64,000 bases of DNA, taken from the NCBI RefSeq assembly GCF_004298475.1, contig NZ_SCRP01000010.1:280922-344921 (forward strand), read 5' to 3'. The notes beneath the pieces are model-generated. The model was given only the letters and a program-made list of their open reading frames with translations. It was not told where the DNA came from and searched no databases. Source of the stretch: Paraburkholderia sp. GTDB lineage: Bacteria > Pseudomonadota > Gammaproteobacteria > Burkholderiales > Burkholderiaceae. Of the stretch, positions 1 through 64,000 are shown piece after piece (the stretch's first letter is position 1; each line of letters opens with the position of its first letter). Both the position numbers and the translations under genes were made by a program.

Positions 1-81
1 GGCGAAACGCCCATCTTCTTTTCTTGCCAAGGTGGTCGCACCAAGGGTGCAAATAAAAGCTGCACGCCCAGCGACGACGAG

Positions 82-110
82 ATTGTAGCCTTTTTTTGAT
101 TTCAGCGCAA
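82..110 (-). promoter_or_regulatory. Leftward sigma-70 promoter, probably for rimP-nusA
   Basis: On the minus strand a TTGCGC -35 (105-110) and a TACAAT -10 (82-87) are separated by exactly 17 bp. The transcript would run leftward out of the window through an AAAAGAAG-rich leader and a small GGGCGTTTCGCCC-type hairpin near position 1. In Burkholderia the gene after rluB is normally rimP, followed by nusA and infB, so this is probably that operon's promoter and leader. The promoter match is seen directly; the gene identity is inferred because no coding sequence remains in the window. Confidence 0.6.
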
Positions 111-238
111 ACCAGAGCGCGCTAACTGCCTGTATGGAAAGGCTTGATTCGCGTTTGGCACAGGCTGCGCAACATCGTTTGCATGTGCCTGCAAGGTAAT
201 GCAAGCGCGTGTTCGAGACCCTTCGGGCAACGTGCGAC

Positions 239-269
239 GGCGCTCGCTGCTTGTGCCGCAGCGAGCGCC
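239..269 (-). terminator. Perfect 12-bp hairpin after rluB
   Basis: GGCGCTCGCTGC and GCAGCGAGCGCC form a perfect 12-bp stem around a 7-nt loop, starting 13 bases beyond the rluB stop codon. No T-run follows on either strand. It may be a 3'-end stabiliser or an atypical terminator rather than a classical intrinsic terminator. Confidence 0.45.
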
Positions 270-281
270 GTGCTGTCGGAT

Positions 282-2045
282 TCAGTGACCGCGCGTACGG
301 TTACGCGGAGCGCCGCGCTGGCCGCCACGGGTGCTGCCCGGTGCGCGGTTGCCGCTGGCGTTGCCGCTTGTGTTGCCGTTGCCGCCAGGACCGCTGCGGC
401 GATTGCCACCTGCGTTGCCACCCGCGTTGCCACCCGCGCGTTTACCCGCCGCGGGTGCGCGATTGCCGTCGACGTCCCGCCCACCGCGATTGCCGTTGCG
501 GCCGCCACCAAAACCGGCGCTGAAACCGCCGGCCGCGCCACTGCTGCTGCCGAAGCCGCCAGCGACGCCGCGACGTCCCTGACGCGGCTGGTTCATCGCG
601 CCGTGCGAGCTCAGGACAGGCTCGCGGTTAATGAAGCCCATCGAGGTTTGCATCGGGTCTGGTTGACGGCGCTCCTGCGCATTGCCGCCACGGCCGCCTT
701 TCTCCTCGGTCGACGCCTTCAACCCGACGGCCGCCATCAGCGCGCGCACCTGGTTGTCCTCCAGCTCCTCCCAGCGACCGCGCTTGAGCCCGCGCGGCAG
801 ATCGATCGGACCGTGACGCGTGCGGATCAGGCGGCTCACCATCAGGCCGACCGCTTCGAACATGCGGCGCACTTCGCGGTTGCGGCCTTCGGCCAGCGCG
901 ACGTGATACCAGTGGTTCGTGCCCTCGCCGCCGCCATCGCGGATGCGCAGGAAGTTCGCCGGGCCGTCGTCGAGTTCGATGCCCTTCAGCAGCTTCTGGC
1001 GGTTCCCCTCCGAAAGCTCGCCGACCACACGGACGGCGTACTCGCGCTCGACGCTGTATCGCGGATGCATGAACCGGTTTGCGAGGTCGCCCGAGGTGGT
1101 CAGCATCAGCAGACCTTCCGTGTTGAAATCGAGGCGCCCGACCGCGAGCCATTTCGCCGTCTTCATCGTCGGCAGCCGGTCGAACACCGACGGGCGGCCC
1201 TCCGGATCGGCGTGACTCACGATCTCGCCGGTCGGCTTGTGATAAAGCAGCACGCGCGGCGGCTTGTTCGCGAGCTTGCGCTTGATCGGCTTGCCGTTGA
1301 TGCGGACCTGGTCGGTCGGCAGGATGCGCTGGCCGATGTGCGCCGGTTCGCCGTTCACCGAAACACGCCCGGCGATGATCAGTTCTTCCATGTCGCGGCG
1401 CGAACCCATGCCCGCATCGGCGAGCACCTTGTGCAGCTTGGGCGCGTCGTCATCCGCGCTCAGGACGCGCCGCGCCTGCTGCGGACGGCCGCGGCGCAGC
1501 ATCGGCGCACGTACGCCGGATCCGGCGGTGTTGTCGGCATCGAAAGCCGGCGACGTCACGTAGAGGAACAGGTCGTCCTGCGCGCTCTCGCCCGCGGCGG
1601 AAGGCGCTTCGGCGCGCCCCTGGCCAGGCTGCGGCCCCTTCTGGCGTTTGCGCGCGGGCTTGCCCGCCGCTGCGGCGGCCTGGTCGGCGCCCTCGGCCTG
1701 ACTGCGGCGGCCCGGCTTCGCCGTGCGTTCCTTGCGCGGGGCGCGCGCCTGCGCGCCCGATGCGCCTTCCGCCGGCATTTCAGCCGCAGCCGGTGCGCCC
1801 TCGGCGGATGCCGCTTCGGCGGACTTGGCCTTGGCGCCCGCCCGGCGGCGTGCGATCAGGCTGCGCGGACCCCGGCGCAGACCACGGCGCGGACGGTCTT
1901 CGCCCTCGCCCGAGCCACCGGACGTCTGCACCTCGGCGACATCGCCCCCGCCTTCGCGAGCATGCGGTTCGTCGCCATGCGCGGACGCCGCGCGGCGCGA
2001 GGATTCGGACGCGTCGGTCGAATCGGTGTCGTGGATATCAGTCAA
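282..2045 (-). CDS. rluB: 23S rRNA pseudouridine synthase B with long disordered tails
   Basis: RluB converts U2605 of 23S rRNA to pseudouridine during large-subunit maturation. Residues 203-252 form an S4 RNA-binding domain and residues 262-420 the RsuA/RluB catalytic domain, with the signature GRLDFNTEG (303-311, catalytic Asp306) and EVRRMF near 391. At 587 aa it is about twice the E. coli length. The excess is an Ala/Arg/Glu-rich N-terminal arm of about 200 residues and a Gly/Asn/Arg-rich tail (about 450-587) with GGN and RGG repeats; long tails like these occur in Burkholderia RluB. The start codon is TTG, supported by a GAGG motif 7 bases upstream; no ATG lies in a better position. It follows scpB in the same direction with a 62-bp gap. 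Confidence 0.93.
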
Positions 2046-2107
2046 AACAACCTCAAAATGTCAGGTTGCGCGCCCCGTTGCGGGGCGCGTCAATCACGCT
2101 TGTTGCA

Positions 2108-2860
2108 TCAGATGCCGCGCTGCGCGGCTGTGTCATCCGCCGTCGAGGCGGGATCGTCCTGCGCCGCGTCGCGGCGGCTTTCATGTTCGCGTTGATCTTC
2201 GCGCGAGTCTTCGCTTGCGGGCTCGACGCTCAGCGGATCAAGCGCTTCGGGCGCGGCGCCTTCGCTGCCCGCCGCGATCCGCTGCACCGCTTCGTTGTCC
2301 GCAAACTCGATCGCGTGCTGTGCGAGCAGCTGCTCGCCGATCTGCGACGACGGGTCGTCGAGCGGCGGCAACTCCTCGAGCGATTTCAGCCCGAGGTCGT
2401 CGAGAAATTGCCGGGTCGTCGCGTAGAGCGCCGGGCGGCCCGGCACGTCGCGATGACCGATGACCTCGATCCAGTTCCGGTCTTCGAGCTGCTTTACGAC
2501 CTGCGTGTTCACCGTTACGCCGCGAATTTCCTCGATATCGCCGCGCGTAACCGGCTGCCGGTACGCGATGATCGCAAGCGTTTCGAGTACCGCGCGCGAA
2601 TAACGCGGCGGTTTTTCGGGGTGCAGGCGGTCCAGATACGTCCGCATTGCCGGTTTGCTCTGAAACCGCCAGCCGGACGCGAGCCCCACCAGCTCGACGC
2701 CGCGGCCCGACCAGTCTTGCTTCAGGTCTTCGAGCAGGTGACGAACCGTGTCGGCCGAAATGTCATCCGCGAACAATTTGCGCAGATCGCCGATTTTCAG
2801 CGGCTCCTGCGTGCAGATCAATGCAGTCTCGAGGACGATTTTCGCCTCTTGGGTATTCAT
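2108..2860 (-). CDS. scpB: SMC-Scp complex subunit ScpB
   Basis: ScpB is the winged-helix kleisin-binding partner of ScpA and SMC in the condensin complex that organises the chromosome. The 250-aa product has two winged-helix domains in residues 1-170, including KIGDLRKLF near the N-terminus and the conserved stretch [20 protein letters not shown]-like sequence ([20 protein letters not shown]), the strongest family signature. The last 70 residues are acidic and low-complexity. It sits directly upstream of rluB in the same direction, a common proteobacterial pairing. scpA is not adjacent: about 380 bp of apparently non-coding DNA separates this start from the aminotransferase end. Confidence 0.93.
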
Positions 2861-3155
2861 GCAGCCAGGTCAGACCTTAAGTCGGGTTCAAGGAACCGGA
2901 TCAGACAGAGACGATATGGAACTGGAGACGCGCTCGCCCGATTCTGATCGGTCATATTGATGGGAGCACGCACCGGGGGGCCGCAATACAGGCACTAGAG
3001 CCAGACCCAGCCGGACGGAGCAGCGATAATCCCGTGGGGAATCGCTAGACTGAGCGCCATATTACGCAAAAACACCGGGTGCGTAAAGACGCCCGCGCGC
3101 TGCCCCAGTGTCGCGGCGCCGTGCCGATACCGGGCGCAAATTGCACATACCTCTC

Positions 3156-3232
3156 GGCACACACCGGGCACACACCGGGCACACACCGGGCACACACCGG
3201 GCACACACCCGGCACGCGCCCGGCACGCGCCC
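3156..3232. repeat. 11-bp tandem repeat, seven units
   Basis: Seven head-to-tail undecamers run without interruption: four copies of GGCACACACCG, one GGCACACACCC and two GGCACGCGCCC. The array ends 9 bases before the stop codon of the minus-strand aminotransferase gene, so it lies in that gene's 3' untranslated region. No gene was found between it and scpB (2861-3155). Array size is likely to vary by slippage between strains. Confidence 0.85.
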
Positions 3233-3241
3233 AGCCCGGAC

Positions 3242-4486
3242 TCAGCACGCCCCGCGCGCCGCCAGATAGCCCGCAAGACGCTCGACGCCCGCATCGAGGC
3301 GCGCAGGATCGCAAGCGTAGCACCAGCGCACGAAACCCTCGCCCTCGGGGCCGAATGCGCTGCCGGGCGCAAGCCCGAGGCCCGCGTCGCGCACGAGCGC
3401 CTTGCACAGCGCGAGGCTCTGCTGCGCACCGGGAAGCTTGAAAAACAGGTACATCGCGCCGCGCGGCACCTTCACGTCGACGCCCGGCAGCTGGGCGAGC
3501 GCCGCCGCCAGATGGTCGCGCGACACGCGCAGATCGGCGACGAGCGAGCGCGTGAACGGCTCGCCATGCTCGACTGCCGCGATGCCGGCCTGCTGCACGA
3601 ACGACGGCGCACACGACGTGTTGTACTCGACCAGTTTGCCGAGATCGCCCATCAGCGTGGGCGGCGTGACCATCCAGCCGAGCCGCCAGCCCGTCATGAG
3701 CCATGCCTTCGAAAAGGAATTGACACAAATTAGGCGCTCGTCGCGCGACGCGAGGTCGAGAAACGAAGGCGCCGCGCGCTCCCCGGCCTCACCGTAGTAC
3801 AGGCGCTCGTAGACTTCATCGGCGACGATCCAGATCCCGTGGCGGCGACAGTGATCGAGCACCGTGCGCTGCTCGTCGCGCGTCATCACCCAGCCGGTCG
3901 GGTTGTTCGGGGAATTGATCAGCAGCAGCTTCGTGTCCGGCGTGAGCGCCGCCAGCAATCGGTCGAGGTCGAGCGTCCAGCCGCGCTCGCCGTACGAAAG
4001 CGATACCGTTTCGACCGTCGCACCGAGAATCTTCGGAATCTCGACCAGATTCGGCCATAGCGGAGTCAGCGCGACCGTCCGGTCGCCCGCGCCGACGACA
4101 AGCTGCGCGGCAAGCATCAGCGCGTTCACGCCTGCGCTCGTCACTGCGATGTTCTCCGGCGATGTCGCACCGTGCAGCTCGCTCACGTACCGGGCAAGCA
4201 CTTCGCGCAGCGACGCGATGCCGAGATTGTGCGTGTAGAACGTGTCGCCGCGCCCAAGCGCCTCTGCCGCGGCCTCGCGAATAAACGGCGGCGTCACGCG
4301 GTCGGATTCGCCGAACCAGAACGGCAGCACGTCCGGCACGCCGAAGCCCGCGTTCGCAACCTCCCGGATCTGCGACGAGCGCAGTGTCTGCACGGCATCG
4401 CGCGCCTCAGGCAAACCGGCTTTCGACGAAAAGGACATAGCGGACATAGAGGACGAAAAGGACGAAGTCAGGGCGGAATCGCTCAT
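3242..4486 (-). CDS. PLP-dependent aminotransferase, class I/II
   Basis: This fold-type I aminotransferase of the AspC/AlaA-like family has 414 aa. Visible motifs are the cofactor/substrate loop NSPNNPTGWV, the strand VADEVYERLYY with the Asp that contacts the pyridine nitrogen, and the Schiff-base lysine in NSFSKAWLMTGWRLGW. The start at 4486 (MSDSALTSSF) is preferred: a further in-frame ATG at 4549 adds a non-family-like arginine-rich leader. The first 35 residues are Ser/Met-rich, and the underlying DNA repeats GGACGAAAAG-type motifs. Substrate cannot be read from sequence; pyruvate/aspartate-type donors are typical. It stands alone between scpB and a divergent intergenic region. Confidence 0.88.
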   Translation of the reverse strand: MSDSALTSSFSSSMSAMSFSSKAGLPEARDAVQTLRSSQIREVANAGFGVPDVLPFWFGESDRVTPPFIREAAAEALGRGDTFYTHNLGIASLREVLARYVSELHGATSPENIAVTSAGVNALMLAAQLVVGAGDRTVALTPLWPNLVEIPKILGATVETVSLSYGERGWTLDLDRLLAALTPDTKLLLINSPNNPTGWVMTRDEQRTVLDHCRRHGIWIVADEVYERLYYGEAGERAAPSFLDLASRDERLICVNSFSKAWLMTGWRLGWMVTPPTLMGDLGKLVEYNTSCAPSFVQQAGIAAVEHGEPFTRSLVADLRVSRDHLAAALAQLPGVDVKVPRGAMYLFFKLPGAQQSLALCKALVRDAGLGLAPGSAFGPEGEGFVRWCYACDPARLDAGVERLAGYLAARGAC

Positions 4487-4659
4487 TGAAGGACATCCGG
4501 GGAGTTCGGCAGTTGCGCAGGCAACCAGTGTAGCGCGCACGCGACACATGTGAAGATTTACGTTTTACTTAAAAACCCTTGCACCGATGCGTTCGGTTAG
4601 CGAAATTTCATGCGGTGTTGGCCGGCGCGTTCGACCCCGATTTCGGTTTCGCGCACGCA

Positions 4660-4687
4660 ATATCAAGCCGACTATTGTGCAATGCAA
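4660..4687 (-). promoter_or_regulatory. Candidate sigma-70 promoter for the aminotransferase
   Basis: On the minus strand TTGCAT (4682-4687) and TGATAT (4660-4665) are spaced by 16 bp, about 175 bp upstream of the aminotransferase start. It lies in the only AT-rich patch of the region. This is a consensus match only. Confidence 0.35.
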
Positions 4688-4730
4688 ATCACATCGCACG
4701 CCTGAGCTAAGCCGCCCGGTCGGGCGAAAG

Positions 4731-4760
4731 CAACGAGCAGCAACGAGCAGCAACAAGCAG
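4731..4760. repeat. Decamer repeat, three units
   Basis: Three consecutive decamers occur: CAACGAGCAG twice, then CAACAAGCAG. Related CAACGAAGACC-type motifs follow at about 4815-4840. The stretch 4761-5178 upstream of the next gene holds no coding sequence I can support. Confidence 0.6.
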
Positions 4761-5178
4761 CCGCGAGCACACGCGGCTGCCGCCGGTCGGCTTCACCCCA
4801 CGACAACCCGACAAAACCCAACGAAGACCCAACGAAGGATTGTTCGCGGCAGTGCAGCAATCCGGCGCGCACGCACGCGTTGCGTGCCCGATTGCACACG
4901 ATTGGTGATTCTCCTGATATTCGGGACTCGCGATTTCTAGTCAGATACGGCGCTGGCAAGCACCCGCGCGGACTTGCTGCCACGCGGCTTAGAGGCGAAA
5001 GGCGTACGAATTGGCACGCTTTTCGCGTCGGGTCACGCACAGGATCGGCCGACGCCCGGAACGTACAAGTCCGGACCGTCAGCCGAACAAGCCTGAAACT
5101 CCGCCAACCAGGCCGGAAACACATGAAGAGTGCGCAGCGCGGGGCAGCGCACCGGAGATAGCTTCGCTGAGGTGAAAC

Positions 5179-5580
5179 ATGATGCTTTTCGACGATTTGA
5201 GAGACAACGAATGGGCGCTGGTCGAGTCGCTGTTCTGCGCGGAGCCCGCACGGAGCGAACGGCGCGGGCGGCCCCGCGTCGAAGCACGGGCAGTGGTCAA
5301 TGCTGTGCTGTGGGTCCTGTCGACCGGTGAAGGCTGGTCGAAGCTGCCGGGCCGCTATCCATCGCCGCCCACCTGCCGCCGCCGGTTCGACGAGTGGCAA
5401 GCCGACGGCACGCTCGCCGAAATCGTCAAACGCCTCGGTACGAGCGGCCGCGAAATTTCGTTGCGCGGCCGCATCGGGGCGACGGCGACCAAGCCGCCCG
5501 CACCGCCGAGCCGCGACCGCCTGCGCGGTGCGTTCTGGACCAATCCGGAGTCGTGGCGCGCGCCCGTCAAGATGGCCTGA
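5179..5580 (+). CDS. Stand-alone IS5-type transposase N-terminal domain (DUF4096-like)
   Basis: Residues 1-90 look like the helical DNA-binding N-terminus of IS5/IS4-family transposases (DUF4096): FDDLRDNEWALVESLF, RGRPRVEARAVVNAVLWVL, then W-KLP-RYPSPPTCRRRFDEW. There is no DDE catalytic domain. Residues 90-133 are unrelated, Pro/Arg-rich and end at a clean stop. No inverted repeats or other transposase parts were found nearby, so this is a short self-contained gene rather than a broken IS. The start is supported by GAGGTGA six bases upstream of tandem ATGs. Its role is unknown; a domesticated DNA-binding protein is plausible. About 200 bp of apparently untranslated leader precede it. Confidence 0.7.
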   Translation: MMLFDDLRDNEWALVESLFCAEPARSERRGRPRVEARAVVNAVLWVLSTGEGWSKLPGRYPSPPTCRRRFDEWQADGTLAEIVKRLGTSGREISLRGRIGATATKPPAPPSRDRLRGAFWTNPESWRAPVKMA

Positions 5581-5824
5581 GTTCCTGGCTACATGCATTG
5601 CATGTATCACGGGCCGGGCGCCGCGCGCGCCCGGTGATGCGTCCCTCTCCGCAGCCCTCTACCCGAGGTGCGCTCGCGCCCTCGCCTGTCAGTTTCTCGC
5701 GCCATTTTTCCGGGCTGACAGGCGAAACATCTCATTACCAATATTCACAGCACCCATTGGCGGCCAACGTTAGGGTGTGAGCATGTCTATCAACGTCGAC
5801 AACCCAGGTTGACGGGAGGCCGCC

Positions 5825-6112
5825 ATGAAACCCATGACGCTGCTCGCCCGGGGCATCATGGTTTCGCTGCCCACCCTCGCACTGCTTGCCTCGCTCGCGC
5901 CGTCCGGCGCGCTCGCGCAGCCGCCGCGCGCAGGCGCTGCAGGCTGGCCCATGCCCCGCGTCGCGAATCAACAACCGAACGAAGCGCATTTGCCGCACGG
6001 CGTGAATGCGGCCGTGCCGCGTGGCAACCTGCGCGGCGATATCGTCGATAACGCGCGTCAGCGCGCCGCCACGCAGTCGCGGCCGGAACCGCCGGCGCAA
6101 CGGCGCCGCTGA
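5825..6112 (+). CDS. Small secreted hypothetical protein
   Basis: The 95-aa product begins with a clear Sec signal peptide (MKPMTLLARG, hydrophobic core to about residue 30, ALA-Q cleavage site near 31-32). The mature part is short, Pro/Arg/Asn-rich and probably unstructured, ending in QRRR. GGGAGG lies 6-8 bases before the ATG, a strong ribosome site. I do not recognise a family. The nearest terminator downstream is at 6325, so its mRNA may carry a 3' UTR of about 215 nt. Confidence 0.6.
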   Translation: MKPMTLLARGIMVSLPTLALLASLAPSGALAQPPRAGAAGWPMPRVANQQPNEAHLPHGVNAAVPRGNLRGDIVDNARQRAATQSRPEPPAQRRR

Positions 6113-6324
6113 ACCGCCTCCTCATCGCCCCGCCGCGCCCCGCCTCGCCTCGCTCGACACCCAGGCTTTCCGGCATGGTTCGCCTGCCACACGCCTTTCC
6201 GATCGCTCGAACGTTGCAGTAACGCAAACCCGGCGCTTTAGCCGCACAGATTACGGGAACCACTGCGTACGGCCGACGGTCTATCGTTAGCCATTAAGCA
6301 CAGCGTGGCAGCAGTAATTCCGGT

Positions 6325-6357
6325 AAGCCCGTATCGTCCGATACGGGCTTTTTTTTT
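6325..6357 (+). terminator. Strong rightward intrinsic terminator
   Basis: AAGCCCGTATCG pairs with CGATACGGGCTT around a minimal loop, followed by nine consecutive T. It fits rightward transcription, but the only rightward gene before it ends 213 bp earlier. It could therefore end that gene's long 3' UTR or an independent small RNA in 6113-6357. It also lies beyond the 3' end of the leftward gene at 6443. Confidence 0.85.
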
Positions 6358-6442
6358 GGTTCATCGCAGACAGACGCGGGATCCGCGCAGCGTGACAACA
6401 CGCGTGACAGCGGCGTGGCCGTGGAGCGGTAGTGGAAGCGGC

Positions 6443-6757
6443 CTACTGGCGGGTTTCGAGACCGACCTGCGGCACGCAGGCAAGCGCGTAGCTGGCAACA
6501 CGGTGGTCGGCCCACTGAAGCGAGCGCTCGTCGCGTGCGAGCCGCGCAAATTCGGCGCGGCCGCGGTCCGTCAAAACGGCGATGTCGACCGGTGCGTGGA
6601 AACCGGGCGCTGGTGCGACCGTGCGCTGTCTCACCGTGTCCATCAGGCCAAGATCGCGCAGGTATTGAAAGACTTCGGGACGCCGCGCCCATGGGACCTG
6701 CCGGTACTGCACCCGCCGCAACGCTTCGAGCACTGCTTCGTTGGAATACGTGGTCAT
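6443..6757 (-). CDS. Hypothetical protein, 104 aa
   Basis: This soluble small protein has no signal peptide. Residues 1-70 (SNEAVLEALRRVQYRQVP, PEVFQYLRDLGLMD, HAPVDIAVLTDRGRAEFARL) are compatible with a winged-helix-like fold with a C-terminal VLTDRGRAEF helix. This is a visual impression, not a family match. The start is supported by GAAGTGAG immediately upstream of ATG on the minus strand. It is isolated, and its function is unknown. Confidence 0.6.
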   Translation of the reverse strand: MTTYSNEAVLEALRRVQYRQVPWARRPEVFQYLRDLGLMDTVRQRTVAPAPGFHAPVDIAVLTDRGRAEFARLARDERSLQWADHRVASYALACVPQVGLETRQ

Positions 6758-7598
6758 CTCACTTCTTTCTTAAAATACGGCCTTCGAACGGTTGTGCCCG
6801 ACAACGCCAGCCAGCGGAGCGCGCAGCCCGCCGTGACCGGCCGTCGATATGCGTCCGCCGCGAGGCGGGCACTGCAAGCGCTCCGGGCCCCGGCAAGCGT
6901 GGCGAGCCACCCGGCTCACCACTGGCACCGCACCACGATTACGCCGCGATTACGGTGCATAAGCGCGTGGGACCATTCCCCGAAAACACTACGTTACCTC
7001 ATTCGCATTGATTCTATTTGTTTTCTTTGTGTCATTTATTGCGCTGATCGTGCTGAAACGCCGCCCGCGCACGGCGTCGCGGCGCCATGACTTGCGCCGC
7101 ATGCCCCTGCTCGCGTCGGGGTGACCGGCCGGCAATTCGGCACGATCCGGACCAGCCAGCGATGCATCGCACTCCCTAAGACCATACGAAAGCACGGCTT
7201 ATGCTGTTCGGCCTGAAGACGGTCATCGTCGTCCTTCCGCGACCGCGAATACGTACGCGTAACGGCCTGCTCCGGTTCCGGAAGCGCCGAAACACATCCC
7301 GTGCCCGCCGTCTCGGGCATACGTCATGCGCAGCCTCGCTTGCGCCCGCGCCATCCCAGTCTTTGCAACATCCAGACGGCGCTCCGCGACTTGATCGGCA
7401 TGGGCCAATTTCACGTCTGCGGAATGATCGGAGGGTTCGGGAGGCCTGCCGCGTCGACGCAAGCGTAACCAGATGTAACGCCGCACAGCCAGCGTCACGC
7501 GTTTTCATCTGGAGCGTATATTGTTCTTTGGTATGACGTGTCCATTCGGCCTGGACAGGCAACGGCTGGGTCCATAAACCGCTTCTACGGAGGTAGAG
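6758..7598. other. 841-bp stretch without a supported gene
   Basis: Open frames here are antisense or out-of-frame shadows without ribosome sites or protein-like composition. A local AT-rich patch (about 7005-7045) and another near 7500-7535 could hold promoters; the second lies just upstream of the Met/His-rich secreted protein. Confidence 0.5.
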
Positions 7599-7853
7599 AT
7601 GAAAAAAGTGCCCCTCGCAGTCCTGATTTCGCTTTGCGCCTTGACGAGCGCCGCCTATGCGCAAACAGAAAGTGGCATCACCATGAGCACCGACCAGCAG
7701 AAAGCAGCAGATGTCTTGCAGCGCGCGCAGGATCTGCAGTCGCGGCAGTCAGGCGCTCAATCGGCACAAATGCCGATGCAGATGCCGATGCACCAGCACC
7801 ACAACATGCACCACCGCCACGGAAAGTCCGGGGGACACCACGCGCCGCAGTAA
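7599..7853 (+). CDS. Met/His-rich secreted protein, possible metal binder
   Basis: The 84-aa precursor has a Sec signal peptide (MKKVPLAVLISLCALTSAAYA, cleavage after AYA). The mature protein carries a short helical stretch (STDQQKAADVLQRAQDLQSR) and then a dense Met/His tail, MPMQMPMHQHHNMHHRHGKS followed by GGHH. Such tails bind Cu(I)/Cu(II) in periplasmic proteins such as PcoE and SilE, so a copper or silver buffering role is inferred; no other copper genes are nearby. GGAGG lies 8 bases before the ATG, and a strong terminator follows at 7907. Confidence 0.72.
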   Translation: MKKVPLAVLISLCALTSAAYAQTESGITMSTDQQKAADVLQRAQDLQSRQSGAQSAQMPMQMPMHQHHNMHHRHGKSGGHHAPQ

Positions 7854-7906
7854 GCGACGCCCCGCGCCGCGGTCGTCTTGAGCGGCCACAATCATCAAAA
7901 TGACCC

Positions 7907-7945
7907 AAAGGCCGATGCCGCAATTACAGGCATCGGCCTTTTTTT
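7907..7945 (+). terminator. Intrinsic terminator of the Met/His-rich gene
   Basis: AAAGGCCGATGCC pairs with GGCATCGGCCTTT around a 9-nt loop, followed by a run of seven T. It lies 54 bases downstream of the preceding stop codon. Confidence 0.92.
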
Positions 7946-8056
7946 GTGTCATCGGCGCGCGCCATCGCTGCCCGGACGGACGCCGCCGCGCAGTATGCTA
8001 AAGTCGCGCACCTCGAACCGACCCACACACTGTGCGCCACGCGCGCGGAGAACAGC

Positions 8057-8314
8057 ATGAGCAACATCCAGCTCGATATCGAATGGACCGAAGCGGCGTC
8101 CCGCAAGATCGAAAAATTGATGCCGCGCGGCAATCAGGACGCGTTCCTCGCCCTGCCCCCGGTCGAATGCCTGCCCATGGAGGGCGACGTGCTGTTTCTC
8201 GGCCCCCAGGGCAAGCAGCAGCCGTTCATCGTCGCCGAGCGTCAATATCACCACGAAGGGGACGCCGACTGGACCATCATCCTGATCCTCGACGTGCCCA
8301 ATACTGCGCACTAA
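8057..8314 (+). CDS. Hypothetical protein, 85 aa
   Basis: This small cytosolic protein begins MSNIQLDIEWTEAASRKIEK. The central part, VECLPMEGDVLFLGPQGKQQ, then PFIVAERQYHHEG and DWTIILILDVP, suggests a compact beta-rich domain. The start at 8057 has a GGAG site upstream and is chosen over an in-frame start at 7946, which would overlap the terminator just before it. I do not recognise a family. It converges on arfB. Confidence 0.65.
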   Translation: MSNIQLDIEWTEAASRKIEKLMPRGNQDAFLALPPVECLPMEGDVLFLGPQGKQQPFIVAERQYHHEGDADWTIILILDVPNTAH

Positions 8315-8351
8315 GCTGCACACTGAGCCGCGCACTGAACCCCGCGCGGCG

Positions 8352-8756
8352 TCAGTCGACGACACGCCGCCGCGCCGCCTTCACCTCGCCGTGGCGCGAC
8401 TTGCTGTCGAGGCGGCGCAGCTTCGAGGCGCGGCTGGGCCGCGTCGGCACGCGCGCCTTGCGCGTCGCGCTCACGCTGTCGATCAATTCGTCGAGGCGCG
8501 CGAGCGCAGCCGCGCGGTTCTGCTCCTGAGTGCGGTATTCCTGCGACTTGATGACGACCACGCCTTCGCGCGTGATGCGCCGGTCGGACAGCGCGAGCAA
8601 GCGCATTTTCAGCACCTCCGGCAGCGACGAGTTCCGGATGTCGAAGCGCAGATGAATCGCGCTCGACACCTTGTTCACGTTCTGCCCGCCCGCGCCTTGC
8701 GCACGAACGGCGACCAGTTCGACTTCATCTGCGGCAACGGGATGGTGGGCGGTCAT
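8352..8756 (-). CDS. arfB: Alternative ribosome-rescue factor ArfB (peptidyl-tRNA hydrolase)
   Basis: ArfB (YaeJ) is a release-factor homologue that hydrolyses peptidyl-tRNA on stalled, mRNA-less ribosomes. The GGQ catalytic motif is present in RAQGAGGQNVNKVSSA (about residues 19-34). The basic C-terminal tail (RPSRASKLRRLDSKSRHGEV) is the element that enters the empty mRNA channel. At 134 aa from the ATG at 8756 it matches family length; an earlier in-frame start at 8840 adds an unrelated Cys/Arg-rich leader. No codon-recognition domain is present, as expected for ArfB rather than RF1/RF2. Confidence 0.92.
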   Translation of the reverse strand: MTAHHPVAADEVELVAVRAQGAGGQNVNKVSSAIHLRFDIRNSSLPEVLKMRLLALSDRRITREGVVVIKSQEYRTQEQNRAAALARLDELIDSVSATRKARVPTRPSRASKLRRLDSKSRHGEVKAARRRVVD

Positions 8757-8937
8757 GACGGGCAGCGTTTCCAGGCGGGATGCAACGGCACATGCGCGAG
8801 TGTCGCACACGCAACGCATCGCGGATATCGCGCGAGGCACGCCCGATGCGGGTCATGAAAGGGTCCGCAGCAACGCCGATTGCCGATCGTTGCGCCGTCG
8901 ACCATACTTTCCCCAACCACACAGGAGCACGCGTCCC

Positions 8938-9579
8938 ATGAAGCTGCGCCCGGCCTTTGTCGCCGAACTGGCGGTCAACCTGCTCCTGCCCTGGGTCGCC
9001 TATCGTCTCGCTTACCCGCATTACGGCGAGGTCGGCGGACTGATTGCCTCGGCGGTGCCGCCGGTCGTCTGGAGCATCGTCGAACTTGCGCGTTTCCGGC
9101 GTATCGATGCGCTTTCCGCGATCGTGCTGTTCGGCATCGTGCTCTCGCTCGGCGCGATGGCTCTCGGCGGCGGCCCGCGCGTGCTGCTGATGCGCGAAAG
9201 CCTCGCCTCGGGCGCCATCGGCGTCACCTTTCTCGCCTCGCTCTTCGCGCGACGGCCGCTCGTGTTCTACCTTGCGCGCGCAACCGTCGCCCGCGAAACG
9301 CCCGAAGGCGCCGCGCGCTTCGAACTGCTCTGGGCCGAGCAACGCGATTTTGCTTCGGCGATGCGCATGCTGACCATCGTGTGGGGCCTCGGCATGACCG
9401 GCGACGCCGCGCTGCGCACCTGGCTCGCCGCGACCTGGCCCATCGAGCGCTTCCTCCTCGTCTCGCCGATCTTCGGCTACGGCATATTCGGCGGCCTGCT
9501 CGCCTGGACCTTCTGGTACCGCACGCGCATGCGGCGCATCGGCGGCACCCGTGGACTGCTCCGCGATCCGGCCGCATAA
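8938..9579 (+). CDS. VC0807-type integral membrane protein
   Basis: The 213-aa product has about five to six hydrophobic segments (AELAVNLLLPWVAYRLAYP, GLIASAVPPVVWSIVELARF, ALSAIVLFGIVLSLGAMAL, a pair near 145-200). The pattern and the GE/GGLIASAVPP-like motif resemble the VC0807 family of proteins of unknown function. The start at 8938 has an AGGAG site 9 bases upstream. It is followed after 120 bp by the FUSC exporter gene in the same direction; joint function is not established. Confidence 0.75.
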   Translation: MKLRPAFVAELAVNLLLPWVAYRLAYPHYGEVGGLIASAVPPVVWSIVELARFRRIDALSAIVLFGIVLSLGAMALGGGPRVLLMRESLASGAIGVTFLASLFARRPLVFYLARATVARETPEGAARFELLWAEQRDFASAMRMLTIVWGLGMTGDAALRTWLAATWPIERFLLVSPIFGYGIFGGLLAWTFWYRTRMRRIGGTRGLLRDPAA

Positions 9580-9699
9580 GGCGCGGCGCATTCCGCACCC
9601 ACCCACACACACACCAGGCTCATCTGGGAGCCGCAAAAATCAGTTAGACTCACCGGCAGCCTGCGGCGTCCTGCCGCTCCCGAACGTCACCGGCAGTCG

Positions 9700-12045
9700 A
9701 TGCGCTACTCGGTAGAAATCCGCAAATTCCTCTATAGCCAGTACTTCTACGGCGGCCTGCGCATCGCGATCGGCATCTCGCTTCCAGCCGTTCTGTGCCT
9801 GCTCGTCTTCCACAAGAGCGACCTCGCCTTCACCATCTCGACCGGCGCGCTCGGCGCATGCGTGGTCGATATGCCCGGCCCGCTCAAGTACAAGCGCAAC
9901 GAAATGCTCGCGTGCAGCGTGATCGGTTTTCTGTCCGCTTACGCCACCGGCCTCGCGACCGTCAATCCGGTCGCGCTCTGGGCCACCGTCGTGCCGCTCA
10001 CCTTCGTGCTCTCGCTGATCGTCGTCTACGGCAACCGCTGGCCGCAGATCAGCTTCGCGACGCTCTTCATGATGGTGATGACGCTCGACGAGCACTTCGG
10101 GCCGCATCAGGCGCTCGTCAACGCGCTGTGGATTCTCGTGGGCGGTCTGTGGTACACGGGCTGGTCCACGCTCGTGAGCCGGTTGATGCTCGATCGCATC
10201 GAGCAGCAGGCGCTCGCCGAAAGCGTGTTCGCCTGCGCCGACTATCTGCTCGCGCGCGCGCAGTTCTACGATCTCGACAACGATCTCGACGAGTGCTATC
10301 GCAACCTCGTCGCGAAGCAGATTGCCGCCGTCGAACGCCAGGACGCCGCGCGCGACATCGTGCTGCGCAATCTGCCGAAGCTCAGGCGCGGCAAGCTCGA
10401 TGCGCGGCGCGCGATGCACTTCAATCTGTTCATCAACACGGTCGATCTGCACGAGCTGTTCGTGGGCGCGCACACCGACTATCCGCTCGTGCGCAACACC
10501 TTCGGCGGCTCCGATCTGCTGGTGTTTTACCGCGACCTGATCCGCAAGGCAGCCGCCGATCTCGAGGATATCGGCCTCGGCGTGCTGCAAAACCACGCGC
10601 CGCGCGCGAGCGTCAACGTGAAAGCCGAGCTGCGCGCGATCGAATACGAACTCGAACTGCTCAAGAAAAACAATCTGCCCGCGACGGACCCCGAAGCCTA
10701 TGCGGCGATTTCGGCGTCGTTCCGGCGCATCTGGAGCGCGACGCGCCTGACCGAACGCATGCGCCGCAACCTCACGAGCGAAGCCCCGGTCACGCAAACC
10801 GAACTGCGCATCGACGAGGCATTGCAGCGCTTCGTAACGAGCCGCCGCGTGCCGCTCATGCAGATCTTCTCGAACCTCACGATGGACTCGCCGAGCTTTC
10901 GCCACGCGCTGCGCGTGACGATTACCGTGGCCGTGGGCTTCTGGCTCGGACGGCTCTTGCCGCTCACGAACGCGTACTGGATCGTGATGACGAGCATCAT
11001 CATTCTGAAGCCCGGCTACTCGCTCACGCGCCAGCGCAACGCACAGCGTATTGTCGGCACGCTGATCGGCTGCGCCGCGAGCGTCGTGCTGATCCTGCTC
11101 GTGAAGCAGCCGCTCGTGCTGATCGTTTCGATGTTCGCCGCGATGATCATGAGCTACAGCCTGCTGCTGTTCAATTACACGGCCAGCGTGGTGTTCACCT
11201 CGGCCTATGTGCTGCTGATGTTCCATCTGCTCGCGCCCGGTAATTTGCGCATCATCGGCGAGCGTGCGATCGACACGGTGGTCGGCTGCATGATCGCCAT
11301 CGCCGCGAGCCATCTGTTCCCGTACTGGGAATACCGGTTCATGGGCAAGCTCGTGAACGACATGATCGCCGCAACACGGCAGTATCTCGACGCAAGCTGG
11401 TGGCGGGGAGCGGCGCGCGGCGGATCGGTTCGGCTCGCAGCAGCCGACGCGGCGAGCGCCCGGCAACGCGCAACCGCGAGCGTGCCGCCGGGCCAGCCCG
11501 TCGCGGCGGTGGGCGCAAAAGTGAGCGCGCAGGCGGGTGCGTCGTCGCAGGCGCTCGACCGCGACATGCGCTACCGCCTTGCGCGCAAGAACGTGCACAT
11601 CGCGTTCGCAAATCTCGGGCAGGCATTCCAGCGCATGATGCTCGAACCGAAGCTCGCGCAGAAATTCGTCGCGGAACTAAACGATCTGCTGATCCGCAGC
11701 CACGTGCTTGCCTCGCAGATCACGGCAAGCGCACCGCTTCTCGCCAGCGCCACGAAGCCCGGCCAGGCCGTGCCGCTCGACGCGCTCGATTCCGCGCTTT
11801 CGTGCGTGCGCGAGAACCTCGTCGCCGCCGAAGCCGGTACACCCGCCGCCGCCGATCAGATGGACATGACAAAGCGCCTCACGCGCGATCTCGACGCGAT
11901 GGTGGTCGGCGCGGAGCGCACACTCGGGCCGTCCGCGGAACTGTCACAGGAATTGAAGTTGCTCGCGCATCAATGCAAGCAGATGATTTCGGCGTCCTGG
12001 ATCATCCGCAAGGACGCGAGCGTGATCCGGCTTCCCGATGCATGA
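9700..12045 (+). CDS. FUSC-family inner-membrane exporter (YccS/AaeB-like)
   Basis: The 781-aa protein has the duplicated architecture of FUSC (fusaric acid resistance/aromatic acid exporter) proteins. A first cluster of about six membrane helices lies at 20-170, a soluble helical region follows to about 390, a second helix cluster at about 400-560 includes the conserved RIVGTLIGCAASVV and TNAYWIVMTSIIILKPGYS, and a soluble C-terminal domain closes the protein. The family exports aromatic carboxylic acids or related amphiphiles, often with a membrane-fusion partner; none is adjacent here, so YccS-type is more likely than AaeB. Residues 565-620 are an Ala/Gly-rich linker. Confidence 0.88.
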   Translation: MRYSVEIRKFLYSQYFYGGLRIAIGISLPAVLCLLVFHKSDLAFTISTGALGACVVDMPGPLKYKRNEMLACSVIGFLSAYATGLATVNPVALWATVVPLTFVLSLIVVYGNRWPQISFATLFMMVMTLDEHFGPHQALVNALWILVGGLWYTGWSTLVSRLMLDRIEQQALAESVFACADYLLARAQFYDLDNDLDECYRNLVAKQIAAVERQDAARDIVLRNLPKLRRGKLDARRAMHFNLFINTVDLHELFVGAHTDYPLVRNTFGGSDLLVFYRDLIRKAAADLEDIGLGVLQNHAPRASVNVKAELRAIEYELELLKKNNLPATDPEAYAAISASFRRIWSATRLTERMRRNLTSEAPVTQTELRIDEALQRFVTSRRVPLMQIFSNLTMDSPSFRHALRVTITVAVGFWLGRLLPLTNAYWIVMTSIIILKPGYSLTRQRNAQRIVGTLIGCAASVVLILLVKQPLVLIVSMFAAMIMSYSLLLFNYTASVVFTSAYVLLMFHLLAPGNLRIIGERAIDTVVGCMIAIAASHLFPYWEYRFMGKLVNDMIAATRQYLDASWWRGAARGGSVRLAAADAASARQRATASVPPGQPVAAVGAKVSAQAGASSQALDRDMRYRLARKNVHIAFANLGQAFQRMMLEPKLAQKFVAELNDLLIRSHVLASQITASAPLLASATKPGQAVPLDALDSALSCVRENLVAAEAGTPAAADQMDMTKRLTRDLDAMVVGAERTLGPSAELSQELKLLAHQCKQMISASWIIRKDASVIRLPDA

Positions 12046-12101
12046 CGCGCACGAGGCGCGTGACGTGCATGACATGCTTGAAGCGCATGACGCGCCGCCC
12101 G

Positions 12102-12290
12102 CTACTTCGCGGGCGTGCTCGCTGGTGCGTCGCTCACAGCTTCACTGGACGTTTGCGGCGGGAAGGCTTCGTCGTGTTCGCGCTTGCCGCGAATGGCATT
12201 GAAGAGCACGGTCCCGATCACGAGCAGCACCACCACCACGATGAACACGACTACGCCAAACGCGGATGACGGCTTGCGCGGATCGTTCAT
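12102..12290 (-). CDS. Small single-pass membrane protein
   Basis: The 62-aa product (MNDPRKPSSAFGVVVFIVVV start) has one strong transmembrane helix at residues 11-32 and a polar, acidic C-terminus (REHDEAFPPQTSSEAV). The start at 12290 is preferred over an in-frame ATG at 12323. Function is unknown. It converges on the FUSC gene and lies downstream of the Lrp-type regulator in the same direction. Confidence 0.6.
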   Translation of the reverse strand: MNDPRKPSSAFGVVVFIVVVVLLVIGTVLFNAIRGKREHDEAFPPQTSSEAVSDAPASTPAK

Positions 12291-12377
12291 GGCTCGCAGA
12301 AAAGAAATGGGGGAAGCGGGCATTCTACGCCGCGCAGCCTTGCAGACGGCTTGCGGCGCGGGCGCTGCACCGCCGTT

Positions 12378-12845
12378 CTATTCCGTTTGCACGTTGCGTA
12401 CCGGCAGCGCCGTCGAATATTTGAGCATTTCCATCGCGAAGCTCGAACTGACGTCGGAAAGCGGCACGGCGCGAATCAACTGCTTGTAGACGCGGTCGTA
12501 ATCGTCGATATCCGCCACCACGATACGCAGCAGATAGTCCGTCTCGCCGCTCATGCGGTACGCCTCGACGATCTGTGGAATGTCCTGCACCGCACGCGTG
12601 AAGGCCTGCGCCCACGCCTCGGTGTGCTGGTTCGTGCGCACCGTGACGAACACCGTCGTCCCCACACCGAGCTTTTTCGGATCGCACAACGCCACCTGCG
12701 CGCGGATCACGCCGGTCTCCTTCAGGCGTTGAACGCGCTTCCAGCAGGGCGTCTGCGAGAGATTCACCCGTTGTGCCAGTTCGGCGACCGGCATCGTGGC
12801 GTCCTGCTGCAACAGCTCGATGAGCTTTATGTCGATGACATCCAT
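12378..12845 (-). CDS. Lrp/AsnC-family transcriptional regulator
   Basis: The 155-aa regulator starts MDVIDIKLIELLQQDA and has the AsnC-type helix-turn-helix (AELAQRVNLSQTPCWKRVQRLKETGVI, about residues 18-44). A RAM ligand-binding domain follows, with VYKQLIRAVPLSDV toward the end. This family senses amino acids and usually controls neighbouring metabolism or export genes. The start at 12845 is set by AAAGAGCGGG upstream; a longer frame to 13058 has no family sequence. The nearest same-strand neighbour is the MscS-type channel upstream, and no obvious amino-acid target is adjacent. Confidence 0.9.
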   Translation of the reverse strand: MDVIDIKLIELLQQDATMPVAELAQRVNLSQTPCWKRVQRLKETGVIRAQVALCDPKKLGVGTTVFVTVRTNQHTEAWAQAFTRAVQDIPQIVEAYRMSGETDYLLRIVVADIDDYDRVYKQLIRAVPLSDVSSSFAMEMLKYSTALPVRNVQTE

Positions 12846-13084
12846 TCCCGCTCTTTCCCGTGTGTAGATATTTATTCTATTCAGAGTCAGCACCGGGAAA
12901 TTATAGGGAAACGCCTTCTCAACGCAAGCCGCAAAAAAACCGGCGCGCAACAGCTTCGGCGGGCGCCAGACGGGCACAACCGCCACCACTGCCATTGCGC
13001 TCCACGCCACGGGGTTGGTTGCGCCCGCAACCGCGCGCGCCACATTGCATTGCATCACATCGCGCCACGGCGCCGTGCGCGCCG

Positions 13085-15679
13085 CTAGCTGCGTTTCGCC
13101 GAGCCGCCCGCCGTTGGAATCTGCGGCGGCGAGGCGTCCGAGCCAGCCGTGGGCGGCGGAGCGGGCCGCGGTTCGTGCGAGGCGTCGCTCGGCGACGATC
13201 TCGCGCCCCTTTTTTGCCGCTCGTGCGGCGGCCCGAGATCGTCGGCGTGCGGCGCGGCATCCTCGCCGCGCGAAGACATATGAACCTGCATCTGTGGCAC
13301 CGGCATGTCAATGCCCGCTTCGTCCATGCGCCGTTTCAGGCGCGCATTGAATGCGCGCGCAACGCTCCACTGCTGCAACGGCCGCGTCTTGATCTGACCT
13401 TTGAACACCATCCAGTTCGGCTCGAAGCGGTCGAGCCCCCAGACTTCGATGGGCCCGAGAATTTCGCGCCGGTAGCGAAAATCCGCAGCCAGATCCGCGC
13501 CCGCTTCACGAATCAGCCGCGTGACCGTGTCGAGTTCCACTGAAAACGGGACGCGGACTTCGAACACCGCAAACGCAAAGTCGCGCGAGAGGTTCTTCAC
13601 GATCTTGATCTGCGAGAACGGAATGGCGTGGATCGCGCCCTGCCCGTCGCGCAGGCGCACCGTGCGGATCGACAGATGCTCGACGGTGCCCGCGTGACCG
13701 TTGTCGAGATCGATCCAGTCGCCCACCGATATGGTTTCCTCAATGATGATGAAGAGGCCCGTAATGAGGTCGCTCACGAGCGACTGCGCGCCGAAGCCGA
13801 TCGCGAGACCGATCACGCCCGCGCCCGCGAGCAGCGGCGTCACGTTGATGCCGAGATTGGCCGCCGTGACGATTCCGGCAATCGCGAGGATCGTCACGAG
13901 CAGCGCATTGCGCATGAGCGGCAGCATGGTGCGCGCACGCGTGCTGGGCGCGCGCCCCTTGCCGCGCGGGCCGCTCGGATTAAGCGCTTCGAGAAACGCG
14001 GTATCGAGGATGATCCAGACGAGCCACGCGAGAAACACTGTCACGCCGATCGCGAAGAAAGCATGCGCGATGCCGCGCGCGGCCACGCTCGCCTCGACGA
14101 TGCGCGCGAGCGAAATGTCCCACAGGCGCGCGCACAACTCGAAATAGGCGAGCCAGATGAAGACCGTGGTCAGCGAGCCCGCAAAACGCAGGAGCCGCCG
14201 CAGATACGGCGAGCGCCGCCGCACGCGCGCGGGGTCCGGGCGCGTGATGCGCCGCACGATGGCAGAAAGGAAGAACGCGAGTACGAGCAACAGCGCGGTG
14301 ACGACCGAGATCTGCAGCACGTTCTCGCTGCTGCCGATGCCGCCGATGGTCGCGATGATCGAAGCGGTCGCGAGCAGCAGCATCGGAACGTGCCAGAGCG
14401 ACGCGAGCACGTCGAAGATTTCGGTGAGCGCCCTGTGGTCGTGGCGCAGTTCGTAGCCGCGATTGCGGATCAGGTGCGCGACGGGCCGCCTGAACCCGAT
14501 GGCGAAGGTCGCGGTCAGCACGGCGGCGGTCATGTTCGCGGCCGTGGAGACCAGCGCGGCGAGGTTCATGCCGAGTTGATGCGCGACTTCGTAGTTGGTC
14601 GCCGCGTCGCCGAGCGCGCTGAGTACGCCGATGGCGAAAAGCGGCCGTCTGGCTTGCGCGATCAGCACCCGCACGGCAGCGCGCCGGTGCCCCGAGCCGA
14701 ACAGCGAGAACATGATCAGGCAGATCGACGAGAACACGGCGCCCGCCACGATCACGTAAGCGATCACGAGCCCGATCGTGCGGCCGACGGCTTCCGGCAG
14801 CGCCCGCTCGACAACCAGCGCGCCAAAAAACGCGGCGATGAACGGACCGACCCGATGCAGCACGAAGACGGCCAGTTCGAGGGTGGTCGGATTGGGCTGC
14901 AAGCCCGTATCGACCGAGAAGCGCCGCAGCGTCCGGCGCAACAGCCAGGTGAGCGCCGCAGCGCCTGCGCCCCACCCTGCCAGCATCGCGAACATGTCGA
15001 GTACGAGGTGACCGGCGCTCTCATCGCCCTCGCCCGCCGCAAGCGCGACAAGCTCGCTGCCAGCCGCCGAAAAACGCCCGGCCCAGTAATGCAGCGGGCT
15101 GCTGCCGTGGCGAGCATCGGCTTCGACGGACGAAAGTCCCGAAGCAATCGCGCCGAGCAGCCCCGACGTCACCGCAGCGCCGGAAGCGGGCGCAGGCGCG
15201 ACGTGGTGCGAGGCTTCGCGCAGCTTTTTGAGCTGCGCGACGAGCGCTTCGCGCTGACGCTCGTTGTCGAGCGTGGCGATCACGCTGTCGAGCGAGCGGG
15301 CGAATTCGGCCTCGCTGGCCGGGTTCGGCGCGGACGCAGCCTCGGGCGCCGAGGCGCCGGAAGCCGGCGTGGGCTGGCCCGTGATGATGCTCTTCAACGC
15401 GGGCAGCACAGGCACCGGCGCAATCGGCGTAATCGGCACGACCGACGCAGGCGGGCCGGATTTGGCGGCCGGCGCAGGCTGGGCCGCAGCGGGCGGCACG
15501 CACAACAAAGCAGCCGCCAGCCACGCAAGCGTCAACAGTGCGTGGCGCACGAGCCGCTGCGCGAGGCGCGCAGTGCGTCCGGCGTTCGCGGTGCGCAAGC
15601 CGGAGACGGAACCCGACGCGGGCGGTCTCGCATGCTGCTGCGGCGCGCCCGCATCGACCCGTCCGGAGCATGAATTCAT
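13085..15679 (-). CDS. Large MscS-type mechanosensitive channel
   Basis: The 864-aa protein has a hydrophobic export signal (LLTLAWLAAALLCVPPAAAQ, about residues 48-67), a periplasmic region with a short coiled coil (DNERQREALVAQLKKLREA), about nine to ten membrane helices, and a canonical MscS core at about 630-720. The pore helix region reads AGVIGLAIGFGAQSLVSDLI and the beta domain SVGDWIDLDNGHAGTVEHL. The size and N-terminal extension resemble YbdG/YnaI or MscK-like channels. Such channels open on membrane tension to relieve hypo-osmotic shock. The last 60 residues are Pro/Ser-rich and disordered. It is divergent from the DJ-1/PfpI gene. Confidence 0.9.
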   Translation of the reverse strand: MNSCSGRVDAGAPQQHARPPASGSVSGLRTANAGRTARLAQRLVRHALLTLAWLAAALLCVPPAAAQPAPAAKSGPPASVVPITPIAPVPVLPALKSIITGQPTPASGASAPEAASAPNPASEAEFARSLDSVIATLDNERQREALVAQLKKLREASHHVAPAPASGAAVTSGLLGAIASGLSSVEADARHGSSPLHYWAGRFSAAGSELVALAAGEGDESAGHLVLDMFAMLAGWGAGAAALTWLLRRTLRRFSVDTGLQPNPTTLELAVFVLHRVGPFIAAFFGALVVERALPEAVGRTIGLVIAYVIVAGAVFSSICLIMFSLFGSGHRRAAVRVLIAQARRPLFAIGVLSALGDAATNYEVAHQLGMNLAALVSTAANMTAAVLTATFAIGFRRPVAHLIRNRGYELRHDHRALTEIFDVLASLWHVPMLLLATASIIATIGGIGSSENVLQISVVTALLLVLAFFLSAIVRRITRPDPARVRRRSPYLRRLLRFAGSLTTVFIWLAYFELCARLWDISLARIVEASVAARGIAHAFFAIGVTVFLAWLVWIILDTAFLEALNPSGPRGKGRAPSTRARTMLPLMRNALLVTILAIAGIVTAANLGINVTPLLAGAGVIGLAIGFGAQSLVSDLITGLFIIIEETISVGDWIDLDNGHAGTVEHLSIRTVRLRDGQGAIHAIPFSQIKIVKNLSRDFAFAVFEVRVPFSVELDTVTRLIREAGADLAADFRYRREILGPIEVWGLDRFEPNWMVFKGQIKTRPLQQWSVARAFNARLKRRMDEAGIDMPVPQMQVHMSSRGEDAAPHADDLGPPHERQKRGARSSPSDASHEPRPAPPPTAGSDASPPQIPTAGGSAKRS

Positions 15680-15884
15680 GGCGAAAGGGGCGAAATCAGG
15701 ACATTCCAGTTTAGCCGCACTCCGTCAGACTGCGCGCCAGGCGTGAGTAACAGAATGCAAGCGGAATGCAAGCGCGAATGTCGGCGAAGCAGTCATTGCG
15801 CACGGCAGACAAGTGTCAAACACGCTGAGGTAGACTGCCCGGGCGATCGATGTGTCCCAACCTATCCAACCGAGGAGTCATGCG

Positions 15885-16466
15885 ATGGCAGTCAAGAAAA
15901 TACTTTTCCTCACCGGCGACTTTGCCGAGGACTATGAAACGATGGTGCCGTTCCAGGCACTGCAGGCAATCGGTCACCGCGTCGATGCCGTGTGCCCCGG
16001 AAAGAAGGCGGGCGAGCGCATCAAGACCGCCATTCACGATTTCGAGGGCGACCAGACTTACACCGAAAAACCCGGCCACCAGTTCGCGCTCAACGCCACC
16101 TTCGACGAAATCGAACTGGCCAGCTACGACGCCCTCGCCATCGCGGGCGGCCGCGCGCCCGAGTACCTGCGGCTCGATCCGAAGGTACTCGACGTCGTGC
16201 GCCACTTCGCCCGCGCAAACAAGCCGATCGCGGCGATCTGCCATGCGGCGCAACTGCTCGCCGCCGCCGAGGTGATCCGCGGCAAGCGCATCTCCGCGTA
16301 CCCGGCCTGCGCGCCCGAAGTGCAGCTGGCGGGCGGCGAGTATGCCGAGATTCCGATCGACGGCGCCGTCACCGACGCCCCCTTCGTCACCGCCCCGGCC
16401 TGGCCCGCGCATCCGGAATGGCTGCGGCAGTTTCTCGTGCTCCTCGGCACCCGCATCGAGCCGTAA
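15885..16466 (+). CDS. DJ-1/PfpI-family protein
   Basis: The 193-aa protein has the class I glutamine-amidotransferase-like fold of DJ-1/PfpI, with the nucleophile cysteine in the elbow [16 protein letters not shown] and an upstream Glu in [11 protein letters not shown] that normally packs against it. Family members include glyoxalase III, deglycases, proteases and chaperones, so the activity is not certain. The ATG at 15885 has GAGGAG eight bases upstream; an earlier ATG at 15852 lacks a ribosome site. It is transcribed alone between divergent and convergent neighbours. Confidence 0.88.
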
Positions 16467-16516
16467 CGCGCACGGCGTCACAGCACGCTCGCCGATAACG
16501 GATTGCTCGGCGGCGG

Positions 16517-18346
16517 CTAGACGCTTTCCGGCGGTCCACCCGCCTGCCGCAGCGCGGCAGCGGGACCGGGCGGCGGCACGGCGCGTTCGTCGTCTGCCGG
16601 GTTCCCCGGCTCGCTGCCCGCCCCGGCGGCGCTCCACGTCGCCGCACCGTCTGCCGCAAGCTCCGCAGTCGCAGCAAGCTGCGCCGCCTCGCCGGGCGCG
16701 GGCGGCACGAACGCCAGCGCATCGGGTAGCGACAAATAGAATGTCGTGCCCTCCCCCTCCAGCGACTCCACCCAGACACGCCCGCCATGGCGCTCGACCA
16801 CGCGCCGCACGAGCGCAAGCCCGATGCCCTCGCCGGGCACCGCGTTGCCGTGCATGCGCTGAAACGCCTGAAAAAGCCGCGGCAGCGCGACTTCGGGAAT
16901 GCCGAGCCCGTTGTCGCGCACGTAGAAAATCTGCAGCGACTCGACGCCGGGCGGCGAAGGCGTCGTGCCAATCTCGATGCGCCCGTCGCGCGCCGGCTCC
17001 AGGTAGTTGAGCGCGTTGCCGACCAGATTCCCGAAGACCTGTTCGAGCGCAGTCGGATCGCCCCATACGTCCGGCAGCGTACGCACGCTCACCTGCGCGC
17101 CACGGGCGCGGATCGAGCCGTGCATCGCATCGACCACGCGCTGCACCAGTTCCTGCACGTTGACGCGCTGGCGCCGGTACTCGACGCGCCCCACGCGCGC
17201 GAGGCGCAGTAGCGCGTCGATGATGTGCGACGCGCGCAGCACGGCAGTCTGCAGATAATGCAGCGCCTCGCCGATCTCCTCGTTGATCAGGCGCTCGACG
17301 TGCTCGCGCGCCTGCGGCCCGAGCGACGAACGCGCAGCGAGGGCGCGCAGGTCGTCGCAGGCGTGGTTCAGTTCGCGCGAGAAACCCTGGAGGTTCACGA
17401 GCGGCGCGCGCAGGTCGTGCGACACGCTATGGATGAACATCTCGTTTTCCTGGGTCTGCTGGCGCAGGGTTTCGTTGATGTGCGCGAGCTGGTCCGCGCG
17501 GCGCGCAAGGTCCGCCTGAAAACCGAGGCGCATGCGCTCGGCCTCGATCAGACGCCGGCTGATCTGATGCAGCGTGAGATCGAGATGCGCGATTTCGTCG
17601 TTGCCGCCAGAGAGCGGCGCGAGCGGTTCATTGCCCGCGAGACGGCTCGCGTTGTCGGAGAGCGCGTTGAGCCGGCCGCGCACGCCCCGCGTGAAAAGCC
17701 ACACCGAAAGCGCGACCAGCACGATCGAGCCCACCACCGCCGCCATCACGAGTGTCTGCTGCTGGGCGCGCGCGACCTCGGCCTCCGTCACGCGCATCAC
17801 GTCGAGCCGCCGCTCCTCGGTCTGGAACGACGTCACCTGCGCGCGCACACGATCGAGCACGTCGGCGGCCGTAAGCTCGCGAAAGTACTCGGTCAGATCG
17901 CCGTGCCGCCGCGAATGCAGCAGATCCTGAATACGGTCCGACCATTGCCGGTAGTTCTGCACCGCCTGGCGGATCTGCACGGCGCGTTCGACCTGGCCGG
18001 GATTGTCGGAGACGAGTTCGGCGAGACGGTCGATGCGCCGGTCGACCTCCATCCACGTGGCAACCGGCGTCGTGAATGCGGTGTCGCCTGCCGCCACCGC
18101 CCCGCGCAGCCGCACCGATTCGATGAGGACCGGCTCGAGCACGCGCGCCGCCTGCGCGAGCACGTTCTGGCTGTGCTGGCTCCAGCGATCCGCGGCTTCC
18201 GCATCCGCCTCGGCCTTCACGATGCCCGATAGCAGCGTCAGCTCGAATACAGCGGGAATCGCGATCAGCAGGAATCCTTTTGTCGTGAGTCGCATGCCAT
18301 GAGCCGGTTCGGAGCTTCCGGACGACGGGAAACTGGGTTCGTCCAT
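16517..18346 (-). CDS. Orphan membrane sensor histidine kinase
   Basis: The 609-aa kinase has a membrane helix at 23-42, a periplasmic helical CHASE3-like sensor (45-195), a second helix (199-219), a HAMP linker (220-275), a coiled coil, a HisKA domain with the phospho-acceptor His310 in FIHSVSHDLRAPLVN, and a HATPase domain. The N box is GNLVGNALNYL, the G1 box YVRDNGLGIP and the G2 box GIGLALVRRVV. The C-terminal 60 residues are low-complexity. No response-regulator gene is adjacent, so its partner is elsewhere. A shorter start at the Met of MRLTTKGFLL (residue 18) is possible. Confidence 0.9.
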   Translation of the reverse strand: MDEPSFPSSGSSEPAHGMRLTTKGFLLIAIPAVFELTLLSGIVKAEADAEAADRWSQHSQNVLAQAARVLEPVLIESVRLRGAVAAGDTAFTTPVATWMEVDRRIDRLAELVSDNPGQVERAVQIRQAVQNYRQWSDRIQDLLHSRRHGDLTEYFRELTAADVLDRVRAQVTSFQTEERRLDVMRVTEAEVARAQQQTLVMAAVVGSIVLVALSVWLFTRGVRGRLNALSDNASRLAGNEPLAPLSGGNDEIAHLDLTLHQISRRLIEAERMRLGFQADLARRADQLAHINETLRQQTQENEMFIHSVSHDLRAPLVNLQGFSRELNHACDDLRALAARSSLGPQAREHVERLINEEIGEALHYLQTAVLRASHIIDALLRLARVGRVEYRRQRVNVQELVQRVVDAMHGSIRARGAQVSVRTLPDVWGDPTALEQVFGNLVGNALNYLEPARDGRIEIGTTPSPPGVESLQIFYVRDNGLGIPEVALPRLFQAFQRMHGNAVPGEGIGLALVRRVVERHGGRVWVESLEGEGTTFYLSLPDALAFVPPAPGEAAQLAATAELAADGAATWSAAGAGSEPGNPADDERAVPPPGPAAALRQAGGPPESV

Positions 18347-18360
18347 TATGTCGGCGTTTG

Positions 18361-18393
18361 CGCCCTATGTGCGCCCTATGTGCGCCCCATGTG
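18361..18393. repeat. 11-bp tandem repeat, three units
   Basis: CGCCCTATGTG occurs twice and CGCCCCATGTG once, head to tail, immediately upstream of the sensor kinase gene and inside the 400-bp divergent region shared with amt. It might influence either promoter. Confidence 0.6.
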
Positions 18394-18697
18394 CGGTCCA
18401 CGCGATCCACACATTCGACCGATTTCGCGCACGCATCGGTCGTCATCGCGCACACCGCGACGCGAATATTGCGATTTCCCGACAATCGGCCCATCGAGAA
18501 AGGGAAATGGAATAGATCGCCCCGATCTGGCGCATCGCCTCCCCATCTTCGATCGTCGGCACTGGAATTGTGCCGACGCGCCCCGTGCACGACAGCCGGC
18601 GCGCACCAGGCCGGAATCCGGCGCGGTGCATGCGCGCACCGCTGTAATGCCATGCACCACAGGCCCGGTTCACCGGATTCACCGCTTTGGCACGAAC

Positions 18698-18714
18698 CTG
18701 GCCCGCATCTTGCT
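18698..18714 (+). promoter_or_regulatory. Sigma-54 promoter upstream of amt
   Basis: CTGGCCCGCATCTTGCT matches the -24/-12 consensus with the required 10-bp spacing between the GG and GC pairs; the usual A of TGGCAC is C. It lies 38 bp before the ammonium transporter start. An imperfect palindrome (GCGGTGC, 6-nt spacer, GCACCGC, 18623-18642) about 60 bp upstream could bind an enhancer protein, though it does not match the NtrC consensus. Nitrogen (NtrC) control is the expected logic for ammonium transporters. Confidence 0.6.
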
Positions 18715-18752
18715 CAGAATGCGCTCTTTTTGGGCAACCGCAGGACGCAAGG

Positions 18753-19955
18753 ATGGACAATCTCAAGAATGGCGCCGACACGCTCTTTCTGCTGCTCGGC
18801 GCTGCCATGGTGTTCGCGATGCACGCGGGTTTCGCGTTCCTCGAACTCGGCACCGTGCGCAAGAAGAACCAGGTCAATGCGCTCGTGAAGATCCTCGTCG
18901 ATTTTTCGGTTTCGACGATCGCCTATTTCTTCATCGGCTACACGATCGCCTACGGCGTGCAGTTCTTCGCGCATGCGGACGTGCTGGCCGCGCACAACGG
19001 CTATGCCCTCGTGCGGTTCTTCTTCCTGCTCACCTTCGCGGCGGCGATTCCCGCAATCGTCTCGGGCGGCATCGCCGAACGCTCGAAGTTCAATCCGCAG
19101 CTTTTCGCGACTTTCGTGATCGTCGGATTCATTTATCCGTTCTTCGAGGGCATCGTCTGGAACGGACGGTTCGGCGTGCAAGACATGCTCACGCACCTGT
19201 TCGGCGAGCAGTTTCACGATTTCGCCGGATCGGTGGTCGTGCATGCGTTCGGCGGCTGGGTGGCCTTGCCGGCCGTGATCATGCTCGGCGCGCGCCACGG
19301 ACGCTATACGCGTGACGGACGCATCGCCGCGCACCCGCCTTCGAACATCCCGTTTCTCGCGCTCGGCGCGTGGGTGCTCACGGTAGGCTGGTTCGGCTTC
19401 AACGTGATGAGCGCACAGAGCATCGACAAGATCAGCGGGCTCGTCGCCGTCAATTCGCTCATGGCGATGGTGGGCGGCACGCTCGCCGCGTGGATGGCGG
19501 GCCGCAACGATCCGGGCTTCACCTACAACGGGCCGCTCGCGGGGCTCGTGGCCGTCTGCGCCGGTTCGGACCTCATGCATCCGCTGGGGGCGCTCGCGAC
19601 AGGCGCGGTTGCGGGCGTGCTGTTCGTCTATATGTTCACGTGCGTGCAGAACCGCTGGCGCATCGACGACGTGCTCGGCGTGTGGCCGCTGCACGGGCTG
19701 TGCGGCGCATGGGGCGGCATCGCGGCGGGCATCTTCGGCAAGCACTGGCTCGGCGGCATGGGCGGCGTGTCGTTCTGGGCGCAGGTGGCGGGAACGGTCG
19801 GCGGGATCGTCGTGGCGACGCTCGGCGGCACGATTGTGTATGGCGCGCTCAAGCTGACGGTCGGGCTGCGCATCGATCGCGAAGAAGAGTTCAGCGGCAC
19901 CGATTTGTCCATCCACAAGATCACGGCGACGCCGGAGCGCGAGTCGGTTTTCTGA
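18753..19955 (+). CDS. amt: Ammonium transporter (Amt/MEP/Rh family)
   Basis: The 400-aa protein has about eleven membrane helices and Amt signatures: AMVFAMHAGFAFLELGTVRK, the GGIAERSKFNPQLFATF block, the DFAGSVVVHAFGGWVALPA block with the first pore histidine, and GLCGAWGGIAAGIFG with a conserved pore region. It conducts ammonium or ammonia across the inner membrane. The start at 18753 removes a leader with no family similarity. No glnK lies upstream, unlike the usual glnK-amtB pair, so this is a stand-alone copy. A sigma-54 promoter match precedes it. Confidence 0.93.
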   Translation: MDNLKNGADTLFLLLGAAMVFAMHAGFAFLELGTVRKKNQVNALVKILVDFSVSTIAYFFIGYTIAYGVQFFAHADVLAAHNGYALVRFFFLLTFAAAIPAIVSGGIAERSKFNPQLFATFVIVGFIYPFFEGIVWNGRFGVQDMLTHLFGEQFHDFAGSVVVHAFGGWVALPAVIMLGARHGRYTRDGRIAAHPPSNIPFLALGAWVLTVGWFGFNVMSAQSIDKISGLVAVNSLMAMVGGTLAAWMAGRNDPGFTYNGPLAGLVAVCAGSDLMHPLGALATGAVAGVLFVYMFTCVQNRWRIDDVLGVWPLHGLCGAWGGIAAGIFGKHWLGGMGGVSFWAQVAGTVGGIVVATLGGTIVYGALKLTVGLRIDREEEFSGTDLSIHKITATPERESVF

Positions 19956-20348
19956 TATAGCCGTCATCGGCATGCGGGCGAACCGCCGCGGCACTGCGCG
20001 GCGGTTCGCTGTTCTCGCTCTTCACCGAGCTTTTCACATCGTCTCCTCTTGCGGTGCGTCCATCACGCACCGGGCGGCGGTTCGCCCGCCGCCACCCTGA
20101 TTCCGCCCCCGCTTTTCTGCACCACCGTTTTGATCGCGCTTTTATTGCATATTCGTTGCGTTTTTGTTGTGCGCGTATTGCGTGTTTATTACGCATCCAT
20201 CGCTTCCGGGCGTGGTTTTCGAATATGACCAGAATCAACGGCAGTGCTTTTGATAATCCCCGCATCGCACGTGCAAAATGACGGCAATCAGGGCGGCATG
20301 GTCAGGAAATAAGGGCTACTGAGGTTGTCTTGGGCCACGACAGGGAAT
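19956..20348. other. 393-bp AT-rich stretch without a supported gene
   Basis: About 20130-20200 is T-rich with loosely periodic TTGCG/TATTG motifs of about 10 bp, reminiscent of the clearer decamer arrays at 43191 and 51491. Open frames on both strands here have no ribosome site and compositions set by these repeats. Confidence 0.45.
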
Positions 20349-20430
20349 AAAAAAAAAGCGTCACGCGTTAGCGTGACGCACCTAAAAGTTCTAGCCATTC
20401 CGAGGGCCGTGCTAGAACCTGAGAGACGAT
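20349..20430 (-). ncRNA. Candidate small structured RNA with terminator
   Basis: Reading leftward, GTTCTAGC and GCTAGAAC (20388-20418) form an 8-bp stem around 15 nt. A short linker follows, then a terminator hairpin GCGTCACGC/GCGTGACGC (20358-20379) and nine T. No leftward coding sequence precedes it. The terminator is clear; the 5' end and the status as an independent RNA are inferred. Confidence 0.4.
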
Positions 20431-20517
20431 ATTCAGCGCCCGCCCGGCAATGCATTCGCTCAATGCGTTCACTCGATACACAGCTTAATCAATGCGAAAT
20501 GCATACCTCGCGGCACA

Positions 20518-20540
20518 TAAAAACCCCGCGTGTTGCGGGG
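20518..20540 (-). terminator. Second leftward intrinsic terminator
   Basis: On the minus strand CCCCGC, a 5-nt loop and GCGGGG are followed by five T. A TTGACT -35-like element lies about 60 bp upstream (near 20590), but no coding sequence leads into this terminator. Confidence 0.6.
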
Positions 20541-20768
20541 CTTTACCGAAATAATGTTGCATTTTTTACTGATCGACTGACCAAGTCAAGCAGATTCGCG
20601 CCTGATTGCACGATCTATGAAGCGCGACGCGCTCGTTACAATTAGCTGACGAAATACCTGACAATATCGCTCACCTTTTATCGGTGTGCTCTGTCTCGAC
20701 CGCAGGCCGGACCAGGCAGCGAGATTGCAAATCGAAATGCTGTTTCAAAAAACGCAGGCTCACCTTGA

Positions 20769-20936
20769 ATGACTTCCAATATCGACCTGCAAGAACGCAC
20801 CGAAACGATACGTAACAAAGACAGTTCAGCCGACGAAGTCACAGCGCTTGCGCGCTGCCTCGCCGTGATGCGCTGCATCACCGCCGCCGAAATCGGCGGC
20901 TCGGCACCCCCGGCATCCATCGGCGATCGAGCCTGA
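20769..20936 (+). CDS. Very small hypothetical protein, 55 aa (possible phage remnant)
   Basis: The frame reads MTSNIDLQERTETIRNKDSS, then ADEVTALARCLAVMRCITAA and a short tail. The first 45 residues look like a genuine amphipathic helical protein, and third-position GC is high. The ribosome site is weak. Together with the zinc-ribbon ORF at 21033 it may be a remnant of the late region of a P2-like prophage, but I cannot confirm a match. Confidence 0.4.
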   Translation: MTSNIDLQERTETIRNKDSSADEVTALARCLAVMRCITAAEIGGSAPPASIGDRA

Positions 20937-21032
20937 CAAACCTCCCCTTACACCGCGGCTACAACGGGTGTAACCGCCGTAACGTCTTGAAAGATAGGCG
21001 ACTGGACGCTGAAGGAGGCGCCGACTAGCATC

Positions 21033-21158
21033 ATGTTTTTACAGCGCGGCCACCCCGGCCCGCACACCGCCTGCCCCCACTGCGGTTGCCCTTCGTCCGC
21101 CACGCGAGGCGCGCGCATCAAGTGCACTTCGAGCGCGCGTCATCGCCGTCGCGCCTGA
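21033..21158 (+). CDS. 41-aa zinc-ribbon-like ORF (Ogr/Delta-like fragment)
   Basis: The product contains CPHCGC in its first half and a further Cys in IKCTSS, spaced roughly like the N-terminal zinc finger of P2 Ogr/Delta late activators (C-x2-C, then Arg-rich). It is truncated compared with about 70-80 aa for Ogr, and a second C-x-x-C pair is missing. GGAGG lies 14 bases before the ATG, which is long. It may be a degraded phage regulator or chance. Confidence 0.35.
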   Translation: MFLQRGHPGPHTACPHCGCPSSATRGARIKCTSSARHRRRA

Positions 21159-21268
21159 CATTAACCTTACGCGCACTTCGCGTAGCATCGGCACACCGCA
21201 ACGGCGCACGCATGTGCGGCGCCGCACAAAACAACCGCTCAACCCGTCTGCTCCGTACCGACCGCCCG

Positions 21269-22645
21269 ATGGATCACCAAGACAAGCACCCGGAACCGCC
21301 CCGTCGAGAAACGCCCGCCCCGTCAACTGCCGCCTCTCCCGCCCCCCGCAGCCGTCGCGGCAAGCTCATCGTGCTCGCCGCCGCACTCGTCGTCGCCGGA
21401 ATCGTGCTGGTGCGCTGGCAGCCGTGGAACAAGGCGCCCTCCGGCGCGGGTGGCGCGGGCGCGGCCAGCAGCGCGCGCGCGCGCCACGGCGGACCGGGCG
21501 CGATGGCGAACATGGCGCAGCCCGTCAGCGTCGCGAGCGCCGCGAACGGCGATATGCCGATCGTCATCACGGCGCTCGGCACGGTGACGCCGCTCGCCGG
21601 CGTCACCGTGCGCACGCAGCTTTCCGGCACGCTGCAAGCCGTGAACTTCCAGGAAGGCCAGATGGTGAAACAGGGCGACGTGCTCGCCCAGATCGACCCG
21701 CGCCCGTACCAGATCTCGCTCGCGAACGCCCAAGGCCAGCTCGCGCGCGATCAGGCCCTGCTCGCCACCGCGCGCCTCGACCTGAAGCGCTATCAGACCC
21801 TGCTCGCGCAGGACTCGATCGCGAGCCAGCAGGTCGATACCCAGGCGTCGCTCGTGAAGCAGTACGAAGGCACCGTCAAGTCCGATCAGGCGAACATCGA
21901 CACCTTCAAGCTCAATCTCACCTACGCACGCATCACCGCGCCGACGTCGGGCCGCGTCGGTCTGCGTCAGGTCGATGCGGGCAACTACGTGACGCCCGGC
22001 GATACGAACGGCATCGTCGTCCTCACGCAGTTGCAGCCGATCAGCGTGATCTTCACGACCTCGGAAGACAACCTGCCGGCCATCCTCAAGCAGCTTCACT
22101 CGGGCAAGAAGATGCCGGTCACCGCGTACGACCGCAGCAACACGACGCAGCTCGAAAACGGCTATCTGCAAACCCTCGACAACCAGATCGACACCACCAC
22201 GGGCACGGTCAAGCTGCGCGCGAATTTCCAGAACCCGGACCAGATGCTGTTTCCGAACCAGTTCGTGAACGCACGCCTGCTCGTCGACACGATCCACAAC
22301 GCGGTAATCGTGCCGACCTCGGCGGTGCTCAACGGCTCGCAGGGGCGCTACGTGTTCGTCGTGAAGCCCGATAACACCGTGACCGTGCGCATCGTGAAGG
22401 TCGGCCCGGTCGACGGCGAACGCACCAGCATCGCGTCGGGGCTCGCAGCGGGCGAGCGCGTCGTGACGGACGGCTCGGACCGCCTGCGCGAAGGCTCGAA
22501 GATCACGATCCCCGCCGAGCATCCGAAGCATGCCAGCGGCGCGAAGGGTGCGAGCGGAACACCCGGCGCGTCCGGAGCAGCCGGAGCAGCAACCGCTTCG
22601 GGCGCGCACCGCGGCCACCCCGCATCGCAGGCACAGGCGCAGTAA
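21269..22645 (+). CDS. mdtA: RND efflux periplasmic adaptor, MdtA type
   Basis: The 458-aa membrane-fusion protein links the inner-membrane pumps encoded downstream to an outer-membrane channel. It has an N-terminal anchor helix (GKLIVLAAALVVAGIVLVRW, about residues 31-50), a lipoyl/hairpin region beginning VTPLAGVTVRTQLSGTL, a coiled-coil hairpin (GQLARDQALLATARLDLKRY) and beta-barrel domains (ITAPTSGRVGLRQVDAGNYV). The C-terminal 40 residues are an Ala/Gly/Ser linker. The start at 21269 (MDHQDKHPEP) is chosen because the longer frame carries no MdtA-like sequence. The mdtB start follows after 6 bp. Confidence 0.93.
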   Translation: MDHQDKHPEPPRRETPAPSTAASPAPRSRRGKLIVLAAALVVAGIVLVRWQPWNKAPSGAGGAGAASSARARHGGPGAMANMAQPVSVASAANGDMPIVITALGTVTPLAGVTVRTQLSGTLQAVNFQEGQMVKQGDVLAQIDPRPYQISLANAQGQLARDQALLATARLDLKRYQTLLAQDSIASQQVDTQASLVKQYEGTVKSDQANIDTFKLNLTYARITAPTSGRVGLRQVDAGNYVTPGDTNGIVVLTQLQPISVIFTTSEDNLPAILKQLHSGKKMPVTAYDRSNTTQLENGYLQTLDNQIDTTTGTVKLRANFQNPDQMLFPNQFVNARLLVDTIHNAVIVPTSAVLNGSQGRYVFVVKPDNTVTVRIVKVGPVDGERTSIASGLAAGERVVTDGSDRLREGSKITIPAEHPKHASGAKGASGTPGASGAAGAATASGAHRGHPASQAQAQ

Positions 22646-22651
22646 GCCAGC

Positions 22652-25600
22652 ATGAATCCTTCCCGCGCCTTTATCCTGCGCCCGGTCGGCACCGCCCTCC
22701 TGATGGCGGCGATCATGCTGGTCGGCCTCGTCGCGCTGCGTTTTCTGCCGCTGTCCGCCCTGCCCGAAGTCGATTACCCGACGATCCAGGTGCAGACCTT
22801 CTACCCGGGCGCGAGCCCCGAAGTGATGACCTCGTCGGTGACCGCGCCGCTCGAGCGTCAATTCGGGCAGATGCCGTCGCTCAACCAGATGTCGTCGCAG
22901 AGTTCGGCGGGCTCGTCGGTGATCACGCTGCAGTTCAGCCTCGATCTGCCGCTCGACATCGCCGAGCAGGAAGTCCAGGCCGCCATCAATGCGGCCGGCA
23001 ACCTGCTGCCCTCCGACCTGCCCGCGCCGCCGATCTACGCGAAAGTGAATCCCGCCGACGCGCCGATCCTCTCGCTCGCGATCACCTCGAAAACATTGCC
23101 GCTCACGGAGATCCAGGATCTCGCCGATACGCGCCTCGCGCAGAAGATCTCGCAGGTGGCGGGCGTGGGCCTCGTGAGCCTCTCGGGCGGCCAGCGCCCG
23201 GCCGTGCGCATCCAGGCGAATCCGCGCGCGCTCGCGGCCTACGGCCTGAATCTCGACGATCTGCGCACGTCCATCTCGAACCTGAACGTCAACACGCCGA
23301 AGGGCAACTTCGACGGCCCGACGCGCGCCTACACGATCAACGCGAACGACCAGCTCACCGACGCCAACGCCTACCAGAACGCCGTCATCGCCTACCGCAA
23401 CGGCCGCCCCGTCATGCTCACGGACGTCGCGAAGATCGTGCCGGGCGCGGAAAACACGAAGCTCGGCGCCTGGGTGAACAGCACGCCCGCGATCATCCTG
23501 AACGTGCAGCGCCAGCCGGGCGCGAACGTGATCCAGGTCGTGGACAACATCAAGGCGATCCTGCCGCAATTGCAGGAATCGCTGCCCGCATCGCTCGACG
23601 TGCAGATCGTCACCGACCGCACGACGACCATTCGCGCTTCCGTGCGCGACGTCCAGTTCGAGCTGCTGATGTCCGTCGTGCTGGTCGTGCTCGTGATGTA
23701 CCTGTTCCTCGCGAACATGTACGCCACCGTGATTCCGAGCCTTTCGGTGCCGCTCTCGCTGATCGGCACGCTCGCCGTGATGTATCTGTTCGGCTTCTCG
23801 CTCGATAACCTGTCGCTCATGGCGCTCACCATCGCGACCGGCTTCGTCGTCGACGACGCGATCGTCATGATCGAGAACATCGCGCGCTACGTGGAGGAAG
23901 GCGACAGTCCGCTCGAAGCGGCGCTGAAGGGTTCGAAGCAGATCGGCTTCACGATCATCTCGCTCACGGTTTCGCTGATCGCGGTGCTGATTCCGCTGCT
24001 CTTCATGGGCGACGTGGTGGGCCGCCTGTTCCACGAATTCGCGATCACGCTCGCGGTGACCATCGTGATTTCGGCCATCGTATCGCTCACGCTCGTGCCG
24101 ATGATGTGCGCGAAGATGCTGCGCCACACGCCGCCTGGCGAAACCCGCCGTTTCGAGGCGGGCGTGCACCGCTTCTTCGATTACGTGATCGGCCGCTACG
24201 GCGTCGCGCTTCAATGGGTGCTGAACCACCAGCGCATGACGCTCGTGGTCGCCGTGTTCACGCTCGTGCTCACGGCGCTGCTCTACGTCGTCGTGCCGAA
24301 GGGCTTTTTCCCCGTGCAGGACACCGGCGTGATCCAGGCGATCACGCAGGCGCCGCAGTCGGTCTCGTACGCCTCGATGGCCGGGCGCCAGCAGGCGCTC
24401 GCCGCCGAGATCCTCAAGGACGACAACGTGGAGAGCCTCACCTCGTTCATCGGCGTGGACGGCACGAACATCACGCTCAACGGCGGGCGCATGCTGATCA
24501 ACCTGAAGCCGCGCGACGACCGCAGCGAGACGGCCAGCGAAATCATCCGCACGCTGCAGGCGCGCGTGGCGCACATTCCGGGCGCGACGCTCTACATGCA
24601 GCCGGTGCAGGACCTGACGATCGACTCGACGGTGAGCCCGACGCAGTATCAGTTCATGCTCACCACGCCGAATATCGGCGACTTCACGACGTGGGTGCCG
24701 AAGCTCGTGCGCCGCCTCCAGCAGGCGCCCGAACTCGCCGACGTCGCGACCGACCTGCAGGACCAGGGCCAGTCGGTGTTCATCGAGATCGACCGGGCGA
24801 GCGCGGCGCGCTGCGGCATCACGCCCGCCACCGTCGATAACGCGCTCTACGACGCCTTCGGCCAGCGCATCATTTCGACGATCTTCACGCAGTCGAACCA
24901 GTACCGCGTGATTCTCGAAGCCGATCCGCAATTGCAGCACTACACCGACGCGCTCAACGCGATCTATCTGCCGTCCTCGACCTCGACCACGGGCCAGGTG
25001 CCGCTCTCGGCCATCGCGAAGTTCCACGAGCGTTCCGCGCCGCTGCTCGTCACGCACCTGTCGCAGTTCCCGGCCACGACGATCTCGTTCAACCTCGCGC
25101 CCGGCGCATCGCTCGGCGCCGCCGTGAAGGCGATCCAGCAGGCCGAGCAGGACATCGGCCTGCCCGCGTCGTTCCAGACGCGCTTCCAGGGCGCGGCGCT
25201 CGCCTTCCAGGCGTCGCTGTCGAACGAACTGTTCCTGATTCTCGCGGCCATCGTGACGATGTACATCGTGCTCGGCGTGCTCTACGAGAGCTTCATCCAT
25301 CCGATCACGATTCTCTCGACGCTGCCCTCGGCCGGCATCGGCGCGCTGCTCGCGCTGATTCTCACGGGCCATGATCTCGACATCATCGGGATCATCGGCA
25401 TCGTGCTGCTGATCGGCATCGTGAAGAAGAACGCGATCATGATGATCGACTTCGCGCTCGAAGCCGAACGCCAGGAAGGCAAGCCGCCGCGCGAGGCGAT
25501 CTATCAGGCGTGTCTGTTGCGCTTTCGCCCGATCATGATGACGACGATGGCGGCGCTTCTCGGCGCGCTGCCGCTCATCATCGGCAGCGGCGCGGGCTCG

Positions 25601-25801
25601 GAGCTGCGCCGGCCGCTCGGCATCGCGATTGCGGGCGGCCTGATCGTGAGCCAGGCGCTCACGCTCTTCACGACGCCCGTGATCTACCTCGCGTTCGACT
25701 CGATCGCGCGGCGCCTGCGGAACCGCTTCGGTGGCTCGCCGGGATCGCACGGGTCGCCAGCAGCGCCGCCCTCCTCGCCGTCCTCGCCCGCGGAGCAATG
25801 A
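22652..25801 (+). CDS. mdtB: Multidrug RND transporter subunit, MdtB type
   Basis: This inner-membrane, proton-driven pump of the HAE-1 RND family has 1049 aa. It shows the duplicated layout: helix 1 at about 10-30, a large periplasmic loop, helices 2-6 with [20 protein letters not shown] (the proton-relay Asp pair in helix 4), a second periplasmic loop, and helices 8-12 ending with [20 protein letters not shown]. MdtB and MdtC form a B2C heterotrimer. Length is normal. The C-terminus is Pro/Ser-rich. The stop is 4 bp before the mdtC start, indicating an operon. Confidence 0.94.
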
Positions 25802-25805
25802 CGCG

Positions 25806-28800
25806 ATGAACCTGTCCCGCCCGTTCATCGCCCGCCCCGTCGCGACGACGCTGCTCGCGCTCGGCATCGCGCTCGCCGGCATCTTCGCGTTCACGAAGCT
25901 GCCTGTCGCGCCGTTGCCGCAGGTGGACTTCCCGACCATCTCCGTGCAGGCCGCGCTGCCCGGCGCGAGCCCCGAGACCGTGGCGACGAGCGTGGCGAGC
26001 CCGCTCGAGCGCCACCTCGGCAGCATCGCCGACGTCAGCGAAATGACCTCGCAGAGCTCGGTCGGCAACACCCGCATCACGTTGCAGTTCGGCCTGAACC
26101 GCGACATCGACGGCGCCGCGCGCGACGTGCAGGCCGCCATCAACGCGGCGCGCGCGGATCTGCCCACGAGCCTGCGGCAGAACCCGACCTACCACAAGGT
26201 CAATCCCGCCGACGCGCCGATCCTGATCCTCGCGCTCACCTCGCCCACGCTCTCGGCGGGCCAGCTCTACGATTCGGCGGCGACGGTGCTGCAGCAGTCG
26301 CTCTCGCAGGTGGACGGCGTGGGCGAAGTCGACGTGAGCGGCTCGGCGAATCCGGCCGTGCGCGTCGAACTGGAGCCGCACGCGCTGTTTCACTACGGCA
26401 TCGGCCTCGAAGACGTGCGCGCGGCGCTCGCGTCGGCCAACGCGAACAGCCCGAAGGGCGCCATCGAATTCGGCCCGCAGCGCTTCCAGCTCTACACCAA
26501 CGACCAGGCGAGCAAGGCGGACCAGTACAAGGATCTCGTGATCGCCTACCGCAACGGCGCGGGCGTCAAGCTCGCGGACGTGGGCGAAGTGGTCGACTCC
26601 GTGGAAGACCTGCGCAACATCGGCCTTGCCAACGGCAAGCGCTCCGTGCTCGTGATCCTGTACCGCCAGCCCGGCGCGAACATCATCGAGACGGTGGACC
26701 GCGTGATCGCGCTCTTGCCGCGGCTGAAGGCGTCGCTGCCCGCCGATGTCGACGTGACGCCCGCCGCGGACCGTTCGGTGACGATCCGCGCCTCGCTCAA
26801 GGACACGGAGCGCACGCTGATGATCGCCGTGGCGCTCGTCGTCATGGTCGTGTTCCTGTTCCTGCGCAACTGGCGCGCGACGCTCATTCCGAGCGTGGCC
26901 GTGCCGATCTCGATCATCGGCACCTTCGCGGCGATGTACCTCATGGGGTTCTCGCTCGACAACCTCTCGCTGATGGCGCTCACCATCGCAACCGGCTTCG
27001 TCGTCGACGACGCGATCGTTGTGCTTGAGAACATCTCGCGCCACATCGAAAAAGGCGTGCCGCGCATGCAGGCCGCCCTGCTCGGCGCGCGCGAAGTGGG
27101 CTTCACGGTGCTGTCGATCAGCGTTTCGCTCGTCGCCGTGTTCCTGCCCATTCTGCTCATGGGCGGCATTGTCGGGCGGCTCTTTCGCGAATTCGCGCTC
27201 ACGCTGTCGCTCGCCATCGCCGTCTCGCTCGCGGTCTCGCTCACGCTCACGCCCATGATGTGCTCGCGCCTGCTCGAACAGCCGCACGAAAGGCAGGCCG
27301 AAGGACGCTTCGCACAGTGGCTCGACCGCGGCTTCATGCGCCTGCAGCGCGGCTACGAGCGCACGCTCGGCTGGGCGCTCGCGCATCCGGTCCTGATCCT
27401 GCTCACGCTGATCGCGACCATTGCGCTGAACGTCGCGCTCTACGTGATCGTGCCGAAGGGTTTTTTCCCGCAACAGGACACGGGGCGGCTGATTGGCGGC
27501 ATCCAGGCCGATCAGTCCACGTCGTTCCAGGCGATGAAAGTGAAGTTCACGGAAATGATGCGGATCGTCCAGGCCAATCCGGCAGTCGATTCGGTGGCGG
27601 GATTTTCCGGTGGACGCGCCACCAACTTCGGCTTCATGTTCGTCTCGCTGAAGCCGAAAAGCGAGCGCACGCTCTCGGCCGATCAGGTGATCGCGCAACT
27701 ACGCGGCCCGCTCTCGCACGTGGCCGGCGCGCGCACGTTCTTGCAGGCGGTGCAGGACATCCGCGTCGGTGGCCGCGCATCGAACGCGCAATACCAGTTC
27801 ACGCTGCTCTCCGACAATACGGCGGACCTCTACAAGTGGGGGCCGAAGCTCACGGAGGCACTGCAGGCGCGCCCCGAACTCGCCGACGTCAACTCCGACC
27901 AGCAGCAAGGCGGCCTCGAATCGCAGATCAACATCGACCGCGCGAGCGCCGCACGCCTGAAGATCACGCCCTCGCAGATCGACAACACGCTCTACGACGC
28001 GTTCGGCCAGCGCCAGGTCTCGACCATCTACAACCCGCTCAACCAGTACCACGTCGTGATGGAAGTCGCGCCGAAGTACTGGCAGAGCCCGGACATGCTC
28101 AACGACATCTGGATCAGCACGGCCGGGGGCTCGGCGAGCGGCGCGCAGAGCACCAACGCGACGGCGGGCACGGTAAGCGGCCCGGTCACGAGCGCGCGCT
28201 CGGGCGGCACGGCGGCAAGTACAGTAACAAACGCGACAGCGAGCGCGGCCAGCATCGCCGCCGATTCCGCGCGCAATCTCGCGATCAATTCGATCGCGGC
28301 GAGCGGCAAGTCGAGTGCGTCGTCGGGCTCAGCCGTCTCGACGGCGAAGGAGACGATGGTTCCGCTTTCGGCGATTGCCTCGTTCGGGCCGGGCACGACG
28401 CCGCTCTCCGTGAATCACCAGAGCCAGTTCGTCTCCTCCACGATCTCGTTCAACCTGCCGCCCGGCAAATCCCTCTCGGACGCAACCAAGGTCGTCTACG
28501 ACACGATGGCCCGGATCGGCGTGCCGCCGACCATCCACGGCAGCTTCCAGGGCACGGCGCAGGCGTTCCAGCAGTCGCTCGATAACCAGCCGCTGCTGAT
28601 TCTCGCCGCGCTCGCCGCCGTGTATATCGTGCTCGGCATTCTCTACGAGAGCTATATCCATCCGCTCACGATCCTCTCGACGCTGCCCTCGGCGGGCGTG
28701 GGCGCCCTGCTCGCGCTGCTGCTCTTCAATACCGAGTTCAGCATCATCGCGCTGATCGGCGTGATTTTGCTGATCGGCATCGTCAAGAAAAACGCGATCA

Positions 28801-29117
28801 TGATGGTCGACTTCGCCATCGCGGCGTCGCGCGAGGGCCTCAACTCGCGCGACGCGATCTATCAGGCCTGCTCGCTGCGGTTTCGCCCGATCATGATGAC
28901 GACCTGCGCGGCGCTGCTCGGCGCGCTGCCGCTCGCGTTCGGGCGCGGCGAAGGCGCGGAGCTGCGCGCGCCGCTCGGCATCTCGATCGTCGGCGGGCTG
29001 ATCGTGAGCCAGATGCTCACGCTCTATACGACGCCGGTCGTCTATCTGTATATGGACCGGCTGCGGGTCTGGTGGGATCAGAAGCGCGGACGGCCCGCGC
29101 CCGCAGTGGCGAAGTAA
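25806..29117 (+). CDS. mdtC: Multidrug RND transporter subunit, MdtC type, with extra insertion
   Basis: This is the second RND pump subunit of the MdtABC complex, 1103 aa. Helix-4 signature [20 protein letters not shown] and the C-terminal [20 protein letters not shown] are intact. About 75 residues (roughly 772-849, encoded near 28120-28355) of Ser/Ala/Thr/Gly-rich sequence interrupt the second periplasmic domain between ISTAGG and [14 protein letters not shown]. MdtB and typical MdtC (about 1025 aa) lack this segment. The frame is continuous through it. No TolC-type gene follows; a terminator lies 28 bp after the stop. Confidence 0.93.
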
Positions 29118-29145
29118 GCGTGTGCGTTAGTCTGCTTCATATGGC

Positions 29146-29169
29146 AAGGGCGGCCCGTCGGCCGCCCTT
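29146..29169 (+). terminator. Terminator of the mdtABC operon
   Basis: AAGGGCGGCC and GGCCGCCCTT pair perfectly around CGTC, followed by CTTCATTC. The T-tract is weak, but position right after mdtC fits. Confidence 0.75.
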
Positions 29170-29174
29170 CTTCA

Positions 29175-29210
29175 TTCAGAGGCTTCAGCGACTTCAGAGG
29201 CTTCAAAGAC
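29175..29210. repeat. 18-bp direct repeat, two units
   Basis: TTCAGAGGCTTCAGCGAC is followed directly by TTCAGAGGCTTCAAAGAC (two mismatches), with an internal 9-bp periodicity, just beyond the mdtC terminator. Confidence 0.6.
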
Positions 29211-29302
29211 GCTGGGCCATGGCGAGCGTAAAGATGCGCGCCCAACGTTTTGCCGCGCGATGAACGCAGCCAGCGCAACGGCCGCAAGATTAGCCGCGAG
29301 AC

Positions 29303-29866
29303 TTACTGCTGGGAATGTTGCGCACTCCACTCCTTCAAGGCGCGCAGGGTGTTCGCCACATGCTGGTCGGGCGCGAGGCTCGTGTATTCATAGATGATCT
29401 TGCCGTCCGGCGCGATCACATAGGACACGCGGTTGGCCATGGCTGCATACATCGGCATCGAGGCGTCGTACGACTTGATGATCTTCGAGTCTTCGTCGGC
29501 GGCCACCGGGAACTTGCTGCGGCACTCGCTCACCGAGAACCTCGTCAGCGTCCCAATGTCGTCGTGCGACACGCCGATCACCGTCGCGCCGTACTTCTTG
29601 TATTCGTCGACGGCTTCTGCGAATTCGTGTGCTTCGATCGTGCAACCCTTTGTAAAGGCCGCCGGATAGAAGTACAGCACCACCGGTCCTTTTTTCAATT
29701 CCGATGCGAGCGAATACGTGTAAGTCTTACCGCCCAATGAAGCCTGGGCCGTAAAGTCCGGTGCCGGGTCGCCAGGCTTCAGCGTGGCCTCGGCGCTGAG
29801 CGCATACAACCCGACTCCTGCGCTCATGAGCACTGCTGCACCTAACGCGATGAATCTGGGTTTCAT
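29303..29866 (-). CDS. Exported peroxiredoxin (AhpC/TSA, BCP-like)
   Basis: The 187-aa thiol peroxidase begins with a signal peptide (MKPRFIALGAAVLMSAGVGL, cleavage near SAEA). The peroxidatic cysteine is in FYPAAFTKGCTIEAHEF with Thr and the following helix in the usual BCP/PrxQ arrangement. A second Cys occurs in SVSECRSKF and could be the resolving residue. It reduces hydroperoxides in the periplasm. The ATG at 29866 is chosen because GGAAAGGA lies 9-10 bases upstream; two earlier in-frame ATGs overlap that site. It stands alone and converges on mdtC. Confidence 0.9.
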   Translation of the reverse strand: MKPRFIALGAAVLMSAGVGLYALSAEATLKPGDPAPDFTAQASLGGKTYTYSLASELKKGPVVLYFYPAAFTKGCTIEAHEFAEAVDEYKKYGATVIGVSHDDIGTLTRFSVSECRSKFPVAADEDSKIIKSYDASMPMYAAMANRVSYVIAPDGKIIYEYTSLAPDQHVANTLRALKEWSAQHSQQ

Positions 29867-30242
29867 GTCGGTCATCCTTTCCATGTGTCGTCAACTTCGC
29901 GCATGGCGCGTGCCTGCGCAGCCGACGATGGCGTCATTGGATCACACAATGATCGAACTCGCAGAAGGGCGCCACGCCGTCGCGCCACGCTCCGGCGTCA
30001 CCCGCATCGATGCAAATGTCGGCGACCCAATGCCGCAGCCAGGTGCGACCTGAGTTTCACCCGAGTCTCGCCTGAGCGCCGCCTGCGTCCGCACGCCGCA
30101 ACCGTGCTCATGGCGCATTGCGCGCCACATCAGCCCGTCGCGCGGCGCACGGCCCGCCGCTGCGCCGCCTCGTGCGAATCCGCATGAGCGTGCGCCACGC
30201 GGCGCGCCCGAACGGCTCATCAGTGTTTTTCCTGCCATGCGC
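29867..30242. other. About 375 bp without a supported gene
   Basis: Only shadow frames are present. The region separates the divergent peroxiredoxin gene from the sigma-28 promoter match at 30243. Confidence 0.5.
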
Positions 30243-30269
30243 TAAAGATTTTCGATTCGTGGTCGATAA
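30243..30269 (+). promoter_or_regulatory. Sigma-28 (FliA) promoter match
   Basis: TAAA, exactly 15 bp, then GTCGATAA matches the flagellar consensus TAAA-N15-GCCGATAA with one mismatch. It lies 119 bp before the PAS-GGDEF-EAL gene and in the right orientation. It would place this c-di-GMP enzyme, and perhaps the HDOD gene behind it, in the flagellar regulon. Confidence 0.6.
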
Positions 30270-30387
30270 CTCGTTCTGATATGCGTTTTAGCCAGATGTA
30301 AAATGCTCCGCCAGGTTCCTGGGGCATCCGGCGATGCGACGCACGCGACAGACAGGCTGCATGGAATAAGGGTTGTCAGCGACAGAC

Positions 30388-32277
30388 ATGGAAGCAAACA
30401 GGATTACGGCATCCCGTCCGGGCCGGATGCGCACGGTCGTCGATCGGCTACGCGCACTTGCCCGTCGCTCTGCCAGCGACCCGCTTGCACCCGTAGCCAC
30501 CACCCCGCCGCCCGCGCACGAGCCGGCGAATCCACAGGCGCATGCGTATCCGGATACCGCCTCGCGCGCGTTCGAGGACACCGCAAGCGCGGTCGATTTC
30601 CTCGTTCATCTGGACCGCAACCTCCGCTTCCTCTACGTCTCCGATTCGAGCCTGCGCTTCGCCGGGTATCACCGCGAATATCTGCTCGGCGCCACCCTGC
30701 ACGACATCGTCGCACCGGAGCACCAGTTGCGCCTCGACGCGCTGTTCGACCGCGCGACCATGACGGGCGCCATCGAAAAAGACACGGTGCATCTCGTGAA
30801 AGCGCTCACCTATCCGCTCGCGGTCGAGTTGCGCGTGCAACGAGCGTCCTACGCGGACAAGGACGGTTTCGCGGTCGCGGGTTTCGACGTGTCGACCTGG
30901 CAACGGGCCGAGCAGCGCCTCACGCATGCGCTGCACCACGATCTGCTGACCGGCCTGCCGAACCAGACGGCGCTCGGGCCCATACTCGAGCGCCTGCAAA
31001 CCGAAGCCGACCTGCATGGCGCGCCGGTGGCGCTGCTCTTGCTCGACATCGACGATTATCAGCGCGTGAACCGCGCGCTCGGCTACGAAGCGGGCGACGA
31101 ACTGCTGCGCGAGACGGCGCGGCGGCTCGGCCACCTCGCGCTACAGGGCGAGCTGATCGCACGCACGGGCAGCGACGAATTCGCAATCGTGATCGCGCCG
31201 CAGCCGCATACGGACCCGAGCGACGCGCGCAGCGATGCCGAAACGCTCGCACGGCGGCTGCTCACCTCGATCCTGCAGCCGTACACGTTCCGCACCCAGC
31301 CGGTGCACTTGTCGGCCAGCATCGGCATTGCGTTCCATCCGGCCCAGCGCACGGTCGGCGACGACGCCATGCAAACCGACAACACGCCGTTGATCCGGCG
31401 CGCGGACCAGGCGCTGCAGCAGGCCAAGGCCGCGGGCGGCAACACGCTGATGCTGCACGTCCCCGACAACGACCCCAGCGACGCGCAGCAGCTGAAGCTC
31501 GAATCCGATCTCTACGACGGCGTGCGCAACGGCGAGTTCTCCCTGCACTTCCAGCCGATCACGAGCAGCACGACGCTCGGCGTCGTGGGCGTGGAGGCGC
31601 TGATCCGCTGGCAGCATCCGTTGCACGGGCTCGTGCCGCCTTCGAAATTTATTCCTCTTGCCGAATCGGTCGGTCTGATTAATTATCTCGGCAACTGGGT
31701 GCTCAAGGCGGCCTGCATGCAATTGAAGCAATGGGACACGCAGGGCATTTCATTGCAGTACGTGGCGGTCAACGTGTCGCCGCAGCAGTTCCGCAACCCG
31801 CGATTCAAGGAAAGCGTGCAAGAGGCCATCGAGCTGTCGGGAATCGAGCCGGACCGGCTCGTGTTCGAGATCACCGAAAGCCTGCTCATGCACGATCCCC
31901 TGCGCGCCAAGGCGCTGCTCGAAGAAATCACGGCGCTCGGCATCCGGTTCGCCGTCGACGATTTCGGCACCGGGTATTCGAGTCTTGCGTATCTGCAGCG
32001 CTTCCCGTTGTCGAAACTGAAAATCGATCGCAGCTTCGTCGAGAACCTGCTCACCTCGCGCAACGATCAGGCAATCGTCAACGCCGTGGTGGGCCTCGCG
32101 CGCACGCTCAATCTCGAACTCGTCGCCGAGGGCGTCGAAACCGAGGCGCAGCGCGATCTGCTCACGAAGATGGGCTGCGATCACATTCAGGGCTGGCTTG
32201 TGTGCAAGGCGCTCCCCTCCGAGGAACTGGCGAAGCGCTTCGAAATGCGTACGCTCCATGTCCACGAGGTGCATTGA
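30388..32277 (+). CDS. PAS-GGDEF-EAL protein, probable c-di-GMP phosphodiesterase
   Basis: The 629-aa cytosolic signalling protein has a PAS domain (about 60-170, FLVHLDRNLRFLYVSDSSLR), a GGDEF domain (about 185-350) and an EAL domain (about 375-620). The EAL residues are intact: VEALIRWQHP, NVSPQQFRNP, FEITESLLM, AVDDFGTGYSSLAYL and ELVAEGVETEAQ, so c-di-GMP hydrolysis is expected. The cyclase motif reads GSDEF in place of GGDEF, so synthesis is doubtful and a GTP-binding regulatory role is more likely. The ATG at 30388 is used; a TTG 15 bases earlier is possible. The HDOD gene follows after 39 bp. Confidence 0.9.
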   Translation: MEANRITASRPGRMRTVVDRLRALARRSASDPLAPVATTPPPAHEPANPQAHAYPDTASRAFEDTASAVDFLVHLDRNLRFLYVSDSSLRFAGYHREYLLGATLHDIVAPEHQLRLDALFDRATMTGAIEKDTVHLVKALTYPLAVELRVQRASYADKDGFAVAGFDVSTWQRAEQRLTHALHHDLLTGLPNQTALGPILERLQTEADLHGAPVALLLLDIDDYQRVNRALGYEAGDELLRETARRLGHLALQGELIARTGSDEFAIVIAPQPHTDPSDARSDAETLARRLLTSILQPYTFRTQPVHLSASIGIAFHPAQRTVGDDAMQTDNTPLIRRADQALQQAKAAGGNTLMLHVPDNDPSDAQQLKLESDLYDGVRNGEFSLHFQPITSSTTLGVVGVEALIRWQHPLHGLVPPSKFIPLAESVGLINYLGNWVLKAACMQLKQWDTQGISLQYVAVNVSPQQFRNPRFKESVQEAIELSGIEPDRLVFEITESLLMHDPLRAKALLEEITALGIRFAVDDFGTGYSSLAYLQRFPLSKLKIDRSFVENLLTSRNDQAIVNAVVGLARTLNLELVAEGVETEAQRDLLTKMGCDHIQGWLVCKALPSEELAKRFEMRTLHVHEVH

Positions 32278-32316
32278 TGGCAGCACACAACAAGACTGGG
32301 CATTAGCGGAATTGAC

Positions 32317-33771
32317 ATGGTTCAGATGGTAAAGGCAGTCCTGCTCGACCGGCTGTGGGCGCGCATAAATGAGCGTGGAGATTTCCCCATGCTTTCGCAG
32401 TCGCTACGCACCACAGTCGCCGCAATGACCAACGACGACTTCGACTTCAATGCGCTCGTGGGCGTCGTGCTCTCCGACTTCGCGCTGACGCAAAAGGTGC
32501 TGCGCCTCGCGAATTCAGCCATGTACATGGCGTTCGGCGGCAACATCACGACGATCACCCGCGCGCTGATGGTGCTCGGCATGGATGCCGTCGGCCACCT
32601 CGTGGTGGGCCTGAAGATCGTCGACCACTTTCATCACAGCGCGCCGCGCCGCATCGACGCGAAGCTCGAACTGAACCGCACCATGCTTTCGGGCTGCGTC
32701 GCGCGCAAGCTCACGGAAAACGGCGACATGCGCGCGGGCGAAGAAGCCGTGGTCTGCACGCTGATGCGCCAGGTGGGCAAGCTGCTCGTCGTGTTCTACC
32801 TCGAAGCCGAGTGGGACCAGATTCGCCGCCAGTGCGACGGAGGCGCAACCGAGGACGACGCGTGCCTCGAAGTGCTCGGCGTCACGTTCGACGAACTCGG
32901 CCGCGAGGCCGCGACGCGCTGGCGGCTGCCCGAAATGATCCGCGAAGGCATGGGCGACTACGATCCCCAGGAAAACGAATCGCGCCAGGGGCAGTGGCTG
33001 CGCGCGATCACGAACTATTCGAGCGAGGTTGCGAGCGTGCTCACCACGGCGAACCTCACCGAAGAAGAGCGTGAATCCAACATTACCGATCTCGCGCAGG
33101 TCTACGGCCGCGCACTGTCCACCGATGCCGACTTGCTCGCGCAGATGAGCCTCGCACTCGCGAAGGAAGAGGCCAACGGCGGCGTCATGCACGAAATCAA
33201 CGAATTGCACGCGAACGCCGACGCCATCGCGCGCGAATCGCTCAACGTCGAAGCGCGCATTGCGGCAGGCGTGGTCGACTTGCGCGCGCTGCCGCCCGAC
33301 AGCCCGTTCAGCACGGCGCTCACGCTCGCGAACGAAACGGTGCTCGCCGGACTCGGTTTTGCGCGCACGGTCGTGTTCGTGCGCCAGGGCGCAGACGTGT
33401 TCGCGGCGCAACGCGGCTTCGGCCCCGGCATCGAGAGCATGCTGCCGAAACTGCGCTTCAGCGCCGCGTTCCAGCCCGACGTGTTCCATCTGGCGATTGC
33501 GAATTCGGTCGGCATCTTCATCGAAGACGCGCATGCTCCGAAGATGATCTCCCGGCTGCCCGGCTGGTACCGCTCGACATTCGGCGATGCGCGCGCATTC
33601 GTCCTGTTGCCGGTCGGCGTGCCGGGCGAACGGCCGGTGGCCCTCCTCTACGGCGACTGGCTCGACACGCAGGAACCGCGGCGGATTTCACAGACGGAAA
33701 TGAACGCGCTCAATGAGCTCGCCTACGAGCTTGCGCGCTTTCTCGCACGCAGTTCAGCCGATACGGCCTGA
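32317..33771 (+). CDS. HDOD-domain signalling protein
   Basis: The 484-aa protein has an N-terminal HDOD domain (about 15-220; FDFNALVGVVLSDFALTQKVLRLANS and the helix ALMVLGMDAVGHLVVGLKI). A helical linker follows to about 320, then a C-terminal region (ALTLANETVLAGLGFARTVV to RPVALLYGDW) compatible with a GAF-like sensor. HDOD proteins lack the catalytic HD pair and act as c-di-GMP-linked scaffolds. It is 39 bp behind the GGDEF-EAL gene in the same direction, so the two are probably co-transcribed. Confidence 0.85.
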   Translation: MVQMVKAVLLDRLWARINERGDFPMLSQSLRTTVAAMTNDDFDFNALVGVVLSDFALTQKVLRLANSAMYMAFGGNITTITRALMVLGMDAVGHLVVGLKIVDHFHHSAPRRIDAKLELNRTMLSGCVARKLTENGDMRAGEEAVVCTLMRQVGKLLVVFYLEAEWDQIRRQCDGGATEDDACLEVLGVTFDELGREAATRWRLPEMIREGMGDYDPQENESRQGQWLRAITNYSSEVASVLTTANLTEEERESNITDLAQVYGRALSTDADLLAQMSLALAKEEANGGVMHEINELHANADAIARESLNVEARIAAGVVDLRALPPDSPFSTALTLANETVLAGLGFARTVVFVRQGADVFAAQRGFGPGIESMLPKLRFSAAFQPDVFHLAIANSVGIFIEDAHAPKMISRLPGWYRSTFGDARAFVLLPVGVPGERPVALLYGDWLDTQEPRRISQTEMNALNELAYELARFLARSSADTA

Positions 33772-33885
33772 GCCGTTCAATCGTAAAGCGGCGGCCGCAG
33801 ACGCGCGTCCGCCTGCCGAAAAAAAAGCGGCGCCGCGCGCCGCCCTTCCCGTTGCCGCGGCTGCCGTGTCCGCGGCCTTCCAGCC

Positions 33886-35205
33886 TCAATCTTCGATGCG
33901 TTCGAGCCCCTGGGATTCGGCGTCGCGGTCGGCCATGCCTGCCCATTCCGCTGCCGTGAGTGCGATTGCCGCCGCCTCGCCAGGCGTGAACGGCGCGAGC
34001 GGCGCGCACATTTCGTCGAGACGCGCCCAGTCGCCGCGTTCGAGCGCCTGTATCACGTTCAGCAACTGACCGAGCGAACCCTCCCGGTTCACGATGGCTG
34101 CGCGAATCGGACGCGCAATCGAAAGCAGGTCGATGGTTTCGTCGATCGGACCGCCGAACACGGCATCCACGCACGAGAACACGCCCGCGAGAAAAGCCGC
34201 TTCCTGCTCGGCAATCCGCGCGTTCGGCAAGCGCATTGCCGCAATTTCCAGGAACCGCGCGCGCGTGGCCGCGAGTTGCAGCAGCGGATCGTCTTCGAGC
34301 GACACCTTGCGGCCATCGGCATAAAGCAGCAACTGCGTCCAGCGTTGAAGGCGGTCCGTGCCCGTCGCGTTGATTGCCTCGCGCAGCGTGGTCACCTTAT
34401 GCCCGATGCCGAAGCTCGTTGAATTCGCGAGCCGCATGATGTGCATCACGAGTATCGGATTGAGCTTCAACTCGGTTTCGAGCTGCGCGACAGTCGGATC
34501 GGATGCGAGCAGTTGCAGCAGATGCAGGAGCGCGTGGCGCGGCGCGCTCGCGCGGCGTGCGCCTGCGTGCGAATGCGCGAAGAAATAGCCCTGGAAGCGG
34601 TCGAAGCCGAGCGCGTGCGCGCGCTCGAAGTCATGCTGGCTTTCCACGCCCATCGCGACGAGCAGCTTGCCCGCCGACTTCAGCACGCCCGCGAATTTCG
34701 CCACCATGTCAGGCGCGACCCTGTGCAGATCGATCTTGACCGCCTCGACGTACGGCAGCAGCTTCGCGAACGAGTCGTCGGCCTCGGTGACGTGATCGAG
34801 CAGAAAACGGAAGCGGCGCCCGTGCAACTGGACGAGGCGCGCGATGAGCGCCGGATCGCACTCGATATCGCACGGCAACTCCAACATCACGCGATCGGGA
34901 CGCAGGAGCAGCAGCGCATCGTCGAAAAGAGCCTCGCGCGTGACGTCCAGCCAGCCGCGATGCCCGGTCAACGCCGCACGCACGGGCTGCGCCGCAAACG
35001 CCTTGGCCAGCGCCGCGCCCGGACGGCCCGGTTTGTCCCGGTTTTCACGCAGATCAACGACGCGCGGCACCATCTCGAAGGCGCACAAGATGCCGTCGCG
35101 ATCCAGCACGGGTTGACGGCCGAAATAGACTTCGTATTGCGGTGCCGGCGGCTTTTCTCCCACAGCGCCTGGCATCGGCGGCCGATCTGCGTCGTTGTAG
35201 CTCAT
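33886..35205 (-). CDS. EAL-HDOD (YuxH-type) signalling protein
   Basis: The 439-aa protein pairs a degenerate EAL domain (about 20-220) with a C-terminal HDOD domain (about 225-430). The EAL signature is replaced by FEMVPR after GRQPVLDRDGILCA, and the catalytic acidic residues are not conserved, so hydrolysis is unlikely. The HDOD part contains LETELKLNPILVMHIMRLAN. Such proteins (YuxH/CdgJ type) affect motility and biofilm formation by protein contacts. The start at 35205 has AGGGGA upstream; a longer frame to 35280 is rejected. It converges on the HDOD gene, forming a three-gene signalling block. Confidence 0.87.
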   Translation of the reverse strand: MSYNDADRPPMPGAVGEKPPAPQYEVYFGRQPVLDRDGILCAFEMVPRVVDLRENRDKPGRPGAALAKAFAAQPVRAALTGHRGWLDVTREALFDDALLLLRPDRVMLELPCDIECDPALIARLVQLHGRRFRFLLDHVTEADDSFAKLLPYVEAVKIDLHRVAPDMVAKFAGVLKSAGKLLVAMGVESQHDFERAHALGFDRFQGYFFAHSHAGARRASAPRHALLHLLQLLASDPTVAQLETELKLNPILVMHIMRLANSTSFGIGHKVTTLREAINATGTDRLQRWTQLLLYADGRKVSLEDDPLLQLAATRARFLEIAAMRLPNARIAEQEAAFLAGVFSCVDAVFGGPIDETIDLLSIARPIRAAIVNREGSLGQLLNVIQALERGDWARLDEMCAPLAPFTPGEAAAIALTAAEWAGMADRDAESQGLERIED

Positions 35206-35615
35206 GGGGTCCCCTGCGACACGCCGCACATTTGCCGGCGCATGGTTCTCAGATTCGTTTGCACCGCGCCCACGCTTCATGCGCGCCGGCGGACACTCAT
35301 CGTGTGGATTCTACCTGCGGCATTGTACGGGCATAGGCGGATCAAGGCCGGAGAATGTCCGTTCTGGACAACGTTCAGGCACGTGCGTTTGCGCAAATTG
35401 TTGCGTGGATGCCAGGCCGATCCGTGCGCCGCTGCACACGCGATAGTGAGAAATCCGGCCTGCCTGATTCAATATCCGAAAGGCCGCATGTGTGCCGCGC
35501 GGCGCAAACCACCCAAAAGCATGCGCGCGCAACGTACCAAAGCCGTGTGCGACGATGTGACGGCATGTTGAATGTGCATCGGAACGGCGCGCCGCGACAG
35601 CGCGCCGCAGTTGCG
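35206..35615. other. 410 bp between the EAL-HDOD gene and astE
   Basis: No supported gene. It holds the upstream region of the EAL-HDOD gene and the 3' flank of the ast operon; I found no hairpin with a T-run after astE. Confidence 0.45.
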
Positions 35616-36680
35616 TCAGGCGAGTGCGGCCAGCGTCGTGTCGCTCGTTTCGACAACGAGCAGGCCCGCGCGCAGTCCGGGCTTCACGGTGGGATTGGGG
35701 AACACGATGCGCTCTTCGTCGTGGCCGACCACGTAGCGATAGTCGCCGTCGTTCGCGAGCACGGTGCCGCGTGCGAACGGCGTGAAATTCGGCACGTCGG
35801 CGGCGACGTGCAATTCGAACGCATCGCTGCGCTTCGTGATCTGGCCGATGACCGTGAAGACGCGCGGCATGGGCGCGCGTGCATCGGGCGCGACACCCGC
35901 GACGAGACGGCGAACCGCGGCGTCCGCAGCCGCGAAGCGCGCGAGGTCGTTGTGGCCGAACGGCTGCACCTTGCCGAGTTCGAGCGTGCACGACGTGGCG
36001 CCGCACCGGTCGGCCGTCAACGATGAATACGTCGGGCCCTGTTCGGTGTGGATCAGCACGCAGGCGATGCGCGCGTCGGCCAGCCACGCGAACAACGCGC
36101 GCGACGGCGGCTCGCCCGTGTACGGCACGAGCGCGAACTGCTCGAACGCTGACGCGCGAATGGCCGTGTGCAAGTCGAGATGCCAGCGCGCGTGCGGCGC
36201 GTTCGATGCCGCCGCGAAAAAACGCTGCGCGTGGGCTTCGAGCGCAGCGGCCCGCTGCCCTTCCCTGCTGCCGCCCGCGCTCACATGGCGGCCGCCGAAC
36301 AGGCGGTTCAGGTCGTCGTCGAGATAACGCCGCGCCGCGCGCATCGCGTCCACGTTGCCGAGCACGACGAGCAGGCGGCAGGCGAGCGCCGCGCGTCCCG
36401 CCGCGAGATCGGCAACATGTTGCGAGAGCAACTCGATCGGCGCCGTTTCGTCACCGTGGATGCCCGCCGAGAGCAGCACGCTGCGCGTCCCGGCATCCAC
36501 ATGCGCAGGCTCGATCAGCAGCACGCCGTCATCGATCCATTGCCAGCGTGCGCCGCTCGCGCACGTGCCCTCGCATGTGCCCTCGCATGTGGCCCGCGCA
36601 GCGTCCGCGCTCGCAGGCCGCGAGCCCGCCAGCGTGTAGCCGAGAAAATCCGCGAGTAACACGTCAGCGCTGGAAGTCAT
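35616..36680 (-). CDS. astE: Succinylglutamate desuccinylase
   Basis: AstE performs the last step of arginine catabolism by the succinyltransferase pathway, splitting N-succinylglutamate to glutamate and succinate. The 354-aa zinc carboxypeptidase-like enzyme shows the metal motif [13 protein letters not shown] (His and Glu ligands) and the downstream [11 protein letters not shown] (third ligand region). The start at 36680 ([14 protein letters not shown]) overlaps the end of astB by 17 bp, indicating tight coupling. A longer frame extends within astB and is a shadow. Confidence 0.92.
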
Positions 36681-38004
36681 AGAGCGAGCCGAGACCGAGG
36701 ATTTGCGTGAGTTCGTCGAGCGCCGTACGCGACTCGACGAGCAGCATCGGGTCGGCCAGATCCTGCGGCGCAAGACGGTCGCGATAGTGCTTTTCGACCC
36801 ACGCATCGAGGCGCGTGAACAGCGCGTCGTTGATCCATACGCCGGGCAGCACGGCCGCACGCTCGGCATCGTTGAGCACGACGCGCAGACGCAGGCACGC
36901 CGGACCGCCGCCATTTTTCATGCTCTCGCGCAGATCGAACACCAGCACTTCATCGATGGGTCCGCGCTTCGCGGCCAGTTCGTCGAGGTACGCCGCCACG
37001 CGCGGATTCTCGCGGCATTCGCCCGGCACGACCAGAATCTGCGAGCCATCCGCGCGGCTCAGCAACTGGCTGTTGAACAGATACGACGTCACCGCATCCG
37101 CCACACTCACCTGCGCGTCGGGCACTTCGATCACGTCCAGCAGCGCGCCGTGCTTCGCCAGCTTCGCGTGCAGTTCGTCATACACGCTTTTCTGATCGAG
37201 AAACGCGCGCTCGTGGCAGAACAGCGTGCTGCGATTGCCCACCGCGATCACATCGTTATGGAACACGCCCGCGTCGATCACGTCCGGACTCTGCCGCGCG
37301 AACACCATCGCGTTTTCCGCAAGGCCGTGGCGCTGCGCCACCGCGCGGCTCGCCTCGAATGTCTGTCGTGCAGGGAAGCGCTTCGGCTCCGGTCCACGGC
37401 GATACTCGCTACGTCCATAGACAAAGAATTCCACGCCGCGCTCGCCGTACTGCGAGCAAAAACGCGTGTGATTCGCCGCGCCCTCGTCGCCGAGCGCAGG
37501 CGTGCCCGGCAGCGCGTCATGCACCGCGAAATGCGCGGGGTCCGCGAATATCGCGCCCAGCGTGCGGTGGGTCGCCTCGTGCTCGATCGCACGATGCAGC
37601 TTGCTGCACAGGTTCGCGGGCGTGAAGTGAACACGGTGATCGGGTGTATCGGCAGACGGACTCACGGTCGCCGCGTTCGCCGTCCACATCGCCGATGCCG
37701 AACTCGCCGCCGCGAGCAATTCGGGCGCCTCTTTCGCGGCCTTCGCGATGGCGTCGGCATCCTTGCCGCCAAAGCCCAGCTCGCGCAAGAGCCGCATCGA
37801 GGGGCGCTCCTGCGGCGGCAGCACGCCCTGGGCGAAGCCGAGGTCGGCGAGCCGCTTCATCTTCAGCAGTCCCTGGCGCGCCGCCGCTTTCGGATTCGCG
37901 ACGGAGCGCTCGTTGTTCTGCGACGCCACGTTGCCGAACGAAAGACCGGCGTAGTTGTGCGTCGGGCCGACGAGTCCGTCGAAGTTCGCTTCAAGGGTTT
38001 GCAT
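36664..38004 (-). CDS. astB: N-succinylarginine dihydrolase
   Basis: AstB converts N2-succinylarginine to succinylornithine, CO2 and ammonia. The 446-aa product has the beta/alpha-propeller (guanidino-group-modifying) fold, recognised from [20 protein letters not shown] at the start, [18 protein letters not shown] with an active-site His, and [17 protein letters not shown] with the catalytic Cys near the C-terminus. Length matches the family (about 445 aa). It begins 9 bp after the astD stop. Confidence 0.95.
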
Positions 38005-38013
38005 CGTCGATCC

Positions 38014-39534
<1,521 letters not shown>

Positions 39535-39558
39535 TCACCTGTCGGTTGCTATCGGTTG

Positions 39559-40587
39559 CTATTGATGTTTGTGTGCGGCGCCGAGCACGCGCACGGGTTC
39601 ACCCGCCGCGACATTCAGCGCCGCCGCTTCCTGGGCGTTCAGCACGAACACGCCGTCATGCACGACGCCCGCCGCGGAACCCACACGGAAGTCGCCGAGC
39701 GACGTGTTCGAAACGAGCGAGCGCACACTGGACGCCGTATCGTGTGCGCCGATCTCCACCGGCACGACGACGCTCTCGCGCACGGTGCGCAAATCGGCGA
39801 TGTGACATTCGAGCACCGGGCCCGCGTCGAAGATATCGACGTGGTTCTCATAGCGCAGACCTTCCGCTTCGAGCATCCGCCGCGCCGGAATCGTATCGGC
39901 GTGCGTGAGGCCCACACAGGCCTGCGCCTCCTCGGGCAGCAGTTCCACGTACACCGGATGGCGCGGCATCAGTTCGGCGAGAAACGCTTTGCGGCCATGC
40001 GAACTCAGATAATCGGCCGCATTGAAGTCGATTTGATAGAAATGCGAACCCACTGCGCGCCAGAACGGCGATGTGCCTTCCGCGTCGAAATGACCGCGCA
40101 ATTCCGCGCAGATGCGCTCGGGAAAGTGATCGCGAAACTGCGCGATAAACATGAAGCGCGAGCGCGACAACAATCCGCCCACGCCTGACGTGCGATGGCG
40201 CGGCGAGAGGAACAGCGAGCACACCTCCGCGTAACCCGTGAGATCGTGCGAGATGTTCAGCGCGCGCATGCGCGTCCAGATGCCGAGATCCTGGCTCGCG
40301 TGAACCACCGTGCTCACGCGATAGTTGTAGAACGGCTGCTGCAGGCCCACCGCGGTTTCGATGCCGCATACGCCCGCCACGTCGCCCGTCGCGGTGTCTT
40401 CCATCACGAACAGATAGCCCGCCTCATGCGGCGCGGCCTCGCCCGCGAGCGTGCGCCGCGTGCGCGCGATGCGCGCCATCAGCGCGTCGCGGTCCGGCTT
40501 GAACGTGGTGAGACCTGGACCGGTTTCCTGGGCGAGCGCGACTAGCGCGTCCACATCGCCCGTCTGCACGACGCGAACCACGATCAT
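39559..40587 (-). CDS. aruG: Arginine N-succinyltransferase, beta subunit
   Basis: This is one of two paralogous subunits that succinylate arginine (and ornithine) from succinyl-CoA. The 342-aa GNAT-like protein carries GVCGIETAVGLQQPFYNYRV, LSHDLTGYAEVCSLFLSPRH and GVGGLLSRSRFMFIAQF in the AstA pattern. The start codon overlaps the stop of the preceding aruF gene by 4 bp (ATGA), so translation is coupled. Naming follows the two-subunit AruF/AruG enzyme of Pseudomonas. Confidence 0.93.
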   Translation of the reverse strand: MIVVRVVQTGDVDALVALAQETGPGLTTFKPDRDALMARIARTRRTLAGEAAPHEAGYLFVMEDTATGDVAGVCGIETAVGLQQPFYNYRVSTVVHASQDLGIWTRMRALNISHDLTGYAEVCSLFLSPRHRTSGVGGLLSRSRFMFIAQFRDHFPERICAELRGHFDAEGTSPFWRAVGSHFYQIDFNAADYLSSHGRKAFLAELMPRHPVYVELLPEEAQACVGLTHADTIPARRMLEAEGLRYENHVDIFDAGPVLECHIADLRTVRESVVVPVEIGAHDTASSVRSLVSNTSLGDFRVGSAAGVVHDGVFVLNAQEAAALNVAAGEPVRVLGAAHKHQ

Positions 40588-41699
40588 TGCGTTTCTCCCA
40601 TCGACTGATCTTCTGTTTCCGGCGTCTCGCGCCGCAGCGGCGCACAGCGCACGACATCGCCGTCCTGTACGTCGAGCGCCGCGCGCGCGGCGCTATCGAG
40701 CGGGGCCGCGCCGCGCGCGGCGTGGTGAGGCGCACCGCGGTGATGGCCGCCTTCAGGCAGCGGCGGCAAAGTCGTCAGCACGCAGCGGAATTCGCCGCCG
40801 CGCTGGCTCGCCACCATATACGACGCGCCCGTTGCAGTGTTCACAGCGGTGCTCGCCGCCTCGCGCACCACGCGGCTCTCGTTGGCCGCCACCGAGGTCG
40901 TGCGGTCGACCTGCGCGGTCAGCACGGGGCCCGCATCGAAGATATCGACATAACGGTCCGGCTCGAAGCCCTCTTCCAGATGGATGTCGTAGGCAAGCAG
41001 TGCACTCGTGTCCGGCTCCCCCAGCACGCGCTGCGCGGACTCGGGCAAGAGCGGCACGTAGATCGGATACGCGGGCATCACTTCGGCGATGAACGTGCGG
41101 CTGCGCCCGCCCGAAGCCATTTCGATGTCCTTGAAATCGCGCCCGAAGAACTTGCGCCCCACCGCTTCCCAGAATGGCGACACGCCCGCATCGTCGGTGA
41201 CGCCGAGCAACAGCGTAAACACGTCGGGCGTGAAGCGCCGCCGGTTCATCGCCACGTACATCATGCGGGCGCGCGATACGAGGTGCGCGGCGGCGTCGCC
41301 GCGCAACAACGGGTCGATATAGAAGCCCGCGAGGCGGCTCTTGCCGGTCAGTTCGTGCGACATCTGCAATGCGTGAATCTTGCGGTTCACGTGCAGTTCG
41401 CGCGACGCGTGAATCAGTGCGTCGTTGCGAAACGCGTAGAACGGCTCGGCGTAGCCCGCCGCCGCGATGAGGCTCGATGTGCCGACGAGCCGCCCCGTCG
41501 CCGAGTCTTCGAGCACGAAGAGATAGAACTCCTCGCCCGGAAAATCGACTTCGGTGCGAAACGAGTCCTCGGACAGCGCGATACGCGCTTCCAGCGCCGC
41601 GCGGTCGTGCGGCAGCGAATGCAGCACGGGCTGCGCGGTGCGCGCCATGTGCGCGATTGCATCGAGATCGGCCAGCCTGGCCGGGCGAACAAAAAGCAT
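40584..41699 (-). CDS. aruF: Arginine/ornithine N-succinyltransferase, alpha subunit
   Basis: The first succinyltransferase subunit (371 aa) is paralogous to aruG: GTSSLIAAAGYAEPFYAFRN, MSHELTGKSRLAGFYIDPLL and RARMMYVAMNRRRFTPDVF align with the corresponding blocks there. A short Pro/Ala/His-rich region near 325-350 interrupts the C-terminal part. It is separated from astC by 61 bp, most of which is a decamer repeat. Confidence 0.93.
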   Translation of the reverse strand: MLFVRPARLADLDAIAHMARTAQPVLHSLPHDRAALEARIALSEDSFRTEVDFPGEEFYLFVLEDSATGRLVGTSSLIAAAGYAEPFYAFRNDALIHASRELHVNRKIHALQMSHELTGKSRLAGFYIDPLLRGDAAAHLVSRARMMYVAMNRRRFTPDVFTLLLGVTDDAGVSPFWEAVGRKFFGRDFKDIEMASGGRSRTFIAEVMPAYPIYVPLLPESAQRVLGEPDTSALLAYDIHLEEGFEPDRYVDIFDAGPVLTAQVDRTTSVAANESRVVREAASTAVNTATGASYMVASQRGGEFRCVLTTLPPLPEGGHHRGAPHHAARGAAPLDSAARAALDVQDGDVVRCAPLRRETPETEDQSMGETQ

Positions 41700-41720
41700 C
41701 GTCGATCCTCGGTCTTGAAC

Positions 41721-41760
41721 GCTTGAACTCTCTTGAACCCTCTTGAACCCTCTTGAACCC
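41721..41760. repeat. Decamer tandem repeat abutting the astC stop codon
   Basis: TCTTGAACCC occurs three times head to tail (41731-41760), preceded by the variant GCTTGAACTC and a partial copy. The array ends at the base before the astC stop codon and fills nearly the whole astC-aruF gap. Confidence 0.85.
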
Positions 41761-42990
41761 TTACACGCGCGCGGCCGCGACGCCGATCACGTCCTCGAAC
41801 GCCTGTTCGAGGCGCGCGAAACCCTCGGCCAGATCGGCTTCGGGGATGATGAGCGAAGGCGCGAAACGCAGCACGTCCGGGCCCGCGATCAGCATCATCA
41901 CGCCGCGGTTCGCCGCAGCCGAGAGAAAGTCCTTCGCGCGGCCTGCAAAGCGCGGCGTCAGTTCCGCGCCGATCAGAAGACCTTTGCCGCGCACGTCGCT
42001 GAACGCGTCGAAGCGTTCGTGCAGCGTCGCGAGCTTCGTGCGGATAAACTCGCCGCGCGCGCGTACGCCCGCCAATACCGCCGGATCGCTCACGAGATCG
42101 ACCACCTTGCCTGCAATCGCCGCGCCGAGCGGATTGCCGCCGTACGTCGTGCCGTGCACGCCGACCTTGAAGTGCGCGGCGATGGGTTCGGTCGTGAGCA
42201 TCACGCCAATCGGAAAGCCGTTTCCGAGCGCCTTCGCGGAGGTCAGGATATCGGGCGTGACTCCCGTGTCCTGGTAGGCGTAGAAGTGGCCCGTGCGGCC
42301 CACGCCCGTTTGCACTTCGTCGAAAATCAGCAGCGCGCCGTGCGCATCGCACGCTTCGCGCAGCGCACGCAGGAACGCCGGATCGGCGGGAATCACGCCG
42401 CCCTCGCCCTGCACAGGCTCGACGATCACCGCGCAGGTTTGCGCGCCGATCGCGGCGCGCGCGGCCTCGATATCGTTGTACGGCAGATGGCGGATGCCGC
42501 CCGGCACCGGGCCGAAGCCTTCCGAATACTTCGGCTGGCCGCCCACGCTCACGGTGAACAACGTGCGGCCATGGAACGACTGCGCGAAGGAAATGATTTC
42601 ATACTTCTGCTCGCCGAACCGCTCGACGGCAGCGCGGCGCGCGAGCTTGAGCGCGGCCTCGTTGGCCTCGGCGCCGGAGTTCGCGAAGAACGCGCGGTCG
42701 GCGAACGTCAGCGCTTCGAGCTTCTTCGCGAGGCGCAGCACCGGCTCGTTCGTGTAGCCGTTGCCGATGTGCCAGAGCTGGCTGCCCTGCTCATTGAGTA
42801 CCCGCAAGAGTTCCGGATGCGCGTGACCAAGCGCCGTCACGGCAATGCCGCCCGCGAAGTCGATGTAATCGCGGCCTTCGGTGTCCCACACGCGCGAGCC
42901 GAGGCCGCGACTGGGCACGAACGGCGCCGGCGAGAAGCACGGCACCATCACTTCATCGAAAGTCTGGCGGGTCACACTCTGCTCGTTCAT
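41761..42990 (-). CDS. astC: Succinylornithine/acetylornithine aminotransferase
   Basis: AstC transfers the delta-amino group of succinylornithine to 2-oxoglutarate; the same family also serves arginine synthesis (ArgD). The 409-aa class III PLP enzyme shows [58 protein letters not shown] and the PLP lysine in [14 protein letters not shown]. Position at the head of the ast operon, with [11 protein letters not shown] as start, favours AstC. A longer frame to 43188 overlaps the regulatory gap and is rejected. Confidence 0.93.
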
Positions 42991-43063
42991 GACGGATCCT
43001 CTCTGGCTCGGAATTTGGACGGTGCGCGCACGGGCGAGCGCCCGGCGCGTGGATGACAGGTGC

Positions 43064-43069
43064 AGTGTA
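43064..43069 (-). promoter_or_regulatory. Candidate -10 element of the astC operon promoter
   Basis: On the minus strand TACACT lies about 75 bp before astC with no recognisable -35 at the proper distance. A good -10 with a poor -35 is what an activator-dependent promoter shows, and ArgR of this pathway is an activator. This is only a suggestion from consensus. Confidence 0.3.
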
Positions 43070-43190
43070 GGCAACTGTGCGGCAAACGTCTTGCGTGTGC
43101 GCGACGCATTCTTTCGCGGTCTGCACCTGCTGGGGGCGCGGATTGCGTAAATCCGGCCAGTCTGGTGAATCTGGCGAGTTTCACTCACTG

Positions 43191-43235
43191 GCGCTCACTG
43201 GCGCTCACTCGCACTTATTTGCGCTTATTCGCGCT
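43191..43235. repeat. Degenerate decamer array (GCGCTCAYTY family)
   Basis: Successive decamers read GCGCTCACTG, GCGCTCACTC, GCACTTATTT, GCGCTTATTC and GCGCTCC. The array runs over the argR stop codon. The same decamer recurs at 51491-51580. Confidence 0.7.
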
Positions 43236-44316
43236 CCGGCGGCTGCGCGCGTCCATCCGCGCGCGGCCCGCCAGCCGCGCCGCCGTGCTGGCGCTCGATC
43301 CAGTTGCGGCGGTCCTCGCGCGGCGTCACGCCGAAGCGCTCGCGATACGCGTTCGAAAAGTGCGCCGCGGACGCAAACCCGCACGCAAGGCTGATCTGCA
43401 CGACGGACTTGCTCGTGCGCTGCAGTTGCGAGCGCGCTTTGGCAAGGCGCAGGCCGAGGTAGTACTTCGACGGCATCGCGCCGAGATACTGGCGAAACAG
43501 CCGCTCGAGCTGCCGCCGCGAGACGCCGACGAGGCCCGCGATTTCATCGGAGGTAAGCGGGTCCTCGATGTTCGCTTCCATGAGCAGCAACGCATCGTTC
43601 AGGCGCGGGTTGCGCTCGCCTGGCGCGGTCACGAACGGAATGCGCTGGCGCTCGTCGCCGCTTCTGAGCGTGCTTGCACCGAGCGCGTCGGCGATGCGCT
43701 CGGCGAGTTCGGGGCCGTGCTCGCGGCCGATCATGGCGAGCATGAAATCGAGCGTCGCCTGGCCGCCCGCGCAGGTCGCGCGATCACGATCGATTTCGTA
43801 GATGTGTTGCGTGGCGATCGTGCGTTCGAACTGCTCGGCGAACTGTTGATAGGTCTCCCAGTTCGCAGCCACGCGATAGCCGTGCAGCAAGCCGGCCATC
43901 GCGAGCCACCAGATGCCGTGATGGATGCCCGTGACGAGCGGCGTGCGCTGACCGACGCGCGCAAGCGTTGCGAGAAAGAGGCGGGAATCGGCGAACGGCT
44001 GAAAGCGCTCCGTGACGACGATCAGCCAGTCGCACGCGAGCGTGTCGTCGAATGCGCTTTCGGCAGGCCATTGCGCGCCGCCTGAAAGCGGCACCGGGCG
44101 CGCGTTCCACGAGACCATGCGAGAGCGGTAGAGCGCGCGGCCATCGATCTCGTTGGCGAGATTGAGCGCATCGACAATCGGCCCCACGCCCGACATCGAA
44201 ACCGGCGACAGCGCCACAATCGCGACTTCGGCGGTGCGGTCCGCACGTGCGGGCGCATCGGAAGCGGCGGCACGCGCGGCATCTGCGGGCGCACTGGAAC
44301 GAGTGGGACGGATCAT
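43225..44316 (-). CDS. argR: GlxA/AraC-family regulator of arginine catabolism
   Basis: The 363-aa regulator has an N-terminal class I amidotransferase-like (DJ-1/GlxA) sensor domain (about 28-220) and a C-terminal AraC-type double helix-turn-helix (about 240-335; LVGVSRRQLERLFRQYLG and ISLACGFASAAHFSNAYRER). This is the architecture of Pseudomonas ArgR, which activates the aru/ast operon in response to arginine. Its position directly upstream of astC in the same direction supports that role. The C-terminal 20 residues are low-complexity and lie next to the decamer array. Confidence 0.88.
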   Translation of the reverse strand: MIRPTRSSAPADAARAAASDAPARADRTAEVAIVALSPVSMSGVGPIVDALNLANEIDGRALYRSRMVSWNARPVPLSGGAQWPAESAFDDTLACDWLIVVTERFQPFADSRLFLATLARVGQRTPLVTGIHHGIWWLAMAGLLHGYRVAANWETYQQFAEQFERTIATQHIYEIDRDRATCAGGQATLDFMLAMIGREHGPELAERIADALGASTLRSGDERQRIPFVTAPGERNPRLNDALLLMEANIEDPLTSDEIAGLVGVSRRQLERLFRQYLGAMPSKYYLGLRLAKARSQLQRTSKSVVQISLACGFASAAHFSNAYRERFGVTPREDRRNWIERQHGGAAGGPRADGRAQPPERE

Positions 44317-44493
44317 CGGCGGCGGACTGCATCCAGGTTTTTCTTTTAGTTCATACGCACGGCAAACCAGCCGTGCGAGTAGCGTTGCGCGGGTCGGCGC
44401 GCAACTGCCAGCCCGAACGATACCGCACCGCCGGTCAGCGCGGCAAAGCTGGACGATTCACCCAAGCCGCGCACGACGCAGCCCCGAACGCCT

Positions 44494-45519
44494 CTACTCG
44501 ATGCCGAGTTGGGCGCGAATCGCGGGCAGCATGTACTGCACGGCTGCACGCCCCTCCGCGATGGCGGGCTCGGCGCGGTGGAAATCGAATATCCCCATGC
44601 CGCCGAGGCGCGGCTGAATCAGCACGTCGGCAGGCTCGCCCGCAAGGCGGCTGCGCGTGATACGCACCTGCATGATGTCGATGCTCTGCGCGATCGAACT
44701 GAGCATCGACGGCACGCGTGCGCTCGGCGGCGGCGCCACACGCACGTCGGCGCTCGCCTGCCCTGCGGGCTGGAGCCAGCGCGGAAAGCGCCTGCCGTTG
44801 CGGCGCAGCAGCGGCTGCGGTTCGTCGGATGTGGAAGGCGCCGCGGATTCCGGGGGTTTCGAGGGTCCGCCCGGCGCGGAGAGCGAGGAGAACGAGGCGC
44901 CCTCGGGCGCCTCGCGCAACACGGTGTCGATGGCGCCGCCCAGGTCGCGGCCATTCAGGATGTCGTGATTGAGGTCGACGGCAATCACGCAATCGGCGCG
45001 CATCGCGCGCGCGGCAGAAACCGGCACCGGGTTGCTGAGCCCGCCATCCACGAGCCACACGCCGTCGTGCCAGATCGGCGTGAACAGACCCGGAATCGCG
45101 ATCGAGGCGCGCACCGCGTCCACCACGCCGCCTTCGCTGAGCCAGATTTCGCGGCCCGTGTCGAGTTCGGTGGCAACCGCCGTGAACGGCAACTGCAGCT
45201 CGTTGATACCGCGTCCGTTGAACTGGTTCGCGAACACATCGATCACCTTGCGTCCGCCGAGCAACCCGCCCGAGAGACGCACGTCGAGCAGCCGCACGAC
45301 GGTCTGCCAGGTGAGGTGGCCGACCCACTCTTCGAGCCAGTCGAGGTCGCCGTTCGCATACACGGCCCCAACGAGCGCGCCAATCGAGGTGCCGCACACG
45401 ACGTCGGGTTTGATCCCGGCCTCTTCGAGTGCGCGGATCGCGCCGATGTGCGCCCAGCCGCGCGCCGCACCGCCGCCGAGCACGAGACCGATGCGCCGGT
45501 TACGCCGCCGGTTCATCAT
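44494..45519 (-). CDS. Patatin-like phospholipase (RssA-like)
   Basis: The 341-aa predicted acyl hydrolase has the oxyanion-hole loop LGGGAARGWAHIG, nucleophile Ser45 in CGTSIGALVG and the catalytic Asp in VDGGLSNPVPV. A Pro/Ser-rich insertion (about 218-262) precedes the C-terminal part. There is no signal peptide, so it is cytosolic or membrane-associated. It ends the leftward group after the BamE-like lipoprotein, 24 bp apart. A lipid role alongside the hopanoid genes is possible but unproven. Confidence 0.88.
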   Translation of the reverse strand: MMNRRRNRRIGLVLGGGAARGWAHIGAIRALEEAGIKPDVVCGTSIGALVGAVYANGDLDWLEEWVGHLTWQTVVRLLDVRLSGGLLGGRKVIDVFANQFNGRGINELQLPFTAVATELDTGREIWLSEGGVVDAVRASIAIPGLFTPIWHDGVWLVDGGLSNPVPVSAARAMRADCVIAVDLNHDILNGRDLGGAIDTVLREAPEGASFSSLSAPGGPSKPPESAAPSTSDEPQPLLRRNGRRFPRWLQPAGQASADVRVAPPPSARVPSMLSSIAQSIDIMQVRITRSRLAGEPADVLIQPRLGGMGIFDFHRAEPAIAEGRAAVQYMLPAIRAQLGIE

Positions 45520-45543
45520 GCGCGCCTCCCGCTTGTCTGTGAG

Positions 45544-46113
45544 TCAGTGACCGCGCATCACGTCCGAGCGGGAAGTCGTGGTGACCCGCCCGTCCGGGCC
45601 GAAATGCACATTGAAATACGCTTCCTGCTCGACGCCGCCTTCGCGCCACTTCCAGCTCCACACCGTTTCCTTCTTGAGCCGGAACGCGGCGACCTCGCCC
45701 GGCTTGCCGAGCCGTTGCCGCACCTCGTCCTGACTCATGCCGATGGTGATCTTCGCGAAGTTCTCGGCGGTGAGGACCTGGGTAATCGCAACGAGCCGCC
45801 CGTTCGGGCCGATATCCACCATGTAGGTATTGAGGCCCGCCGGGCCGCGCGGATATTCGAGGCGGCGCGAGCCATCGTCGAAGATGCGCTCGGTCTCGGG
45901 CTTGCCCATCTGCCTGCGCACGTCGTCGAGCGTCGAAATGCCCGGCTTCATGCCCTTGAACAGGAGCACGTCGGGTTTGACGGAATCGAAGAGAGCCTTG
46001 AGGGTCTGCCACATGGAATCGATCTGGCGGTCGTCGCAGCCGGAAAGCGCGAACGCCGCAAGCACTGCCGCGACAGCCGCGAAAACCCGCGCCTTGTGCA
46101 ATTTAAGCTTCAT
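45544..46113 (-). CDS. Lipoprotein with two BamE/SmpA-like repeats
   Basis: The 189-aa product starts MKLKLHKARV with a lipoprotein signal; the lipobox is ALSGC (Cys about residue 26), so it should be lipidated. Two BamE-like motifs follow: GMKPGISTLDDVRRQMGKPE and ITIGMSQDEVRQRLGKPGEV. BamE itself is shorter with a single repeat, so this is a paralogue, probably an outer-membrane-associated lipoprotein of unknown role. An in-frame ATG at 46131 is less likely because it lengthens the signal n-region. Confidence 0.8.
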   Translation of the reverse strand: MKLKLHKARVFAAVAAVLAAFALSGCDDRQIDSMWQTLKALFDSVKPDVLLFKGMKPGISTLDDVRRQMGKPETERIFDDGSRRLEYPRGPAGLNTYMVDIGPNGRLVAITQVLTAENFAKITIGMSQDEVRQRLGKPGEVAAFRLKKETVWSWKWREGGVEQEAYFNVHFGPDGRVTTTSRSDVMRGH

Positions 46114-46200
46114 GGTCCAAACCGCATTCACCGTGAATCACCTGGGCTCATGCCGGGGATGGGGCGTCTGCCCCGCCTATATCCCTCAATGTACCCGCTA

Positions 46201-47298
46201 TTACACGTTTTCGTGATGGTCGGACCGTGCGGCATCGCACTCATGGGCGACGCCAACCGGCACAGGCACGGGCGCAGGCACGGGCGCGGGCACCGATGCG
46301 GGCGCAAGCGCCTTGCCTGCGCGCATGGACAAACGCGTGCGCGCAATTTCCACGCCTTGCCAGGAAACCAGCGCGACACTGCCGAACACGACCTCGCGCA
46401 TCCGTTTGACGAGCGCGAGCGACAGCGCGGCTTCGTGCCCCACGCCGAATAGCTGCGCGAGCAGCACCACGGTCGCCTCCTGGATGCCGAGGCCCGCGGG
46501 CACCATGAAGGCCGCGTGGCGCACGGCCTGGGTCAGCGCCTCGATGGCGAGCGCGCCCTCGATCGAAACCGGGAATCCGAGCAGGCGCAGCGCCCACCAG
46601 GTCTCGAACGCGCCGACCATGTAGCCCGCAAGCTGCCAGCAGAAGGCGCGGAACATGAGCCCGGTGCGCGACATCAGTGCGTTAAGGTCGCGGTCGAGCT
46701 GGTGGCCGTCGATGCCGAGCACGACCGGATTGTTCGCGCCGAACATGCGCGCGGCCCAACGCTCGATGGCGTGAAACAAGCCGCCGCGCCGCAGCAGCAC
46801 GAACGTCACGATCGGTATCGGCAGCGAGAGAACGAGGGCGAGCCCGATTGTCGTGATCGTGCGCATCGAACTGCCGTCGCCGGTCGCCGCGACGATCAGC
46901 ACGAGGCCGAGCGCCGAGAACGCGTACTGGACGGCCATCGTGATGAGCACTTCGGCGATCACCGATGCGGTGACGAAGCTGCCGTCGCGCAGTCGCCAGC
47001 GCGCAAGGCGGATGCCGACGATTTCCCCGCCCACGCCCATCACGGGCAGCAGCCGGCTGACGCCCTCGCGCACGGCGGCGACCCACAACAGGAAGCCGAG
47101 CGGCAGGCGTTTCGCGAGCAACAGGCGCCAGGCGTGGGCATCGAGCAGCAGCGGCACCGCATGGAATGGCACGAGCCAGAGCAGCACGGGACCCGCCGTG
47201 CCGATGATGTGCATGACGTCATGCGCGCCGTCGCGGATGACGAGCGCGATCAGGATGGCGATCCCGACCGGCAGGCCCAGCCATTGCAGCCACTTCAT
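46201..47298 (-). CDS. hpnL: Hopanoid-cluster membrane protein HpnL
   Basis: The 365-aa polytopic protein belongs to the flippase-like/lysylphosphatidylglycerol-synthase transmembrane family (about eight helices; VGGEIVGIRLARWRLRDGS and FMVPAGLGIQEATVVLL are typical). In hopanoid gene clusters this member is called HpnL and is thought to move hopanoids or their precursors; the biochemical role is not proven. Its start overlaps the hpnK stop by 4 bp (ATGA). The C-terminal 25 residues are an Ala/Pro/Val-rich tail with PVPAPVPAPV-type repeats. Confidence 0.85.
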   Translation of the reverse strand: MKWLQWLGLPVGIAILIALVIRDGAHDVMHIIGTAGPVLLWLVPFHAVPLLLDAHAWRLLLAKRLPLGFLLWVAAVREGVSRLLPVMGVGGEIVGIRLARWRLRDGSFVTASVIAEVLITMAVQYAFSALGLVLIVAATGDGSSMRTITTIGLALVLSLPIPIVTFVLLRRGGLFHAIERWAARMFGANNPVVLGIDGHQLDRDLNALMSRTGLMFRAFCWQLAGYMVGAFETWWALRLLGFPVSIEGALAIEALTQAVRHAAFMVPAGLGIQEATVVLLAQLFGVGHEAALSLALVKRMREVVFGSVALVSWQGVEIARTRLSMRAGKALAPASVPAPVPAPVPVPVGVAHECDAARSDHHENV

Positions 47299-48185
47299 GA
47301 AGGTCGAACCTCGCCTGCCGGCGCGTTCGCGCCGGGTCGAGCCGGACCGCCGAAAAATACGTCGGCGAAACCGCCGTTGCGCACGCGCGCCGCCGCCAGT
47401 GCCGCCGCGACGCGCGGCGAGAGGAGCGCATCGAGTTCGTCGGTGGGGCGATAGGCCTGCATCGACGGCGTGATGGCGTCCACGCCTGCCTCGGCCGGAT
47501 GGCAGTAGATCTCACCGACGCCCTGCGCCGGCAGATTCGCGATGGCGTCGAGCAGCACGGCCTCGTCCATCGCGCCCGTGTTCGCGATGCCCACCACGAA
47601 GTCGTTGTGCGCGATGCCCGCGCGCGCAAGCCGTGCGCGCACGAGATGAAGCCAGGGCTTGAGCGCGAGCGGCGCACCCGCTTCGAGCGGCAGACGCATG
47701 GCACGCAGCCCATACTCACGGCCGATCTGGATGATCAGCGAGAGCACCGTGGGGTGCAGATGGAAATGCTTGTGGGTATTGACGTGATCGAGTTCGAGCC
47801 CGGTCGCGGCGAACGCCTCGAACTGCGCGCGAATCTCCTTCGCGAGCTGTGCGCGCACGTGCGGCAAAAAGAAAAAACGTACGCCGTCGCGCACCATGTT
47901 GTCGCCGAAACGGCCCTGCGCGTCGACCAGTGCGGGAATCTGCGCGCGCGGCAGCATCGACGCGCCGTCGGCCAGCACGAGGTGCAGGCCGACGCGCAAA
48001 CCCGGCAGGCGCCGGGCGCGCGCTACGGCATCGGCAGCCGCGTTTGCGGCCACCATCAGACTTGCAGCATTGAGCACACCCTCGCGGTGCGCGCGCTCGA
48101 CCGCTGCGTTGACCCGCTCGTGCAGGCCAAAGTCGTCGGCGGTGAAAATCAGTGCGCGCGTTTCGCGAGACTGCCGTTCCATCAT
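47295..48185 (-). CDS. hpnK: Hopanoid glucosamine deacetylase HpnK
   Basis: The 296-aa YdjC/ChbG-family carbohydrate deacetylase has the metal motif FTADDFGLHERVN (Asp-Asp) and the His ligands in LDHVNTHKHFHLHP. In the composite hopanoid pathway described for Burkholderia cenocepacia, HpnK removes the acetyl group from the N-acetylglucosamine that HpnI adds to bacteriohopanetetrol. The ATG at 48185 overlaps the hpnJ stop by 4 bp and is chosen for that coupling. A longer frame reads back into hpnJ. Confidence 0.9.
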   Translation of the reverse strand: MMERQSRETRALIFTADDFGLHERVNAAVERAHREGVLNAASLMVAANAAADAVARARRLPGLRVGLHLVLADGASMLPRAQIPALVDAQGRFGDNMVRDGVRFFFLPHVRAQLAKEIRAQFEAFAATGLELDHVNTHKHFHLHPTVLSLIIQIGREYGLRAMRLPLEAGAPLALKPWLHLVRARLARAGIAHNDFVVGIANTGAMDEAVLLDAIANLPAQGVGEIYCHPAEAGVDAITPSMQAYRPTDELDALLSPRVAAALAAARVRNGGFADVFFGGPARPGANAPAGEVRPS

Positions 48186-49603
48186 GCCTCGTGGGCGCGC
48201 AGGAAGCGGAAGAACTCCACGCCTTCGCGCAGGCGGCGCTTCATCATGTCCCAGCTCGTGAGCATCTCGCGCAGGATTTCCCAGATCTTCGAAGGCCGGA
48301 AATAGAACTCGCGATAGAACTTCTCGAGGTTGTGATAGATCTCTTCGCGCGAGAGGTGCGGATAGCCGATCGCGGCAAGCTGCACGCCTTCCTTGGAGAC
48401 GAGGTTGACCACCTTGTTCTCTTCGAGCCAGCCGTTGTCGACAGCCTGCCTGTAGAGCGCCGTGCCCGGATACGGCGCGGCGAGCGACACCTGGATCGTG
48501 TGCGGATTGATTTCCTTCGCGTACTCGATCGTCTTCTTGATGGTTTCCTGCGTCTCGCCCGGCAGGCCCAGGATGAAGGTGCCGTGGATCTTGATGCCGA
48601 GCTTGCGGCAATCCTCGTTGAAGCGGCGCGCGATATCGGTGCGCAGGCCCTTCTTGATGTTCAGCAGGATCTGGTCGTCGCCGGATTCATAGCCCACGAG
48701 CAACAGGCGCAGACCGTTTTCCTTCATGATCTTGAGCGTCGAATACGGCACGTTCGCCTTCGCGTTGCACGACCACGTCACGCCGAGCTTGCCGAGACCG
48801 CGTGCGATCTCTTCGACGCGCGGCTTGAAGTCGGTGAAGGTGTCGTCGTCGAACATGATCTCCTTGACTTCGGGCATGTTGTCCTGAATCCACTTCACTT
48901 CTTCGAGCACGTTCTCGACCGAACGCGTGCGGTAGCGGTGCCCGCCCACCGTCTGCGGCCACAGGCAGAACGTGCACTTCGAACGGCAGCCGCGGCCCGT
49001 ATAGATCGAGACGTACGGATAGTTCAGATAGCCGATGAAGTAGTTGTCGATCTTCAGATCGCGCTTGTAGACCGGCGCCACGAACGGCAGCTCGTCCATG
49101 TTCTCGATCATCGGGCGCGCTTCGTTGTGCTCGACCGAGCCGTCCTTCGCGCGGTAGCTGAGGCCCTTGATGTCGGCGAACGGCAGGCCATCGGCTACGT
49201 CCTTGCAGGTGTAGTCGAATTCCTCGCGGCAGACGAAGTCGATTGCCGGCGTTGCGGTGAGCGAATTGTGCGGATCGACCGCGACCTTCGCGCCCACCAT
49301 GCCGATCAGGATCGACGGCTTGCGCTTTTTCAGGTCCTGCGCGAAGAGCGCATCGGTCGGGAACGACGGCGTGCTCGTGTGGATGATGACGAGATCGTAG
49401 CCGTCGGCGATCTTGAGCGTGTCTTCGACGGAAAGGCCGTCGGCGGGCGCATCGAGCACGCGGCTGCCGGGCACGAGCGCCGCGGGTTGTGCGAGCCATG
49501 TCGGATACCAGAACGAGCGGATCTCGCGCTTCGCCTGGTAACGCGAACCGGCGCCACCGTCAAAGCCGTCATAGGACGGGGCCTGCAAAAACAGCGTTTT
49601 CAT
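48182..49603 (-). CDS. hpnJ: Hopanoid radical SAM enzyme HpnJ
   Basis: The 473-aa protein has an N-terminal B12-binding-like domain and a radical SAM core with the CxxxCxxC cluster motif in GRGCRSKCTFCLWP (about residues 204-217). HpnJ converts the glucosamine group of bacteriohopanetetrol glucosamine to the cyclitol ether found in composite hopanoids. The start MKTLFLQAPSYDGFDGGAGS at 49603 is the family start; the frame runs to 49690 without family sequence. A 106-bp gap separates it from hpnI. Confidence 0.93.
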   Translation of the reverse strand: MKTLFLQAPSYDGFDGGAGSRYQAKREIRSFWYPTWLAQPAALVPGSRVLDAPADGLSVEDTLKIADGYDLVIIHTSTPSFPTDALFAQDLKKRKPSILIGMVGAKVAVDPHNSLTATPAIDFVCREEFDYTCKDVADGLPFADIKGLSYRAKDGSVEHNEARPMIENMDELPFVAPVYKRDLKIDNYFIGYLNYPYVSIYTGRGCRSKCTFCLWPQTVGGHRYRTRSVENVLEEVKWIQDNMPEVKEIMFDDDTFTDFKPRVEEIARGLGKLGVTWSCNAKANVPYSTLKIMKENGLRLLLVGYESGDDQILLNIKKGLRTDIARRFNEDCRKLGIKIHGTFILGLPGETQETIKKTIEYAKEINPHTIQVSLAAPYPGTALYRQAVDNGWLEENKVVNLVSKEGVQLAAIGYPHLSREEIYHNLEKFYREFYFRPSKIWEILREMLTSWDMMKRRLREGVEFFRFLRAHEA

Positions 49604-49709
49604 GAGATGAGTGCTCCGGCAACCCGGGTAATTACGGGCAAAAATTGGAATGACAAAAATTAAACGTAGCGCGCACCGCCCCTGCGGCACGCGCGATTAA
49701 ATCTTCGGA

Positions 49710-50981
49710 TTAACGGCCGTCGGACACCTCGACCGCTGCACGCCGCGCCGGCGCAGTAACGCCTGCGTCCGCCGTCTCGGGGTTCGCCACCGGCACGCGC
49801 ACGCCGCGCCATACGACATGCGAGCCGAATGCGGCCGAAAGCCATTGCAGCGCGAGCAATGTGTCGCGCAGCGGCACGAGCGGCAAATCGTGCCAGAAGG
49901 TGCGCCAGTTGGCGCTGCTGCGTGCATGCAGCACCGCACGCGCGATGATACCGCCAGCGGTGCTCGCGCCGAGCACGAACAGCGCCGCCGACGCGGTGCC
50001 GGCGCCGGCAAGCGCCGTGGCGATGCCCTGGTTGCCCGCGATGAGCAGGAGGCTGAGCAGCGCGCCGAGCACGATCCACGGCGACGTGAACGTGATGAAG
50101 AGCGAGGCGAAGCCCCCCGGATTCACCGAGCGGATCGTGCGCAGCCAGCGCGTCTCGCGCAGCCACAAAGAGCGGAACGTCGGCTCGATGACGTCGGTTG
50201 CAACGACGACCGGCGCCAGCACGGTCGCCAGCCCGTGATCGCGTGCGAAACGCGCGAGCAGATAGTCGTCGGCGAGGCAGTCCTTGAGCGACGTGAAACC
50301 GCCGATGCGTTCCAGCGTCGTGCGCGAGAGCGCGAGCGTGGCGCCGAAGCCGAATGCGCGCGAGCCCGTGCTGTGCGCGACGCGCACCGAGGGCGCGAAC
50401 CATTCGTTGATGAAAAGCGCGCCGACGCGCGGCCAGAAACCGCCGACGCTGCGCGCGTAGTAAAGGCAGGTCACGACGCCCACCGACGAATCGGCGAGCG
50501 GTGCGGTGACGATGTCCAGGTAGTCGGGCTCGACGGCGATGTCGCTATCGGCGACGACGAGCGCGTCGTAGCGCGCGTGCGCCGCGAGATTGATCAGGTT
50601 GCTGACCTTCAGGTTGCTGCCGTAGACGCGCTTGTCGATGACGAGCTCGATGTCGTGATCGGGATAGGCGGCCTGCAACTGGCGCACGACGGCAATGGCC
50701 GGATCGGACGGCGACGACACGCCGAACAGCAACTGGAAACGCGGATGGAGTTGCTCGCAGAAGGTTGCGAGATTTTCGTAGAGACGCGGCTCGGCGCCGC
50801 ACAGCGGCTTGAGCACGCTCACCGGAATGGCGCGGCGTGCGCGGGCGCGCCGGGCGGCCGCACGCACCTGCGCTGCCGAGCCGAGGCGCGGCATGGTGAG
50901 CGCGGCGAAGATCGCGTAGAGCGCCGCCACACAGCATCCCGCGATTACCAGCCACCAGGCCGATGGCAGCTGCACCGTCAT
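49710..50981 (-). CDS. hpnI: Hopanoid glycosyltransferase HpnI
   Basis: The 423-aa membrane glycosyltransferase resembles ceramide glucosyltransferase (GT21-like): N-terminal helix (WWLVIAGCCVAALYAIFAAL), donor-binding SVLKPLCGAEPRLYENLATF, the DSD motif in VVADSDIAVEPDYL, and GGFTSLKDCLADDYLLARFA with the D-x-D/E region. Two to three C-terminal helices follow. It adds N-acetylglucosamine to bacteriohopanetetrol as the first step of cyclitol-ether formation. It opens the hpnI-J-K-L set, all leftward. Confidence 0.92.
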   Translation of the reverse strand: MTVQLPSAWWLVIAGCCVAALYAIFAALTMPRLGSAAQVRAAARRARARRAIPVSVLKPLCGAEPRLYENLATFCEQLHPRFQLLFGVSSPSDPAIAVVRQLQAAYPDHDIELVIDKRVYGSNLKVSNLINLAAHARYDALVVADSDIAVEPDYLDIVTAPLADSSVGVVTCLYYARSVGGFWPRVGALFINEWFAPSVRVAHSTGSRAFGFGATLALSRTTLERIGGFTSLKDCLADDYLLARFARDHGLATVLAPVVVATDVIEPTFRSLWLRETRWLRTIRSVNPGGFASLFITFTSPWIVLGALLSLLLIAGNQGIATALAGAGTASAALFVLGASTAGGIIARAVLHARSSANWRTFWHDLPLVPLRDTLLALQWLSAAFGSHVVWRGVRVPVANPETADAGVTAPARRAAVEVSDGR

Positions 50982-51490
50982 GCCAACACTCCCGGCCGCC
51001 CGATCCGCACGGAACGGCCCTGCTGGAGCGCAGGACCGATATCCATACCGGTCAGATCAAGCGAATCGCTTCGTACCATTTGCACAACCCTGAAATCCGG
51101 AAAAAAGCCCAACGCGCATCCTGGCCACTACGCATGTTCCTTGCAGGAAACCGGCCGCTGGACGGAGGCGTTTTAACCGATGCAACGTGAATTAATGAAC
51201 GACTTAAGGACGCAATAGGCGAAATCCACACTGTTGCGGACTGCTCGCGCCCCGATTCGACGCCGAAAATTGTAGCAGTAACCACCCGGTCCCGCTTCAG
51301 CACTGGCAGCAAAACTGCTTCCTGCCGTTGCAATTTCGATGAATTTTTCAACCCGCGGACGATTCGCCTTCAACGTTCACAGGCATTTGGCGCACAAGAA
51401 AGGCAATTGAAATCCTTATTCTTCGTAAGGACGATGGTCGCCGCGCCGGATGGATTAACCCCACGCACAGATATAAACGATTCTCGATTT
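50982..51490. other. Upstream region of hpnI without a supported gene
   Basis: About 510 bp between hpnI and the decamer array. Short open frames on the minus strand have no ribosome site. It should contain the hpn promoter, but I see no strong -35/-10 pair. Confidence 0.45.
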
Positions 51491-51580
51491 CGTTTGTGCT
51501 CGTATGCGCCCGGTTTCGCTCGTGTGCGCTCATTCGCGCTCATTCGCGCTTCTTTGCGCTCACCTACGCTCATTTGCGTA
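51491..51580. repeat. Degenerate decamer array, nine units
   Basis: Nine consecutive 10-bp units keep exact phase, e.g. CGTGTGCGCT, CATTCGCGCT twice, TCTTTGCGCT, CACCTACGCT, CATTTGCGTA. In another register the unit is GCGCTCATTC, the same as at 43191-43235. The array lies between hpnI and the rightward oxidoreductase gene. 51581-51710 holds no gene; A-rich ACGAAACAC-type motifs occur just before the next start. Confidence 0.75.
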
Positions 51581-51710
51581 TTGGCTCGCCGTCAGCAAGC
51601 ACCGGAGCGCTCCTGCACAATGGCCGTACTTCGCGTCCGCCTTGCCGGGCCGTACCTCACGAAATACGAAACACCAAGCACGAAACACAAAGCGCAAAAC
51701 ACCCAAAGCC

Positions 51711-52703
51711 ATGATCCCCTTTTCCGTTCTCGATCTTTCGCCGATTCCCGCCGGCTCGAACGCCGGCGACGCCCTGCGCAATACGCTCGATCTCGCGCAG
51801 CACGCCGAACGCTGGGGCTACCATCGCTACTGGCTCGCCGAGCACCACAACATGACCGGCATCGCCAGCGCCGCCACGTCCGTTGTGATCGGCTACGTCG
51901 CGGGCGGCACGCGCACGATTCGCGTCGGCGCAGGCGGCATCATGCTGCCGAACCACGCACCGCTCGTGATCGCCGAGCAGTTCGGCACGCTCGAATCGCT
52001 TTATCCCGGCCGTATCGATCTCGGACTCGGCCGCGCCCCCGGCACCGACCAGACGACGGCGCGCGCGCTGCGGCGCGATCTGCAGTCGAGCGCCGATGCG
52101 TTCCCCGACGACGTCGCCGAACTCCAGCGCTATTTCGCGCCGCCCGTCGAGGGACAGCGCGTGCGCGCCGTGCCGGGCGCGGGGCTGTCCGTGCCGCTCT
52201 ATATCCTCGGATCGAGCCTCTTTGGCGCGCAGATGGCGGCCGCCATGGGTCTGCCGTTCGCATTCGCTTCGCATTTCGCGCCGGACCATCTGTTGACGGC
52301 GCTACGGATCTATCGATCGCAGTTCCGGCCTTCGGCCGCGCTGGCGAAGCCTCATGCGATCGTGGGCGTTAATGTCTTCGCTGCTGGCTCCGACGACGAA
52401 GCACGCTTTCTCTTCACTTCGTTGCAGCAGCAATTTCTTGATCTGCGGCGCGGCACGCCCGGACAGTTGCCGCCGCCTGTTGAAAAACCCGACGCAGACG
52501 CGTTCGAACTCGCGGGTGTCGAGAATGCGCTCGCCTGTTCGGTGGTCGGTGCGCGCGAAACGGTGCGCGCAGGGCTCGCCTCGGTGATCGAACAGACCGG
52601 TGCCGACGAGCTGATCGTCACCGCGCAGATCTACGATCATGCCGCGCGGCTACGCTCGTTTGAGATTACTGCTGAAGTGCGGAAGGAGTTGGCCGGCGCT
52701 TAG
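51711..52703 (+). CDS. LLM-class flavin-dependent oxidoreductase
   Basis: The 330-aa protein is a luciferase-like monooxygenase of the single-component MsnO8-type group: [20 protein letters not shown] start, [20 protein letters not shown] (conserved EHH), [20 protein letters not shown] and [17 protein letters not shown]. It uses reduced FMN; the substrate is not known. The ATG at 51711 is the family start. It is preceded by the decamer array and followed by the hydrolase gene fragment. Confidence 0.9.
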
Positions 52704-52734
52704 TAAGCGCGGTGGTTGGGGATTCGCGGCGCAT

Positions 52735-52856
52735 TCAAGACTGCGTGGGCTGCACCGTATGAAACGCCTGCGGATCCTGAATCTGCGGCTCATGGCCAAA
52801 CTCGGGAAACTCGATGAGCGTCGCGTGCGGAATCGCCCATGCGCGGCCTTCGCGAG
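52735..52856 (-). pseudogene. Fragment of an alpha/beta hydrolase gene (3' end), frameshifted
   Basis: Positions 52760-52856 are about 94% identical to 56114-56211, the 3' part of the intact hydrolase gene at 56068, in the same orientation. A one-base deletion relative to the intact copy shifts the frame. After the repeat the sequence runs to a different stop and lacks the native C-terminus. No upstream part of the gene is present, so this is a detached duplicate. Confidence 0.8.
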
Positions 52857-53153
52857 ATAAGGGTTTGGGTGAAATATGGGTATGCCAGGGGCAGCCAAAT
52901 TGGTTGATCGCAAATTCCTGGAAAAGTCGCTTATCGAGCCGTTGCAGCCGATCAACCTCGGTTCCGCCTCAATGACCGTTTCCAAGTGTGGATTCAACCG
53001 GTTGATCTGATCGGAAAGTGATTGACATTGGCGGACACTCGCTACGAATTGTTGGAGCCAACGAGCGTCCGCCCAAGAAGGCAACCATAACCAGACCATA
53101 ACGAACTAGTTAGTGTTTGCGCGCAGCGGATTTGTGTTGATTGTGCTGGTTGA
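52857..53153. other. Left flank of the AT-rich islet, no firm gene
   Basis: About 300 bp of intermediate GC. A 44-aa rightward frame (52876-53010) and a leftward frame that runs into the hydrolase fragment are both open, but neither has a ribosome site or recognisable sequence. Both could be decayed genes. Confidence 0.4.
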
Positions 53154-54560
53154 TCAGAACAATCGTTTGTTTATATCACTCGCGAAATTCTTTCCGGCGC
53201 GGTGGTCGCTACTGGTTTTTGATACGGCGAAGGTATACCGACCATCTCCGTGAAAAGTAATTTTGTGGTGCTTCCCATCTTCCGACAAATCAAACCCTAA
53301 TCTAATAAGTGCACTTTTTATTTTTGAATCCATTTCGACGTACGATTTAAATATGGATTTGATTTCCCGTTTAATTTCCTCCGCCTCGCTTTTTGCTTCA
53401 TTGTGGTAAATTAGATCTTCTATAATGTGACGCTTTCTACTCCCAACTACCGTACTTCCGATATATCCATTCAGCGCCTCCAGGACAAATCCTTTTATTT
53501 CGTCTGTGTAAAAATCTTGCTCCAAGCCATAGGCTATAATTCCCTCATCCCTAGAGGGAGTCTCGCTGTTAAACTTGCGTAGCTCTGCGGTAAGCCGAAA
53601 AATTTCCCGCTCAGCCTCTTCCACTTTTTCCTGCTTTGCAGACAAATCGGCATCAAATGCCTTAACATAATCATCCAGCTCTGTTGAGCCAGATGATCGC
53701 AGTTTCTCCAGCCTGTTCTTCGAAATGCACTCTCTGAGATGCAGCCATGTACAATAGGTTTTTTGTCTGCGATTCGCAAGCGCCAATCTGATATCCCTGA
53801 AAATTGAATTCCGAAGCTTGCCTGGCGTATTATTTTCATCGGAAATGAAATACGATTTCCTGGCCGTGCTATCCGGCCAATACACTCCGATCGTCCCTCC
53901 GTAAACGTTCCTAGATGAGGTAAGATTCTTAAGTTTTATCGAGAAAATTCTACTTGGCTCAACGATTACATGCGCCATACCTGACAACTGCCTGGCAAGT
54001 TTTTCTGAATTTACCGCCTGTGCTATTTCAAATCCAGCGCTCACGTAAACTATTGGTAGGGAATTGCCGGCATTCCCTAATATCAACTTTGCCGCAATAT
54101 GTTCCTCGCCCAAGTTCAGAACTATCGGTTTGTCAGATACAGGCATTTGACCATCCATTCCGCCACCGATCGATCCCAGAACCTGTTTCACAAAATATGG
54201 TTTTCTGGGTTCCGGCAGATAACTCGCCGTCCGTAGAGCCTCGCAGCTAACCTGTATGCTGACCAAGTGTTGACTGGGTGTCTGCGAGGAAACAATTGTG
54301 GTAACCCATTCAATATCTCCATTCTCAAGGCGAGAATATCGAAATCCACCAATCTCGTAGTCAGGAAGTTCTGCGTAACCCGTCGCAACGCTTTCATTGC
54401 CAACTTTTATACTGCCTTCATGCGACCCAATTAAATCTGAGAGTTCCTCTTCCTTGATTTTCGTGTGGGGGCTTCCGGCTATCCACTTGCAGGCAAGCGC
54501 AAGAATCTCACTTACGGATGATTTTTCGTTTATTGGAAATTCCGTCGAATAGTTAATCAT
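53154..54560 (-). CDS. Uncharacterised 468-aa protein of an AT-rich islet
   Basis: The family is not recognised. No signal peptide or membrane helix is visible. Residues 1-270 look like one or two globular domains, including SLPIVYVSAGFEIAQAVNSE, LSGMAHVIVEPSRIFS and RNVYGGTIGVYWPD (218-230). A coiled coil spans about 300-332 (AKQEKVEEAEREIFRLTAEL). A helical block, YTDEIKGFVLEALNGYIGST then SRKRHIIEDLIYHN, covers 351-387. The C-terminal 55 residues (GFDLSEDGKHHKITFHGDGR, then YTFAVSKTSSDHRAGKNF) resemble the HicA/dsRBD-like fold. Codon use is AT-rich and unlike the neighbours, a sign of transfer. It starts 1 bp after a 76-aa ORF with no ribosome site of its own, suggesting coupling. An anti-phage or RNA-related role is only inferred from context. 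Confidence 0.8.
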   Translation of the reverse strand: MINYSTEFPINEKSSVSEILALACKWIAGSPHTKIKEEELSDLIGSHEGSIKVGNESVATGYAELPDYEIGGFRYSRLENGDIEWVTTIVSSQTPSQHLVSIQVSCEALRTASYLPEPRKPYFVKQVLGSIGGGMDGQMPVSDKPIVLNLGEEHIAAKLILGNAGNSLPIVYVSAGFEIAQAVNSEKLARQLSGMAHVIVEPSRIFSIKLKNLTSSRNVYGGTIGVYWPDSTARKSYFISDENNTPGKLRNSIFRDIRLALANRRQKTYCTWLHLRECISKNRLEKLRSSGSTELDDYVKAFDADLSAKQEKVEEAEREIFRLTAELRKFNSETPSRDEGIIAYGLEQDFYTDEIKGFVLEALNGYIGSTVVGSRKRHIIEDLIYHNEAKSEAEEIKREIKSIFKSYVEMDSKIKSALIRLGFDLSEDGKHHKITFHGDGRYTFAVSKTSSDHRAGKNFASDINKRLF

Positions 54561-54561
54561 T

Positions 54562-54792
54562 TTATATCGAATAATTTTTAGAAATTAAACCACCGAGTAA
54601 AATGTGCAATTTTCCGGGAATCCAATTGAGTTGAGGAAAATATGGAGCCGCTATTACAGCGCCCCCGTCAGCACATGCCAATAATACTAGATCATCTTTA
54701 CGGCAGTGAGCGATCGAAACTTGAGGAATCGATTGGTCGGTAGCTTTAGGACTGCCGTCACAGTTTGAAGTCGGGTCGGCACTTCCGTGCAT
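54562..54792 (-). CDS. Small ORF coupled to the 468-aa protein
   Basis: The 76-aa frame (MHGSADPTSNCDGSPKATDQ start; DDLVLLACADGGAVIAAPYF in the middle; ends LISKNYSI) stops one base before the next gene's ATG and shares its AT-rich composition at the 3' end. The ribosome site is weak (GTGAG). It could be a real partner, a leader peptide that couples translation, or the decayed 3' end of a longer gene. I do not recognise a family. Confidence 0.45.
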   Translation of the reverse strand: MHGSADPTSNCDGSPKATDQSIPQVSIAHCRKDDLVLLACADGGAVIAAPYFPQLNWIPGKLHILLGGLISKNYSI

Positions 54793-55465
54793 GACTCACA
54801 CTAGCCGTAATGCGGATTATCGCTATGGGTTGATCACGTACAACACGGATCATGCACGGAGCATCGAACCAACCGAAATCTCCCCCTTTGTGCCCACGCG
54901 CAGTTCACTATTTCGTATTCACAGAAACAAATTCTCATTTGCGACCTTTTCCGCCACCCCGGGCGACTATGTCAGTGTCAAGTATGTGAAATTTTTCCGG
55001 GCGGTGTACTCGTAACTGGAATTATCCCGCTGAAACGATGACTGGGATCATGCACAGACGAGTCAGAGGCTACAAATTTGGATATTAATTGGTCGACTAC
55101 TTTGGGGTTTCCGCCGACATTCGAATATTGGCGCGGACCTCTCCACGACACACCCATCGTGGCCGATCACTACCCGATGCGGTCAGCCGAAACCACCCCA
55201 AGTCCATCTTTTAATCGAAAAAACTGAGTGGCGAGTGTCCGAACCTCGTCGGCAATTCGGTGCCTCCACATCTCGACGGCGTACTTACTGATATCCGTTA
55301 GCAATCAAATCGACTTTCATTCTGCACCCGGGGCTACGGCGTTCTTCTCACGCGCCGCGCCTGCATAACTGCTGCCATTGCAGCCACCTCCCGGTAGTCG
55401 CAGTATGCTCAAACTCTGCTCAGAATCAGGGCATTGGCCTTGAAGCCTTAACGCCAAATACGTCA
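54793..55465. other. About 670 bp without a supported gene inside the islet
   Basis: Composition is intermediate between islet and host. Short frames on both strands lack start signals. The stretch looks like decayed accessory DNA; no transposase or integrase motif could be read. Confidence 0.45.
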
Positions 55466-55519
55466 AGACACAGCTTCCAAGCCGAAGGACAGGGGGTTCG
55501 ACTCCCCCCCGCCGCCCCA
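55466..55519 (+). other. tRNA/tmRNA-like 3' end (T-arm, acceptor strand, CCA)
   Basis: GGGGG-TTCGACT-CCCCC (55492-55508) is a perfect 5-bp T-stem with a canonical TTCRANT loop. It is followed by seven acceptor-like bases CCGCCGC, a discriminator and CCA at 55517-55519. No matching 5' half with D-arm and anticodon arm precedes it within tRNA distance. It therefore looks like the 3' end of a tRNA or tmRNA left at an integration site, or the 3' piece of a divergent tmRNA. Confidence 0.5.
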
Positions 55520-55602
55520 GCAACCATCCATTCAGCACAAGCGTTCCCAGGGCCCGTGCTACTCTTGGCGTCGATCCGACATCCATCGACGGAGAATGCA
55601 CG

Positions 55603-55995
55603 ATGCAGAAGATGCAAACCCGAACCACGCTTCATCTAATGGCCGCCGTGCTGCTTTCCACGAGCGTGTGCACGGCGCATGCCGCGAATCTCGGCTTTTT
55701 GCGCGACACGCCGGTCGCGGCGATGACGCAACAGGACAACGCCGCGCTACGGAAGGTGCTGCGCGAGTCGCTGGACCAGAAGGCGGACGGCGAATCGACG
55801 CAGTGGTCATCCCAAGCGCTGCGTCGCGGCACTCGGGTCGACGCAACAGTCACGCCGGACCGCACCACACATGACGGACCCCGTACCTGTCGCGAAACCA
55901 GCGTCGTTCTGCAATCCCGGGGCCAGTCGATGACATTGCACCCGCGTTTCTGTCGCGAGGGCGGCGGCGAATGGGTCTTTCAACGGACGCAATGA
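55603..55995 (+). CDS. Exported protein resembling 17-kDa surface antigens
   Basis: The 130-aa precursor has a Sec signal (LHLMAAVLLSTSVCTAHAAN, cleavage near AHA-AN). Mature residues 40-130 contain a short helix (QDNAALRKVLRESLDQKADG) and a Cys-paired C-terminal beta region (RTCRETSVVLQSRGQ to FCREGGGEWVF), similar in pattern to the RT0821/Lpp0805 17-kDa surface antigen family. GGAGA lies about 9 bases before the ATG. GC content is host-like although it lies between the repeat copies. Confidence 0.65.
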   Translation: MQKMQTRTTLHLMAAVLLSTSVCTAHAANLGFLRDTPVAAMTQQDNAALRKVLRESLDQKADGESTQWSSQALRRGTRVDATVTPDRTTHDGPRTCRETSVVLQSRGQSMTLHPRFCREGGGEWVFQRTQ

Positions 55996-56067
55996 GCAAA
56001 CAGGCGGTTTTGCCGGTCGCAAGCCACGCAGGAATATGCGCGGCGGGACTGAAAACCGCTTGATCGC

Positions 56068-57096
56068 TCAACGGTTTTCCGGCGCCGCTGCCAGCCAGGC
56101 CAGCAGCGCCTTGTGAAACGTCTGCGGATCCTGAATCTGCGGCGCATGGCCAAGCTCGGGAAACTCGATGAGCGTCGCGTGCGGAATCGCCCGCTGCGCG
56201 GCCTTCGCGAGTTCCGGGTAATGGCCGAGCTTCGCGCGCACTTCGGGCGGCGCGGCATCCTTGCCGATCGCCGTCGTGTCCTTGTCGCCGATCAGCAGCA
56301 GCGTCGGCGTCTTCAGCTGGCCGAACTCATAAACAACGGGCTGTGTGTAGATCATGTCGTAGAGCAGCGCCGAATCCCACGCCACCTGTTTCTTGCCGGG
56401 CCCGCGATACATCCCCGCCAGCATCTGCACCCACGGCTCGTACGACGGCCGCCACTGCCCCGCGTAATACGTGGCCTGCTCGTAGCGGCGAATGCCGTCC
56501 GCGCTCGTCTTCAGTTCGCGCGCATACCAGTCGTCGACGGATAACGACGGCACGCCCAATGCCTTCCAGTCTTCCAGGCCGATCGGGTCCGCGAGCACAA
56601 GCTGCTCCGTGTCCTGCGGATACATCAGCGCATAGCGAACGGCAAGCATGCCGCCCGTCGAATGGCCGATCATCGTCGCCCGCCCGATGCCGAGCGACGC
56701 GAGCAGCGCATGGGTGTTGCGCGCGAGCTGCTGGAAGCTGAACTGGTAGGCAGCGGGTTTGCTCGACTTGCAAAAACCGATCTGGTCCGGCGCGATCACA
56801 CGGTAGCCCGCCGATGCCAGTTCGCCGATCGTCTGCTCCCAGGTTGCAGCGCAGACGTTCTTGCCGTGCAGCAGGACGACCGTGCGGCCGTTGGGCTTCG
56901 TCGGCTCGACATCCATGTACGCCATGTGCAGCGACTGCCCCTGCGACGTGAACGCGAAGTCGTGAACCGTGTGCGGATAGCTGAACCCTTCGAGTTCGGG
57001 ACCGTAGGCAGGGCCATCGTCGGCCACGGCGGCGTGACTGAACGCAGCGGCGCAGCACACGGCAGCGAGAGCAGAAAGTTTGCGGATCGAGGTCAT
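56068..57096 (-). CDS. Exported alpha/beta hydrolase
   Basis: The 342-aa precursor has a signal peptide (MTSIRKLSALAAVCCAAAFS, cleavage near AVA). The hydrolase core shows VVLLHGKNVCAATW (oxyanion), nucleophile Ser146 in MIGHSTGGML, the acid in LLIGDKDTTAIG and the base His in FPELGHAPQIQDP. It probably acts on esters or similar bonds in the periplasm; the substrate is unknown. The start at 57096 is the signal-peptide Met; an open frame extends to 57375. About 98 bp of its 3' end is duplicated at 52760-52856. Confidence 0.88.
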   Translation of the reverse strand: MTSIRKLSALAAVCCAAAFSHAAVADDGPAYGPELEGFSYPHTVHDFAFTSQGQSLHMAYMDVEPTKPNGRTVVLLHGKNVCAATWEQTIGELASAGYRVIAPDQIGFCKSSKPAAYQFSFQQLARNTHALLASLGIGRATMIGHSTGGMLAVRYALMYPQDTEQLVLADPIGLEDWKALGVPSLSVDDWYARELKTSADGIRRYEQATYYAGQWRPSYEPWVQMLAGMYRGPGKKQVAWDSALLYDMIYTQPVVYEFGQLKTPTLLLIGDKDTTAIGKDAAPPEVRAKLGHYPELAKAAQRAIPHATLIEFPELGHAPQIQDPQTFHKALLAWLAAAPENR

Positions 57097-57457
57097 GAGC
57101 GAGGAGGCGTGTTGTTCGTCCGGTTCGTCGCCGGGTTGGTAGCCGCGGATTGGTAGCCGGTTTGGTAGCCGAATTGTTCGCCAAATGCGGAATCGGGTGC
57201 GGCGAGGTACGCAGCACGCACCGCCAGCGATTCTAGCGGCGCGGCGCAGCGCCCGCGCCCAGACACACTGATCCGCTCTGGCCTGCACGCGCGGCAAGCG
57301 CTTCGCTGCGGGCCGATACGTCCCCGCAAGAGGCCGTCGCAACACACCACCGCGGTACGCAACTTCAATGCGCACCGCCGATTCGCATGACGCGCCATTC
57401 GGTGCTAGAACAATCTATACAAGCCAATAAAAAAGCGTCAGCGAGCATCGGCGGCGT

Positions 57458-57499
57458 GCAGACAAAACGCGCACAAACGCAGACAAAACACACACAAAC
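57458..57499. repeat. 21-bp direct repeat upstream of glgC
   Basis: Two adjacent 21-bp units (GCAGACAAAACGCGCACAAAC and a near-identical copy, with two substitutions) lie 45 bp before the glgC ATG, with an internal ACAAA spacing of about 10 bp. The rest of the 57097-57543 gap holds no gene. Confidence 0.65.
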
Positions 57500-57543
57500 G
57501 CGCCGGTCAATCCGGGGGCACGACAAGGAGACAGGAGACATCC

Positions 57544-58815
57544 ATGGAACCTCCGGCAAGCCTCAACGATCTGCAGCGCACGACGCTCGCGATCGTGCTC
57601 GCGGGCGGGCGCGGCACGCGGCTCGGCCCGCTCACCGACAAGCGCGTCAAACCCGCCGTCTACTTCGGCGGCAAGTTCCGCATCATCGACTTCGCGCTGT
57701 CGAACTGCCTGAATTCGGGCATCCGCCGCATCGCCGTCGTCACGCAATACAAGGCGCATTCGCTGTTGCGCCATCTGCAACGCGGCTGGGGTTTCCTGCG
57801 CGGCGAATTCAACGAGTTCCTCGACCTGTGGCCCGCGCAGCAGCGCGTCGAGGGCGCGCACTGGTATCGCGGCACCGCCGACGCCGTCTACCAGAATCTC
57901 GACATCATCCGCTCCATCGCGCCGAAATACGTGGTCGTGCTGGCAGGCGATCACGTCTACAAGATGGATTACACGCGCATGGTCGGCGACCACGCTGCAA
58001 GCGGCGCGGACTGCACCGTGGGCTGCATCGAGGTGCCGCGGCTCGAAGCGCGCGCGTTCGGCGTCATGGCCGTCGACGAGTCGCGCCGCGTGACGGGCTT
58101 CGTCGAAAAACCCGACGATCCGCCCGCCATGCCGGGCCGCCCCGACACGGCGCTCGCGAGCATGGGCATTTACGTGTTCAACACGGGCTATCTCATCAAG
58201 CTGCTCGAAGAGAACATCGCGATGTCGGCCACCGATCACGACTTCGGCAAGGACATCATTCCGCGCGTCGTCACCGAAGGCCATGCAATCGCGCATCCGT
58301 TCAGCCTCTCGTGCGTCAGCTCCGACCCGAGCGCCGAGCCGTACTGGCGCGACGTCGGCACCATCGACGCCTACTGGTCCGCAAACCTCGACCTCGCCTC
58401 GACGATCCCGGCCCTCGATCTCTACGACCGCACCTGGCCGATCTGGACCTACCAGGAGCAGTTGCCGCCCGCGAAATTCGTCCGCGACCTGAACGGCCTG
58501 CAAGGCTCGGGTACGAACCTCATCGTCTGCGGCGGCTGCGTGATCTCCGGGTCGCAGATTTCGCGCTCGGTGCTTTCGTCGAATGTCGTCGTGAAGTCGT
58601 TTTGCAACATTGCCGAGGCAGTCTTGTTGCCGCAGGTCACAGTGGGCGCGAGCAGCCGGCTGCGCAAGGTCGTGGTCGACCGCGGCTGCGCGATTCCCGA
58701 CGGCACCGTGATCGGCGAGGATCCGGTACGCGATGCGGAACGGTTCTATCGCACCGAGAGCGGCGTCGTGCTGGTCACGCAGGACGCGCTCACGCGCGCG
58801 CAGGGCGCAACATAG
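57544..58815 (+). CDS. glgC: Glucose-1-phosphate adenylyltransferase
   Basis: GlgC makes ADP-glucose from ATP and glucose-1-phosphate, the committed step of bacterial glycogen synthesis. The 423-aa enzyme has the nucleotidyl-transferase loop [20 protein letters not shown] (residues 19-38), the catalytic/regulatory region [15 protein letters not shown] and [15 protein letters not shown]-terminal left-handed beta-helix ([17 protein letters not shown]) carries the usual repeats. AGGAGA lies upstream of the ATG. glgA follows after 131 bp; branching and debranching enzyme genes are not in the window. Confidence 0.95.
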
Positions 58816-58946
58816 CGGCAAGCTCGCCCGCGCACCGCGCATCCGGCCGTACATCCGGCCGTGCACCCGCCACACAGTAACGAGCCCGCAGCGAGCCTGA
58901 AACCGCCCCGAAACGCGTAGCAGAGCACCGAGAGGACACCCGCCCG

Positions 58947-60419
58947 ATGACTATCCGCGTCCTGCACGTAGCCAGCGAACTCTATCCGCTCCTGAAGACC
59001 GGCGGACTGGCCGACGTCACCGCCGCCCTGCCCGCCGCGCTGATCGAACAGGGTGCGGACGCCCGTCTGCTGCTGCCCGGCTTCGCGGGCATCGCCGACG
59101 GTCTTGCCGATCTGCGTCCCGTCGCACGGCTCGAACGCAGCTTCGGCGCGCGCGAGGCGTCGCTCGAACTCGGCCGCGTACCGGGCAGCGATCTGCCGGT
59201 CTACATGATTCGCGCAGACGGTTTTTACGCGCGCCCCGGCAATCCCTATCTCGACGCGGAGCACGTCCCCTACGGCGACAACGCCCAGCGCTTCGCGCTG
59301 CTCGGCTGGACGGCGGCGCAGCTCGCGCAGCACATCGACCCTGCCTGGGCGCCGCAGATCGTGCAGGCGCACGACTGGCATGCGGGCCTCGCGCCCGCCT
59401 ACCTGCGCGCGGCGGCGCGCGAGCACGGCCTGCCGACCGGACGCGCGCACGCGCGCTCGGTCTTCACGATCCACAACCTCGCCTACCAGGGCATCTTTCC
59501 CGCGCAGCAGTTCGGCAGCCTCGGCCTGCCCGCCGATTTCTTCGACATGCACGGCGTCGAGTTTTACGGTCAGCTTTCGTTTCTGAAAGCCGGCCTTTAC
59601 TTCGCCGACAAGATCACGACCGTGAGCCCGACCTACGCACACGAGATTCAGACCGTCGCCCAGGGCGGCGGGCTCGAAGCCCTGCTGCGAGGCCGCACGC
59701 ACGATCTCGTCGGGATTCTCAACGGCGTCGATTACGGCGTGTGGAACCCGGCCACCGACGAAACGATCGCCGCGCGCTATAGCGCCGATCACATGAGCGG
59801 CAAGCTGCGCTGCAAGACCGGGCTTCAGGCGCGCCTGAAGCTCGCCCAGAAGCACGATGCGCCCTTGTTCGGCGTAGTGAGCCGCCTCACGGAACAGAAA
59901 GGCCTCGACCTGCTGCTCGCCGCGCTGCCCGAGATCGTCTCGCGCGGCGGCCAGTGCGTCGTGCTCGGCACCGGCGACGCGAGCCTCGAACAGGGCTTCG
60001 CGCGCGCGGCGCGCCAGCATCCCGAATCGGTTGCGGTCGAACTCGGTTTCGACGAGGCGCTCGCTCACGCGATCGTCGCGGGCGCCGACGTGATCGCCGT
60101 GCCCTCGCGCTTCGAGCCCTGCGGGCTCACGCAGATGTACGCGCTCGCGTACGGCGCGCTGCCGCTCGTGCATCGCGTGGGCGGCCTCGCGGACACGGTC
60201 GTCGACGCATCCCTCGAAAATCTCGCCGATGCGCTCGCCACCGGCTTCGTGTTCGAGCGCTTCGAACCCGACGCGCTCACAGCCGCCATTCGCCGCGCCT
60301 TCGCGCTCTACGCGCGCAGCCGCGACTGGCGCGATACGCGCGAGCGCGCGATGCGCAAGGATTTCGGCTGGGCCGTGTCGGCGCAGCGCTACATGGCGCT
60401 CTATCGCGAACTCGTCTGA
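58947..60419 (+). CDS. glgA: Glycogen synthase (ADP-glucose)
   Basis: GlgA transfers glucose from ADP-glucose to the glycogen chain. The 490-aa GT5 enzyme has the N-terminal substrate motif LLKTGGLADVTAALPAAL (residues 15-32), VQAHDWHAGLAPAYL, TVSPTYAHEI and, in the second Rossmann domain, SRLTEQKGLDLLL and PSRFEPCGLTQMYALAYGAL with the catalytic Glu. Length is normal. It is co-oriented with glgC and probably co-transcribed. Confidence 0.95.
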   Translation: MTIRVLHVASELYPLLKTGGLADVTAALPAALIEQGADARLLLPGFAGIADGLADLRPVARLERSFGAREASLELGRVPGSDLPVYMIRADGFYARPGNPYLDAEHVPYGDNAQRFALLGWTAAQLAQHIDPAWAPQIVQAHDWHAGLAPAYLRAAAREHGLPTGRAHARSVFTIHNLAYQGIFPAQQFGSLGLPADFFDMHGVEFYGQLSFLKAGLYFADKITTVSPTYAHEIQTVAQGGGLEALLRGRTHDLVGILNGVDYGVWNPATDETIAARYSADHMSGKLRCKTGLQARLKLAQKHDAPLFGVVSRLTEQKGLDLLLAALPEIVSRGGQCVVLGTGDASLEQGFARAARQHPESVAVELGFDEALAHAIVAGADVIAVPSRFEPCGLTQMYALAYGALPLVHRVGGLADTVVDASLENLADALATGFVFERFEPDALTAAIRRAFALYARSRDWRDTRERAMRKDFGWAVSAQRYMALYRELV

Positions 60420-60648
60420 CGCACGCGCACATCGACCGCACATCGACCGCATAACGCCTTTACGACGGCTTCGGCGCAACAGCGCCCGCACAAGCCGGTC
60501 GACTGCTCGTGCCCAATTCGGTTATCGTTGCTGCAATGCACTCTGCGTGCGATGCGCACGACGCGCTTGCTGCCGCAATAGCGCTGCAAACTCGCTGCCA
60601 TGTTGCTGAAACAGCGCTGCCAGCGGACGCGAATCCAACGGATCCACC

Positions 60649-61512
60649 ATGAACAATGTCCTGAGCATCCAGTCCCACGTCGTATTCGGCCACGCGGGCA
60701 ACAGCGCCGCCGTGTTCCCGATGCGGCGACTCGGCGTCAACGTCTGGCCGCTCAACACCGTGCAGTTCTCCAATCACACGCAATACGGCCACTGGACCGG
60801 CAGCGCGATCGACGCGGACCAGCTGGCCAGCCTCGTCGACGGCATTGGCGCAATCGGCGTGCTGCCGCGTTGCGACGCCGTGCTCTCGGGCTACCTCGGC
60901 GCGCCCGACCAGGCGCAGGCCGTGATCGACATCGTGCGCGCGGTGAAAGCGGCCAACCCCCACGCGCAGTACTTCTGCGACCCGGTGATGGGCATGGCGA
61001 ACGGCTGCAAGGTGCAGCCCGGCATCGAGGCATTTCTCGCCTCGCACATGCCCGAAGTCGCCGACGCGCTGATGCCGAACCACAGCGAACTGCAGCGCCT
61101 CGTGGGCCGCGAGATCGAGACCGCCGAGGAAGCCGTGGCCGCCTGCCGCGAACTGTTGCGGCGCGGCCCGAAAGTGATCCTCGTGAAGCAGCTGCTCGAC
61201 CGCAACAGTCCCGCCAACCGTTTCAACATGCTCGTCGTGACCGAGCGCGAAGCATGGCTCGCGCAGCGTCCGTTCTATCCGTTCGCGCGCCAGCCGGTTG
61301 GCGTCGGCGATGTGACGTGCGCCGTGTTCGTCGCACGGCTCATGCTCGGCGACGCGCTGCGCCCGGCGTTCGAGCATACGGTCGCGGCCGTGAACGCCGT
61401 GGTCAAGGCGACGTGGGACGCGGGCCGCTACGAGCTGGAGATCGTCGCCGCGCAGGACCAGATCGCACGGCCGCGCGAGTGGTTCGACGCGTGGGCCGCC
61501 GATGCGGCGTGA
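60649..61512 (+). CDS. pdxY: Pyridoxal kinase
   Basis: PdxY phosphorylates pyridoxal to PLP in the vitamin B6 salvage pathway. The 287-aa ribokinase-like enzyme starts with [20 protein letters not shown]. It carries [19 protein letters not shown] (substrate pocket), [28 protein letters not shown] and the ATP/anion-hole motif [17 protein letters not shown]; the usual catalytic GxGD reads VGVGD. Length matches PdxY. It is preceded by a 229-bp gap from glgA and appears monocistronic. Confidence 0.95.
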
Positions 61513-61657
61513 GGTCGCGTAACGCGTGCGTAACGTGCGCGCGGAATCGCGTGACGTCGCGTTGCATGGCGTTGCATGGCATGGCGTGACACGGCGCGGC
61601 CTATAATGCGGGCCGCGCACGGTGCGCACCTTGATTGAAGATTGAAGAGATTGACCG

Positions 61658-62116
61658 ATGTCCGACCCGATCCGCAGCGAACAGGAAGAGTATTTCGAGC
61701 AGCTTTGCCTTGCCGTCGATGCAGGCGAAACCCACGAACAGGAAGCGATCGAATACTTCGAGACGCAAAGCCACGAGCACGATTTCGACGCCGCGCAATG
61801 GCTCGATATCGCGCTGTATCACGCGCCTGAAGTGGCGCGCGGCATCATCGACTTCGTCGAAGAGAGCGACCGGGCGCGCAGCACGATTGCGCAGACGATC
61901 GCGGACAACCTCGACATCGCGTACGGCGACGACGACTGCGAGCGTTTCGCCACGACGCTGCGTTTCGCGCTCGCCAACGGCGTGCCGGTCGATTTCGACG
62001 TGGTGCTCGACGGCTGCAACCGCGCGCTGGACGACCTCGAAGACTGGGCCAACGAAGATACGAAAGCGCCGCTCGTGCAGCTGCGCGAAGCCGTGCTGGA
62101 AATGCAGGCGGGCTAA
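61658..62116 (+). CDS. Small acidic hypothetical protein
   Basis: The 152-aa protein is strongly acidic and helical (RSEQEEYFEQLCLAVDAGET, EAIEYFETQSHEHDFDAAQW, DLEDWANEDTKAPLVQLREA). No signal or membrane segment. I do not recognise a named family; it looks like a conserved cytosolic protein. The stop codon overlaps that of the convergent transglutaminase-like gene by 4 bp. Two GCGTTGCATG decamers lie about 85 bp before the start. Confidence 0.75.
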   Translation: MSDPIRSEQEEYFEQLCLAVDAGETHEQEAIEYFETQSHEHDFDAAQWLDIALYHAPEVARGIIDFVEESDRARSTIAQTIADNLDIAYGDDDCERFATTLRFALANGVPVDFDVVLDGCNRALDDLEDWANEDTKAPLVQLREAVLEMQAG

Positions 62117-64000
62117 TCAGCCGGGCCAGCCGGTGACCCGCCCGGCGCGCGCACGACGATCTGCGCGTGCGTATCGCGCTGGATGCGCACGAGTGCGTCG
62201 CGCATCTGCGCGAATTCCGCCGCCGAGCACATCTGATGGCCGAAGTGCGCCTCGAGGTGGCGCACGATCTGCACCGTGCGCGAGAGCGGATCGAACACGT
62301 AATGCGCCGCGTACGCTAGCGCGCCGCCCGCCTCTCCCACTTCTCCTTCCCCGCCCTGAACACTCACGTCGCGCGGCACATCTGTCACCCGCACGTTCGC
62401 TGGCAACTGAATTTGCGCAGATTCGTCGTAATCGCCGCTCACGCAGGCCCACGGCTGCGTGCGGTGCGGCTGCGCGAGCCAGGCGTCGATCTGCGTGGCG
62501 ATCCCGCCCGCCAGGCTCGATAGCGCCGGCAGCGCCGTGGCGCCCTCGGGCCAGACGACATGATCGAGCGTCCCCTCGGTCGTCGTCGAGAACGGGCCGG
62601 ACATCGCGTCGGGTGCGCTCGTCGTGATCTGTGCCTCGCCCGTGAGCCCGGTCAACCGCAGACGCAACATCGCGACCTGCTGCGCCTCCTTGCGCGTCGC
62701 GCGACGAAACGTGTTGCGCTCAGGCTCCGCGCCCGCGCCGTCGTCCTCGACGTGATAGCGGTACACCGCTTCGCCGTCGCGCCCCACGTCGATGGCGAGC
62801 CACGCGCTGCGTGCATGCGGCTGCGTCGCGGGCGTGCGAACCAGCACGCCATCGTCGACGAGCAGCGCCGGTCGATCCATCACACTCGCCGGTAGATAAC
62901 CGAAGGCGACGCCGCCCGACGACGTGTCCGCGAACACGCCGAGATCGGGCAGCCACGCGATCACGTGGTTGATTGCATCGGCGCCGTAGCCGGGCACGCC
63001 GGGCAGCGTATAGACGGGACCGAGGTGCACCAGCGCCGCCTCGGCACGGATGCCCGCCGCCGCGAGCAGCGCGGTGAAAAGCGCAACGTGATCCTTGCAG
63101 TCGCCGTAGCGGTTGCGCAGGACATCGACGGCACGATGCGGCACCGCCTGGGTTTCGCCGAGGAAAAGCGCCACATAGCGGATATTCAGACGCATCCAGT
63201 CGTAGATGCGGGCCGCCGCTTCCCGCGGGTCGCGCGCACCGGCAGTGAGCGCCTGTGCGAGTGCGGCAATCGACGGATCGGTCGCGCTCGGGTCGGCGGC
63301 CGCCTCGCGATAGAGCGCGGCGAACGCTGCGAAGCTCGGCACCGTCGTCACCATCAGGCGGTCGCCCCAGTTCGCGTAGGCCACCGCGCCCGGTTCGAGC
63401 AGCGCATACGGACCGTGGCTGTAATCGAACGTGTAGCGCGTGCGTCCGTTCGCGGTGATCGGTGCGAGCGCAACGTAGCCGCGCGCGTCGACGTGCAGCG
63501 GCAGATCGGCGGGAAGGTCGAAGATGAGCCGCTGAAATTCGATGGGCTCGCCCGACGGTTCGACGAAATACGAAAACGCGCCCGCCTGCAGGGGTTTCGC
63601 ACGGTGCTTGCTGAACGTGAGACGCACTTGCGAGCCTGGCCGCACGCCCGGGTAGACGACCGTGCGCAGCACGCCGTCCTGGAAGGTCGGCGCGCCCGCC
63701 GAGCGCGGCTCCTGCACGTCGCGGATCCCCTGTGGGCCGACCGGATGAACCGTGCCATCGGGGTCGATGGTCTGCGCCGATAGCGCCGTGATCGCTTCGA
63801 CATCCTTATTGAACCAGACGTAGCGCTGCGCCACCTGATCGACGCCCGCTCGCGTGTTGGCGCGCATCACGTTGTCGTCGTGTTCGGCGATGGAGCCGTC
63901 TTGCTGCACGACGAACAGATGCACGTCGCGCACAATCGTGGCCGGTGCGGCGTCTGCCGAATTCGCTTGTTCCTGCGCTTGTTCCTGCGCTTGTTCCTGC
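62113..64000 (-). CDS. DUF3857/transglutaminase-like exported protein, 5' end beyond window
   Basis: The visible 629 codons are open to the right edge. Residues after the N-terminal part show a DUF3857-like beta domain (VRDVHLFVVQQDGSIAEHDD to RLTFSKHR) followed by a transglutaminase-like domain with the catalytic Cys in RNRYGDCKDHVALFTALL and the His in AINHVIAWLPDLGVFADTSS. The region next to the edge encodes three QEQA repeats from a 12-bp DNA repeat (CAGGAACAAGCG). The true start and any signal peptide lie outside the window, although a GTG at 63933 is in frame. Peptidase or cross-linking activity in the envelope is typical of this family; the substrate is unknown. Confidence 0.85.
   Translation of the reverse strand, partial: QEQAQEQAQEQANSADAAPATIVRDVHLFVVQQDGSIAEHDDNVMRANTRAGVDQVAQRYVWFNKDVEAITALSAQTIDPDGTVHPVGPQGIRDVQEPRSAGAPTFQDGVLRTVVYPGVRPGSQVRLTFSKHRAKPLQAGAFSYFVEPSGEPIEFQRLIFDLPADLPLHVDARGYVALAPITANGRTRYTFDYSHGPYALLEPGAVAYANWGDRLMVTTVPSFAAFAALYREAAADPSATDPSIAALAQALTAGARDPREAAARIYDWMRLNIRYVALFLGETQAVPHRAVDVLRNRYGDCKDHVALFTALLAAAGIRAEAALVHLGPVYTLPGVPGYGADAINHVIAWLPDLGVFADTSSGGVAFGYLPASVMDRPALLVDDGVLVRTPATQPHARSAWLAIDVGRDGEAVYRYHVEDDGAGAEPERNTFRRATRKEAQQVAMLRLRLTGLTGEAQITTSAPDAMSGPFSTTTEGTLDHVVWPEGATALPALSSLAGGIATQIDAWLAQPHRTQPWACVSGDYDESAQIQLPANVRVTDVPRDVSVQGGEGEVGEAGGALAYAAHYVFDPLSRTVQIVRHLEAHFGHQMCSAAEFAQMRDALVRIQRDTHAQIVVRAPGGSPAGPAD

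Follow-up and report, generated by a model that had tools for sequence, protein, structure and literature searches.

A 468-Amino-Acid Protein of Paraburkholderia sp. with a HEC-07-Like Body and a HicA-Like C-Terminal Domain, a Candidate One-Gene Defence Factor

The Locus and Its Insertion Site

The window, i.e., the whole stretch of 64,000 nt of Paraburkholderia sp. DNA that was analyzed, contains an open reading frame (ORF) for a protein of 468 amino acids (aa), which lies in a variable interval between two conserved genes for an oxidoreductase and a hydrolase (Table 1). The ORF described in the first-pass annotation was recovered at the same position, and its low GC content, likewise reported there, was confirmed with 0.44-0.47 over the ORF vs. 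0.63-0.65 in the nearest flanks (1-kb windows). The duplicated host gene fragment said to bracket the insert is also present: positions 52749-52838 and 56103-56192 are 92% identical over 90 nt, and the repeat continues at 52840-52864 vs. 56195-56219 with 88% identity. The duplication is part of a general insertion site, and inserts recur in the genus between the oxidoreductase and the hydrolase gene. The flanks were searched in 58 genomes of the same genus including the own one, and 55 of the 57 others were tabulated (G150 and G315 were left out). Among the matches listed, both flanking genes share contig and strand in 51 of these 55 genomes; in the other four they do not, or one flank is not among the matches listed. 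In 35 of the 51 genomes, 18-267 bp separate the two genes, and in 16 the distance amounts to 0.77-25.6 kb. In the genome that matches best, G304, the similarity to the window reaches to 52940 on the left and resumes at 55464, and about 12 kb of other genes lie in between. Extra pieces of the hydrolase gene beside inserts are found in four (L101, L109, L113, L118) of 20 stretches from the same genus (L101-L120), and the cargo ORFs in the 17 gaps listed, which we take from their sequences to be mostly regulator-, transporter-, and oxidoreductase-like, look metabolic. Since the site takes up other cargoes as well, it tells little about function. No tRNA gene was found in the window. A T-arm-like stretch of 17 nt (55492-55508) matches a tRNA-Ser of the own genome at 16 of 17 positions and is perhaps an old attachment scar or a chance likeness. 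Rfam gave one match, at chance level.

Table 1. Features of the locus with their positions in the window.
Feature	Positions	Strand	Basis
Gene of the 468-aa protein, the whole unit: HEC-07-like body and HicA-like C-terminal domain	53154..54560	(-)	ORF, homologues, PADLOC
Residues 1-132, START/Bet v1-like fold, tentative	54165..54560	(-)	
Residues 133-264, thioredoxin-like fold, tentative	53769..54164	(-)	
Residues 272-333, helices including coiled coil; similarity to canonical HEC-07 stops here	53562..53747	(-)	AlphaFold2, hhalign span 20-335
Residues 412-468 and stop, HicA-like alpha-beta-beta-beta-alpha domain	53154..53327	(-)	
His431 codon, at the HicA motif histidine position (GKH vs. GSH)	53268..53270	(-)	72/73 sequences, profile alignment
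76-aa upstream ORF, not conserved, probably outside the unit	54562..54792	(-)	
Displaced fragment of the 3' part of the hydrolase gene, left of the insert	52749..52864	(.)	
Matching stretch inside the resident hydrolase gene	56103..56219	(.)	
Variable interval bounded by the conserved flanking gene pair	52704..56067	(.)	

The Small Upstream ORF

As had been noted before, the ATG of the 468-aa ORF lies one base past the TAA of a 76-aa ORF, and no Shine-Dalgarno-like sequence is found in the 40 bases before it. The coupling of both ORFs in a two-gene unit, which had been proposed from this arrangement, was not supported. A Shine-Dalgarno core is present upstream of 32 of the 68 homologues checked, and since its absence is common in the family, it is no sign of coupling. 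Moreover, a tblastn search of 88 homologue loci and the window revealed no relative of the 76-aa ORF beside any homologue. The lone match with E < 0.1 outside the own genome (L047, E = 4e-4) falls in a 471-aa ORF that presumably encodes an esterase-acetyltransferase fusion, as judged from its sequence, and that is separated from the homologue there by about 6 kb. As the 76-aa ORF is not conserved, the two-gene unit was rejected. A direct comparison of the 76-aa ORF with a 59-aa ORF (54978-55157) revealed a common stretch of 14 residues with 57% identity (E = 0.002 for the two sequences), a hint that the region upstream of the gene contains degenerate repeats.

Protein Architecture and Relationship to HEC-07

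A clear match to a metabolic family, which had been named as evidence against a role in defence, was looked for in Pfam and NCBIfam, and a metabolic family was rejected since nothing credible was found there for the window protein. The initial statement that the protein has no recognizable family is therefore true for these two databases, but not for PADLOC and PHROGs, which both match. Over 70 homologues, Pfam gave mostly weak coiled-coil matches (among the matches listed, the best 25 of 81 families), and weak matches to PF06745 "KaiC" in 8 of the 70 (best E 0.0011) are taken as coiled-coil noise. In the AlphaFold2 model, the protein is divided into several domains and includes a long helix as expected for a coiled coil, in agreement with the multi-domain build with coiled coil that had been suggested. 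START-like and thioredoxin-like folds are tentatively assigned to the N-terminal body from this model, and in the structure search both lie near the chance level of the tool. Foldseek found no match at E 0.001 for the full model against PDB and viral structures, nor for the C-terminus against PDB. The strongest cluster of invariant positions in the protein lies in residues 133-222; within residues 133-264, D136, P169, Y172, S174, G194, A196, H197, E201, P202, and G222 are invariant in the family.

The window protein matches HEC-07 in PADLOC with E = 1.9e-11 (residues 85-328), and the HEC-07 model PDLC04161 is matched by 55 of 70 homologues. Since the match covers only positions 108-364 of the 553-position profile, the window protein is not a HEC-07 protein over its whole length, whereas canonical HEC-07 proteins cover almost the entire profile, e.g., L137 at 29-553. 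For comparison we used six canonical proteins of 539-561 aa (L121-L124, L137, L138) and the 510-aa relative L126. Residues 20-335 align to them with an hhalign probability of 99.1 (E = 7.6e-19), so that N-terminal body and coiled coil are shared with HEC-07. The profile alignment ends at residue 335, and the canonical HEC-07 C-terminal domain is absent from the window protein. Similar to HEC-07 (PADLOC-DB 2.0.0), the window protein is encoded by one gene; it differs by its HicA-like instead of NsnC-related tail and by its length, which is about 468 aa in the window family and about 540-560 aa in HEC-07. The tail of L126 is related to the Menshen effector NsnC (PADLOC, E = 2.2e-8), and L132 encodes a 290-aa NsnC-like protein (E = 1.2e-51) that weakly resembles the HEC-07 tail (E = 1.2e-4); the canonical HEC-07 protein L137 gave no NsnC match at E 0.01. 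In contrast to these relatives, the window protein has no NsnC match at E 1, and it is a single gene without NsnA and NsnB of the Menshen system (NsnABC). Sequence comparison and model together place the predicted HicA-like domain where canonical HEC-07 has its NsnC-like domain. An HEC-07 protein is matched by 12 plasmid records, one of them over at least 80% of its length, and 9 of the 10 plasmid matches listed begin at residue 310 or later. Since the HEC-07 tail is found apart from the body, chassis and tail are separable. HEC-07 was found in 10 of 398 sampled genomes of the phylum, the own one included.

Some loci with HEC-07-related proteins are composed differently. In L125 (1498-2610) an HEC-07-type tail is attached to a different N-terminus, and in L132 (1498-3233) the NsnC-like 290-aa gene and an AAA_21/DUF3696 ATPase gene overlap or directly adjoin. 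In Rhodanobacter (L142, NZ_CP088926.1) an HEC-07 relative has a site-specific integrase gene on either side and a CBASS phospholipase gene nearby.

The HicA-Like C-Terminal Domain

The motif histidine of HicA toxins has a catalytic role. In PADLOC, residues 417-465 of the window protein match a HicA-like model with E = 2e-6, as do 39 of 70 homologues, and in PHROGs residues 407-466 match phrog_2053 of unknown function (E = 5e-12). The Pfam family HicA_toxin is matched weakly by 9 of 56 C-termini (best E 0.025) and not at all by that of the window protein, and its curated cut-off is not reached. A HicA chain is the top VIA match of the domain, and its profile scores 21.7 against HicA in hhalign vs. 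at most 11.0 in 20 shuffles. The domain has the dsRBD-like alpha-beta-beta-beta-alpha fold of HicA, and His431, kept in 72 of 73 sequences, is aligned by profile to the GSH of true HicA domains. Therefore, the C-terminal domain is probably of HicA type with the motif histidine, as far as sequence and model can tell. It shares domain and histidine motif with HicA of HicAB modules, but is preceded in the same chain by a body of about 400 residues, and in a comparison of neighbor families no HicB-type partner gene was common to the homologue loci.

According to the main text of PMC10865869, the HicA fold is a double-stranded-RNA-binding fold, and 14 HicA contexts are listed there. The closest, Class 14, combines HicA with an SMC ATPase and resembles the window protein in the C-terminal HicA after a coiled coil within one gene. 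The window protein, however, has no SMC/ATPase match at E 1 and is set apart from Class 14 as described in that main text. The accessible text of PMC11980606, which treats RelE/ParE toxins, does not mention the family.

Distribution and Genomic Contexts

A scan of genome contigs with two peptide patterns, which is not a census, gave 157 matches, 77 of which are relatives, and among the IMG/VR viral contigs 5 of 126 pattern matches are relatives. Ten plasmid records contain relatives, five of them covering at least 80% of the protein. Searched with the whole protein (E 0.01) and with its C-terminus, 50,697 phage records gave no match, on which a free phage gene was rejected, although five IMG/VR contigs carry relatives. 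In drawn samples the gene is rare, with 2 of 299 genomes of the family and 7 of 369 of the class, each including the own one; of the latter seven, G916 and G976 hold canonical HEC-07, and G834 and G908 pieces only. Judged by record titles, relatives occur in Proteobacteria, Acidobacteria, Verrucomicrobiota, Planctomycetota, Campylobacterales, and a Defluviitaleaceae bin, many of them in metagenome bins, and the copy of a Geothrix isolate is 58% identical to that of a Burkholderiales bin. In a quick tree of 73 rows, the labels Alpha-, Beta-, and Gammaproteobacteria require 4, 6, and 7 changes, respectively; 3, 5, and 6 of these are imposed by well-supported branches. This distribution suits horizontal transfer, short of proof. 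Near full-length proteins are encoded at 69 of 82 loci (L006-L087), broken copies at L134, L055, and L004, and chromosomal single copies are common. The broken homologue L004 (NZ_OQ821053.1) lies on a Citrobacter plasmid with carbapenemase and transposase genes.

The gene is carried by mobilizable Klebsiella plasmids of 5.9 kb. DNA matches to the Klebsiella gene are found in 34 of 5,426 E. coli genomes, none covering more than 80% of it, and contexts were examined in four of these 34 (L170-L173). L170 and L172 lie in lambda-like prophages beside replication and recombination genes, L171 beside two integrase genes and a tRNA-Phe, and L173 is a short copy adjoining IS1 near tRNA-Phe. The three full-length E. 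coli copies are 33-34% identical to the window protein and match HEC-07; for the E. coli prophage homologue WP_000873394.1 the identity is 33%. At L062, L071, L072, L085, L086, and L087 (Rhodobacteraceae or viral), the gene adjoins what we take from sequence to be capsid-, portal-, and terminase-like genes, and it looks like an accessory gene within a prophage structural module in this Rhodobacteraceae subgroup. Altogether, presumed phage head modules recur beside the gene at 5-6 loci and presumed serine-recombinase elements near it at five; the largest neighbor cluster (8 loci) is presumably ABC-type-ATPase-like, and many other copies adjoin genes that we regard as housekeeping-like. A conserved host operon, which had been named as an argument against defence, was looked for across the homologue neighborhoods, and no neighbor gene family is widely common to them. 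The proposed enrichment near defence genes was checked in 148 of 242 near and 148 of 191 far proteins (110-899 aa kept; near-duplicate loci L062, L071, L072, and L086 left out), with neighbor ORFs that were self-called and some of which are spurious. PADLOC models matched were 127 in the near and 38 in the far set, but as many models can match one protein, these are not counts of distinct proteins and no enrichment is claimed.

Proposed Function and Alternatives

These results support a one-gene unit with HEC-07 chassis, exchanged tail, and mobile and patchy spread. A role of the gene in defence is likely, and we consider it moderately probable that the protein defends the cell on its own against phages or other mobile elements, acting as an autoinhibited HicA RNase in abortive infection. 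The body would keep the HicA domain inactive, replacing the apparently missing HicB antitoxin, and would sense a cue of infection. The released HicA domain would then cleave RNA aided by His431 and halt translation, so that the phage could not finish its cycle. We favor a defence factor because of the HEC-07 match in the window protein and most homologues, the HicA-like matches with the conserved His431, the effector exchanged relative to the NsnC-related tail of HEC-07, the lack of a partner gene common to the loci, and the mobile settings of relatives, namely small mobilizable plasmids and, in E. coli, prophages and islands. Of the first-pass idea of a defence or toxin-type locus, the HEC-07-like body, HicA-like domain, mobile contexts, and patchy spread thus speak for it, while the coupling to a 76-aa partner is not supported.

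A defence protein could also use its dsRBD-like C-terminus to bind RNA or DNA as a sensor of invaders, with the thioredoxin-like part around D136, H197, and E201 being active. The position of the strongest invariant cluster would suit this, and so would the remote HicA likeness and the double-stranded RNA binding of the HicA fold described in the main text of PMC10865869; but the C-terminus is the part exchanged against the NsnC-like tail of HEC-07, as expected for an effector, and its HicA histidine is almost invariant, so that we regard such a sensor as unlikely. It is more doubtful still that the gene by itself serves plasmids and prophages as an addiction or maintenance module, in which a self-inhibited toxin penalizes loss with no direct anti-phage role: the 5.9-kb Klebsiella plasmids and the prophages would fit, but no separate labile antitoxin gene is common to the loci, chromosomal single copies are common, and the nearest named family, HEC-07, is a defence candidate. 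That the gene is decayed or non-functional cargo of the insertion site is very improbable. Debris such as the hydrolase fragment and the unrelated small ORF lies in the interval, and broken copies exist elsewhere, but the ORF is full length with the family-invariant positions kept, and most of the loci compared encode near full-length proteins.

Beyond the defence factor itself, it is possible, though short of probable, that these proteins are one-protein immune receptors with a common START-like, thioredoxin-like, and coiled-coil chassis, serving as phage sensor and built-in antitoxin, and an interchangeable effector. On the same tentative reading, the effector would be of NsnC type in canonical HEC-07 and a HicA RNase here. 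If this were true, phages would be sensed in a new way, by a chassis that doubles as the built-in antitoxin of the toxin; the family would link HicA and Menshen-type NsnC effectors and suggest a way to control a HicA toxin without HicB. With its predicted key residue, the hitherto unannotated protein can be put to the test as a candidate immune module of one gene.

HECs are "Hma-embedded candidates" from the guilt-by-embedding preprint (Payne et al., 2024), and several of them, HEC-06 among them, are active according to the available part of the text (PMC12988326). In the literature covered, to which the HEC preprint and supplements did not belong, no paper is recognizably on this family, which is not to claim its absence from print; "HEC-07" as a term gave one unrelated COVID paper. 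By the main text of PMC13092281, a DefensePredictor system with a HicA mRNA interferase domain was validated as protective against phage in E. coli MG1655. Similar to the window family, it has a HicA domain in an anti-phage setting, and E. coli carries relatives of this family, but the protein is unnamed in that main text. If this system belongs to the window family, a defence role would already have been shown. The relatives in E. coli prophages make the family easier to study in laboratory strains.
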